NCBI GenBank assembly: GCA_036265815.1
Contig: DATAOI010000113.1
Coordinates: forward strand, 80,300-117,306
Source of the DNA: Gemmatimonadales bacterium
GTDB lineage: Bacteria; Gemmatimonadota; Gemmatimonadetes; Gemmatimonadales; GWC2-71-9
Reading direction: 5' to 3'
DNA length: 37,007 nucleotides
Part shown: piece by piece, positions 1-37,007 of the stretch
Numbering within the stretch: position 1 is the stretch's first letter
Layout of the letters: every line of letters begins with the position of its first letter
Notes under the pieces: generated by a model
What the model saw: only the letters and a program-made list of their open reading frames with translations
The model's database searches: none
What the model was told of the DNA's origin: nothing
Translations under genes and position numbers: made by a program

Positions 1-950
1 AAACGCGCACCCGTGGCCGGGCTCAGGCTCTCGACCTTGCCCTGGAACTTGAGATCGCCGTACGCGTCCACCGTGAACTCCACAGGGTCGCCCACCCGGA
101 CGTGCTCGAGCTGGGTCTCCTTGAGGTTGGCGGTGACCCAGATGTCCTTGTCGGGCACGATCGACATCAGGTTCTGTCCCACCTGCACCAGCGCTCCGGG
201 CTCGGCGGTGCGCTTGGCCACCATCCCGTCGACCGGCGCGAGCAGCGCACTATAGCTGAGCTGCAGCTGCGCGTTCTCCACGGCCGCCTGGGCGGCCGCC
301 ATCCGGGCATCGGCGCCCCGGACCGCCGCGCCCGAGGCGGAGACCTGACTGCCTGCGGCCGCGGCCTGCTTCTGGGCCGCCATCAGGTTGGCGTTGGCGG
401 CGTCGTAGGCCGCCTGGGCGGCATCGAGCTGCTGGGCGGAGACGATCTGCTTGGCGGCCAGCCCGCGATAGCGCTCCAAGTCGGCCGCGGCCTTCCGGAA
501 ATTCGCCTGGGCCGCGGCGACCGCCGCCTCGGCCGATGCCGCCTGCGCCTGGGTGGCCCGAAGCTGCGCCTCCGCCTGACCCGCGCGGCCGCGCAAGCTG
601 ACGGCGGTCTGGGCGTCGCGCAGCTCTGCCTCCGCCTGTTGCAGCCGGACTTCCACGTCGCGGTCGTCGAGCACCACGAGGGTGTCGCCCGCCTTGACGT
701 GCTGATTCTCCTCCACCAGCACGCGGGCGATGAAGCCCTGAATCCGGGGACTGATCACCGTGATGTGACCGTCGACCTGCGCGTTGTCCGAGGTCACATG
801 GTGCCGGGAGAAGATGTATCGGCGCACCCCCCAGCCGGCCAGGGTGAGAACCAGCAGGATCGCGACCAGAATGGTCAGACGGCGGGACCCGGACTTGGTC
901 GCCTCGGGCGCGGCAGTCGCGGGAACGTCAATTGCGATATCGGTCGACAT
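1..950 (-). CDS. HlyD/EmrA-family periplasmic adaptor (3' end cut off)
   Basis: This is the periplasmic membrane-fusion subunit of a tripartite drug or toxin efflux pump, linking an inner-membrane transporter to the TolC-type protein encoded next door. The ATG at 950 opens a frame that stays open to the window edge (about 316 codons), so the C-terminus is missing. A single transmembrane anchor (about residues 24-42, LTILVAILLVLTLAGWG) is followed by the family signature SDNAQVDGHITVISPRIQG (about residues 54-72) and a biotinyl-lipoyl-like stretch (VKAGDTLVVLDDRDVEV). A long Ala/Gln/Glu-rich helical hairpin follows, then a second beta region ending with SLSPATGARF, which is typical of EmrA-like proteins. 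It is the third gene of the TetR-TolC-HlyD operon, 26 bp after the TolC gene. The inner-membrane pump (MFS or ABC) is probably just outside the window; which kind cannot be told here. Confidence 0.92.
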   Translation of the reverse strand, partial: MSTDIAIDVPATAAPEATKSGSRRLTILVAILLVLTLAGWGVRRYIFSRHHVTSDNAQVDGHITVISPRIQGFIARVLVEENQHVKAGDTLVVLDDRDVEVRLQQAEAELRDAQTAVSLRGRAGQAEAQLRATQAQAASAEAAVAAAQANFRKAAADLERYRGLAAKQIVSAQQLDAAQAAYDAANANLMAAQKQAAAAGSQVSASGAAVRGADARMAAAQAAVENAQLQLSYSALLAPVDGMVAKRTAEPGALVQVGQNLMSIVPDKDIWVTANLKETQLEHVRVGDPVEFTVDAYGDLKFQGKVESLSPATGAR

Positions 951-976
951 GTTCGGTCTCGTTCGGGGTACGCGGT

Positions 977-2293
977 CTATTTCAGTTGGTCGATGACACC
1001 GAGGGCCCGGTAGGCGCTCACCCGGGCGGTGCCGTAATTCACTCGGGCCTGGATCAGCGCGTCACGCGCGCCGATCACCGAACCCTGGGCGTTGGTCGTC
1101 TCCACGCTGCTGGCCACCCCACTCTGAAAACGCTCCTGGGCCTGCGCCAGCTCCTGCTCCGCCAGGCGCAGCCGATCGCCGGCGATGGCTACCTGCTGCT
1201 GGGCGGAGGCGAGGTCGAGCACGGCCTGCCGTGCCTCGGTCTCGACCCGATTCACCAGGTCGTGCTCCCGGATCTCCTGCACCTCCAGGCGGGCGGACTG
1301 CTCCTTGGCCCGACTCTGCCGGCGGAATCCGTCGAGAATCGGGACGCTGAGCAGCAACTGCACGTTGTAGCTCCCCTCCAGGGTACTGCTCTGCCGTCCG
1401 GTCTGCTGATAGGCCCCGTTGAGCGAGAGGTTGGGCAGGTTCTCCTGCCGAATGGCCGTGAGCGAGTTGCGGGCCGCCTTGGTCCGGCTGCGCTCGGCGG
1501 CGAGCTCGGCCCGGTGCTCCCGGGCAAACGCAGCGGCGGTATCGGGGGCGAGGGGCAGGTCGAGGGTGCCGAGGCCCAGTGAATCGGCCAACCGGAGCCG
1601 GGTCCCCGAGGGAAGATCGAGCGTGCGCAGCAGATCGAGCTGGGCACGGTCGGCCGCGTTGCGGGCGACCTCGAGCTGGGTGCGGACCGAGGCGAAACTG
1701 ACTTCGCTGCGGGTCGCGTCGATGGCCGGACTGACGCCGGCCGTGACCAATTGGCGCGCCTGGCCGAGCAGCTGCGCCGCGACGGTGCTGTCCGCCTCTC
1801 TCGCGCGGATCGTCTCGTTGGCGCTGAGCGCGCGGAGGTAGGCGAGTCCGGCCGTGGCGCCGGCAATCTCGCCGACGGCTTGAGCATCGAGGCCGGCCGC
1901 GACCGCGGTATCTCGCGCCGCCCGGAGCCGGGTGATCGTGCCGGCATCGAACAGCAGCTGCTCGCCCCGGAGCTGCAGGGTGAGGATGTTGAACGGGTCG
2001 GTGACTCCGGTGGCCACCGGGATGCCGAACTGATCGAGGTTGAGAGTCTGGCGCAGATACGAGGCGTTGCCGCTGATGTTGGGTAGCAGGTCCGCCCGAC
2101 GCTCGCCGACCTTGGCGTCAGCCGCCCGCACGTTGAGCCGGGCGACCGCGGCATCGACTCCCTGGCGGCGGCCCAGCGAGATCGCCTGCAGCAGGGTGAG
2201 GGGGCCGGTCGGGGTGACGGGCTGCTGCTGGGCGCCGAGCGGACCGACCGAGCCCAGCGCGAGCAGCACCACGGTGATCAGAAGGCGAGGCAT
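977..2293 (-). CDS. TolC-family outer-membrane efflux protein
   Basis: The 438-residue product is the outer-membrane channel of the efflux system. It has an N-terminal signal peptide (MPRLLITVVLLALGSVGPLGAQ, cleavage near residue 22). Two repeated helical-hairpin units follow, starting with LTLLQAISLGRRQGVDAAVA and, in the second half, DTAAAFAREHRAELAAERSR. The segments LPNISGNASYLRQTL and LPNLSLNGAYQQT are the classic beta-strand entry motifs of the two TolC repeats. A late segment, AQERFQSGVASSVETTNAQ, matches the conserved end of the family. The ATG start is supported by a GAGGAA ribosome site overlapping the stop of the upstream TetR gene, 11 bp away, which suggests translational coupling. 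It lies between the regulator and the HlyD adaptor in one operon. Confidence 0.93.
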   Translation of the reverse strand: MPRLLITVVLLALGSVGPLGAQQQPVTPTGPLTLLQAISLGRRQGVDAAVARLNVRAADAKVGERRADLLPNISGNASYLRQTLNLDQFGIPVATGVTDPFNILTLQLRGEQLLFDAGTITRLRAARDTAVAAGLDAQAVGEIAGATAGLAYLRALSANETIRAREADSTVAAQLLGQARQLVTAGVSPAIDATRSEVSFASVRTQLEVARNAADRAQLDLLRTLDLPSGTRLRLADSLGLGTLDLPLAPDTAAAFAREHRAELAAERSRTKAARNSLTAIRQENLPNLSLNGAYQQTGRQSSTLEGSYNVQLLLSVPILDGFRRQSRAKEQSARLEVQEIREHDLVNRVETEARQAVLDLASAQQQVAIAGDRLRLAEQELAQAQERFQSGVASSVETTNAQGSVIGARDALIQARVNYGTARVSAYRALGVIDQLK

Positions 2294-2304
2294 GCGGCAA
2301 TTCC

Positions 2305-2988
2305 TCAGAGTGCGTCAGGCGCCGGAAGCTGGCCCGGGTCGGTTGGGCGCGCCAGGACACCGTTCAGGTACAGGTCGATCAAGCCTTCGAGCGTCTGCTC
2401 TTCGGACAGGGCGCCGGGATCGAAGCGGTGGAAGAAGCACTGCACCTGGGCGGTCTGCACCAGGAGAGAGCACAGTCCCCGCGCCGCGAACCCGTGCGCC
2501 ACCGGACGGAACTCGCCGGATTCGACGCCCCGCCGGATCACGTCCTCCACCAGCCGGCGGGCACGGAGGATCACTTCCTCGAAGTAGAACTTGGCCAGCT
2601 CCGGGAAGTTGCTCAGCTCCGCATGGACCAGCCGGCTGATCCGAGCCATCTGGTCGTTGCGCATCCGGTGGTACATCCGCCGGACCAGTCCGGCCAGCAG
2701 CTCCCGGCAGGGGCCTTCATGGCTGCGGACGATCTCCTCCGCTTCGGTGAGGGCCGCGACGACCTTGGCCCGGACCATCTCACGGAAGAGGGATTCTTTG
2801 GAATCGAAATAGAGATACACCGTGCCCTTGCTCACCCCGGCCAGTCGGGCCACATCCTCCAGCTTGGATCGGGCGAAGCCGTGCTCGCAGAACACCTGCT
2901 GGGCGGCGTCGATGATCTCCTCGGGGCGGGCCTCGGGGCGGCGTTGCCAGCGGGGGATGGCGGTGTCGGTGGGATCGGGGCTTGCCAA
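2305..2988 (-). CDS. TetR/AcrR-family transcriptional repressor
   Basis: The 227-residue product is a one-component regulator. An N-terminal TetR DNA-binding domain begins at about residue 19 (PEEIIDAAQQVFCEHGFARS). Its helix-turn-helix is LEDVARLAGVSKGTVYLYF, followed by the usual DSKESLFREMV segment. The C-terminal half is helical and ligand-binding, with a DNQMARI/HAELSNFPELAKFYFEEV region seen in efflux-linked AcrR types. The start is a TTG at 2988; no ATG or GTG lies between it and the DNA-binding domain, and a GAGAGG ribosome site sits 5 bases upstream. It is the first gene of the efflux operon. A perfect palindrome at 3017-3030 immediately after its -10 box makes autorepression with relief by a pump substrate the natural model (inference). 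Confidence 0.95.
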   Translation of the reverse strand: MASPDPTDTAIPRWQRRPEARPEEIIDAAQQVFCEHGFARSKLEDVARLAGVSKGTVYLYFDSKESLFREMVRAKVVAALTEAEEIVRSHEGPCRELLAGLVRRMYHRMRNDQMARISRLVHAELSNFPELAKFYFEEVILRARRLVEDVIRRGVESGEFRPVAHGFAARGLCSLLVQTAQVQCFFHRFDPGALSEEQTLEGLIDLYLNGVLARPTDPGQLPAPDAL

Positions 2989-3016
2989 GGGTGCCTCTCG
3001 CGTGGGAATATAAATA

Positions 3017-3030
3017 ACTGACCGGTCAGT
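3017..3030. promoter_or_regulatory. TetR-type operator palindrome
   Basis: ACTGACCGGTCAGT is a perfect 14-bp palindrome. It starts one base after the -10 hexamer of the minus-strand promoter and must cover the transcription start. GACCGGTC-centred palindromes are typical binding sites of AcrR-like TetR repressors, and the TetR gene starts 29 bp downstream. Confidence 0.85.
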
Positions 3031-3058
3031 AATATATCAGCCCCCTCGAACCCGTCAA
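3031..3058 (-). promoter_or_regulatory. sigma-70-like promoter of the efflux operon
   Basis: Read on the minus strand, TTGACG (3058-3053) and TATATT (3036-3031) are separated by 16 bases, a near-consensus housekeeping promoter. The palindromic operator begins right after the -10 box. Confidence 0.8.
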
Positions 3059-3077
3059 GACAACCCCCGCTGTTCTC

Positions 3078-3106
3078 TTGCTCCCCACCACGGAAGTTCC
3101 TAAGTT
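3078..3106 (+). promoter_or_regulatory. possible promoter of the TPR-M16 gene pair
   Basis: TTGCTC (3078-3083) and TAAGTT (3101-3106) with a 17-base spacer lie 29 bp upstream of the TPR gene start. Both boxes are weak matches to the sigma-70 consensus, so this is tentative. Confidence 0.35.
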
Positions 3107-3135
3107 GCAGTAACCTACCCGCCGGAGGCCGGCCG

Positions 3136-4254
3136 ATGTCGGGCGCATTCCTCAGCTCCGACGACTTCGACGAACAAGCGCATCACCTCTATAATGAAGG
3201 CCGGTACGATGAAGCCCTGACGATCCTCAAGGAAGGCATCTCGCTCTACCCCCATGCTGTCGAGCTCCATGTCGGAAGGGCCTATGCCCACCTCGCCCGG
3301 GAGGAGTACGCCTGGGCCCGGCGGAGCTTCGAGCAGGCCCTGGCCCTGGACCCCGACCACGAAGACGGCCTGGCCGGATTGGGGGAGACCCTGCTCAAGG
3401 TGGGCGACCGCCCAGGCTCGATGCGGGCGTTCGAGCGGATCCTCCAGCTGGGCTTTCAGGACGACCACGAATTGATGCTGCAGGTGGGACGGGCCCTCTT
3501 TCGCGAGGGTCTGGTGGGGCCCGCGCACCGGTTCTTCGATCTGGCGGCGTCGGCCCACCCCGATTCGCCGGATGCGGCCGCGTGCCTGGGGTACGCCTCG
3601 CATCGCCTGGGCAACGACGCGGGCTCGCTCTATTGGCTCCGCCGCGCGCTGGAGATCGATGCCGGCTACGCCGAGGCGAGGATCTATCTCGCCAACCTGC
3701 TCTACGACCGGGGGGAGACGGAGGCGGCGCTGCACCAGCTGGAACGGACCCAGCCGGAGGACCATTTCGACGAGCTGGGCATCTGGCGGCACATCGAGCT
3801 CAAGAAGACGGTCTACCGCCTGCCCGACGAAGATCCCGAGCTGACGCCCTGGCTCGCGCGCCTGAGCGAGGTGGCCGGCGAGCCCGACCCGATCGACATG
3901 CTGCTCGCCGAAGTGGAAGCACAGCAGCCCGACGGCACGGTGCGCGACCCGCACCAGCTGGAGCTCTTCGGCACCCTCCTGAGCGAGCTCCATGCGATGC
4001 AGAAGCGGCCGGGCCAGGGCGAATCCCACCTGGTCGTGACCTTGGGCGGGCAGGCGATCCGGGGGACCTGGGACGAGATCCTGCTGCAGATGAAAGCCGC
4101 GGACCGCGAATGGGCCCACGGCTCCCTCAGCGACTTCATGGCGAGCCTGGCTCGGCGGGGGCAGACCGAGACCGGTGTCGTCATCCCCACCACCGACGCG
4201 GAGGCCTTCATTCGTGGTAGCGCCGAAGCCGGCGTGCTGCGAATCGTAATGTAG
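3136..4254 (+). CDS. tetratricopeptide-repeat protein
   Basis: The product has 372 residues. The first about 200 form consecutive TPR helix pairs (YNEGRYDEALTILKEGISLYP, REEYAWARRSFEQALALDPDH, VGDRPGSMRAFERILQLGF, RLGNDAGSLYWLRRALEID, DRGETEAALHQLERTQP). The C-terminal about 120 residues form a separate mixed region (SHLVVTLGGQAIRGTWDEILLQMKAA) that I do not recognise. There is no signal peptide, so it is probably a cytoplasmic scaffold. The ATG has a GGAGG ribosome site a few bases upstream. It is 12 bp from the M16 peptidase gene, so the two are almost certainly cotranscribed. TPR proteins beside M16 peptidases occur in several phyla, but no specific role can be assigned here. Confidence 0.9.
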   Translation: MSGAFLSSDDFDEQAHHLYNEGRYDEALTILKEGISLYPHAVELHVGRAYAHLAREEYAWARRSFEQALALDPDHEDGLAGLGETLLKVGDRPGSMRAFERILQLGFQDDHELMLQVGRALFREGLVGPAHRFFDLAASAHPDSPDAAACLGYASHRLGNDAGSLYWLRRALEIDAGYAEARIYLANLLYDRGETEAALHQLERTQPEDHFDELGIWRHIELKKTVYRLPDEDPELTPWLARLSEVAGEPDPIDMLLAEVEAQQPDGTVRDPHQLELFGTLLSELHAMQKRPGQGESHLVVTLGGQAIRGTWDEILLQMKAADREWAHGSLSDFMASLARRGQTETGVVIPTTDAEAFIRGSAEAGVLRIVM

Positions 4255-4266
4255 AGGCGGCCCACC

Positions 4267-6924
4267 GTGTCCTCCACTCCGACGCTCTGGACCGCCGGCG
4301 TCCTCCGCCAGGTATTGCCCAACGGCTTGACGCTGCTGGTCCAGGAGGATCGCTCCGCTCCCGTAGTCGCCGTGGTCACCCACGTCCAGGCGGGCTTTTT
4401 CGACGAGCCTGACCGCTGGATCGGCATCTCCCACGTTCTCGAGCACATGTTCTTCAAGGGCACCGAGCGCCGGGGCGTCGGCGCCATCGCCCGGGAGACC
4501 AAGAGCGCGGGAGGATATCTCAACGCCAGTACCAGCTACGACCACACCAACTACTTCGCCGTCCTGCCCGCCTCCGGGCTGGCAGCGGCGCTCGACATCC
4601 AATCCGACGCCCTCCGCCACTCGCTGATCGACCCGGGTGAGCTCGCCCGCGAGCTGCAGGTCATCATCCAGGAAGCCAAACGCAAGCTGGACACGCCGTC
4701 CTCGGTCACATACGAAACGCTGCACGAGGTGATGTTCGACCGCCACCGGATCCGCCGCTGGCGCATCGGGCACGAGGCCGAGCTGGCCGCGCTCACCCGG
4801 GACGACCTGTGGCAGTATTACCAGTCCCGCTATGTGCCCGAGCGCACCATCGTGGCGATCGTGGGAGCGGTCGAGCCGGAGCGGGCGCTCGCGCTGGCCG
4901 CCGCCCGATACGCCGATTGGGCGGCCCGACCGGGCGCGGTCGACCACTCGCCCGACGAGCCGCCCCACCGCGACGTGCGAGTCCGCACCCTGCGCGGCGA
5001 CGTGACCCAGGCGGAGCTGGCGCTCGGGTGGCGAACGGTGCCACCGCTGCACGTCGACTCCGCCGCGCTGGATGTCGCCGCGGCGGTGTTGGGCTCGGGC
5101 CGGGGGAGCTGGTTGCACGCCCGCCTCCGCGAGCCGGGAATCGTGACCTGGGCCGCGGCCCACAACTACGCTCCCACCGAGGTCGGTGTCTTCAGTATCT
5201 CGGCGGAGCTCGCGCCCGACCGGATCACCGCCGCGCTCGAGGGCGTCGCCGAGTCGGTGGCGCGCCTTTCGATGCTGGGGCCGACGGAGGAGGACGTCGA
5301 GCGGGCCAAGACGCTGCTGCGGGCGCGCTGGGCCCGCCGTCTGGAGTCGATGGAAGGTCGCGCCGCTTCCCTGGCCGCGGCCGAGGCGCTCGACGGTTTC
5401 TCGTTCCTCGATCGGGAGTACGAGGCGCTCGGCGCCGTCGGGCCGGACGACGCGAGGGCCGTTGCCGCCCGCTATCTGGATCCGGAGGGCGTGGCCGGCG
5501 TGGCCTACCTGCCCGACGGGGATGGGACCGAGCTGACCGTGGACGCGCTCGGGCGGCCGTTCGCGCTCTCCGGACTCGAGCCGTTGCCGGTCACCCAGGT
5601 GTCTCTTCCCACGCGCCAGCCGCCGGCTTTCGTGACTGGCCGCCGGGAGGCCGAGGTCCTCCACGTCGCTCTCGCGGGCGTGGACCTGCTGCTCCGGCGG
5701 AAGCCGGGTGTTCCGCTGGTGACGCTGGGCCTCTACGCGCCGCGCGCACGTTTCGATCCCCCGTCCCAGGCGGGGCTCGGCTCGCTTACGGTGCGAAGCT
5801 CGGTGCGGGGAGCGGGCGGGCTCGATGCCGGCGGATTGGCCTTCGCCTTCGAGCGACTGGGCGGAACCCTGACTCCGACGGCGGCCTCCGACTGGCTCGG
5901 TCTGGGCACCACCGTCCTGGCAGAGCATCTGGCCGAAGCCGCGTCGCTGATCGATCTGGTGTACCGCACCCCGCATCTCTCCGCCGCGGACGTGGAGCTG
6001 GAGCGAGGGCTCCTGGTCGCCGAGGCGGAGCAGGTGACCGACGACATGTTCCGCTATCCGTTCCAGCTGGCCTTCGAGATCGCCTTCGGCGGGCAGGGGT
6101 ATGGCCTGCCGGTGATGGGACTTCCCCATACCCTGGCAGGCCTCACGGCCGCCGACGTCCGTGCCTGGCACGAGGCCGCCCTGCTTGGCATCAGACCGGT
6201 CGTGATCGCCGTGGGCGAGGTGGACCCGGACGAGGCAGCGGGGATCCTGGCGGGGGTATTTCAGGGTCACCCCACGCGGCCCGCGCTGGATCGTCTGCCG
6301 CCGGTCGACTGGGTCGTGAACGAGCCGGGTGGGGCGCCCAGCCGGGTGGTGCGCCGGGAGAAGGCACAAGCGGCCCTCGCCATGGGGTTTCCCGGTCCGG
6401 GCCGAGGCGATACCGACCGGGCCGCGGCACAGGTCTGGGCCGCGGTCGCGAGCGGGCTGGGAGGGAGGCTGTTCGAAGCGCTGCGCGACCGTCGATCGCT
6501 GGCCTACACGGTGGTCGCGTCCGCCTGGCAGAAGGCCCGCGCCGGGGCACTGGTCACTTACATCGCCACCTCGCCCGAGCGGGAAGACGAAGCCCGGGAG
6601 GCTATGCTGGAGGAGCTCGACCGCTTCGCCGGCGAGCCGGTCAGCCAGCCGGAGCTCAGGCAGGCCATCAACTACCTCGCGGGCCAGGCCGAAGTGAGCC
6701 GGCAGAGCGGAGGCGCGGTTGCAGGCGAGATTCTGGACGCCTGGGTGGCGGGACGCGGCTTGAGCGAGCTGATCGATCCGGCGGACGCATTTCGACGGGT
6801 CACCGCCGAGGACGTGCAGCGGGTTGCGGTGCGGTGCCTCGACCGCTCACGGCGCGTGGAAGGAGTCATTCGTGGCACCGGGGCCGTCCGGCCGAGGCTC
6901 GCCGCCCTTGGTGCGATCCCCTAG
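4267..6924 (+). CDS. M16-family zinc metallopeptidase (pitrilysin/processing-peptidase type)
   Basis: The 885-residue product carries both M16 halves in one chain. The N-terminal half has the inverted zinc motif HVLEH (His56, Glu59, His60) and the third ligand Glu136 (QVIIQEAKRKL), so it should be catalytically active. The C-terminal half (from about residue 455) has no zinc motif but keeps the conserved arginine/tyrosine loop GGRLFEALRDRRSLAYTV that binds the peptide end. There is no clear signal peptide, so a cytoplasmic location is likely unless the start is elsewhere. The GTG start follows a GAGG site 12 bp after the TPR gene. Its stop codon overlaps the stop of the convergent SpeD-like gene (shared bases 6922-6923). 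Confidence 0.95.
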   Translation: MSSTPTLWTAGVLRQVLPNGLTLLVQEDRSAPVVAVVTHVQAGFFDEPDRWIGISHVLEHMFFKGTERRGVGAIARETKSAGGYLNASTSYDHTNYFAVLPASGLAAALDIQSDALRHSLIDPGELARELQVIIQEAKRKLDTPSSVTYETLHEVMFDRHRIRRWRIGHEAELAALTRDDLWQYYQSRYVPERTIVAIVGAVEPERALALAAARYADWAARPGAVDHSPDEPPHRDVRVRTLRGDVTQAELALGWRTVPPLHVDSAALDVAAAVLGSGRGSWLHARLREPGIVTWAAAHNYAPTEVGVFSISAELAPDRITAALEGVAESVARLSMLGPTEEDVERAKTLLRARWARRLESMEGRAASLAAAEALDGFSFLDREYEALGAVGPDDARAVAARYLDPEGVAGVAYLPDGDGTELTVDALGRPFALSGLEPLPVTQVSLPTRQPPAFVTGRREAEVLHVALAGVDLLLRRKPGVPLVTLGLYAPRARFDPPSQAGLGSLTVRSSVRGAGGLDAGGLAFAFERLGGTLTPTAASDWLGLGTTVLAEHLAEAASLIDLVYRTPHLSAADVELERGLLVAEAEQVTDDMFRYPFQLAFEIAFGGQGYGLPVMGLPHTLAGLTAADVRAWHEAALLGIRPVVIAVGEVDPDEAAGILAGVFQGHPTRPALDRLPPVDWVVNEPGGAPSRVVRREKAQAALAMGFPGPGRGDTDRAAAQVWAAVASGLGGRLFEALRDRRSLAYTVVASAWQKARAGALVTYIATSPEREDEAREAMLEELDRFAGEPVSQPELRQAINYLAGQAEVSRQSGGAVAGEILDAWVAGRGLSELIDPADAFRRVTAEDVQRVAVRCLDRSRRVEGVIRGTGAVRPRLAALGAIP

Positions 6925-7241
6925 GCCAGCTCGGCCGATACTCCCAATCGCCGCGCGATCACCTCGACGCCCTTCCGCGGGTCCGCCGGGGCGCGGGCGA
7001 CGATATCCACCAGGCAGAGTCCTTCGGCCGGCGCGGTGTGGAGCACGATGTGCCCCTCGCGGCACAGCATGGCGATCACGACGCCGCCCGGACCATCCCG
7101 CACGACCGGCGGCCCCAGCGCCGGCATGCCCACCGCCCCCGCGGCCGCGACGACGACCGCCGAGAGACCGTGGGCGTCGGCAAGACGGGCGCCGGGCACC
7201 GAGGTGAGCTCCAGCAGTTGGTGATCGAAGGAAGGCTGCAC
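6921..7241 (-). CDS. SpeD-like protein lacking the pyruvoyl serine
   Basis: The 106-residue product aligns along its whole length with prokaryotic S-adenosylmethionine decarboxylase proenzymes, as judged by eye against remembered SpeD sequences. Shared features are the N-terminal HQLLEL segment, a GVVI strand, the CREGHIVLHTAPAEG loop (family SESHxxIHxxPExG), VDIV and a C-terminal helix ending RRLG. In active SpeD, the chain is cut before Ser in Glu-Ser-His and that Ser becomes the pyruvoyl cofactor. Here the triplet is Glu62-Gly63-His64 and the Gly codon is GGG. The following PE is PA, and the TCG motif holding the catalytic Cys is replaced by ARA. It should therefore be unable to self-process or decarboxylate by the known mechanism. 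It starts with GTG, converges on the M16 gene and diverges from the phosphatidyltransferase gene. A regulatory or ligand-binding role is possible but unproven. Confidence 0.75.
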   Translation of the reverse strand: MQPSFDHQLLELTSVPGARLADAHGLSAVVVAAAGAVGMPALGPPVVRDGPGGVVIAMLCREGHIVLHTAPAEGLCLVDIVARAPADPRKGVEVIARRLGVSAELA

Positions 7242-7292
7242 GCGAGAGTCTCGGCGGCGTCAGGCGCGGGCGGGTAGGGTATCTTCTACGCC

Positions 7293-7853
7293 ATGCCGTC
7301 CGAAGCTAGTCCGCGCCAGATGGGCGAGCAAGACCGACGCGACTGGACCATCGCCGATCTTCTGAGCGTGGTCCGGATTCCTCTGGCGGTGGCGTTCCCG
7401 CTGGTCTCCAACGATTGGCGTTTCGCCGTGCTGGCGACCGCGGCGGCAACCGATCTGCTCGACGGTCAGTTGGCCCGCCGGTTCGGCAGCTCCCGCTTCG
7501 GCGCGGTGATCGATCCAGTGGCCGACAAGCTGTTCATGGCCTCGGCGTTCGGGGTCGTGGCCCTGAGCGGGCGCCTGGAGATCTACGAGATCATCGGCGT
7601 CCTGCTGCGGGACATCGTGGCCACCGTCGCCTTCGTGGCGACCCTGGTGTCCAAGCGGCCCCGGGCGATTCCCGCCCGCGCCGGCGGCAAGGCCGTGACC
7701 GTGGCCCAGGTGCTCACCCTGATGGCGTTCCTGGCGGACTCGCCCCACCTTCGCGAGCTCGCCTGGGCCACCACGGCGGTCGCGCTCTACGCCATCTGGG
7801 ACTACTATCGCGCGGCGGAAACCGCCGGGCGATCGGTCGGAGGAATCAGGTGA
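7293..7853 (+). CDS. CDP-alcohol phosphatidyltransferase (PgsA-like)
   Basis: The 186-residue integral membrane enzyme transfers a phosphatidyl group from CDP-diacylglycerol to an alcohol. The catalytic signature D-x2-D-G-x2-A-R-...-G-x3-D-x3-D is complete: Asp54, Asp57-Gly58, Ala61-Arg62, Gly70, Asp74 and Asp78 (DLLDGQLARRFGSSRFGAVI, then DPVAD). Several hydrophobic helices surround it. The N-terminal LLSVVRIPLAVAF segment is typical of PgsA-type enzymes that make phosphatidylglycerophosphate, but the acceptor alcohol cannot be fixed from sequence alone. The ATG at 7293 is used; an internal ATG at 7320 is also possible. Its stop overlaps the GTG start of the OsmC gene, so the two are translationally coupled. 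Confidence 0.88.
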   Translation: MPSEASPRQMGEQDRRDWTIADLLSVVRIPLAVAFPLVSNDWRFAVLATAAATDLLDGQLARRFGSSRFGAVIDPVADKLFMASAFGVVALSGRLEIYEIIGVLLRDIVATVAFVATLVSKRPRAIPARAGGKAVTVAQVLTLMAFLADSPHLRELAWATTAVALYAIWDYYRAAETAGRSVGGIR

Positions 7854-8260
7854 CGGTCGAGACCAAACGGGCCAGCCTGCGCTGGCAGGCCGGCCTCATG
7901 TTCCGCGGGGGCGAACCGGGGGGTCCCGAGACGACGATCGATGGCGACAACGCCGCTGCTCCAGGCCCCATGCTGACCCTGCTGCTGGCGGCCGGCGCGT
8001 GCAGCGGTGCGGACGTGGTGCTGATGCTCGAGAAGATGCGGGTGAGGCTGCGGGAGTTCCGTCTCGAGGCGAGCGGGCAGCGGCGGGAGGAGGAGCCGCG
8101 CCGCTACACCGCGATGCACCTGCACTATCATCTCGCGGGCGAAGGACTGGACGAGTCGAAGGCCCGCCGGGCGATCGACCTCTCCATCCAGAAGTACTGC
8201 TCGGTCCTGCACTCGCTCGCTCCGGATATCCGGATCACCAGTGGATTCACGCTGGGCTGA
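7850..8260 (+). CDS. OsmC/Ohr-family protein
   Basis: The 136-residue product is a thiol-dependent hydroperoxide-reductase-type protein. Both family cysteines are present: Cys51 in LAAGACSGADVV and Cys117 in IQKYCSVLHSLAPDI. Their spacing and surroundings match OsmC-type peroxidases rather than Ohr. The GTG at 7850 overlaps the TGA of the phosphatidyltransferase gene and has a GGAGG site 6 bases upstream, which fixes the start. The role is probably detoxification of organic or lipid hydroperoxides; pairing with a phospholipid-synthesis gene is consistent but not proof. Confidence 0.88.
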   Translation: MTVETKRASLRWQAGLMFRGGEPGGPETTIDGDNAAAPGPMLTLLLAAGACSGADVVLMLEKMRVRLREFRLEASGQRREEEPRRYTAMHLHYHLAGEGLDESKARRAIDLSIQKYCSVLHSLAPDIRITSGFTLG

Positions 8261-8711
8261 GCGGTGGTCGGCGGCGCTGCTGCTCGCCGCCTCACCGTTG
8301 GCTGCCCAGCAGGTGCGGGAGATCGGTCTTCAGACAACCGTGACGGCGTCGGACCCCGCCCTGGTGGTGGGGGGAGTCTCGGGCGCAATCCGGACCTCGC
8401 TCCGGACCCGGGTGTCACTGGCGGCGGGTGTCGGTGCCAGCAGGGGAGAGGCGGCCTGGCGAGGCGAGCTGCTGGCCCACTTTCTCCTCAACCCGGACCG
8501 CCGCCGCGGGGTGGGGATCTACGGAGCCGGGGGTCTCGCGGTGGTAGGTGGGCCGGTGGACCAGGGCTATCTGGTTCTCGCGCTGGGGCTGGAGGCGAGT
8601 CCGGGCCGGCCAGCCGGCTGGTTCGTGGAGGCCGGAGTCGGCGGGGGTGCCCGCCTTGCGGCGGGATACCGCTGGCGCATGCGCCGGACAGGACTCCCGG
8701 GCCCGGAATGA
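8241..8711 (+). CDS. exported protein of unknown function
   Basis: The product has 156 residues. An N-terminal signal peptide (RWSAALLLAASPLAAQQ, cleavage before QQ) is followed by a glycine- and valine-rich chain of short alternating hydrophobic strands (GVSGAIRTSLRTRVSLAAGV, GIYGAGGLAVVGG, YLVLALGLEASP, FVEAGVGGGARLAAGYRWR). This looks like a small outer-membrane beta-barrel or periplasmic beta protein. The GTG start overlaps the end of the OsmC gene by 20 bp. It belongs to no family I recognise. A second long frame over the same bases is Gly/Arg-rich and looks like a shadow. Confidence 0.65.
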   Translation: MDSRWAERWSAALLLAASPLAAQQVREIGLQTTVTASDPALVVGGVSGAIRTSLRTRVSLAAGVGASRGEAAWRGELLAHFLLNPDRRRGVGIYGAGGLAVVGGPVDQGYLVLALGLEASPGRPAGWFVEAGVGGGARLAAGYRWRMRRTGLPGPE

Positions 8712-8712
8712 A

Positions 8713-8749
8713 GATCGCCCCGACACACGCATGGTGCGTCGGGGCGATC
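8713..8749. terminator. stem-loop between convergent genes
   Basis: GATCGCCCCGAC (8713-8724) pairs perfectly with GTCGGGGCGATC (8738-8749), and the stem can extend inward with one mismatch. It sits just past the stop of the exported-protein gene and before the stop of the convergent 88-residue gene. It is probably a bidirectional terminator, though only a few T residues follow on either strand. Confidence 0.65.
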
Positions 8750-8765
8750 GTGTCTTGCGGCTGAT

Positions 8766-9032
8766 TTACGCGGTGGCGCCCTCGACCGTCTCGACCTTCC
8801 GCTGGACTGGCTGGCAGAAGCGCTCGCCGAGCACGCGCAGCTGGCTCAGCTCCTCATCCGTCAGGGCGTCGTATCGGTCTGCCAGGTAGAGCATGGTGTC
8901 ATCGAACCAGTCCTTCTGATGCTCCGGAAGGGCGTCGATGACGCCACAGCGGAGGACATGACTGAACAACTCGTCGCGCGCCTGGGCGAAGGACACCGCG
9001 TCAGGGTCTTGCCGGATTTTCTTCTTGACCAT
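8766..9032 (-). CDS. small conserved-looking protein, unknown function
   Basis: The 88-residue product is soluble and mostly helical, with a basic start (MVKKKIRQDPDA) and acidic middle (EHQKDWFDDTMLYLADRYDALTDEELSQL). There is no signal peptide or known motif; its two cysteines (CGV, FCQ) are not in a CxxC arrangement. I do not recognise the family. The ATG has an AAGGAAG ribosome site 4 bases upstream. It has a good promoter with a palindrome inside it (9088-9116), implying regulated transcription, and ends at a stem-loop shared with the convergent gene. Confidence 0.75.
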   Translation of the reverse strand: MVKKKIRQDPDAVSFAQARDELFSHVLRCGVIDALPEHQKDWFDDTMLYLADRYDALTDEELSQLRVLGERFCQPVQRKVETVEGATA

Positions 9033-9087
9033 TCAGCTTCCTTTTGGCGTACTATTTCTACGATCGAACCCCGGTCTACAACGTTCA

Positions 9088-9116
9088 AGTATAGTCGGTT
9101 GCACCATTTGGTGCAA
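9088..9116 (-). promoter_or_regulatory. promoter with overlapping palindromic operator
   Basis: On the minus strand, TTGCAC (9116-9111) and TATACT (9093-9088) are separated by 17 bases, giving a strong sigma-70-like promoter for the 88-residue gene. The 18-bp palindrome TTGCACCATTTGGTGCAA (9099-9116; 7-bp arms, 4-base centre) covers the -35 box and most of the spacer, as a repressor operator would. Confidence 0.7.
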
Positions 9117-9184
9117 ACCCGCCGTTTCCCCTGAGACGCCGGCCTTTGATTATGTTTATCGGCAGCAAACACATGAACTTGACC

Positions 9185-9204
9185 GGGGGCGCCAGGGTGC
9201 CCCC
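9185..9204 (+). other. small stem-loop next to a ribosome site
   Basis: GGGGGC (9185-9190) pairs with GCCCCC (9199-9204) around an 8-base loop. It ends directly before the GAGG ribosome site of the gene starting at 9214, so it could affect translation or simply be a remnant of upstream termination. Confidence 0.4.
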
Positions 9205-9213
9205 GAGGTAGCC

Positions 9214-9519
9214 ATGGCAGAGCATGACGAGGTGTACGACGATGCGAGGGCGGACCGCCTCTCCGCGTTGTTGCGCGCGCTGGCCGCGCGCATCCAGGAG
9301 CTCGACCGCGCCGGTCAACTGCTGCGGGGGACTCCGGAGCTGCTGCGGCTGATGGGCGATGCGCGGAGCGAGCTGTTCCACTACGAGGTCCGCTGCACGT
9401 ACGACACGCCCGACGTGGCCGAGCGCCGCCGGATCGTGGACGAGGCGCAGCGGCAGGATCCCCTGTTTCCGGACGATCCGGAGGATGACGAGCCATGGCG
9501 GCGACGCCGGTCGGAATGA
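9214..9519 (+). CDS. hypothetical cytoplasmic helical protein
   Basis: The 101-residue product is highly charged and predicted helical. It begins MAEHDEVYDDARADRLSALL, continues ALAARIQELDRAGQLLRGTP and ends in an acidic then basic tail (DPEDDEPWRRRRSE). No motif is recognised. The ATG at 9214 has a GAGG site 5 bases upstream. Its end overlaps the DsbA-like gene by 25 bp, or by the typical ATGA overlap if that gene starts at 9516, so it is cotranscribed with the oxidative-folding genes. Confidence 0.7.
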   Translation: MAEHDEVYDDARADRLSALLRALAARIQELDRAGQLLRGTPELLRLMGDARSELFHYEVRCTYDTPDVAERRRIVDEAQRQDPLFPDDPEDDEPWRRRRSE

Positions 9520-10178
9520 AGCGATTCTACGCGATCCTCGTAGCCGTCGCCGTCCTGGGACTCGGAGCGCTGGGCTATCTGCTGGCCAAGCCCGCGACGG
9601 TGAGCATCCCGGCCAACGTCACGGTGACGGCATCCGACACCGCCGGATTCCATGGCTACGTGAAGGGGGCGGCGACCGCGCCGGTGGAGATCACCGAGTT
9701 CGCCGATTTTCAGTGTCCCTTCTGCCAGACCTTCGCCACGCTGCAGATGCCCACCATCGAGCAACGGCTGATCGACACCGGCCGGCTCCGCTGGCGCTAC
9801 CGGGACTTCCCGCTGCAGCAGCACCCCTTCTCCCGGCTGGCGGCTCATTCGGCGGCCTGCGCCGACGACCAGGGGAAGTACTGGGCACAGCATCAGCGGA
9901 TCTACGAAGGGCAGTCGGAGTGGGCCACGGCCCGGGATGCCGTTGGGATCTTCCGTCGCTACGCCAAGGAGAACGGGCTGGATGTCACCCGGTACGACGA
10001 CTGCATGACTGCCGGCAAGTTCGCCGGACGCATCCAGGCGAGCTATGAGGAAGGCGTCCGGCTCGGAGTGAACTCCACGCCCACGCTCCTGGTCGGCGGC
10101 CGGCTCTACCAGGGCCGTTTCGACTCCGACGCGATCACTCGACTGGTCGACTCGCTGGCGCCACACGCCACCCAATGA
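9495..10178 (+). CDS. DsbA-like thioredoxin-fold oxidoreductase, membrane-anchored
   Basis: The 227-residue product makes or shuffles disulfide bonds in exported proteins. An N-terminal transmembrane anchor (about residues 11-30, FYAILVAVAVLGLGALGYLL) leads to a DsbA/DsbG-type thioredoxin fold. The active site is Cys74-Pro-Phe-Cys77 in EFADFQCPFCQTF, and the cis-proline loop is VNSTPTLLVGG. An inserted helical domain lies between them. ATG 9495 has a GGAGG site 10 bases upstream. ATG 9516 (MKRFYAIL) overlaps the preceding stop as ATGA and would put the anchor at the very N-terminus, so either is possible. The next gene, overlapping by 4 bp, encodes its likely electron acceptor of the VKOR family. 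Confidence 0.92.
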   Translation: MAATPVGMKRFYAILVAVAVLGLGALGYLLAKPATVSIPANVTVTASDTAGFHGYVKGAATAPVEITEFADFQCPFCQTFATLQMPTIEQRLIDTGRLRWRYRDFPLQQHPFSRLAAHSAACADDQGKYWAQHQRIYEGQSEWATARDAVGIFRRYAKENGLDVTRYDDCMTAGKFAGRIQASYEEGVRLGVNSTPTLLVGGRLYQGRFDSDAITRLVDSLAPHATQ

Positions 10179-10636
10179 TCTACCGGATGGGCGCGGCGAT
10201 GATGAGCCTTCTCGGGCTCTTCCTCTCCGCCTACCTGTATCTCTACAAGATCGGGCGCATCGGGACGCTGGCCTGCGGGAGCGGCGGCTGCGAGACGGTG
10301 CAGCAGAGCGTCTGGAGCCGGTTTGGCGGAATCGAGGTGTCGCTGATCGGCATGCTGGGGTACGCGACGTTGCTCGCGGTCGGGCTGATCGGGTTGCAGC
10401 CGCGGCTCGCCGGCCGCCGCTGGCCGGCCCTCCTGCTCACCGGGCTCGCCGGCGGTGGAGTCCTCTTCACCGCGTATCTCACCTCGCTCGAGCTGTTCGT
10501 CATCCACGCCATCTGCCGCTGGTGCGTCGGCTCGGCGGTGATCATCGTGGGCGTGTTGACCGCGAGCCTGCTCGACCTGCGGCAGGCCACGGTGTCGGCC
10601 TCGGGCTTGGAAGCGATCCGTGACCGCCGGTCCTGA
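10175..10636 (+). CDS. VKOR-family disulfide-forming membrane protein
   Basis: The 153-residue product has four transmembrane helices. Bacterial VKOR homologues reoxidise a DsbA partner and pass electrons to quinone, replacing DsbB. The needed residues are visible: the periplasmic loop pair Cys34 and Cys39 (LACGSGGCETVQQS), the conserved Ser56 (GIEVSLIGMLGY) and the quinone-side Cys114-Arg-Trp-Cys117 in the last part (FVIHAICRWCVGSAV). The cysteine spacing in the first loop is short for the family. Its ATG overlaps the stop of the DsbA-like gene (ATGA), which is strong evidence that the two work together in the envelope. Confidence 0.92.
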   Translation: MIYRMGAAMMSLLGLFLSAYLYLYKIGRIGTLACGSGGCETVQQSVWSRFGGIEVSLIGMLGYATLLAVGLIGLQPRLAGRRWPALLLTGLAGGGVLFTAYLTSLELFVIHAICRWCVGSAVIIVGVLTASLLDLRQATVSASGLEAIRDRRS

Positions 10637-12653
10637 TCGGTCCTCCGCCGGCGCGCTCGCCGGGACTGTCTCGCTTCCGGTGGCCACCCGCTTTCAGCAC
10701 GCCGAGCCGCCGCCGCCCACCGGGAAGCGGCTCGCCGTACTCTCGCTCACGGCGCTGGGCGTCGTCTACGGCGACATCGGCACCAGTCCGCTGTACACCA
10801 TCGGTACCTGCTTCGGGCCAGAGTATGGTCTGGTACCCAATGCGTTGAACGTCTACGGCATCCTCTCGCTCATCCTCTGGTCGCTCATCCTGGTCGTGGC
10901 CATCAAGTATCTCGTCTTCATCCTCCAGGCCGACAACCGGGGGGAAGGCGGCGTGCTGGCCATGCTCGCCCTGCTCATGCAGCGGGGGGAGGACCGGATC
11001 GGCGGACGCCGGCGGCGATTGCTCGTGCTGCTCGGCGTCTTCGGCACCGCACTGCTGTTCGGCGACGGCGTCATCACACCGGCCATGTCGGTCCTGGGCG
11101 CGATGGAGGGACTGGAGGTAGCCGCGCCGGAGCTGGGGCGCTTCGTGGTGATCGTGACGGTCGCCATTCTGTTCCTGCTGTTCATGTTCCAGAAGATGGG
11201 CACGGCCCGGGTCGGGGGCATGTTCGGGCCGATCACTCTGATCTGGTTCCTGACCATCGGAACGCTGGGCGGCATGGAGATCGCCCGGGCGCCCGAGATC
11301 CTGGCGGCGGTCAATCCCGCCTACGCCGTCCGCTTCTTCCTGGCCCACGGGTTCACCGGGTTCGCGGTGCTGGGCGCCGTGTTCCTGGCAGTGACCGGCG
11401 CCGAGGCGCTGTATGCGGACATCGGGCACTTCGGCAAGCGGCCGATCCGGCTGGCCTTCTTCTGCCTGGTGCTGCCCTGCCTGCTGCTCAACTACTTCGG
11501 GCAGGGGAGTCTCCTGCTGCGCGAGCCGGCGGCGATCGCCAATCCGTTCTACCTGCTCGCCCCTCGGTCGCTGCTGTATCCGCTGCTGGTCATCTCGACG
11601 CTTGCGGCAATCGTCGCCTCGCAGGCGCTCATCTCGGGTGCCTTCTCCCTGGCGCAGCAGTCGGTGCAGCTGGGATACAGCCCTCGCCTGACGATCGTCC
11701 ACACGTCGGCCCGGGAGGTGGGGCAGATCTACGTCCCGGAGGTGAATGCGGCGCTGATGGTAGGCACCCTGCTGATCGTGCTCGGCTTCCGGTCCACCAC
11801 GGCGCTGGGAGCGGCGTACGGGATCGCGGTCACCGGGACGATGTCCATCACCACGCTTCTGTTTGCCGTGGTGGCCCGGGCCCGCTGGCATTGGCCGCTC
11901 TGGCGGGTGATGGTGCTGGCGGGATTCTTCTTCAGCTTCGATTTCGCCTTTCTCGGGGCCAACGTGCTCAAGATCGAGCACGGGGGCTGGGTGCCCCTGG
12001 CCATCGCCGCCGGGGTCGGCGTGCTGATGACGACCTGGAAGCGGGGCCGCCAACGGCTGTTGGAGATCGTGCGGGAGAACACCATCCCGATGGACCTGTT
12101 CCTGGCGGATGTGGGACGGTGGAAGCCCCACCGAGTGCCCGGGGCCGCCGTGTTCCTCACCTCCGATGCCAGCGGCGCGCCACCGGTCCTGCTGCATCAC
12201 CTCAAGCACAACAAGGTGCTGCACGAGAAGGTGATGCTGATGTCCATCGTGACTGAGGGAATTCCGCACGTTCCGGCCCAGGACCGGGCCGAGTGCCGGG
12301 AGCTGGGCCAGGGGTTCTACCAGGTGGTGGCGCACTACGGGTTCATGGAGACCCCCGACGTGCCGGGCGTGCTCCAGGCGCTGGGCCGCCCCGACGCCAG
12401 CAGTCGCCCGGTGACGATGAAGCTGATGGAGACCACGTTCTACCTCGGCCGGGAAACCCTGATCGCCACCAATTCGTCGAAACGGGCGAGTGCGGTCCCG
12501 CCCACCGACGGGGCAGCCTCCGCCATTGGCCGGATGGCGGTCTGGCGCAAGAAGCTCTTCATCCTGATGACCCGTAACGCGCGGTCGGCCACGGCCTTCT
12601 TCGGACTGCCGCCCAACCGGGTGGTAGAGCTGGGTGCCCAGATCCAGTTTTAG
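10620..12653 (+). CDS. kup: Kup-family potassium uptake protein
   Basis: The 677-residue product is a K+/H+ symporter with about 12 membrane helices and a cytoplasmic C-terminal domain. The family signature GVVYGDIGTSPLYT begins helix 1, followed by NRGEGGVLAMLALL and GDGVITPAMSVLGAMEGL in the next helices. The C-terminus has the typical segments FLTSDASGAPPVLLHHLKHN and FYLGRETLI and ends in FFGLPPNRVVELGAQIQF. The GTG start overlaps the VKOR gene by 17 bp. About 30 residues before the conserved core form an unconserved N-terminal extension, so the true start might be slightly downstream. Why potassium uptake is linked to disulfide formation is not evident. Confidence 0.95.
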   Translation: MTAGPDRSSAGALAGTVSLPVATRFQHAEPPPPTGKRLAVLSLTALGVVYGDIGTSPLYTIGTCFGPEYGLVPNALNVYGILSLILWSLILVVAIKYLVFILQADNRGEGGVLAMLALLMQRGEDRIGGRRRRLLVLLGVFGTALLFGDGVITPAMSVLGAMEGLEVAAPELGRFVVIVTVAILFLLFMFQKMGTARVGGMFGPITLIWFLTIGTLGGMEIARAPEILAAVNPAYAVRFFLAHGFTGFAVLGAVFLAVTGAEALYADIGHFGKRPIRLAFFCLVLPCLLLNYFGQGSLLLREPAAIANPFYLLAPRSLLYPLLVISTLAAIVASQALISGAFSLAQQSVQLGYSPRLTIVHTSAREVGQIYVPEVNAALMVGTLLIVLGFRSTTALGAAYGIAVTGTMSITTLLFAVVARARWHWPLWRVMVLAGFFFSFDFAFLGANVLKIEHGGWVPLAIAAGVGVLMTTWKRGRQRLLEIVRENTIPMDLFLADVGRWKPHRVPGAAVFLTSDASGAPPVLLHHLKHNKVLHEKVMLMSIVTEGIPHVPAQDRAECRELGQGFYQVVAHYGFMETPDVPGVLQALGRPDASSRPVTMKLMETTFYLGRETLIATNSSKRASAVPPTDGAASAIGRMAVWRKKLFILMTRNARSATAFFGLPPNRVVELGAQIQF

Positions 12654-12678
12654 ACGGGCCAGTCCCCGAAGCGCCCTC

Positions 12679-12707
12679 TTACCAGCCTCGTATTTTTGCG
12701 GTACAAT
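12679..12707 (+). promoter_or_regulatory. promoter of the riboswitch leader
   Basis: TTACCA (12679-12684) and TACAAT (12702-12707) with a 17-base spacer lie 25 bp after the Kup gene. Transcription would start near 12714, giving a leader of about 230 nt before the STAS gene. Confidence 0.65.
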
Positions 12708-12713
12708 GCCGCG

Positions 12714-12842
12714 GAGTGCGACGGCGACATGCCTGCCCTCGAGGCCGACTACTGCCGCAAGCGCAGTATCCCCAAAGGCTTGCGTCTACTGGCACCAGTC
12801 TCGCCTTTCTCAGGGGCGCAGCCGCGAAGTAGCCTGCGGCGA
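12714..12842 (+). other. 5' part of the leader RNA, unexplained structure
   Basis: About 130 nt of probable leader precede the riboswitch. TACTGC (12750-12755) can pair with GCAGTA (12763-12768). Alternatively CGCAAG (12756-12761) can pair with CTTGCG (12779-12784); the two hairpins exclude each other. GCCGC/GCGGC (12821-12840 region) can also fold. No known RNA class was recognised and no convincing reading frame is present. Confidence 0.4.
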
Positions 12843-12934
12843 GGCGTCAATCCGCCCGATAAGAGCACACCCGGAGCGATCCGGGGCCGCAAAACTAGAG
12901 GTCTCACCGGAGGATGGTGAGATAGCTCGGTGCC
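12843..12934 (+). promoter_or_regulatory. cyclic-di-GMP-I (GEMM) riboswitch
   Basis: The core aligns base for base with the Vibrio Vc2 aptamer as I remember it. GAGCACACC (12863-12871) replaces GGGCAAACC. A 4-bp stem follows, closed by a GCGA tetraloop (12876-12879; Vc2 has GAAA), then GGGCCGCAAAAC (12884-12895; Vc2 GGGACGCAAAGC). The second helix keeps the diagnostic irregularities: GAG, bulged G (12901), TCTCACC pairing with GGTGAGA (12916-12922), bulged TAG (12923-12925), CTC. Vc2 has CCG-g-CCUA...UAGG-uag-CGG in the same places, so the pairs differ but pairing is kept. G12865 aligns with the specificity base G20, A12892 with A47 and C12933 with C92, which favours c-di-GMP over cGAMP. The closing P1 (GGCGTC 12843-12848 with GGTGCC 12929-12934, two wobble pairs) is less sure because its 5' linker is longer than usual. 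The ribosome site of the STAS gene begins one base after P1, suggesting translational control. Confidence 0.82.
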
Positions 12935-12946
12935 GAAGGAGGAGTG

Positions 12947-13261
12947 ATGAGGTCCCCGCAGGAGGTGGAACGCGGCTTGGCCGCGCCCGAGAATCTCGGG
13001 CTGGAAACGCGCATAGAGATCCGCCGGCGCGCGGTCCAGTTGCTGGAGGAGATGCCGGAAGGCGGCGGTCGCCTGGTCGTCGATCTCACCGGGACGCGCC
13101 AGATCGACTCGGCTGGGCTCGGCGCCCTGATGCTGATCCAGCGGCACGCCGCCGAACGGCGCCAGGCCGTGGTCCTGCGGAATCCGAACGAGGAGATCCG
13201 TTTTCTCCTCGTGCTCACCAAACTGTACGATCTCTTCACCATCGAGTTGGCCCACGAATGA
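12947..13261 (+). CDS. STAS-domain protein (anti-sigma-factor antagonist type)
   Basis: The 104-residue single-domain protein has the SpoIIAA/RsbV fold. The core motif RLVVDLTGTRQIDSAGLGAL contains Ser55, the position phosphorylated by partner-switch kinases in this family, so the site is intact. HAAERRQAVVLRNPNEEIRFLLVLTKL follows as the usual second half. The ATG at 12947 is preferred over the GTG three bases earlier because AAGGAGG (12936-12942) then has a 4-base spacer. It is the first gene behind the c-di-GMP riboswitch. No anti-sigma kinase or cognate sigma factor adjoins it. A stem-loop follows the stop, so it may be a one-gene transcript. Confidence 0.92.
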   Translation: MRSPQEVERGLAAPENLGLETRIEIRRRAVQLLEEMPEGGGRLVVDLTGTRQIDSAGLGALMLIQRHAAERRQAVVLRNPNEEIRFLLVLTKLYDLFTIELAHE

Positions 13262-13262
13262 G

Positions 13263-13289
13263 CGGCGCCGCAGCAATATTGCGGCGCCG
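13263..13289. terminator. stem-loop after the STAS gene
   Basis: CGGCGCCGCA (13263-13272) pairs perfectly with TGCGGCGCCG (13280-13289) around a 7-base AT-rich loop, two bases past the STAS stop. There is no T-run after it, so it is a terminator or a 3'-end stabiliser. Confidence 0.6.
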
Positions 13290-13384
13290 TCGTGCTATGG
13301 ACGGTTCTCTCGGAACCGATTAGTCTACCGGGCTGGCACCTCATTCCTTCTCCGGCGGCGCCGCAGGGCCGCAGGGTATGTCGC

Positions 13385-13753
13385 ATGACCCAGCCGCAGC
13401 GTCGACGGCGCGTCCTGATTGTCGAGGACGAGCCTGCTCTACGACTCAGCTACGAGCGCGCCTTTCAGCCCCGGTACGACCTGGTGTTCGCTTCCACCGG
13501 CGCCGAGGCCATGAGCCTGTTGGCCGAGCACAAGCCGGACGTGGCGGTGCTGGACATGCGGTTGCCGGACACCGACGGGGTCGAACTGCTTCGGAGGATC
13601 CGAGTCACTCAGCCGAAGTTGCCGGTCATCATCACCACCGCGTACATGAGCATCGAGCCTCAGCTCAAGGTCCTCGATCTTCCCCACTCCGGCTACATCG
13701 TCAAACCGTTCCGCCTCGACGAGCTCGGCGCGCGGATCGATGCCCTCCTGTGA
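13385..13753 (+). CDS. stand-alone response-regulator receiver protein
   Basis: The 122-residue product is a CheY-type receiver without an output domain. The acidic pocket is Glu14-Asp15 (VLIVEDEPALR), the phosphoacceptor is Asp57 (VAVLDMRLPDTDG), the Thr of IITTAY and the Lys of YIVKPF complete the site. An N-terminal basic tail (TQPQRRRR) precedes the first strand. The ATG at 13385 is chosen because it directly precedes the domain; frame remains open upstream but has no family similarity. The gene overlaps ccmA by 14 bp, so it is probably cotranscribed with the heme-export genes. It could act by binding a partner such as a kinase or a partner-switch protein; no histidine kinase is in the window. 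Confidence 0.92.
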   Translation: MTQPQRRRRVLIVEDEPALRLSYERAFQPRYDLVFASTGAEAMSLLAEHKPDVAVLDMRLPDTDGVELLRRIRVTQPKLPVIITTAYMSIEPQLKVLDLPHSGYIVKPFRLDELGARIDALL

Positions 13754-14471
13754 CGGAGCCGCCGACCCGGCCGCTCCCGTGCTGGAGGCGCGTGGTCTCC
13801 GCCGCTGGTTCGGCCGGGTGCGTGTCCTCCACGACATCGACCTGACGCTCGCGCCCAGCGAGGTGCTCGCGGTGGCCGGCCCCAACGGCGCCGGAAAGAG
13901 CACCCTGCTGCGCCTGCTGGCGGGCCTGCTCCGGCCTTCGGCCGGCGAGGTTCGCGTGCTGGGCCGCCCGCTTCGGGGCAACGACGCGGCCCGCCGCGCC
14001 ATCGGTCTCCTCTCCCACCAGTCGCTGCTCTACGATGATCTGACCCTGGCCGAGAATCTCACGTTCGCCGCGCGGCTGTACGGCCTTCCGCATCCGGCAG
14101 CGGCAGCCCGGGAGGCGCTCGAGGCCGCGGGGCTGGCCGATCGGTGCGACGCATCGCCCCGGCGACTCAGTCGCGGGCTGCTGCAGCGCGCGGCGATCGC
14201 ACGCGCCCTGCTGCACGGGCCCCGGGTGCTGCTGCTGGACGAGCCGTTCACGGCGCTGGACGCGGGAGCCGCCGCCCGCCTCCGCGCAATGCTTCGGGAG
14301 CGGTTGACGGACGGGCTCGGCATGGTCATCGTGACGCACCACCTCGCGGAGGTGTGGGAGATCGCCACGCGGGTCGCGGTGATGGTGGATGGCCGATGGG
14401 TGGCGGATCAACCGCGCAGCGGCACCCTGGAAGAGTTTCTGCCGCGGTACCGGACCTGGATCGATGCCTGA
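13740..14471 (+). CDS. ccmA: CcmA, ATP-binding subunit of the heme exporter
   Basis: The 243-residue ABC ATPase drives release of heme-loaded CcmE in system I cytochrome c maturation. Walker A is GPNGAGKST (residues 47-55), the signature is LSRGLLQR (the CcmA-type LSRG variant rather than LSGGQ), Walker B is VLLLDEP and the switch His is in IVTHH. Identity as CcmA comes mainly from the neighbours: ccmB, ccmC and ccmD follow with overlaps. The ATG at 13740 lies inside the end of the receiver gene; a GTG at 13779 just before the domain is an alternative. Confidence 0.9.
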   Translation: MPSCDGAADPAAPVLEARGLRRWFGRVRVLHDIDLTLAPSEVLAVAGPNGAGKSTLLRLLAGLLRPSAGEVRVLGRPLRGNDAARRAIGLLSHQSLLYDDLTLAENLTFAARLYGLPHPAAAAREALEAAGLADRCDASPRRLSRGLLQRAAIARALLHGPRVLLLDEPFTALDAGAAARLRAMLRERLTDGLGMVIVTHHLAEVWEIATRVAVMVDGRWVADQPRSGTLEEFLPRYRTWIDA

Positions 14472-15144
14472 GACGCTCCGCCTGGCGCTGGCGGTCGCCG
14501 GGAAGGACATCCGGGCCGAGCTCCGGAGCCGGACGGCGCTGCTCTCGGCCATCGTGTTCGCGGCGCTGGTGCTGGTGGTGTTCAACTTCGCCCGGGACCC
14601 CACGGCGCTTTCCGCCGCCGACCTCGCGCCGAGTGTGCTGTGGGTGACCTTCGCGTTGGCGGCCATGGTGGCACTCAACCGGGCGTTCACCATCGAGCGG
14701 GAGCACGGCGCGCTGGACGGTCTGCTGCTCGCCCCACTGCCCCGGAGCGCGCTCTTCGGCGGAAAGCTGCTGGCCAATCTGGCGTTCGTGGGCACGGTGG
14801 AGGCGGTGACGCTGCCGCTGTTCGTGCTCTTCTTCAACGTGGACCTGCGGGCGGCGCTGCCCGGCATCCTCGGGGTCACGGTGCTGGCGACGATCGGCTT
14901 CGTGTCGGTGGGGACGATCTTCAGCGCGATGGCAGTGCGGACCCGCTTCGCCGAGTTGATGCTGCCGGTGCTGCTGCTGCCGTTCATGGTGCCGCCGCTG
15001 ATCGGTGCGGTGCAGGTGACGGCCCGGCTCCTCGCCGGCCGGCCGATGAGCGAGATGCTCGGCTGGCTGCGATTGCTGGCCCTCTACGACGTGGTCTTCG
15101 TGACGCTTTGTACCATGGTCTTTCCCGCAGTGGTGGACGAATGA
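14464..15144 (+). CDS. ccmB: CcmB, membrane subunit of the heme exporter
   Basis: The 226-residue integral membrane protein has six hydrophobic helices. It begins with an amphipathic cytoplasmic segment (LAVAGKDIRAELRSRTALLS) typical of CcmB and contains the conserved NRAFTIEREHGALDGLLLAP motif. The region FMVPPLIGAVQVT lies in the later helices. It is the normal length for CcmB. Its ATG lies 8 bp inside the end of ccmA, and its stop overlaps the ATG of ccmC. It works with CcmA, CcmC and CcmD at the cytoplasmic membrane. Confidence 0.93.
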   Translation: MPETLRLALAVAGKDIRAELRSRTALLSAIVFAALVLVVFNFARDPTALSAADLAPSVLWVTFALAAMVALNRAFTIEREHGALDGLLLAPLPRSALFGGKLLANLAFVGTVEAVTLPLFVLFFNVDLRAALPGILGVTVLATIGFVSVGTIFSAMAVRTRFAELMLPVLLLPFMVPPLIGAVQVTARLLAGRPMSEMLGWLRLLALYDVVFVTLCTMVFPAVVDE

Positions 15145-15836
15145 CGATGACCGATCCCGCCGCGCGCATCATGACCCGGGGCCTCCGAACCAGCGTGGCG
15201 GCGCTGCTCGGCCTGGCGGGCGTCTATGTCCTGGCGATCCGCTTCACCCCGGTGGAGGCGCGGCAAGGGATGGCGCAGAAGATCTTCTACCTCCACGTGC
15301 CGGCGGCCTGGTGCGCGCTGCTGGGGTTCTCCCTGGTCGGGATCGGAAGCGCGCTCTACCTGTGGCTGCAGGATCCGCGGCTGGATCGCTTCGCCGCCGC
15401 GTCGGCGGAGGTGGGGGTGGTGTTCGCCGGGGTGATGCTCACCACCGGGCCGATCTGGGCCAAGCCGATCTGGGGTACCTGGTGGACCTGGGACGCACGG
15501 CTCACGCTGACGCTGTTCCTGTTCTTTCTCTTCGTGGGATATCTGGCGCTGAGGGCCGCGCTGCACGATCCGGCCGAGCGGGCGCGCTTCAGCGCGGTGG
15601 TGGGTATCCTGGGGATGCTGCTGGTGCCCTTCATTCACCTGAGCGTCTACCTGTTCCGCACGCTTCATCCGCAGCCGATCGTCCTCAAACCCAGCGCCCC
15701 GTCGCTACCGCCCGAGATGCTGCGAACGCTGCTGCTCTCGATGGCGGTGTTCACCCTGCTCTACATCGGGCTGGTGATGCTGCGCTACGGGCTGGCGATG
15801 GCGGAAGCACGCGAGGAGGGCGGAGATGTTACCTGA
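15141..15836 (+). CDS. ccmC: CcmC, heme-handling subunit
   Basis: The 231-residue six-helix protein carries the tryptophan-rich WWD motif on a periplasmic loop (WGTWWTWDARLT, about residues 112-123). Conserved histidines flank it (KIFYLHVPAAW and FIHLSVYLFRTLHP). CcmC loads heme onto the chaperone CcmE. The ATG at 15141 overlaps the ccmB stop as ATGA. CcmE, CcmF and CcmH are not within the window, so the rest of the pathway must be encoded elsewhere. Confidence 0.95.
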   Translation: MTMTDPAARIMTRGLRTSVAALLGLAGVYVLAIRFTPVEARQGMAQKIFYLHVPAAWCALLGFSLVGIGSALYLWLQDPRLDRFAAASAEVGVVFAGVMLTTGPIWAKPIWGTWWTWDARLTLTLFLFFLFVGYLALRAALHDPAERARFSAVVGILGMLLVPFIHLSVYLFRTLHPQPIVLKPSAPSLPPEMLRTLLLSMAVFTLLYIGLVMLRYGLAMAEAREEGGDVT

Positions 15837-15942
15837 GCCCCCCGCGAACGGCGGCTATATGGTGGCGGCATACATCGTGGCGCCGGTGATTCTGATCGGG
15901 TACCTGTTGAGATTGTGGAGCCGGGCGCGGAGGGGAAGGTGA
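15826..15942 (+). CDS. ccmD: CcmD-like small membrane protein
   Basis: This 38-residue reading frame (ATG 15826) overlaps the end of ccmC by 11 bp and has a GAGGAGGG ribosome site about 6 bases upstream. The product begins MLPEPPANGGYM, has one transmembrane helix (VAAYIVAPVILIGYLLRLW) and ends in a basic cytoplasmic tail (SRARRGR). That layout, together with its position after ccmC, is that of CcmD, the small subunit that helps release holo-CcmE. Confidence 0.8.
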   Translation: MLPEPPANGGYMVAAYIVAPVILIGYLLRLWSRARRGR

Positions 15943-15960
15943 GGGAAGGTGGGGCCTGAG

Positions 15961-16024
15961 GCAGGGTGAGGCAGGGGAAAATGCCGTCCCCACAGTCACC
16001 TTGCCCCACCCTGCCTCACCCTGC
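15961..16024. repeat. 16-bp perfect inverted repeat made of tandem units
   Basis: GCAGGGTGAGGCAGGG (15961-15976) is exactly complementary to 16009-16024, leaving a 32-base loop. The left arm consists of a repeated GAGGCAGGG unit, and related GGAAGGTGGGG words extend it leftward to about 15940. The right arm covers the stop codon of the aquaporin gene. It separates convergent genes (ccmD and the aquaporin) and may terminate both transcripts; it also resembles a dispersed intergenic repeat. Confidence 0.7.
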
Positions 16025-16699
16025 GACCCTCTTCGGCAGCAGCAGGTGCTCCCAGAACAATGCCGCCAGCACTCCACCCACGATCGGCCCCACCCAATAG
16101 ACCAGATGTCCGACCCACTGCCCGGAGACCAGGGCCGGGCCGAAGGCGCGCGCAGGGTTCATCGCGGCGCCGGTGAGCGGGCCACCGACGATGATGTCGA
16201 ACAACAGCACCAACCCCACGCCGAAGCCGCCCACCTTGGGCGCATCCGGATTGACGCAGGTGCCGAACACGGCGGAGACCAGGAAGAAGGTGAGCACGGC
16301 CTCGATGATGAGCGCCTGCATCAGAGTGACGCTGCCCGCGATGGTCGGCGTGCCCAGCGAGGGAGCCCGCCAGACGGCCACCGGGTAGATCATCCGGATC
16401 AGCAGCGAAGCGAGGACCGCGCCCACCAGCTGGGCGACGATGTAGGCACCGGCGGTGGAGGCGTTGGTCCGGCGGGCCGAGAGCAGTCCCAGCGTGACCG
16501 CCGGGTTGAGGTGGCCGCCGGAGATGCTCATGGTGGCCGTGATCATGACCGACAGCACCAGGGCATGCGCGACCGCGACGCCGAGCACGCCGTAATTGGC
16601 ATCGGGGTAATACTTGGTGATGACCGAGCCGGTGCCGATGAAGACCAGCCCGAACGTTCCCAACCCTTCGGCGAGCGAGCTGCGAAACAGCGAAGGCAT
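16016..16699 (-). CDS. aquaporin / glycerol-facilitator family channel
   Basis: The 227-residue six-helix channel carries both signature loops: GGHLNPAVT in the first half and GPLTGAAMNPARAFGPAL in the second. The Arg after the second NPA is the conserved filter residue. The segment before it (LLFDIIVGGPLTG) lacks the His found in water-specific AqpZ and looks more like glycerol-facilitator or plant-type members, so the substrate is open. The ATG at 16699 has a GAGG site upstream. The stop codon lies within an inverted-repeat arm. It is 47 bp after the ketosynthase gene and is probably the last gene of that operon. Confidence 0.9.
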   Translation of the reverse strand: MPSLFRSSLAEGLGTFGLVFIGTGSVITKYYPDANYGVLGVAVAHALVLSVMITATMSISGGHLNPAVTLGLLSARRTNASTAGAYIVAQLVGAVLASLLIRMIYPVAVWRAPSLGTPTIAGSVTLMQALIIEAVLTFFLVSAVFGTCVNPDAPKVGGFGVGLVLLFDIIVGGPLTGAAMNPARAFGPALVSGQWVGHLVYWVGPIVGGVLAALFWEHLLLPKRVAG

Positions 16700-16746
16700 C
16701 GGCGTTCCTCTGTTGATGTCGACTGGCGGTCGGGACGGCCGCGAAT

Positions 16747-17994
16747 CTAGGCGTCCGCGCGCCGAAACACCAGCGCCGCGTTGATCCCGCCGAAGCCGAA
16801 GGAGTTGCTGAGCAGATACTCGGGAGTGATCGCCTGTCCATCGCCGGTCACGTGGGCGAGATCGCAGGCGGGATCGCGGGTCTCGAGATTGAGGGTCGGG
16901 GGCACCCAACCGCGCCGCGCCGCGAGGGCGCAGATGGCGGCTTCGATGGCGCCGCTGGCACCGAGCGCGTGGCCGTAATATCCCTTGGTGCCGCTCAATG
17001 CCAGCCGGTGGGCGTGCTCTCCGAACACCTGCTTGATCGACAGATTCTCGGTCGGATCGTTGAGCGGCGTCGACGAGCCGTGGGCGTTGATGTAGCCGAT
17101 GTCCTGGGGCGCCACGCGCGCCTCGTCGAGCGCCCGCCGGATGGCGCGTGCGGCCTGCTGACCGTCGGGCCGGGGGGCGGTCATGTGATGGGCGTCGTTG
17201 GTGAGGCCGAATCCGCAGACCTCGGCGTAGATCGGCGCCCCCCGCGCCAGCGCCCGCCCTCGCTCCTCCAGCAGCAGCACGGCCGCGCCTTCCGCCATCA
17301 CGAAGCCGTCCCGCGCCGCGTCGAAGGGACGGCTCGCGTGAGCGGGATCGTCGTTCCGGGTGGACATCGCCCGGATGATGGCGAAGGCCCCGAAGCAGAG
17401 GGGCGCGAGCGGCGCTTCCGCGCCGCCGGCGATCATCACGTCCGCATCGCCCCGAACGATGGCGCGGAAGCCGTCCCCGATGGCGATGGCGCCCGAGGCG
17501 CAGCTCATCCCGTTGGTCGAATTGGGGCCGGTGCAGCCGAACTCGATGGCGATGTTGCAGCTCGCCGCGCCGGCGAAGACCGTCAGCGCCAGCGACGGAT
17601 CGACCGCGCGGGGGCCCTGGGTGAGGAAGTTGTTGTACTGCCGCTCCCCGTGAGCGACGCCGCCGAGCGCCGTACCCATCATGGCCCCGACCCGGTCGGG
17701 GTCCTCCCGGGCCAGGTCGAGCTCGGCGTCGGCCAGCGCCATGCGGGTGGCGGCGATGGCAAACTGGGAGTAGCGGTCCAGCCGGCGGGCGCGTCGCTCC
17801 TCGACATGGTCGGTGGCGACAAAGTCATCGACCTCCCCCGCGATGCGCGACTTGAACACCGAGGGATCGAACCGGGTGATGCAGCGGATCGCCGAGCGCC
17901 GCTCCTGGAGCCCGGCCCAGAGTCCCTCGACGCCCAGACCGATCGGGGTGACGGCCCCGACACCGGTGATGACTACCCGGCGCGGCTCAGACAC
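16747..17994 (-). CDS. FabF-like beta-ketoacyl-ACP synthase
   Basis: This 415-residue condensing enzyme has a complete catalytic set: Cys165 (NGMSCASGA), His305 (INAHGSSTPLND), Lys337 and His342 (GTKGYYGHALGASG). It ends with the typical LLSNSFGFGGINAAL. It begins with SEPRRVVITGVGAVTPIG. The GTG at 17994 is preferred because GAGG lies 6 bases upstream; a TTG at 18006 would add four residues. No acyl carrier protein, KR or DH gene lies nearby, which is unusual for a housekeeping fabF. With SRPBCC, methyltransferase and flavin genes upstream, a role in a specialised lipid or polyketide pathway is more likely than in general fatty-acid synthesis. Confidence 0.92.
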   Translation of the reverse strand: MSEPRRVVITGVGAVTPIGLGVEGLWAGLQERRSAIRCITRFDPSVFKSRIAGEVDDFVATDHVEERRARRLDRYSQFAIAATRMALADAELDLAREDPDRVGAMMGTALGGVAHGERQYNNFLTQGPRAVDPSLALTVFAGAASCNIAIEFGCTGPNSTNGMSCASGAIAIGDGFRAIVRGDADVMIAGGAEAPLAPLCFGAFAIIRAMSTRNDDPAHASRPFDAARDGFVMAEGAAVLLLEERGRALARGAPIYAEVCGFGLTNDAHHMTAPRPDGQQAARAIRRALDEARVAPQDIGYINAHGSSTPLNDPTENLSIKQVFGEHAHRLALSGTKGYYGHALGASGAIEAAICALAARRGWVPPTLNLETRDPACDLAHVTGDGQAITPEYLLSNSFGFGGINAALVFRRADA

Positions 17995-18448
17995 GGGGCA
18001 CCTCAACCGCGCGCCGGATTCCGGCGAGGGTGCGCGAGGCGATCCCGTGGATGAACACCGGGCCGATGACCCAGTTGGCGGCGGCTCTGCCCATGAGCGG
18101 CCAGCGGGGCCCGGTCCACTGATGCACGATGGTCACGTCGGTCTCCTCCTCCACCGGCTCGATCCGCCAGACCACGTCCATGCCGGTCGTGATGCCCCGA
18201 ACGTGAAGATAGTGTACCTCCCCCGCCTCCCGATCCACCCGCATCTCCGACACCCACCAGGTGGGATAGCGCAATCGCCCGAAGGGCCGCCAAGCCGCCA
18301 TCTCCACCAGACCGCCCTCGCCCCGCCGCTCCAGCATCCGCACCCAGCGGTAGTGGCCGAGCAGCGCCGGCCACCGCTCCACCTCCACCGCCGCATCGAG
18401 CACCCGGGCGGGTGCGGCCCGCATCCGGATCCGGTCGACGGTACGCAT
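17987..18448 (-). CDS. SRPBCC-fold protein (polyketide cyclase/aromatase-like)
   Basis: The 153-residue product has the START/Bet v1 (SRPBCC) pattern. An opening strand and helix (MRTVDRIRMRAAPARVLDAA, VERWPALLGHYRWVRML) is followed by curved-sheet strands such as GITTGMDVVWRIEPVEEETD and VTIVHQW. A long C-terminal helix (FIHGIASRTLAGIRRAVEV) closes the fold. The fold binds hydrophobic ligands; members near ketosynthases are often cyclases or aromatases, but sequence alone does not prove it. The ATG at 18448 overlaps the methyltransferase stop by one base, and the end overlaps the ketosynthase start by 8 bp. Confidence 0.82.
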   Translation of the reverse strand: MRTVDRIRMRAAPARVLDAAVEVERWPALLGHYRWVRMLERRGEGGLVEMAAWRPFGRLRYPTWWVSEMRVDREAGEVHYLHVRGITTGMDVVWRIEPVEEETDVTIVHQWTGPRWPLMGRAAANWVIGPVFIHGIASRTLAGIRRAVEVPRV

Positions 18449-19155
18449 CACCTGGCCGCCGGCCGCCAGGTGGCCACCAGCCGGAGCCCCGGCCGGCGCT
18501 CGACCAGCGCGTCGACCCCCGCTGCCGCCAGGAGGGCGCGAAGCTCTCCAGTGGTATACCCGCGCCGGATGGAGGTTATTCCGTCCGCCCGGGTTATCCG
18601 GTCGAACCTCAGCGCCCGCGCACCGAGCCAGAAGGCAGGTGGCCCCAGGCGGCTCCGGCGCAGGTCCGCCACGATCACGCCGAGTCGCGCCAGCCGATCG
18701 CAATTCCGGAGCAGGCGGATGGCGGAGGGCCGGGCGAGATGGTGCAGCAGCTGGCTTACCAGCACCAAATCGACCGACCGCGCGCGCACCGGTGGCGCGC
18801 CCCCGCACGCCACCGCAGTGGGGAGCCCCGCCCGGCGCGCGAGCCGCGCGGCCACCGGGCTCCGCTCCAGCCCGACCGGCACCAGCTGCAGGCCGCGCCG
18901 CCGCGCCAGACGCATGGCCATGAGGGGCAGGTCGCCGATGCCGGTGCCGATGTCGAGCAGGGTGAGGCAGGTCCCCGCCGGCAGGCCCTGGAGCATCCGG
19001 ATGAGCCCGTGACGCACGGCGGCGGCGCCACCGAACCAGCGGTTGGCCCGCGCGATGTTCTCCAGCGAGAGCGACACCGCGCGGGGATCGGCGGCGGGAT
19101 CGTCCAGCAGCTCCGCGCCGACCGGGCTGAGCAGCAACGGCTCCATCAGCTTCAT
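18448..19155 (-). CDS. class I SAM-dependent methyltransferase
   Basis: The 235-residue product has the Rossmann-type SAM-binding motif LTLLDIGTGIGDLPLMAMRL (about residues 70-89). A motif IV-like segment, VDLVLVSQLLHHLARP, follows. The N-terminal part (SLENIARANRWFGGAAAVRHGL) resembles a group of methyltransferases often found beside FAD-dependent oxidoreductases in lipid or polyketide clusters. The acceptor is unknown. ATG 19155 is the start; it overlaps the flavin-reductase stop by 4 bp. It is in the middle of the operon, between two redox genes and the SRPBCC gene. Confidence 0.88.
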   Translation of the reverse strand: MKLMEPLLLSPVGAELLDDPAADPRAVSLSLENIARANRWFGGAAAVRHGLIRMLQGLPAGTCLTLLDIGTGIGDLPLMAMRLARRRGLQLVPVGLERSPVAARLARRAGLPTAVACGGAPPVRARSVDLVLVSQLLHHLARPSAIRLLRNCDRLARLGVIVADLRRSRLGPPAFWLGARALRFDRITRADGITSIRRGYTTGELRALLAAAGVDALVERRPGLRLVATWRPAAR

Positions 19156-19634
19156 CCGAGCGCGGCGTAGCCGCCGCGGTAGTAGAGCAGCGGGCGGCCC
19201 TCGGTGGTGGAGCCGCTGGTCACCAGGCCTATGATGATGCTGTGGTCGCCCCCGGGATACTGGGCGTAGCGCCGGCAGCCGATGTAGCCGATGGCGCCGC
19301 CCAGCAGGATCTCTCCCTGGGGCCCGGTCTGATAGCCCACCCCTTGAAACCGGTCCTCGTGCGGGTCGGCGAATCGGCGCGCCAGCGCCTCCTGGGAGCT
19401 TTCGAGGATGTTTACCGCGAAGCCCGGCGCCGCCAGGATGACATCGTGCAGCTCGGCCTGGCGTTCGACGCAGACCGAGAGCAGCGGCGGCTCCAGGGAG
19501 ACCGATGCCAGGCTGTTGGCCGTCATGCCCACCGGCCGGCCGTCGGATCGCTCGACGGTGACGATGGTGACGCCGGTCGCGAACCGACCGAGGCACTCGC
19601 GGAACTGGGCGGCATCGACCCCGGCGTGGCTCAA
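19152..19634 (-). CDS. flavin reductase-like (FMN-binding split-barrel) protein
   Basis: The 160-residue product matches the HpaC/ActVB-type flavin reductase domain over its full length. FRECLGRFATGVTIVTVE opens the barrel, GMTANSLASVSLEPPLLSV is the flavin-binding signature, FAVNILESSQEALARRFA follows, and GDHSIIIGLV is the conserved late motif. Such enzymes supply reduced flavin to a partner oxygenase. The TTG start at 19634 overlaps the stop of the FAD-oxidoreductase gene (TTGA), which suggests that the flavoprotein is its partner. Confidence 0.88.
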   Translation of the reverse strand: MSHAGVDAAQFRECLGRFATGVTIVTVERSDGRPVGMTANSLASVSLEPPLLSVCVERQAELHDVILAAPGFAVNILESSQEALARRFADPHEDRFQGVGYQTGPQGEILLGGAIGYIGCRRYAQYPGGDHSIIIGLVTSGSTTEGRPLLYYRGGYAALG

Positions 19635-20875
19635 AGGACCATCCTGGCGAGGAAGACCGGATTGAGCACTTCCCGGGCGGGAACGAAGTCGCCGGTGACG
19701 CCGATCAGCGTATGGGCCATGCCGGGCCGCCGCCCCAGCCGGGCCACGGCGCGATCGAACAGTCGCGGCCACCACATCCCGTAGCCGATGAGGCGCTCGA
19801 CCGCCCACTTGCCGGCGAAGGCGCGCCGGCGAGCCCGGCGGTAGCCGGCCAGCCGCGCCGCGGACACGGTCCCCGTGCAGGCCAGTGCCTCGCCGGCAAC
19901 GCCGGCAAGCAGCTCGGCGCCGCGCAAGGCGCTGAAGATGCCCTCGCCCGTGAACGGGTCGAAGAAGTCGGCGGCATCGCCCACCAGCGCCGCGCCATCG
20001 GCTGTCACCCGACCGGACCAGGCGGCGAACGGGCCGGTCGCGAGGACCTTCCGGACCAGGTGCCCGGCGGACACCCGCTGACACACGCCGGGGAACTCGC
20101 GCAGCGTCTCCAGGAAGAACGACTCCAGCCGCCCGCGTGCGGCACCCGCGCGCGCGGCCGGCACGACCAGCGCAACGTTGGTGGTCCCGCCGCCGATGGG
20201 ATTGAGTCCCACGTACCCGCGCGAGCCCACGTGCAGCTCGGCGGAGTCGGCCATGGCCTGCACACCCTCCACGTGCGCCACGAAGGCGACCCGGCGCGGC
20301 CGGCCATAGGTCCGGGATCCCAGCCGCCGGGCCACGACGGACCGCAGGCCGTCGGCACCGATGGTGAGCCGGGCGCGGAGTGCATGGCGGCGTCCCTCGG
20401 CGTCCCGGACCAGCGCACCGGCGATGCCGCCGCGATCGTAGAGCAGCTCCTCGACCGTGGTCCGCTCCAGCACGGATGCGCCGGCGCGACGGGCGGCCTC
20501 GACCAGCGCGTGATCCAGGATCCTGCGGGAGACCGAGAGCCCGGTGGCGCGGAAGGGCCGGTGGCTGGCCAGCGCGAAGACGCCGTGGAGCCGCGCGCCG
20601 CGGGACGCCGTCACGGCAGTCCCCTGCAGCGCGACCGCGCCGGACGCCTCGAGCGCGGCGACGACGCCGAGCCGGTCGAGGAGGCGGACCGCTTCCGGGC
20701 TCATGTACTCGGAGCAGGGCTTATCGCGGGGAAAGGCGGCCCGATCGACGGCCATCACCTTGAATCCGGCTCCTGCCAGCGAGGCGGCGATTGCGCTGCC
20801 CCCTGGCCCGGCGCCGACCACCAGCGCGTCGAGCAGCCGGTGGGGCTCAGCCGAGGCGGTGATACTCGAATCCAT
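19631..20875 (-). CDS. FAD-dependent oxidoreductase, geranylgeranyl-reductase-like family
   Basis: The 414-residue flavoprotein belongs to the PHBH/geranylgeranyl reductase superfamily. The FAD dinucleotide motif is ALVVGAGPGGSAIAASLAGA (about residues 17-36), followed by DRAAFPRDKPCSEYMSPEA. The second FAD motif, ALVGDAADFFDPFTGEGI, lies at about residues 291-308. Members reduce isoprenoid chains or hydroxylate or oxidise aromatic and polyketide substrates. The substrate is not readable from sequence. The ATG at 20875 overlaps the end of the upstream exported-protein gene by 29 bp; no strong ribosome site is seen, consistent with coupling. Confidence 0.88.
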   Translation of the reverse strand: MDSSITASAEPHRLLDALVVGAGPGGSAIAASLAGAGFKVMAVDRAAFPRDKPCSEYMSPEAVRLLDRLGVVAALEASGAVALQGTAVTASRGARLHGVFALASHRPFRATGLSVSRRILDHALVEAARRAGASVLERTTVEELLYDRGGIAGALVRDAEGRRHALRARLTIGADGLRSVVARRLGSRTYGRPRRVAFVAHVEGVQAMADSAELHVGSRGYVGLNPIGGGTTNVALVVPAARAGAARGRLESFFLETLREFPGVCQRVSAGHLVRKVLATGPFAAWSGRVTADGAALVGDAADFFDPFTGEGIFSALRGAELLAGVAGEALACTGTVSAARLAGYRRARRRAFAGKWAVERLIGYGMWWPRLFDRAVARLGRRPGMAHTLIGVTGDFVPAREVLNPVFLARMVL

Positions 20876-21359
20876 CGAGGACCAGCCGATCGGGGGAGAA
20901 GCCGGCGAAGGAGAACTCGAACGTCACCGAGGTCCCGTCCGCGTAGGTGATCACCACCTGGGACACGTTGGTGCGGTAGGCGCAGTCCCGCTCGGTCGTG
21001 CGGGGAAACCCCTCGGCCAGCGACTCGGTAACGACCGTCTGGTGGCAGGCGCCCGCGGTGTCGAAGCGCCAGGTGGTCGTCCAGCGCTGCAGGTCATCGG
21101 CGACCCGCACCAGGGCGACGGTCTCCCAGGTGCCGGCCAGCGTAGCGGAGCTGACCCCGCCGGCTCGACCGCCACCACCGGCATCGCCGGCATCGCCGGC
21201 ATCGCCGGGAAAAGGGAGGCCGGCGTCCGGGGCCAGCGGCTCGCCGCCACAGGAGAGCGACAGGATCAGGGCGACGGACCAGAGAACGCCCAGCCGGCGA
21301 GCGCGAGGAGCGCGGCGGCCGTGGTGGCGGCGAGGTTCACCCCGTCGTTGTCCAGCCAC
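20847..21359 (-). CDS. small exported (lipo)protein, lipocalin-like
   Basis: The frame encodes a hydrophobic export segment (LGVLWSVALILSLSCGGEP), a repeat-rich Gly/Asp/Ala linker (GDAGDAGDAGGGG) and a beta-rich domain (TLAGTWETVALVRVADDLQR, TTTWRFDTAGACHQTVV, VVITYADGTSVTFEFSF). The GTWE...ADG pattern resembles lipocalin-like domains. A Cys follows the hydrophobic core, but the preceding residues are not a perfect lipobox. The start is uncertain: the GTG at 21359 gives a long Arg-rich leader inside the DUF92 gene, and no ATG is available nearer. The function is unknown. Confidence 0.65.
   Translation of the reverse strand: MAGQRRGEPRRHHGRRAPRARRLGVLWSVALILSLSCGGEPLAPDAGLPFPGDAGDAGDAGGGGRAGGVSSATLAGTWETVALVRVADDLQRWTTTWRFDTAGACHQTVVTESLAEGFPRTTERDCAYRTNVSQVVITYADGTSVTFEFSFAGFSPDRLVLDGFEYHRLG
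21181..21207. repeat. 9-bp tandem repeat (three copies)
   Basis: GCATCGCCG occurs three times head to tail and encodes Gly-Asp-Ala repeats in the linker of the exported protein on the minus strand. Copy number could vary by slippage without a frameshift. Confidence 0.85.
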
Positions 21360-22048
21360 GCGATCCCTCCCTGTCGAACGGTCGGCGTGCCGCAGCGGTG
21401 CACCCGCCATTCGCTGAACTCGCCGCATCCCGGGCAGACAAACCGCCCCTGCAGCGCGGCACCGAGGGCGGAATCCAGCAGCATTCCCCCGAAACCTACC
21501 AGCGCGGCGAGTGGCAGGAGCCGCGGCGCTCCGGCGGCCAGCGCACCGAGTGCCGCAACCAATAGCGCGCCGGCCGCGGCCGCGGCACTCCCAAGAACAG
21601 TAACACCGCCATTGGTCCCCGGCGGGACCACGCGGCCGGACCAGAGCAGCCGGGGGGGAGGTCCGCTGCGGCTGCCGATGGCGGTGCCCCAGGTGTCTGC
21701 GGCGGCGGCGGCGAGGCTGCCGGTGATCACCCACAACCCGGCCTGGCCGCAACAAATTCCCAGGAGCCCGCCAAGCGCGGCCGGCCCGCCATTGGCGAGA
21801 ACCTGACGGTGATCCCGGCGATGGCCCTTGGGGTCGAGCCCGGGGGCGGCGAGCGTCAGGCGGGAGACGGCGCTGCTGGAGACGAAGAAAGCGGCCAGGA
21901 CCGCGCCGCCTTGCCACCCGCTTCCAAGGAGAACCAGCGTTCCCACCATCCAGGCCGCCACCGCACCCGACGCCGTGAGGCTCCGGGCCCGCCAGGCCGC
22001 CAGCGCGACGGCCGCGGCGGTGAGCGCCGCGATCCCTGATGGCACCAC
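21266..22048 (-). CDS. DUF92/TMEM19 family membrane protein (VTE6-like)
   Basis: The 260-residue polytopic membrane protein has the DUF92 hallmarks: DTWGTAIG in a middle loop, GTNGGVTVLGS, and LVGFGGMLLDSALGAALQ before a cytosolic insert with cysteines (CPGCGEFSEWRVHRCG). The plant member VTE6 is a phytyl-phosphate kinase, so prenyl-phosphate activation is a possible role. The GTG at 22048 is three bases past the anti-sigma stop; an upstream extension would overlap the anti-sigma gene and looks non-family. A geranylgeranyl-reductase-like gene in the same operon fits an isoprenoid theme (inference). Confidence 0.85.
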   Translation of the reverse strand: MVPSGIAALTAAAVALAAWRARSLTASGAVAAWMVGTLVLLGSGWQGGAVLAAFFVSSSAVSRLTLAAPGLDPKGHRRDHRQVLANGGPAALGGLLGICCGQAGLWVITGSLAAAAADTWGTAIGSRSGPPPRLLWSGRVVPPGTNGGVTVLGSAAAAAGALLVAALGALAAGAPRLLPLAALVGFGGMLLDSALGAALQGRFVCPGCGEFSEWRVHRCGTPTVRQGGIAWLDNDGVNLAATTAAALLALAGWAFSGPSP

Positions 22049-22050
22049 CG

Positions 22051-22299
22051 TCAGCCTGGCCCGGCCTCGCTCCGGAGAAGATCGAGGATCCGCTGACGCA
22101 GCGCGCCGGGGCAGGTCTCCTTGCGGGCGCGCTCCTCCAGCATCCGGAGGAAGTTCTCCTCGAAGCGGGCGTGATCGAAGCAATGGCGGCAGTGGTCCAG
22201 GTGCCGCCGGAGCTCGGTGGCGACCCCGGGCGTCAGCTCGCGCTTGAGATAGTCCTGAAGCTGCTCCACGGCCTCCCGGCAGTTCATCTCCTCGGCCAT
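22051..22299 (-). CDS. zinc-finger anti-sigma factor (RsrA-like)
   Basis: The 82-residue protein has the ZAS zinc motif His-x3-Cys-x2-Cys in HLDHCRHCFDH, preceded by CREAVEQLQDYLKREL. This is the cytoplasmic RsrA/ChrR type with no transmembrane helix, the kind that releases its sigma factor on thiol oxidation in RsrA. It starts 3 bp after the sigma gene ends, the classic sigma/anti-sigma arrangement. The cysteines could make it a redox switch (inference). Confidence 0.9.
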   Translation of the reverse strand: MAEEMNCREAVEQLQDYLKRELTPGVATELRRHLDHCRHCFDHARFEENFLRMLEERARKETCPGALRQRILDLLRSEAGPG

Positions 22300-22302
22300 G
22301 GG

Positions 22303-22866
22303 TCAGGCCTTCCGCGGCTTGATGTAGCCCATCTCTACCGCGTGCTGGTAGAGCGCCGCCTGCAGCAGGCGCCGGCCCCGAAAGAGCCGGGACTTGACCG
22401 TGCCGACCGGAATCTGGAGCGCTTCGGCGATCTCGGCATAGCGCATTCCCTCCATGTCGCTCAATACCAGCACCTCACGGAACTCCGGCGGCAGCGCGTC
22501 CACCGCCTGGAGCACCTTCTCGTCCACGATCTGGGAGAAGAAGGCCCCTTCCGGGTCGGCGGACTCGATGTCCCGGTAGATGGCGTGCGGCTCGATGGCT
22601 TCGAGGTCCATCGCGACCGGCTCCAGCTTGCGCCGGCGGTAATCATTGATGAAGGTGTTACGCAGTATGGTGAGGAGCCATCCCTTGGCGTTGGTGCCCG
22701 GCCGGTACTGGCGCCAGGAGCGATACGCCTTGAGCATGGTGTCCTGGACCAGGTCCTCGGCGCGGGCGGCGTCGCCGGTCAGCCGGAGCGCCACGCGGTA
22801 GAGCGCGTCGAGATGAGGCAGGGCCTCGTGGTCGAAGGAGGGCCCGGCCGCGGTGGGCTCGGCCAT
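22303..22866 (-). CDS. ECF-family RNA polymerase sigma factor
   Basis: The 187-residue sigma-70 family factor has only regions 2 and 4. Region 2 has ALYRVALRLTGDAARAEDLV and GWLLTILRNTFINDYRRRK. Region 4 has ALPPEFREVLVLSDMEGMRY and the helix-turn-helix IAEALQIPVGTVKSRLFRGR. The sequence is close to the SigR/RpoE-like group that pairs with RsrA-type anti-sigmas. It is the first gene of the minus-strand block and probably controls it and/or other loci. The intergenic region to the divergent gene is only 43 bp; no clear ECF-type GGAAC box was found there. Confidence 0.95.
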   Translation of the reverse strand: MAEPTAAGPSFDHEALPHLDALYRVALRLTGDAARAEDLVQDTMLKAYRSWRQYRPGTNAKGWLLTILRNTFINDYRRRKLEPVAMDLEAIEPHAIYRDIESADPEGAFFSQIVDEKVLQAVDALPPEFREVLVLSDMEGMRYAEIAEALQIPVGTVKSRLFRGRRLLQAALYQHAVEMGYIKPRKA

Positions 22867-22909
22867 GGAAAGAATGTAATGACCCCGCTAACTTCTGCGC
22901 ACAATCCCC

Positions 22910-23539
22910 GTGCCTACTCCTTCGTCGGTCCCCGCCCTCATTCCCCTCAGCCTGCTGGAGGCGATCCGCAACCTCGACACCCCGGTGGAGGACGGGTTGG
23001 ACGAGCTGGCGGAGGAGATCGTGGTGCGCCGGCTCGGACTCAGTCCGACGGTGGCGGCGCAGATCCAGCGCTACCGGCAGACGGCGGAAAAGAACGGCGG
23101 AGTGGAGCTCGACGAGGCGGTGTCCGTGCTCCGCCTGGTGGGACGACGTCCCGATGCGCCGCTGGTCTTCGCCGACGCCGGCCGGCGGGCGGCCCGGTAC
23201 GCCGTGCGGGCCCATGGCCGGGGAAGCCGGACGCTCGCCCGGGTCTCGCCCTCGGGTCTCGGACCGCGGATCTCGCGGCGGGCCTCGGCCCGGCTGGCGC
23301 GCGAGGTCTTCGGAGGTGAGCTCAAGGCCCGTCCTCAGGGCAGCGAGGTCCGGATGAGCAGTCCGCTTTCCATCCAGGCGTTTCCCGACGGCGCGGCCTG
23401 CGCGTTCTACGGCTCGGCCTACGGCGAGCTGCTCCGCTGCCTCAGCGGATTCGAGGGCGCGATGCTGCACCGGCAGTGTCGCTCCCGAGGCGAGGACACC
23501 TGCATCTGGCAGACCGCGGCGGCCGAGGTGTACGAATGA
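22910..23539 (+). CDS. uncharacterised protein with V4R-like C-terminus
   Basis: The product has 209 residues. The N-terminal 70 are helical (LSLLEAIRNLDTPVEDGLDE, RLGLSPTVAAQIQRYRQTAE). The C-terminal 70 contain SIQAFPDGAACAFYGSAYGE, FEGAMLHRQCRSRGEDTCIW, which resembles the end of V4R (4-vinyl reductase) small-ligand or zinc-binding domains with their closing Cys-x7-Cys-like pattern. I do not recognise a named family. The GTG start lies 43 bp from the divergent ECF sigma gene, and the end overlaps the M24 peptidase start (ATGA). Confidence 0.65.
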   Translation: MPTPSSVPALIPLSLLEAIRNLDTPVEDGLDELAEEIVVRRLGLSPTVAAQIQRYRQTAEKNGGVELDEAVSVLRLVGRRPDAPLVFADAGRRAARYAVRAHGRGSRTLARVSPSGLGPRISRRASARLAREVFGGELKARPQGSEVRMSSPLSIQAFPDGAACAFYGSAYGELLRCLSGFEGAMLHRQCRSRGEDTCIWQTAAAEVYE

Positions 23540-24705
23540 TCCCGGCACCGGCGGAGCTTCGGGAGGCGCTGGCAGAGGCCAGGGCGGATGGCTGGCTGCT
23601 CTTCGACTTTCATGGGCTCAATCCGGTGGCGGGTCGGATCCTGGGACTCGGCGGGCTGGCCACCCGGCGGATCTTCGTGCTGCTCCCCAAGGAGGGTGAC
23701 CCGGTGGCGGTGGCGCATCGGATCGAGCTGCAGGCGCTGGAGGATTTTCCGGGCCGGGTGATCCCCTACGCCGGATGGCAGGAGCTTCACGCCGCGCTGG
23801 GAGATCTGGTACACGGTCGAACCCTGGCGATGGAGATCTCCCCCGAGGACGCGGTGCCCTACCTCGACCGGGTGCCTTACGGAGTGATCGAGCTGCTGCG
23901 CCGCCTGGGCGCCACGGTGGTGCCCTCGGGTGCCCTGGTGAGCCGGTTCGCCGCGCGCTGGACGCCGGCTGAGGCAGAGGACCACCGGGCCGCCGCGGAG
24001 GTGCTGGCAAGCGTGGCGCGTGCCGAGCTGGCCCGCGCGGTGACGGAAGCCGACGCCGGACTGACCGAGTCGGCCCTGCAGGCGAGGGTGGTGCAGGCGG
24101 CCGAGACGCGGGGCCTGGTCTTTAACACCCGGCCGATCGTCGGCTTCGGCGCCAACGCCGCCATGCCGCACTATGAGCCGCACCCCGGCCGCGACGCGAC
24201 CCTCCGCCGGGGAGACGTGGTGCTGCTCGACCTCTGGGCGGGACGCAGCCTGACGACCGTCTTCGCCGATCAGACCTGGATGGGCTTCGCGGGCGCCGAC
24301 CCGCCGGAGCGAGTGCGCCGGGTATGGACGGTGGTGCGTGACGCGCGCGATGCCGCCGTCACCGCCATTCGCGCCGCGGCGGCGGCGGGCCGGTCGATCG
24401 CGGGGTACGAGGCCGACCGCGCGGCGCGCGGCGTGATCGAGGAGGCGGGGTACGGCTCGGCGTTCGTGCATCGAACCGGGCACTCGATCGACCGCGACCT
24501 GCACGGGTCGGGGCCGCACCTGGACGATTTCGAGACCCACGACGACCGCCGGCTCACGCCGGGCGTCGGATTTTCGGTCGAGCCGGGGATCTACCTCGCG
24601 GGGGAGTTCGGGGTGCGGAGCGAGGTCAACATGTATTGGGGGGCGGAGGGGCCGGAGGTGACGCCGCGCGAACCGCAGCGCGAACTCATCCTCGCCCCTG
24701 GGTGA
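23536..24705 (+). CDS. M24-family metallopeptidase (Xaa-Pro aminopeptidase-like)
   Basis: The 389-residue cytoplasmic enzyme has a creatinase-type N-terminal domain (to about residue 150) and a C-terminal pita-bread catalytic domain. Likely metal ligands are visible: Asp in VVLLDLWAG, Asp in TVFADQTWMG, His in FVHRTGHSIDRDLHG, Glu in SVEPGIYLAGEFGVRSE, and the final Glu in RSEVNMYW. The ATG at 23536 overlaps the upstream stop as ATGA. It probably cleaves the N-terminal residue before proline from small peptides, though M24B members differ in substrate. Confidence 0.92.
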   Translation: MIPAPAELREALAEARADGWLLFDFHGLNPVAGRILGLGGLATRRIFVLLPKEGDPVAVAHRIELQALEDFPGRVIPYAGWQELHAALGDLVHGRTLAMEISPEDAVPYLDRVPYGVIELLRRLGATVVPSGALVSRFAARWTPAEAEDHRAAAEVLASVARAELARAVTEADAGLTESALQARVVQAAETRGLVFNTRPIVGFGANAAMPHYEPHPGRDATLRRGDVVLLDLWAGRSLTTVFADQTWMGFAGADPPERVRRVWTVVRDARDAAVTAIRAAAAAGRSIAGYEADRAARGVIEEAGYGSAFVHRTGHSIDRDLHGSGPHLDDFETHDDRRLTPGVGFSVEPGIYLAGEFGVRSEVNMYWGAEGPEVTPREPQRELILAPG

Positions 24706-24749
24706 GGTGGACGCGGAGCGTACCCTTTCCAAAAACAGTTTTGCACGTT

Positions 24750-24779
24750 AGTATCGCGTCCGTCAGTATGGCGTCCGTC
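24750..24779. repeat. two tandem 15-bp repeats
   Basis: AGTATCGCGTCCGTC (24750-24764) is followed directly by AGTATGGCGTCCGTC (24765-24779), one mismatch apart. Position upstream of the promoter would suit a regulator-binding direct repeat; no role is proven. Confidence 0.6.
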
Positions 24780-24982
24780 CTCTTCTGAATCGTTTCGTTT
24801 CATGTCTGGTGTGGCACTCCTGATTGTCCCTCGCCCATAGGCGCTGACGCGTTGCAGGTGGCGCAGTCGCGAGCGAGCGTACTTCACGGGACACCAGACC
24901 GATTTGCGTTTCATCGGGCAACTTCTCCGGTTTCAGGCAGTTACGTCAGACGATCTCAGGTAACAACCCGGCCGATGTTTCC

Positions 24983-25011
24983 TTGACACGTGATTTTGCG
25001 CGCTTCATATT
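24983..25011 (+). promoter_or_regulatory. sigma-70-like promoter of the surface-protein operon
   Basis: TTGACA (24983-24988) and CATATT (25006-25011) with a 17-base spacer; the -35 is perfect. Transcription would start near 25018, about 177 nt before the receptor gene. Confidence 0.7.
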
Positions 25012-25194
25012 AGGCTGCCGACCGGGCCGCGGTCGTCGCAGTTTGGTGTCGATGGCGTATCGATACCCCCTTCAACTCGCAGGTGACATCCCTCAGCAGC
25101 ATCCGGAATTGAGGCTTTGAGCCAGGGCAGGCGTGTACGCCCTTCGCTCCGAGTCGGCGGTAACCGCAGGTTCACGCCTTTGGAGGACGTATCC

Positions 25195-28100
25195 ATGAAG
25201 CAATGCCGTGTCAGCGCCTTCGCACGCGTTGCGCGACTCATCGCGCTCGCGGCAGTCGCGATGGGATGGGGAGCCGGCTCGCTCCTCGCCCAGGGTTCGA
25301 CTGGTAAAATCGAAGGCAGGGTAAGAGACCAGGCGGGCGCGCCGATCGCCACGGCCCAGGTGTTCGTGGTCGGGACCGCGTTCAACGCCCTCACCAACGC
25401 GCAGGGCTACTACTTCATCAACAACGTTCCCGCCAGCACAGTGGCGGTTCGCGCCGCGTTCATCGGGTACAAATCGACCCAGGTGGAAGGGGTCAAGGTC
25501 CTGGCCGGCCAGACCATCACGGTCGATGTGCAGCTGGAGCAGACGGCGGTCCAGATCCAGGAGATCACGGTCGTCAACCAGACCCAGCCGCTGGTGCCGC
25601 GCGACGAGGTTACCACCAAGCAGCGGGTGGACGGCCAGTTCGCCGATAAGCTGCCGGTGGACCGGATCAACCAGGTGCTGCAGCTGCAGCCTGGCGTCTC
25701 GGCGGACAATAACGGACAGCTCTCGATTCGCGGCGGGCGGAACAACGAAGCCGCGACCTACATCGATGGCGTGCCGGTGCAGGCGGGCTACCGCGGCGAC
25801 CGGTTCGCGGGCTCGGCAGGCACTTCGATTAGCGTCAGCACCAACTCATTCGAAGAGGCGTCGGTGACCACCGGCTCCTCCTCGTCCGAGTTCGGCAACG
25901 CCAAGTCGGGCATCATCTCTATCGTCACCAAGACCGGCGGCACCGACTACGTGGGCTCGGCGTCCTACGAGACCGACGAGCCGTTCGGCGTGAATCACGG
26001 ACCGGGGTTCAACCGGTTCGAGGGCAGCTTCTCCGGGCCGCTGGCGGGCCGGCTCACCTTCGCGCTCTCGGGCACCCTCGAGGGCCAGAAGAGTGTGGAG
26101 GAGGGGTTCGGCAGCACCGACGCGCCGATCTTCCTGGCGGCGGGGGTCGATACCACCATCCGGCAGCTCAGCGTGCTGGACGATCCGGCCACCCCGTTCG
26201 ACGAGAGCACCAACGCTGACACCACCCTGGTGGACATCAACAACTTTGCCGTCTCCCGGGGGAACTGCGATCAGTTCGCCAACGCCGGAGCGGACGGCAC
26301 CGACGATTACATCCAGAAGATCCAGAGCAACTTCGGGCTGGATTGCCAGGGGGTGCGTCTGCCCGCCACGGCCCGGACGCTCTACACCGCCGCGGGCAAG
26401 CTGAACTACTCCTACGGCACCGGCTCCCGGGTGGCCCTCAGCGTGGCCACCAGCCGGAACCAGGGGCACAACCTGCCCATCTCCATCATTCGGTACCTGA
26501 ACGCGCTCTCCGTGCCGGGGAACGTGAACGGGTTCTACAACCGGAACTATCTCAGCACGTTCAACTGGACCCAGAACCTCTCCAAGAGCGCGGAGCGGGC
26601 GCTGGCGCTGGACGTGGCCCTGTCCTATCAGCAGGACAAGACGCAGAACGGGCCACTGACGGTGGAGAGCGATCTCGGCACCCGGGATCCGTTCGGCGGG
26701 TTCGTGCTCAAGCCGATGCACTTCCTCTTCGGCTTCGACAACTTCCCCATCGACGACCAGCTGATCTCGAACGTCCGGAAGAACGAGGGCCGGATCACCC
26801 CGGTCGACGTGGAGAACAGCACGCAGTACAACTACGTGGACGAACTGCGGAACGATGCCTACGGCGTGTACGGCAAGTACGCCGGCTTCTTCAACACCCT
26901 GGGCGGCGACATCTGGAGCTTCGGCGAGTCGGGCGGTCCGTCCGGCAGCATTACCGGTGCCCAGCGGCTGAGTCTCTACAAGGAGCAGCGGTACATCGGG
27001 AAGGCCACCCTCGACTGGCAGGCCGACCGGTACAACCGGCTCAAGCTGGGCGGCGAGTTCACCCGCTACTCGATCGACGACTACACCTTCCGCTTCCAGG
27101 ACAAGTTCTTCTCCGATGCCTATAAGGAAAAGCCGATCCGGTGGAACGGCTTCCTGGAAGACCGGCTGGACCTGGGTGATGTGGTCGTCGTCGGTGGTCT
27201 GCGCTACGACTATTACGACACCCGCGCCTCCCGGCCGTTCGTGAGCGACACGCTGGGGAACACCTACGCCTTCCCCCGGATCGCGAGCTACGGCTTGGTG
27301 ACCCGGAACAACGGGCAGGACACCGTGGCGCTGGGCTTCGATCCCGACAACCCGACCGCCAACTTCGTGCGGGACAAGAGCCACAACTACCTGAGCCCGC
27401 ACATTCAGGTGTCGTTCCCGGTTACCGACAAGACCAACTTCCGGCTGTCGTACTCGCACCAGGTGCAGACGCCTGACTTCTCCCTACTGCTGGGCGGCGA
27501 GAACATCGACATCGGGTTCACCAACACCAACCAGGTGTACGGCGCCGACCTCGATTTCGGCAAGACCATCGCCTTCGAGTTCGGCATCCGGCACGCGTTC
27601 AGCGACGACATGGTGCTGGACGTGGCGGCGTACAACAAGGACATCGTCTCCGATCCTGCGGCACGATTGGTCAGCCTCTTCGATCCGGTCGCGGGCCGGA
27701 GCCTCGACTTCCGGGTGCTCACCAACCTGGACTTCGGCAACGTGCGCGGGCTCGACGTCCGGCTCGACCGGCGGTTCGGCAACTACTTCAACGGCACGGT
27801 GTCGTACTCCTACCAGCAGGCCAGGAACACGGGATCGGATCCGTTCACCTACACCAACTACGGCTCGCGCATCGTGAACCAGGTCGGCGGCAACAACGGT
27901 GCCCAGCCGCCACCGCAGGGCATTCTGCCGACCGACAACAGCCGTCCGCACACGGTCTCCGGGGCGTTCTCGATCAGCCTTCCGGGCGACTGGAAGCGGG
28001 GCTCTGCCATCGGCAACGTCTTCCGCAACGTGAGCCTGTTCTCCACCTTCCGCTATGCCAGCGGAACGCCCTACAGCAAGTGCGGCTTCAGCAACGATGA

Positions 28101-28680
28101 GATCAGCGTGCTCTCGGTCGAGAACTGCGTGCGCAACTTCCCCGAGGGGCTCAACACCCAGCGGCTGCCCTCCATTAAGGAGTTCAACACCAAGCTGACC
28201 AAGAACTTCTCGGTGGGCGGGCTGGACCTCACCGGTTATCTGGACGTGCGCAACGTGCTCAACTTCAAGAACATCGTCCAGGTGTTCGCGCTCAACGGCG
28301 ACGTGCAGAGCTCGCTGGAGCGGGAAGCAAACAACCGGGCCGATCTGGATGACCTGGCCTCCGAGCGGGACCTGAACAAGAAGGCCATCGCGGACCCCTC
28401 GGATCCCTCGGCCGACCCCGCCATTGATCTCAGGTTCGGCGGCGTCAGTGACCCGCGTACCAAGTGCACCAATTGGGTCAGCAGCAAGAACAGCGCGCCG
28501 GCAGCCGCCAACTGCGTCTACCTGATCCGGGCGGAGGAGCGGTTCGGCAACGGGGATCACATCTTCACGGTCGACGAGCAGAGCAACGCCGTCAATTCCC
28601 TGTACGACGCCGCCCGCGGTGAGCAGGAGATGACCCTGCCTGGTCGCCGGGCCCGGCTCGGATTCGAGATCAACTTCTGA
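25195..28680 (+). CDS. TonB-dependent receptor with carboxypeptidase-like N-terminal domain
   Basis: The 1161-residue outer-membrane protein starts with a signal peptide (cleavage near residue 32, SLLAQG). A carboxypeptidase regulatory-like beta-sandwich follows (KIEGRVRDQAGAPIATAQVF, about residues 38-115), then a plug domain (INQVLQLQPGVSADNNGQLS, IRGGRNNEAATYIDGVPVQA, about 150-245). A long beta barrel (FRLSYSHQVQTPDFS, LDVRNVLNFKN) ends in the outer-membrane signature RARLGFEINF. This is the SusC-like/OAR-type of receptor that imports or handles large ligands with TonB energy. The ATG at 25195 has a GGAGG site upstream. It heads the surface cassette with a secreted protein, a PorV-like protein and a GWxTD protein. 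Confidence 0.93.
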   Translation: MKQCRVSAFARVARLIALAAVAMGWGAGSLLAQGSTGKIEGRVRDQAGAPIATAQVFVVGTAFNALTNAQGYYFINNVPASTVAVRAAFIGYKSTQVEGVKVLAGQTITVDVQLEQTAVQIQEITVVNQTQPLVPRDEVTTKQRVDGQFADKLPVDRINQVLQLQPGVSADNNGQLSIRGGRNNEAATYIDGVPVQAGYRGDRFAGSAGTSISVSTNSFEEASVTTGSSSSEFGNAKSGIISIVTKTGGTDYVGSASYETDEPFGVNHGPGFNRFEGSFSGPLAGRLTFALSGTLEGQKSVEEGFGSTDAPIFLAAGVDTTIRQLSVLDDPATPFDESTNADTTLVDINNFAVSRGNCDQFANAGADGTDDYIQKIQSNFGLDCQGVRLPATARTLYTAAGKLNYSYGTGSRVALSVATSRNQGHNLPISIIRYLNALSVPGNVNGFYNRNYLSTFNWTQNLSKSAERALALDVALSYQQDKTQNGPLTVESDLGTRDPFGGFVLKPMHFLFGFDNFPIDDQLISNVRKNEGRITPVDVENSTQYNYVDELRNDAYGVYGKYAGFFNTLGGDIWSFGESGGPSGSITGAQRLSLYKEQRYIGKATLDWQADRYNRLKLGGEFTRYSIDDYTFRFQDKFFSDAYKEKPIRWNGFLEDRLDLGDVVVVGGLRYDYYDTRASRPFVSDTLGNTYAFPRIASYGLVTRNNGQDTVALGFDPDNPTANFVRDKSHNYLSPHIQVSFPVTDKTNFRLSYSHQVQTPDFSLLLGGENIDIGFTNTNQVYGADLDFGKTIAFEFGIRHAFSDDMVLDVAAYNKDIVSDPAARLVSLFDPVAGRSLDFRVLTNLDFGNVRGLDVRLDRRFGNYFNGTVSYSYQQARNTGSDPFTYTNYGSRIVNQVGGNNGAQPPPQGILPTDNSRPHTVSGAFSISLPGDWKRGSAIGNVFRNVSLFSTFRYASGTPYSKCGFSNDEISVLSVENCVRNFPEGLNTQRLPSIKEFNTKLTKNFSVGGLDLTGYLDVRNVLNFKNIVQVFALNGDVQSSLEREANNRADLDDLASERDLNKKAIADPSDPSADPAIDLRFGGVSDPRTKCTNWVSSKNSAPAAANCVYLIRAEERFGNGDHIFTVDEQSNAVNSLYDAARGEQEMTLPGRRARLGFEINF

Positions 28681-28695
28681 TTCCCTGCCTCCCCT

Positions 28696-28728
28696 TGCGG
28701 GCCCGTCCGCCTCGCGGACGGGCCCGCA
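28696..28728 (+). other. strong intergenic stem-loop
   Basis: TGCGGGCCCGTCCGC (28696-28710) pairs perfectly over 15 bp with 28714-28728 around the loop CTC. It lies 15 bp after the receptor stop and 36 bp before the next start, with no T-run directly after it (TTTT occurs 15 bp on). It could partially terminate the transcript or protect mRNA ends. Confidence 0.8.
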
Positions 28729-28763
28729 GGGCGGCGGCGCGGGTTTTCCTCAAGGAGGACGGG

Positions 28764-31700
28764 ATGCGTTTCTCGCGTTGTCTGCGCAGTGTGATGCGGG
28801 CGGCCACGGTGGCGGTGGCAGTGAGCACAGCCGTCACGACCATGGCTCACGCCAGGCCACGGCCGAGGCCGGGACAGGGCTTCCGGCTCTTCTCCAGCGC
28901 CCTCACCATCATCGAGGCCAACCGGGTGCAGTGCCGGGTGTCGTCCGACGGGCAGCTCTGCGCGACGGGGTCGTCGACCGTGGGCGGCGGCATCTGGCCC
29001 AAGGGTACGGCCGACCAGTACATCTTCGCTGGGGGACTCCAAGTGGGCGGGGTGGTCGATCCCAGCCAGGCCAAGTCAGTGAACGGCTTCGCCGGCGATA
29101 CGGCGGGCGCGTTCCTTTACAACACCTCGGGTACCAGCAACGGCACGGCGCTGCGCCCGATCTTCGCGTCGGTCGATCCGGCCGATGCGGCGGCGTGGCC
29201 GGTCGAGGCACGGGTGCCCTGCTCGGATCCCGCAACAACGACGATTCCGGGCGGCCTGCCGCCCGAGACCATCGCCCGATGCGACTCCGCCGGGGTGGGC
29301 GGCGATCCGACCGGCGACCTCTTCGACCCGGCCCTGCAAGGCAAGATCTCGGCGTCACAGGGTGATCACTGGCTGCTCTACTGGGAAGGGGATCCCTCCA
29401 ACCTCGCGTCGCGGAAGCACCCGCTCGGCATCCTGGTGGAAACCCGGGCGCTGGCGTGGAACTTCCCGACCGGCAACGAGGACATCCTGTACTTCCTCTT
29501 CACCTTCTACAACGTCACCAGCGGCCGGGACGACGACTATCTGGGCATCCGGTCGTCGCTGCGGCCGTTCATTCAACAGAAGGGCAAGGATTTCCGGGCG
29601 CTCAACACCGCCAAGTTCGGTGTGGCGTTACCCGAACAGGGCTACCTCATCAAGGACATCTTTGTCGACGTGGTGAACGACATGGACGTGGCCAACGCCA
29701 ACGCCAACTACTCTGGCGTGAACGTCCCGTTCGCCCTGGGCTACACCTACGAGAACGACTTCAGCCAGTCGGTGACCCAGAGTCTGGGCTGGACCTTCGA
29801 TCCGGCCATCTTCGGTTCGGCGCCGTTCTTCCCCGGCGTCGGGTTCGGGGCCGTGAAGTATCTCAGGAGCCCCATCAACCCCATCACCGGAGAGCAGGTC
29901 GGGCTGAGCCTCTTCGGCACCTTCTCCAACAGCGTGGGGTCGCTGACCGACCCGAATGACGACAAGCAGCTCTATCGCTACATGACCGGGCATCTGCTCC
30001 CGACAGACGGGTCCTGCTCGCTCAATCCCGACGTCACCAAGATCTGCTCGGTCAATCTCGACAGCCCGGTCGACATGCGGTTTTACCAGTCGTCGGGCCC
30101 CTTCGATCTGGCGCCAGGCCAGTTCGGCTCGGTCGTGGCCGCGTACATTTTCGCGCCGCCGGTGGCCGATGGAAACTGCCCGGGCGCGAGCTGCAACGTG
30201 AAGGCGGCCGACGGCGGAGATCCCAATCGGCTCACCATTCTGGGCGACGCCGCCCGGATGGCCGGCGGGGTGAACCAGATCGATCGCATGACCGGGTTTA
30301 AGAGCTTCAATGACGCCGACGGCGACGGCGTGGTCACCCAGAACGAGATGACGGTGGTCCCCGGCTCGCTCCTCGGCAAGGCGCTGGTAGCCCAGAGCGT
30401 CTTTGACACCCGTTTCCTGCTGCCGTTCTCCCCCGAGGCGCCGCCCTTCTTCCTGGTGCCCGGAGACAACCAGGTCACCGTGCTCTGGACTCCCTCGGCC
30501 ACCGAGACGGTGCCCGATCCGTTCTTCGCGGTAGCATCCACTCCGCTCAAGTCCGATGGAACCATCAATATCGCATACGATCCCAACTTCCGCGCGCTCG
30601 ATGTGGAGGGATACCGGGTCTATCGCGGACGGACCAGCAACCCGAGCCAGCTGACGCTCGTCGCGCAGTTCGACTTCGCGCCCGACGCGACGACCGGCAA
30701 GGGCATCTTCAACGACTTCCGGGGAACGGTGAACCCGGACGCTGATTGCGCGCCCGAGCTCGGGATCACCACGAGCTGCCCGGTCGCCTTTGAAACGCCG
30801 CCGGCAGGCACGGCGTTCACCGTGTCGAATCCGGTCGACTTGACTGGCACGGTCACGCAGGTCAAGCCGGGTAACCGCGTGGCTCTCGCCTCCGGCAAGG
30901 CGCAGGTCCTGCCGGGCTCCCTCGATACTGCCTTCGCCGACATTAGTCACGGCTCGCGCATCGGGACCGGGGTGTCGACCGAGCTGGCCAATACCGGGGT
31001 ACCCTACGCCTTCACCGATGTCGGAGTGCGCAACAGCGTGCGCTACTTCTACGCCGTCACGGCGTTCGACATCAACTCGACCGTGTCCGGTCCTTCGAGC
31101 CTCGAGTCGGGCCGCATCGCCAAGGCGGTGACACCGGTGGCTTCGCCCAGCAACGTCGCGCTGGCCCAGCTCTCGTTCGGCGTCTTCGGCGACGACAACA
31201 CCGATCTCAGCCAGGAGGCCGTCTCGTTCTCGATCGACGACCAGACCGGCCGGTTCAACGGCCCGCCGCCGCCCACCACGGCGGTAGGGGCCACGTTCCA
31301 GCCGCTGGTCCGTGCTCTCCTGCCGGCGGTGAACCTGACCGCGACCATCGATTCGATGAAAATCCGCGCGTTGGGCGCTGCCTACCCAGGCGATGGCATT
31401 GCAGCGTTTGATTGCCAAGGCAAGGACAACGGTCAAGGCCTCTGCATGCAGTACTTCATCACCTTCAACAAGGACGGCACCCTCTCCTCGTCCAGCACCG
31501 TGGTCAACCAGCCCATCCTGACCACGACGTTCGGCGACCCGATTTCGGTCGAGGCGCCGGCGGGACAGGTCCCCATCAACCCCGAGCCTGCCGCACTGCA
31601 GAAGTACGGCATCCCGGGGGGTGCCACCACCTTCAATGCGTCGCTCTCGTTGAACATCGGGCAGGAGGGCCAGTGGTCCGCCGGCGAGAACTTCAATGGC

Positions 31701-32849
31701 CGCCGCGATCTGGGCAGCATCTCCCCGGGTGGGTCGCGCTGGTTCGACGGTGCCAACGAGACGCTGGACGATCCGACGTACTCGATCCGGGTCGGCCACG
31801 TCGCCGGAGTGGATTCGATCTTCGCCCCACTGAGCCATATCGACCAGGACCCGGTGACTCCTGGGGTACAAGCACCTGCTCCGAGCGTGTGCATGCAGAC
31901 GTTCCTCTACGCGCTGGCCCCCTTCGGCCGCCAGGCTGATATCGAGCTGACCTGGGGGGACGGCGGCACGATCGCCTCGGTGCGGGACATCACCCACCAC
32001 ATCGATGTGCCGTTCAAGGATACGCCACAGGGAAGCTGGGGCTTCGTTCCCGATGCGAACGGCAACGGAAAGATCGATTGGATGGACATCACCCAGGTCG
32101 AGGAGATCTCGCAGGCCGTCAACGAGATCACCTTCTGCGATGCCACCAACGTCGACCCGGCCATCGACCTCCCCGCTCCGGGTGCTGGCGCGAAGCTGGG
32201 CCAGACCGCCGTGGTGACGCCGACGTCCACGACCACCAGCACGACAGATCCGGCGCTCCAGCTGTCGACGGGCCAGGGCTTCGGGCTCTACCTGGCCGGC
32301 CACTTCCACATCTTCCAGCTCACCGGCGGTGCACTGCCGGCCGCCGGGACCAAGTGGACATTGCGGAGCTACTCGGGCACGGTCACGGCCTCCAAGAATG
32401 CGGAGACCACCGATCCGAGCGGCTATGCATTCGCGCCGATCGTCAGCTCGCCGGCGATTCCGGGACTGCAGGTCAAGTTCAGCGTTCCGGCGGCCACCAC
32501 GGCCGTGGCCGCCACCAAGGGCGACCTCTCCAGCGTACACACGGTGCCGGACCCGTACTATGTTCGGAGCGCGTTCGAGTCCAGCACCGATCAGAAGATT
32601 CTCAAGTTCGTAGGCTTGCCGCAGGACGCGATCATCCGGATCTATTCCGCGAGTGGTGTGCTGGTGCGCATCCTGGAGCACCACTCGGGAGGGTACGATC
32701 CGACCAGCGTCTCGCAGGGCAGTGAGACGCAGTGGGACCTGCGAAACCGGAACAACCAGGTGGTCGCGAGCGGGGTGTATTTCTACCACATTGAAGCCGG
32801 TGACGCCCGCAAGGTCGGCCGCTTCACGGTTGTGAACTTCGCCCAATAG
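28764..32849 (+). CDS. giant secreted protein with type IX-secretion-like C-terminal domain
   Basis: The 1361-residue product has an N-terminal export signal (MRAATVAVAVSTAVTTMAHA). The body has no named family. A fibronectin-III-like segment (NQVTVLWTPSATETV then DVEGYRVYRGRTS) lies near residues 570-640. EF-hand-like calcium loops occur at 517-528 (DADGDGVVTQNE) and 1097-1108 (DANGNGKIDWMD). The last about 100 residues (TVPDPYYVRSAFESS, IIRIYSASGVLVRILEH, ETQWDLRNRNNQVVASGVYF, YHIEAGDARKVGRFTVV) match the pattern of type IX (Por) sorting or FlgD-like domains. The ATG at 28764 has AAGGAGG 5 bases upstream. It lies between the TonB receptor and the PorV-like gene, so it is likely the cargo or substrate of this cassette (inference). 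Confidence 0.88.
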   Translation: MRFSRCLRSVMRAATVAVAVSTAVTTMAHARPRPRPGQGFRLFSSALTIIEANRVQCRVSSDGQLCATGSSTVGGGIWPKGTADQYIFAGGLQVGGVVDPSQAKSVNGFAGDTAGAFLYNTSGTSNGTALRPIFASVDPADAAAWPVEARVPCSDPATTTIPGGLPPETIARCDSAGVGGDPTGDLFDPALQGKISASQGDHWLLYWEGDPSNLASRKHPLGILVETRALAWNFPTGNEDILYFLFTFYNVTSGRDDDYLGIRSSLRPFIQQKGKDFRALNTAKFGVALPEQGYLIKDIFVDVVNDMDVANANANYSGVNVPFALGYTYENDFSQSVTQSLGWTFDPAIFGSAPFFPGVGFGAVKYLRSPINPITGEQVGLSLFGTFSNSVGSLTDPNDDKQLYRYMTGHLLPTDGSCSLNPDVTKICSVNLDSPVDMRFYQSSGPFDLAPGQFGSVVAAYIFAPPVADGNCPGASCNVKAADGGDPNRLTILGDAARMAGGVNQIDRMTGFKSFNDADGDGVVTQNEMTVVPGSLLGKALVAQSVFDTRFLLPFSPEAPPFFLVPGDNQVTVLWTPSATETVPDPFFAVASTPLKSDGTINIAYDPNFRALDVEGYRVYRGRTSNPSQLTLVAQFDFAPDATTGKGIFNDFRGTVNPDADCAPELGITTSCPVAFETPPAGTAFTVSNPVDLTGTVTQVKPGNRVALASGKAQVLPGSLDTAFADISHGSRIGTGVSTELANTGVPYAFTDVGVRNSVRYFYAVTAFDINSTVSGPSSLESGRIAKAVTPVASPSNVALAQLSFGVFGDDNTDLSQEAVSFSIDDQTGRFNGPPPPTTAVGATFQPLVRALLPAVNLTATIDSMKIRALGAAYPGDGIAAFDCQGKDNGQGLCMQYFITFNKDGTLSSSSTVVNQPILTTTFGDPISVEAPAGQVPINPEPAALQKYGIPGGATTFNASLSLNIGQEGQWSAGENFNGRRDLGSISPGGSRWFDGANETLDDPTYSIRVGHVAGVDSIFAPLSHIDQDPVTPGVQAPAPSVCMQTFLYALAPFGRQADIELTWGDGGTIASVRDITHHIDVPFKDTPQGSWGFVPDANGNGKIDWMDITQVEEISQAVNEITFCDATNVDPAIDLPAPGAGAKLGQTAVVTPTSTTTSTTDPALQLSTGQGFGLYLAGHFHIFQLTGGALPAAGTKWTLRSYSGTVTASKNAETTDPSGYAFAPIVSSPAIPGLQVKFSVPAATTAVAATKGDLSSVHTVPDPYYVRSAFESSTDQKILKFVGLPQDAIIRIYSASGVLVRILEHHSGGYDPTSVSQGSETQWDLRNRNNQVVASGVYFYHIEAGDARKVGRFTVVNFAQ

Positions 32850-32859
32850 CCTACGGGAG

Positions 32860-32881
32860 CGGAGGCCCCGAGGGGCCTCCG
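32860..32881 (+). other. intergenic stem-loop
   Basis: CGGAGGCCC (32860-32868) pairs with GGGCCTCCG (32873-32881) around CGAG. It lies just after the giant protein gene and just before the ribosome site of the PorV-like gene; followed by TTCC but no T-run. Confidence 0.75.
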
Positions 32882-32906
32882 TTCCACCTTCAGGAGATTG
32901 CACACC

Positions 32907-34049
32907 ATGATGAAGCGCACCGCACCAGGTTGGCTCTTCGCGCTCGGAGCACTCGGCTGGTTGCCGGCCGGCGCCGCCGCGCAGGCACAGCCGGGTAACA
33001 GCAACGACAATACCGGATTCGGGACCACGTCGGCGGAATTCCTGCTCCTCGGCGCCGGCGCACGCGGGACGGCGCTGGGCGGAGCCTTTTCCTCCATCGC
33101 GACCGACGTCAGCTCGCTGTATTACAACCCGGCCGGCGCCGCGCTGATGGAACGGCCGGGTCTGATGATCGGCACCTTCGATTACGTGGCGGATACCCGC
33201 TATTCCTGGGGAGGGGTCGGATTCCCCTTCTCCGGCGGGAGCCGGACCATCGGCGTCCAGCTGGGCACCTTCGGCTTCAAGGACCAGCCGGTATACACCG
33301 AAGATCAGCCGGATGGCACCGGAAGCACCTACTCGGTCAGCGAGACCTTCGTCGGCCTGACGCTGGCCCAGCAGTTCTCCGATCGATTCTCCGCAGGTAT
33401 TACCGGGAAGTACATCAACGACAAGCTCGGCACCGTCAGCGGCAATGCCTTCGCGGTCGACTTCGGCACCAACTTCCACGCCACCCTCAGCAACCATCCC
33501 ATCAAGTTCTCCTTCGTCCTGGCGAACCTGGGATCCAACCTGTCCTACGAGGGTACCGGCGTGCAGCCGGCCACGGGCGTGCCGCGCAGCCCGATCGACG
33601 ATCCGGAAGGCGACGTACCCACGCTCCCGGACCCGGCCAACCTCCGGACCAAGGATTTCGGCTTGCCCACCACCTTCCGAGTCGGTCTGGCGTACGACGT
33701 GCTTTCGGGAGACAACAGCCATCTGACCGTACTGGGTGACTTCAACCAGCCCAACAGCAATACGCCGGGCTTCGTGGTCGGGAGCGAGTGGATGTCGGAG
33801 AAGCTGGGCGGCTCCAACTTCGGCTTCGCTCTCCGCGGCAGCTACAGTTATACCGGTGCCAACAACATCGAGCCCAGCGCGGCGTCTCCGACAGCGCTGA
33901 GCGACGAAGAGAATCTGCAGGGACTCGCCTTCGGTGGCGGTCTCATGTACGGGAATGGCGGAGGGTTCAGCCTGGGCCTGGACTACGCATACAAGTACCT
34001 CGGCGTGCTGGGGCCGACCAACTTCTTCAGCTTCACGCTGGGGTGGTAG
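32907..34049 (+). CDS. PorV/PorQ-family outer-membrane protein
   Basis: The 380-residue product has a signal peptide (WLFALGALGWLPAGAAAQA). The PorV/PorQ (UPF0164-like) signature follows: SAEFLLLGAGARGTALGGAF, then DVSSLYYNPAGAA. A beta-barrel (GGFSLGLDYAYKYLGVLG at the end) completes the chain. In Bacteroidota, PorV delivers type IX cargo from the translocon to the attachment complex. ATG 32907 is taken (TTG 32898 is too close to the AGGAG site); ATG 32910 is also possible. It directly follows the gene whose product bears a sorting-like C-terminal domain, so the pair may form a cargo/shuttle unit. Core type IX components (PorK-N, Sov/SprA, PorU) are not in the window. Confidence 0.88.
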   Translation: MMKRTAPGWLFALGALGWLPAGAAAQAQPGNSNDNTGFGTTSAEFLLLGAGARGTALGGAFSSIATDVSSLYYNPAGAALMERPGLMIGTFDYVADTRYSWGGVGFPFSGGSRTIGVQLGTFGFKDQPVYTEDQPDGTGSTYSVSETFVGLTLAQQFSDRFSAGITGKYINDKLGTVSGNAFAVDFGTNFHATLSNHPIKFSFVLANLGSNLSYEGTGVQPATGVPRSPIDDPEGDVPTLPDPANLRTKDFGLPTTFRVGLAYDVLSGDNSHLTVLGDFNQPNSNTPGFVVGSEWMSEKLGGSNFGFALRGSYSYTGANNIEPSAASPTALSDEENLQGLAFGGGLMYGNGGGFSLGLDYAYKYLGVLGPTNFFSFTLGW

Positions 34050-34083
34050 GAATCAGCGCCCCTGGTACGTGTCGTCTTACTGA

Positions 34084-35520
34084 GTGATACACGTGGCGAG
34101 ATTGATCGTAGTTGCAGCTTTGGCGGTCCTCGCGGCGCCACTGGCGCCGCAAGGCCCGTCCGATGGGGGTCTCGTATTGCGCGCGGTGCGCTCCTTCCGG
34201 CCGGAAGAAGGCCGGACCGAAGTGAACGCGTTCGTGCAGGTGCCCTACTCGATGATGGGCCCGACCGTGGAAGGCGAGGGTGGGGCCTTGAGCTACCAGG
34301 TCACGGTGCGGGTCACCGACTCGACTGGACTGACGCTGCTGCAGAACGCCTGGCAGAATCACGCTCCGGCAGAGGTCCGGTCGCCGGACGCGTCGGCGGT
34401 GGACATGGTCCACTTCTCCATCGCGCCTGGCAGGTACCGCCTGGAGGTGGCGGTCGTCGATTCGGTGTCCGGACGCCGTGCGGCGTCGGCCGTGGATCTC
34501 GAGGGCTTTGCCGCGGCTCCCCCGGCATCGGACCTGTTGCTGTCGCCCCAGATCCGTCCGGCGACCGCCACCGATACGGTGCCGCGCCCGGCCGAGCTCC
34601 GCTGGGGGAAGATGCTGGTCACGGCGGCGGCCCGCTTGGAGCTCACGCCGCTCCGGCCCACCGCCTACTACCTGCTGGAGGCGTATTCGGGCAAGGAAGA
34701 GAAGGGAACCCTGAGTCTCCGGGTGACCGATTCGACCGGCAAGGTCCTGGTACGGACACCGGCCACTCCCGTCACCGTTCCGCAGGGGGGCGGAGTACTG
34801 AAGGGTCAGGTCGATCTGGCAGGGCTGCCCGGCGGAACCTACACCATGACGGCGGCACTCAGCCTGTCCCAGAGCGTGGAGCGGTCGGCCATGTTCACCA
34901 TGGCCAACATCGGCGAGACCCTCACCCGGACGGTGGCCCGGCGGGAGGCGAACAAGATCACCGACGAGGGGTACTTTGCCGCCATGGCCGCGGCGGAGCT
35001 GGACGCCGCCGAGGAGCCCCTGGCGGTCATCGCGAGATCGGGCGAGCTGAGAGCCTACGACAAGACCCTGAGCGCGAACGCCAAGCGGCGCTTCCTCACC
35101 GACTTCTGGCAGCGGCGCGATCCCACGCCCGGGACGCCGCGGAACGAGAGCAGGGACGCGTTCTACCAGGCGATCGTCTACGCCAACGAGCACTACCGGG
35201 AGGGAGGGCGGACTCGCCCCGGCTGGAAGTCGGACCGAGGGCGGATCTTTCTCAAGAACGGCCCTCCCGACGAGACGTTGCAGCGTGAGCAGCAGGCCCT
35301 GGCGCCGCCGTATGAGGTCTGGCGGTACCGCACCGGGAAGGACAGGTGGTATTGCTTCGTCGACCGCTCCCGTGGCGTTGGGCTCTTTCAACTGATCCAC
35401 TCGAATGACGTGAACGAATCCGGGCTGCCCAACTGGCGGGAGATTCTGACCCCGGAAGCCTTGCAGGACGTCGGACGGTTCCTGGGGATCGACTTCTTCG
35501 ACCGGAGCAGGGAGCAATAG
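34084..35520 (+). CDS. GWxTD-domain protein, exported
   Basis: The 478-residue product has an N-terminal signal-like segment (LIVVAALAVLAAPLAPQ) and two beta-sandwich regions (ALSYQVTVRVTDSTGLTLLQ; GTLSLRVTDSTGKVLVRTPA). The GWxTD domain at about residues 330-400 has FLTDFWQRRDPTPGTPRNES, RDAFYQAIVYANEHY, RPGWKSDRGRIFLKNGPPDE. The diagnostic motif reads GWKSD rather than GWxTD. This domain is common in Bacteroidota and Gemmatimonadota surface or gliding-related loci, but its function is unknown. The GTG at 34084 is taken; GTG 34093 is an alternative, and the ribosome site is weak. It follows the PorV-like gene by 34 bp. Confidence 0.88.
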   Translation: MIHVARLIVVAALAVLAAPLAPQGPSDGGLVLRAVRSFRPEEGRTEVNAFVQVPYSMMGPTVEGEGGALSYQVTVRVTDSTGLTLLQNAWQNHAPAEVRSPDASAVDMVHFSIAPGRYRLEVAVVDSVSGRRAASAVDLEGFAAAPPASDLLLSPQIRPATATDTVPRPAELRWGKMLVTAAARLELTPLRPTAYYLLEAYSGKEEKGTLSLRVTDSTGKVLVRTPATPVTVPQGGGVLKGQVDLAGLPGGTYTMTAALSLSQSVERSAMFTMANIGETLTRTVARREANKITDEGYFAAMAAAELDAAEEPLAVIARSGELRAYDKTLSANAKRRFLTDFWQRRDPTPGTPRNESRDAFYQAIVYANEHYREGGRTRPGWKSDRGRIFLKNGPPDETLQREQQALAPPYEVWRYRTGKDRWYCFVDRSRGVGLFQLIHSNDVNESGLPNWREILTPEALQDVGRFLGIDFFDRSREQ

Positions 35521-35583
35521 CAGGCGCAGGTCGATGGCCAGATCACACGCCTTCCTCACCGCCTTTGGAATGAGGTGCGAAGT

Positions 35584-37007
35584 ATGAATCGCTTTAAACT
35601 TGGTTTGGTTGGTCCGATCACCCTTCTTCTGGCAGTCGGCTGCAGCGGCGACCCGACGAGCGACCTGCAAAACGGGCTCGACCACCTGACTGCGTCTCCG
35701 ACGCAGCTCTTCGTGGAACCGGGGAACTCGAAGACGGTCGAAGTGACCGGCGTCGACGGACAGGGGAATCCGCTGGAGCTTTCCTTCGTGGTGACGCCGG
35801 CCAGCTCCGCGATCACGGTCAAGCGCGATTCGACCTTTCACCCGGTCTACGTGAACGATACCCTCCTGGCCGTCCCGCCGGTGGCGACGCGGTGGCGGTT
35901 CATCGTGACGGGTGTCACCTACGCGAAGACGGCCTTTACGATCAAGTCGGAAGGCGATAGCCTGGTGGTGCCGGTCCAGGTGGTCCCGCAAAGCACGATC
36001 CTGGCCACCTTCGACAACGACTCCCCGGCCCTCGGCCAGGCCGTGACGCTGACGGCACCTGCGGGCAACACCTTCGCGTCCGACGCCGCGCTCCTGATCG
36101 GGGGAGACCCGACTCGCCCCCTGACGATCACGGCTCGCGCGGCCGATGGCTCCTCCATCACCTTCATCCCGCCGCCCAACGTCGCCTCACCGATCACCGT
36201 CACGAAGGTGACCTCAGTCGGTGCGCCGTCGCTGACGTACTCGCCTACAACGCAGGCGCTATTGACGACCCCGGTCATCGATACGGTGGACGTGACCTAT
36301 TCGACGCCGACGCCGGCGCTGGGCGCGACGGTCACGATGTCGATCACCAATCCGCTCATCAAGTTCGACACCGCGACGGCGATCGCGTTCGAGGGCCAGT
36401 TTGGTGGACCGGCGGCAGGTCCGGCGGCGATCACGCCGGCGGCGGACAGCAGCAGCCTCACCTTCCAGGCACCACCCAACGCGAACGGGCTGGCGACGGT
36501 CACCTCATTCGTGTTCCCTGGGGGCTACGCAATCGCCTTGCCGACGCGCACCGGGATCGTGACCGCGGGGCCGCTGCCGGATACGGCCGACGTGACCATA
36601 TCGAATCTGAACCCGCCTCTGCTCGCGCCGATCACCATTACCCTGCCTGGGAACTTGACGTTCGGTGCGGCGGCAGATGACTCCGTCTTCTTCGGCAGCA
36701 ACGCCGCAATCATCCAGGCGGTGAACGGGGGTGGCACGAGCATCGACGTCATCCCGCTCCCGGGCTCGGTCGGCCGCCCGCGGCTCGTGGGTGTGTTCCC
36801 GACCGGCTTCCCGCAGTTCTTGCTGTCGATGCAAGCGGATGACAGTGTGACTGTGCCGGAGCTCACTCCGCTCACGGGAACGGACGATCCGGCGACGGCA
36901 CCGGACATTACGGCCTCGATCCCGTTCACGCTGACCGACCTCGGGACGTGGGCCAGCACGAACTGCGGAACGACCTCGGGTTCCACCTCTTGCCAGGTCT
37001 ACAAGCT
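35584..37007 (+). CDS. repeat-containing lipoprotein (3' end cut off)
   Basis: The frame is open from ATG 35584 to the window edge (474 codons). The N-terminus (MNRFKLGLVGPITLLLAVGC) is a lipoprotein-type signal with Cys20 as the likely lipidated residue; the box AVGC lacks the usual Leu at -3. An Ig-like region (LTASPTQLFVEPGNSKTVEV) is followed by three related modules of about 95 residues, starting near STILATFDNDSPALGQAVTL, VDVTYSTPTPALGATVTM and ADVTISNLNPPLLAPITI, that read like IPT/TIG or Ig-like beta sandwiches. Coiled or catalytic motifs are absent. It lies 63 bp after the GWxTD gene and may extend the surface operon. Confidence 0.85.
   Translation, partial: MNRFKLGLVGPITLLLAVGCSGDPTSDLQNGLDHLTASPTQLFVEPGNSKTVEVTGVDGQGNPLELSFVVTPASSAITVKRDSTFHPVYVNDTLLAVPPVATRWRFIVTGVTYAKTAFTIKSEGDSLVVPVQVVPQSTILATFDNDSPALGQAVTLTAPAGNTFASDAALLIGGDPTRPLTITARAADGSSITFIPPPNVASPITVTKVTSVGAPSLTYSPTTQALLTTPVIDTVDVTYSTPTPALGATVTMSITNPLIKFDTATAIAFEGQFGGPAAGPAAITPAADSSSLTFQAPPNANGLATVTSFVFPGGYAIALPTRTGIVTAGPLPDTADVTISNLNPPLLAPITITLPGNLTFGAAADDSVFFGSNAAIIQAVNGGGTSIDVIPLPGSVGRPRLVGVFPTGFPQFLLSMQADDSVTVPELTPLTGTDDPATAPDITASIPFTLTDLGTWASTNCGTTSGSTSCQVYK

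Follow-up and report, generated by a model that had tools for sequence, protein, structure and literature searches.

A probable SpeD-fold pseudoenzyme family of single origin in Gemmatimonadota

Introduction

The class 1b S-adenosylmethionine decarboxylase (AdoMetDC, or SpeD) of Thermotoga maritima (PDB 1tlu, 1tmi) is the described enzyme with which the protein reported here shares the fold of the whole chain, the residue numbering and two histidines, His64 and His68. Human spermine synthase (PDB 3c6k) also has a SpeD-like fold in its N-terminal domain, which is non-catalytic and has a role in dimerisation. Self-processing of SpeD requires Ser63, His68 and Cys83 (PMC10407285), and dead relatives of the enzyme have been described: in Victivallis vadensis a degraded C-terminal SpeD domain, which has lost its active-site residues and does not self-cleave, is fused to an active SpeD (PMC10407285), and the AdoMetDC prozyme of trypanosomes is a eukaryotic, catalytically dead AdoMetDC relative that acts on a live partner (PMC5201418). 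The fold has been neofunctionalised with its pyruvoyl chemistry retained in SpeDA and SpeDC, arginine and ornithine decarboxylases that often occur without a spermidine synthase (PMC10407285); both papers are cited throughout from excerpts.

The protein considered here is encoded in a 37,007-nucleotide stretch of DNA from a Gemmatimonadales bacterium, the whole of which is referred to as the window. In contrast to class 1b SpeD it is without Ser63, Glu72 and Cys83 and is not encoded beside a spermidine synthase, and unlike SpeDA and SpeDC it cannot form the pyruvoyl group. The Victivallis half, the prozyme and the spermine synthase domain, the last as part of an aminopropyltransferase, all work on a live polyamine-metabolising enzyme or as part of one, whereas the family described here is free-standing and mostly partnerless: its carriers usually lack any SpeD such as that fused to the Victivallis domain, and most have no live partner of the kind that the prozyme acts on. 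A search of the open-licence literature in PMC found no paper on the present family, and the term 'Gemmatimonad' is absent from the main text of PMC10407285.

Results

Gene and predicted structure

The protein matches the Pfam family AdoMet_dc (PF02675) with an E of 7.8e-15 and 55.6 bits, above the cut-off of 25, whereas its 38 bits against the SpeD equivalog NCBIfam TIGR03330 lie below the cut-off of 75.65, and solved SpeDs are barely reachable from it by sequence alone (best E 0.022). An AlphaFold2 (AF2) model built from 34 relatives has a mean pLDDT of 94.3. Foldseek ranks 1tmi first, T. maritima SpeD with the S63A mutation that abolishes processing (E 5.4e-6, TMq 0.88), and VIA-align fits the model to it with a Z of 17.5 and an rmsd of 1.8 Å over 104 residues. 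The AdoMetDC/prozyme heterodimer (PDB 5tvm) matches the model at Z 8.1 and the spermine synthase domain at Z 9.5 over residues 5-114. The product is a real AdoMet_dc-fold protein, with a predicted fold closest to that of Thermotoga SpeD.

Table 1. Features of the dead speD locus in the window; neighbour frequencies refer to the 98 loci of the dead clade
Feature	Position	Strand	Details and basis
M16 peptidase, convergent neighbour	4267-6924	plus	Pfam; near 67/98 dead loci
Dead SpeD-fold pseudoenzyme gene (probable)	6921-7241	minus	106 aa; GTG start at 7241, stop 6921-6923
Arg83 codon, in place of catalytic Cys83	6993-6995	minus	sequence, alignment; role from PMC10407285 (excerpts)
Ala72 codon, in place of Glu72 invariant among intact SpeDs	7026-7028	minus	sequence, alignment
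His68 codon, kept; processing histidine in T. maritima	7038-7040	minus	sequence, alignment; PMC10407285 (excerpts)
Gly63 codon, site of pyruvoyl-forming Ser63	7053-7055	minus	sequence, alignment of 150 homologues
Intergenic region between the divergent dead speD and pgsA	7242-7292		51 bp; gene map of window
CDP-alcohol phosphatidyltransferase (pgsA-type), divergent neighbour	7293-7853	plus	Pfam E 6.4e-22; near 77/98 dead loci
88-aa ORF without significant Pfam family	8766-9032	minus	conserved near 75/98 dead loci

A chance open reading frame is ruled out by the Pfam match, by the dN/dS given below and by the codon-position G+C of the gene, which at 0.83/0.51/0.87 is similar to that of the adjacent genes, whereas a plus-strand ORF overlapping it (6824-7207) has values of 0.78/0.85/0.61, unlike both; the presence of same-locus homologues throughout an order leads to the same conclusion. 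Phage or plasmid cargo is likewise rejected, given that the locus is syntenic, that tblastn found no match to the protein in phages and plasmids, and that viral_contigs gave no confirmed match. The gene and that of the M16 peptidase are convergent and their stop codons overlap at 6921-6924, with a common CTAG.

Catalytic positions

Residue numbers of the window protein coincide with those of T. maritima SpeD. Residues 62-64 are EGH, and of the three residues on which a functional class 1b AdoMetDC depends only His68 is present, Ser63 and Cys83 being replaced; the combination of a pyruvoyl-forming Ser with His68 and Cys83, by which SpeDA and SpeDC are recognised, is missing too. The glutamate of the PE motif is lost, yet a Glu stands at the adjacent residue 73. 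The initial annotation of the sequence had proposed a SpeD fold in which the pyruvoyl group could not form and from which the catalytic Cys and the PE glutamate were missing; the profile search and the structural comparison, with T. maritima SpeD as the best match, bear out the fold, and the residues are as it described them (Gly63, Arg83 and Ala72).

Homologues and single origin

A Pfam search of 81 genomes, the window's own and 80 near relatives, gave an AdoMet_dc match in 39, with a dead copy in 34 of these, and a profile made from the 34 dead copies found matches in 129 of the 395 genomes of the phylum. The profile-matched loci, less the weak G208 and G352 and together with the Pfam-search matches, make up a set of 150 homologues from 133 genomes. 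Ninety-eight form one clade and are dead, whereas the other 52 keep Glu62, Ser63, His64, His68, Glu72 and Cys83. Within the dead clade residue 63 is Gly in 69 members, Cys in 27, Ala in two and Ser in none; Cys83 is gone from 97, and Glu62 and Glu72 are kept in only 8 and 25, but His64 is kept in 97 and His68 and Pro71 in 94 each. The Gly is shared by only part of the clade, and the restored Ser in orthologues, which the initial annotation had named as evidence against its reading, occurs nowhere in the clade. Cys63 is present in, for example, L106:5002-5334, and raises the question of whether an acyl shift or cleavage could persist in such copies.

In a tree computed with the active-site columns left out, the 98 dead proteins are one side of a single branch (SH-aLRT 95), the tree being based on 106 columns for 150 rows and having many unresolved inner forks. 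Residue 63 needs at least seven changes over this tree. Judged from the alignment and the tree, catalysis was lost once, earlier than the split of the two families that carry the gene, with Ser63 regained in no sampled member. A sequencing error or recent mutation at residue 63 is ruled out, as 98 homologues have the same loss. Six intact SpeDs (L097-L102) of f9, a different family within the class, are placed beside the dead clade, weakly, with a support of 68, and may be its nearest live relatives.

Selection and clade-specific constraints

The median dN/dS over the 45 pairs of 10 congeners is 0.28 (Nei-Gojobori; dS often about 1 or above), and mismatches by codon position in the same congeners are 0.27/0.18/0.53, the third position varying most; these codon comparisons place the dead speD genes under purifying selection. 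Residues D22, A33, A34, A36, G38, P45, V94 and R97 are constrained in the dead clade and variable among the intact proteins, whereas positions 51, 55, 56, 60, 62, 69, 72 and 83 show the reverse trend. Averaged over residues 9-100, the dead clade has no lower entropy than the intact group (1.69 against 1.50). None of the 98 dead proteins has a charged residue at any of the five helix 1 positions 28, 31, 32, 35 and 36, where the intact ones (n=52) have 2.04 on average, and the four helix 2 positions 90, 93, 97 and 98 hold a mean of 3.82 charged residues against 1.63, both sets of positions having been chosen post hoc from the alignment profile. The helix 1 change is partly common to the six live f9 proteins, which mostly have Gly32 and Ala35 and often Ala36, and the small-residue face may simply pack against helix 2. 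As read from the alignment, the pattern of constraint fits the gain of a new interface and not decay.

Locus and neighbours

The dead speD gene occupies a fixed slot in the order pgsA, cNMP-binding gene, dead speD, M16 peptidase. The cNMP-binding or NTP-transferase gene that many relatives have between dead speD and pgsA is missing from the window. Other genes near the 98 dead loci are the cNMP-binding gene (52 loci), a 520-aa gene (47) and a TPR gene (43); these counts and those of Table 1 are minimum values wherever a contig breaks off early, and are approximate in that they come from single-linkage clusters, some of whose representatives are shadow ORFs. The names cNMP_binding, NTP_transferase, TPR and K+ transporter, and those of the window genes M16, pgsA, OsmC, DsbA-like and VKOR, are based on Pfam, whereas M28, Big2, DoxX, DUF2461, AcsA and ArgJ are labels assigned from sequence without a search. 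Counted from the matched stretch, the end of an M28-type gene lies 7-34 bases upstream of dead speD in 15 loci, 7 loci have a Big2-type gene that abuts or overlaps it, and in 39 the 520-aa gene begins downstream at a median distance of 4 bases, a spacing that suggests operons. The same-strand neighbours vary, however, between M28 peptidase, NTP transferase, Big2-type lipoprotein, DoxX and the 520-aa membrane/TIM-barrel protein, so that no single partner is implied, and no one operon partner of dead SpeD was found among these loci. In seven relatives without dead speD the same neighbours are closed up (in G010, for example, about 21 bp separate the cNMP match from M16; G042, with a weak pgsA match, was left out), and given that the slot is otherwise intact the gene is dispensable.

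In the second family the gene of the 520-aa protein (L049:5414-6961 and relatives) is the next one downstream of dead speD. The one member scanned has no Pfam match; the model has membrane-like N-terminal helices and an alpha/beta part for which the best PDB matches, with low TM scores (0.36-0.45 of the query), are glycoside hydrolases, GH5 and beta-glucuronidase among them. The protein is not encoded adjacent to dead speD in the window and fails to account for the function of dead SpeD.

Intact SpeD and spermidine synthesis

A Ser63 homologue occurs alongside the dead copy in 16 of the 98 carrier genomes, that of the window included. None was found in the other 82, some of which are incomplete MAGs, and these include genomes that are 97-100% complete (for example G065, G069, G073, G075 and G077). 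Among same-genus relatives the dead copy is the sole AdoMet_dc match in 9 of 9. Seven of the 81 near genomes have a strong match to spermidine synthase (E < 1e-30), exactly the seven with a standard Ser63 SpeD, and in each of them the intact SpeD lies 0.3 to 3.4 kb from the synthase on the same contig; the intact copies thus adjoin spermidine synthase rather than the dead copy. PF01564 matches occur in 53 of the 81 genomes overall; the weaker ones, mostly in ORFs of about 500-1400 aa, are found with and without dead copies and may represent a distant aminopropyltransferase in those genomes. The dead SpeD is probably no part of spermidine synthesis.

Discussion

The product of dead speD is probably a neofunctionalised SpeD-fold pseudoenzyme, a homodimeric protein of binding, scaffold or regulatory role. 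It is almost certainly not a decarboxylase, and a new, non-catalytic function under selection is highly likely; the retention of the gene proposed in the initial annotation agrees with the 98-member clade, the fixed locus and the purifying selection. The protein would homodimerise as SpeD does, the old pocket (His64, His68 and Pro71) would persist as a putative binding site or structural core, and a helical face, formed by the charge-free, small-residue helix 1 and the strongly charged helix 2, could dock a protein or oligomer partner. A homodimer with a surviving pocket and a docking face would be expected to bind, to act as a scaffold or to be a regulatory subunit, and not to work as a decarboxylase. 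Docking through the helical face is offered only tentatively as the mechanism. There is a slight preference for regarding these proteins as a free-standing pseudo-AdoMetDC family, limited to one Gemmatimonadota order as far as searched, that forms a non-catalytic docking or sensor dimer with a remodelled helical face and works outside polyamine metabolism.

A narrower form of this explanation is that the protein is a small-molecule sensor, with SAM, MTA or another nucleotide bound in the old pocket. The retained His64, His68 and Pro71 and the cNMP-binding gene at about half of the loci are consistent with this; nevertheless it is rather unlikely, given that Glu72 is mostly lost and that positions 55, 69 and 70 are relaxed.

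It is also conceivable that the dead copy is a bacterial prozyme, by which an intact SpeD is activated or regulated, and for this there is the trypanosome precedent (PMC5201418, from excerpts) and the co-occurrence of a Ser63 homologue in 16 carriers. This scenario is very improbable for two reasons: first, the 82 carriers in which no Ser63 SpeD was found, several of them nearly or fully complete, make such a role unlikely in general. Second, where intact copies exist they lie beside spermidine synthase, away from the dead copy. Regulation of a true SpeD, one of the functions first suggested for the gene, therefore fails as a general role, and in the same-genus relatives the dead copy is alone. 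A still-active enzyme with migrated chemistry, in which the Cys63 forms make pyruvoyl or act as thiol enzymes, is no more credible: Cys63 might in principle be processed and the two histidines are nearly always kept, but most members, the window protein included, have Gly63, none has Ser63, and Cys83 and Glu62 are almost entirely lost. A decaying pseudogene with a mere appearance of conservation, to which the patchy presence (34 of 81 near genomes) and the clean absence from seven relatives might point, is least probable of all, given the dN/dS, the 98 copies with new invariant residues and a single origin before the two families split.

The neofunctionalised pseudoenzyme favoured here has a consequence for annotation by Pfam, which would label dead SpeDs as SAM decarboxylase and thereby imply spermidine synthesis in genomes that may lack the pathway; TIGR03330 is itself matched at E <= 1e-3 by 31 of the 34 dead copies of set A1. 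The clade offers SpeDs that are non-processing by nature, catalysis having been lost once, together with intact relatives and clean gene-absent loci, and the change from self-processing enzyme to non-enzyme is for this reason directly testable.

As to a canonical speD elsewhere in the window's genome, a divergent Ser63 SpeD of 207 aa exists on another contig (L050:4542-5165, contig C95); the genome has no PF01564 match. This second homologue sits on an 8.7-kb contig and is possible contamination. With its genome devoid of a PF01564 spermidine synthase, it is a candidate arginine or ornithine decarboxylase like SpeDA and SpeDC; it keeps ESH and the Cys, and Asp replaces Pro after HTW.

Follow-up and report, generated by a model that had tools for sequence, protein, structure and literature searches.

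Most descriptions treat type IX secretion as a machine of the Bacteroidota that needs a PMF-driven motor and often a sortase; the PorU sortase is absent in some Bacteroidota too. In F. johnsoniae, the C-terminal domain (CTD) of the cargo binds loops of PorV inside SprA, motor energy then pulls the PorV-cargo complex out sideways, and the GldLM motor is needed for release of that complex from SprA (PMC10994853). The CTDs of PorU and PorZ are not removed after secretion (PMC11285876), and it has been proposed for Sphingobacteriia that cargo is left on PorV without PorU, PorQ, and PorZ (PMC7323717). Type IX secretion has been suggested for Gemmatimonadetes (PMC11285876); however, another survey restricts it to Bacteroidetes (PMC4793230).

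In this study, we have analyzed a gene cassette from a Gemmatimonadales genome that we interpret, with a probability of roughly 0.6, as a reduced type IX unit dedicated to the export and surface assembly of essentially one cargo. Like the SprA-PorV systems with type A CTDs of F. johnsoniae and P. gingivalis, it has SprA/Sov, a PorV-family carrier, and a Sec-dependent cargo with a type A-like CTD. Unlike those systems, it belongs to a different phylum, PorU was not found, no credible match to GldL, GldM, or GldN was obtained, essentially one cargo is involved, and the cargo gene adjoins the PorV gene, near sprA in relatives. The preliminary description of this DNA had regarded adjacent cargo and shuttle genes as an unusual layout; however, this arrangement was already known, since 9 of 12 type B CTD genes in F. 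johnsoniae adjoin a gene for an SprF-like (PorP-like) shuttle (PMC12618676). Those pairs resemble the present locus in placing the cargo gene beside the carrier gene and in their specific cargo-carrier pairing, whereas here the CTD is type A-like, the carrier belongs to the PorV/PorQ family, and a TonB receptor stands in front. It is the encoding of a type A-like CTD next to a PorV-family protein that is unusual, and we found no description in the open-access literature of such a cargo near sprA and with a TonB receptor.

Two other systems invite comparison. The PorZ/PorU-PorV/PorQ attachment complex of P. gingivalis shares a CTD of the same (uncleaved) subtype and a PorV/PorQ-family barrel; however, the passenger encoded here is neither a beta-propeller nor a sortase, and PorU was not found. 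Likewise, SusCD receptor-lid systems encode a TonB receptor with a CarboxypepD_reg domain together with a surface partner, but the putative partner here is not SusD-like and is instead a CTD-bearing protein with its own PorV. The SusC/RagA model TIGR04056 gave 28.9 bits against a cut-off of 368, and there was no SusD match among the cassette proteins.

Cassette anatomy and gene order

The window, by which we mean the whole stretch of 37,007 nucleotides that was analyzed, covers positions 80300 to 117306 of contig C113 of a 4.59-Mb, 99% complete Gemmatimonadales MAG, and the cassette lies at the end of that contig. The genes for the receptor, the cargo, the PorV-family protein, and the GWxTD protein are all on the plus strand, in the order and at the positions given in the preliminary description; with the following Ig-like gene, there are five genes on the same strand.

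24983-25011, plus: sigma-70-like promoter match in the 489-bp gap 5' of the receptor gene, no more frequent than in shuffles (1 match; 1.2 expected)
25195-28680, plus: TonB-dependent receptor with N-terminal CarboxypepD_reg and Plug domains, conserved upstream of the cargo
28696-28728, no strand: perfect 15-bp GC hairpin between the receptor and cargo genes, where most relatives have a comparable hairpin
28764-32849, plus: cargo, a 1361-aa Sec-exported protein with a terminal type IX CTD
28869-30422, plus: N-terminal domain of the cargo, a predicted super-beta-sandwich (mean pLDDT 82.9)
30441-31136, plus: weak FnIII-like region of the cargo, with low-probability fibronectin matches and the motif VEGYRVYRGR
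32514-32846, plus: type IX C-terminal sorting domain, from sequence profile and predicted fold
32860-32881, no strand: perfect GC hairpin in the cargo-PorV spacer
32907-34049, plus: PorV/PorQ-family outer-membrane barrel (NF033709, 136.7 bits; cut-off 90)
~34084-35520, plus: GWxTD-domain secreted protein, start codon uncertain (TIGR04514, 90.1 bits; cut-off 28)
35584-37007, plus: Ig-like probable lipoprotein with an AVGC lipobox, cut by the contig end, with a homologue at the same place in several relatives

The intergenic gaps measure 34 to 83 bp, a Shine-Dalgarno-like GGAGG precedes the receptor ATG at 25195, and similar sites lie 5' of the cargo and PorV genes; the short gaps, the single strand, and these sites suggest that the genes form an operon. 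A promoter and terminator scan was uninformative. The hairpins on both sides of the cargo gene have no U-tracts; in most relatives, hairpins of different sequence occupy the same two spacers. Their placement suggests a role in segmental mRNA stability or in attenuation, by which protein ratios could be set. PADLOC gave no match, and the idea of a defense system was rejected on that ground.

A single-sequence search found no relatives of the cargo, whereas an alignment-based contig search yielded 70 named loci, almost all of them in Gemmatimonadota/Gemmatimonadales MAGs. At these loci, wherever the neighborhood could be tested, the PorV gene lies directly downstream of the cargo gene (48 of 53), the TonB receptor gene lies upstream (36 of 39), and a GWxTD gene follows downstream (41 of 46). 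In the family to which this cassette belongs (f1) and in a sister family (f3), the order receptor-cargo-PorV-GWxTD is kept wherever contigs reach. These counts, together with the span across both families, reject chance adjacency and bear out the earlier view of the four genes as one cassette. Some exceptions to the order (L062, L093) are artefacts of alignment ends. Extra cargo copies occur in some MAGs (L077, L083, L126, L129), several of them without an adjacent PorV gene (L077, L126, and L129); these copies may rely on the PorV encoded in the main cassette. Cargo loci were also seen in records titled Acidobacteria, Chloroflexi, and Zixiibacteriota (L064, L084, L108); the MAGs concerned are probably mislabelled or of mixed origin.

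In a second sister family (genomes G056 and G058), the genes for a receptor, a CTD protein (~1430 aa), and PorV follow one another in the same order (L056, 9886-14169; L057, 5145-9464). Only the CTD of that protein aligns with the present cargo (hhalign probability 97%, last 105 columns); judging from this alignment, its passenger has either been replaced or has diverged beyond recognition.

The sorting domain and the passenger

The CTD is the best conserved part of the cargo, with 59 to 78% identity among relatives with the same cargo versus 39 to 53% overall. It had been described beforehand as type IX-like. The domain from the window scores 22.0 bits against TIGR04183 when isolated and 15.3 bits within the full protein, against a curated cut-off of 23; all 17 members of the CTD family match this model at an E value of 0.1 or lower (best, 4.1e-7), and all 17 also match the PorZ model. 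When the family profile was compared with 177,635 PDB sequences, the best matches were PorZ (E value, 0.003) and PorU (0.019). An AlphaFold2 model of the CTD, superposed on known structures, gave the P. gingivalis PorZ CTD as the top match (Z score, 12.5; rmsd, 1.7 Å over 89 residues) and the PorU CTD with a Z score of 9.5; lower matches, namely, the CTD of mirolase (8.7) and that of NucA within the translocon (8glk; 8.5), were tied with unrelated Ig-like domains. By its predicted fold, the domain is, as the preliminary description had supposed, a type IX sorting domain; it is type A-like in character.

The CTD profile has one match in this genome and one in nearly all carrier genomes, and TIGR04183 finds a second, weak match here in a secreted stand-alone CTD-like protein of 145 aa on contig C67. 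These matches point to a system for one large cargo, or perhaps for two substrates, which fits the earlier suggestion of a dedicated unit. The 145-aa protein (L200, 5798-6232, minus strand; G000:C67) adjoins clpB and consists almost entirely of a signal peptide and a domain that resembles FlgD and type IX CTDs. Other CTD-like proteins in relatives are ORFs of about 800 aa.

By inspection, the cargo begins with a signal peptide of approximately residues 1 to 31, with cleavage at AHA|RPRP. Residues ~36 to 553 form the predicted super-beta-sandwich, which resembles the N-terminal domains of GH15/65/94/116 enzymes such as glucoamylase, cellobiose phosphorylase, and GH116 (9ju0: Z score, 19.0; rmsd, 3.3 Å over 253 residues; 1lf6: Z score, 18.4); no catalytic barrel of those enzymes was seen in the aligned region of the cargo. 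The weak FnIII-like region follows, and Pfam has no family for the passenger. Function cannot be read from similarity of fold; glycan binding is thus a lead only, and a glycan ligand is doubtful.

The translocon and the components that were not found

The barrel encoded downstream of the cargo belongs, as proposed earlier, to the PorV/PorQ family by the score listed above, and the PorV and PorQ equivalog models stay below their cut-offs. It is the only member of the family found in this genome, and PDB PorV (6h3i_F) matches it weakly in sequence (E value, 0.016). The preliminary description had named SprA/Sov, PorK-N, and PorU as genes to be sought. SprA/Sov was found (C78:9398-15478, 2026 aa; TIGR04189, 477 bits; cut-off 200; E value of 2.6e-22 to PDB SprA 6h3i). 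The protein is divergent in family f1, with 477 bits from a model of 2319 positions.

SprA was detected in 48 of 61 genomes searched. A cargo or CTD match was present in 29 of these 48 genomes and in none of the 13 SprA-negative genomes (Fisher p, 6e-5, a value that ignores shared ancestry). The other 19 SprA-positive genomes have no cargo or CTD match; hence, SprA is not linked exclusively to this cargo. In two genomes in which SprA was not detected (G020 and G059), PorV-family proteins are present as well.

In six relatives (G012, G015, G022, G027, G040, and G046), the cassette and sprA share a contig and an orientation, with sprA approximately 10 to 19 kb downstream, and the order is largely the same: cassette, permease, lptF/G (on the opposite strand), sprA, M28, comEA-like, and pilB. 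In G050, the contig is long enough but sprA lies elsewhere, and in G056 and G058 the two are unlinked. In the present genome, the cassette is at the end of C113 and sprA is at the start of C78, with fitting spacing; the two contig ends have no shared word of at least 15 bases, so linkage in this genome is inferred only from the relatives. Several relatives have a second TonB-receptor-like gene between the cassette and sprA (L044, 15731-19303, OMP_b-brl_4; L191, L193, L194). The M28 protein beside sprA (L040, 15514-16410) has glutamine cyclotransferases as its best PDB match (6qro; E value, 2.7e-53). A glutamine directly follows the likely signal peptidase site in the receptor, PorV, and SprA; the pyroglutamate "Q-rule" has been reported as Bacteroidetes specific (PMC5837995).

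PorU, GldL, GldM, and GldN were sought as well and were not recovered. Matches to the PorU model NF033707 cover only the CTD in the 61 genomes, with none over the cut-off and none over the catalytic region, and PorU had no match in this genome at 1e-3. The highest GldL score across 298 genomes was 19.2 bits (cut-off 68.3), in a search that included no positive-control genome; GldM had no match in 61 genomes, likewise without a positive control, and GldN had none in 61 genomes, where the control genomes were silent too. As the searches included no positive-control genome, the absence of GldL, GldM, and GldN is put at likely. Thus, with PorU not found and no credible GldL, GldM, or GldN, a complete canonical type IX system is not established.

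A proposed reduced export unit and its alternatives

It can be envisaged that the cargo would enter the periplasm by Sec and that its CTD would bind extracellular PorV loops within the SprA pore; the PorV-cargo complex would then exit laterally into the outer membrane, as described for F. johnsoniae. On the sequence evidence, export of the cargo through SprA and PorV is likely. With no PorU found and a CTD that most resembles the uncleaved PorZ/PorU class, this domain would probably be retained and the cargo would stay docked on PorV, an outcome to which we give slightly better than even odds. The TonB receptor gene is constantly upstream, which suggests a surface complex for uptake in which the docked cargo would act as the partner of that receptor, an arrangement like that of SusCD although built from unrelated parts; judged by gene order alone, the chances of such a partnership are even. 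Because the N-terminal sandwich fold is common in carbohydrate enzymes, the cargo would perhaps be a glycan- or polymer-capturing lid over the receptor, and the GWxTD and Ig-like proteins would be accessory envelope proteins. The powering of release speaks against this best explanation and is left unexplained by it, since GldLM is needed in F. johnsoniae and no credible GldL, GldM, or GldN was found here. A motor-less type 9 route may be imagined, in which one cargo and its own PorV leave SprA together without GldLM. Release would then draw its energy either from the folding and docking of the cargo or, via the upstream receptor, from TonB-ExbBD, and the receptor, PorV, and cargo would end as a permanent complex on the surface; we consider this route distinctly unlikely.

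The cassette might instead be one cargo locus of a complete canonical type IX system whose divergent motor, ring, and sortase were missed by the profiles. The divergence of SprA itself in f1 would fit such a system, as would the other CTD-like proteins of relatives and the stand-alone protein of this genome, and the GldM and GldN searches, having matched nowhere, do not establish absence. However, SprA and PorV were readily detected in the same genomes, the GldL scores stayed far below the cut-off across all 298 genomes, the PorU matches cover only the CTD, and nearly all carriers have a single A2-type CTD; a complete system is therefore unlikely. The leading position of the TonB receptor, the carbohydrate-enzyme-like fold of the cargo domain, and the PorV-family proteins of G020 and G059 would fit a SusCD-analogous uptake locus, with a receptor and a surface protein exported by another route, in which the PorV-like barrel would be only a FadL-like porin. 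Against such a locus stand the type IX fold of the CTD, the strict adjacency of the cargo and PorV genes, the restriction of the cargo to genomes in which SprA was found, the position of sprA near the cassette in relatives, the lack of a SusD-like protein in the cassette, and the poor SusC score, and we regard it as very unlikely. Finally, the C-terminal domain could be a structural Ig domain like that of FlgD and play no part in sorting, in an ordinary envelope gene cluster: Ig-like folds are widespread, 7 of the 17 family members match a FlgD model weakly, and the cargo CTDs of G046 and G048 give weak matches to PF13860 (FlgD_ig). PF13860, however, has no match in this genome at an E value of 0.01, type IX CTDs are the top matches in both sequence and structure, and SprA is present; the FlgD-only reading of the domain was rejected on the first two grounds, and an ordinary envelope cluster is hardly credible.

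In conclusion, a conserved Gemmatimonadales locus with one cargo, one PorV, and sprA nearby in relatives offers a minimal natural system for finding out which components of the machinery are indispensable, what powers the release of carrier and cargo when no motor is recognizable, and in what way type IX export may be coupled to TonB uptake. The locus also points to a likely family of surface proteins in a phylum that has received little study.
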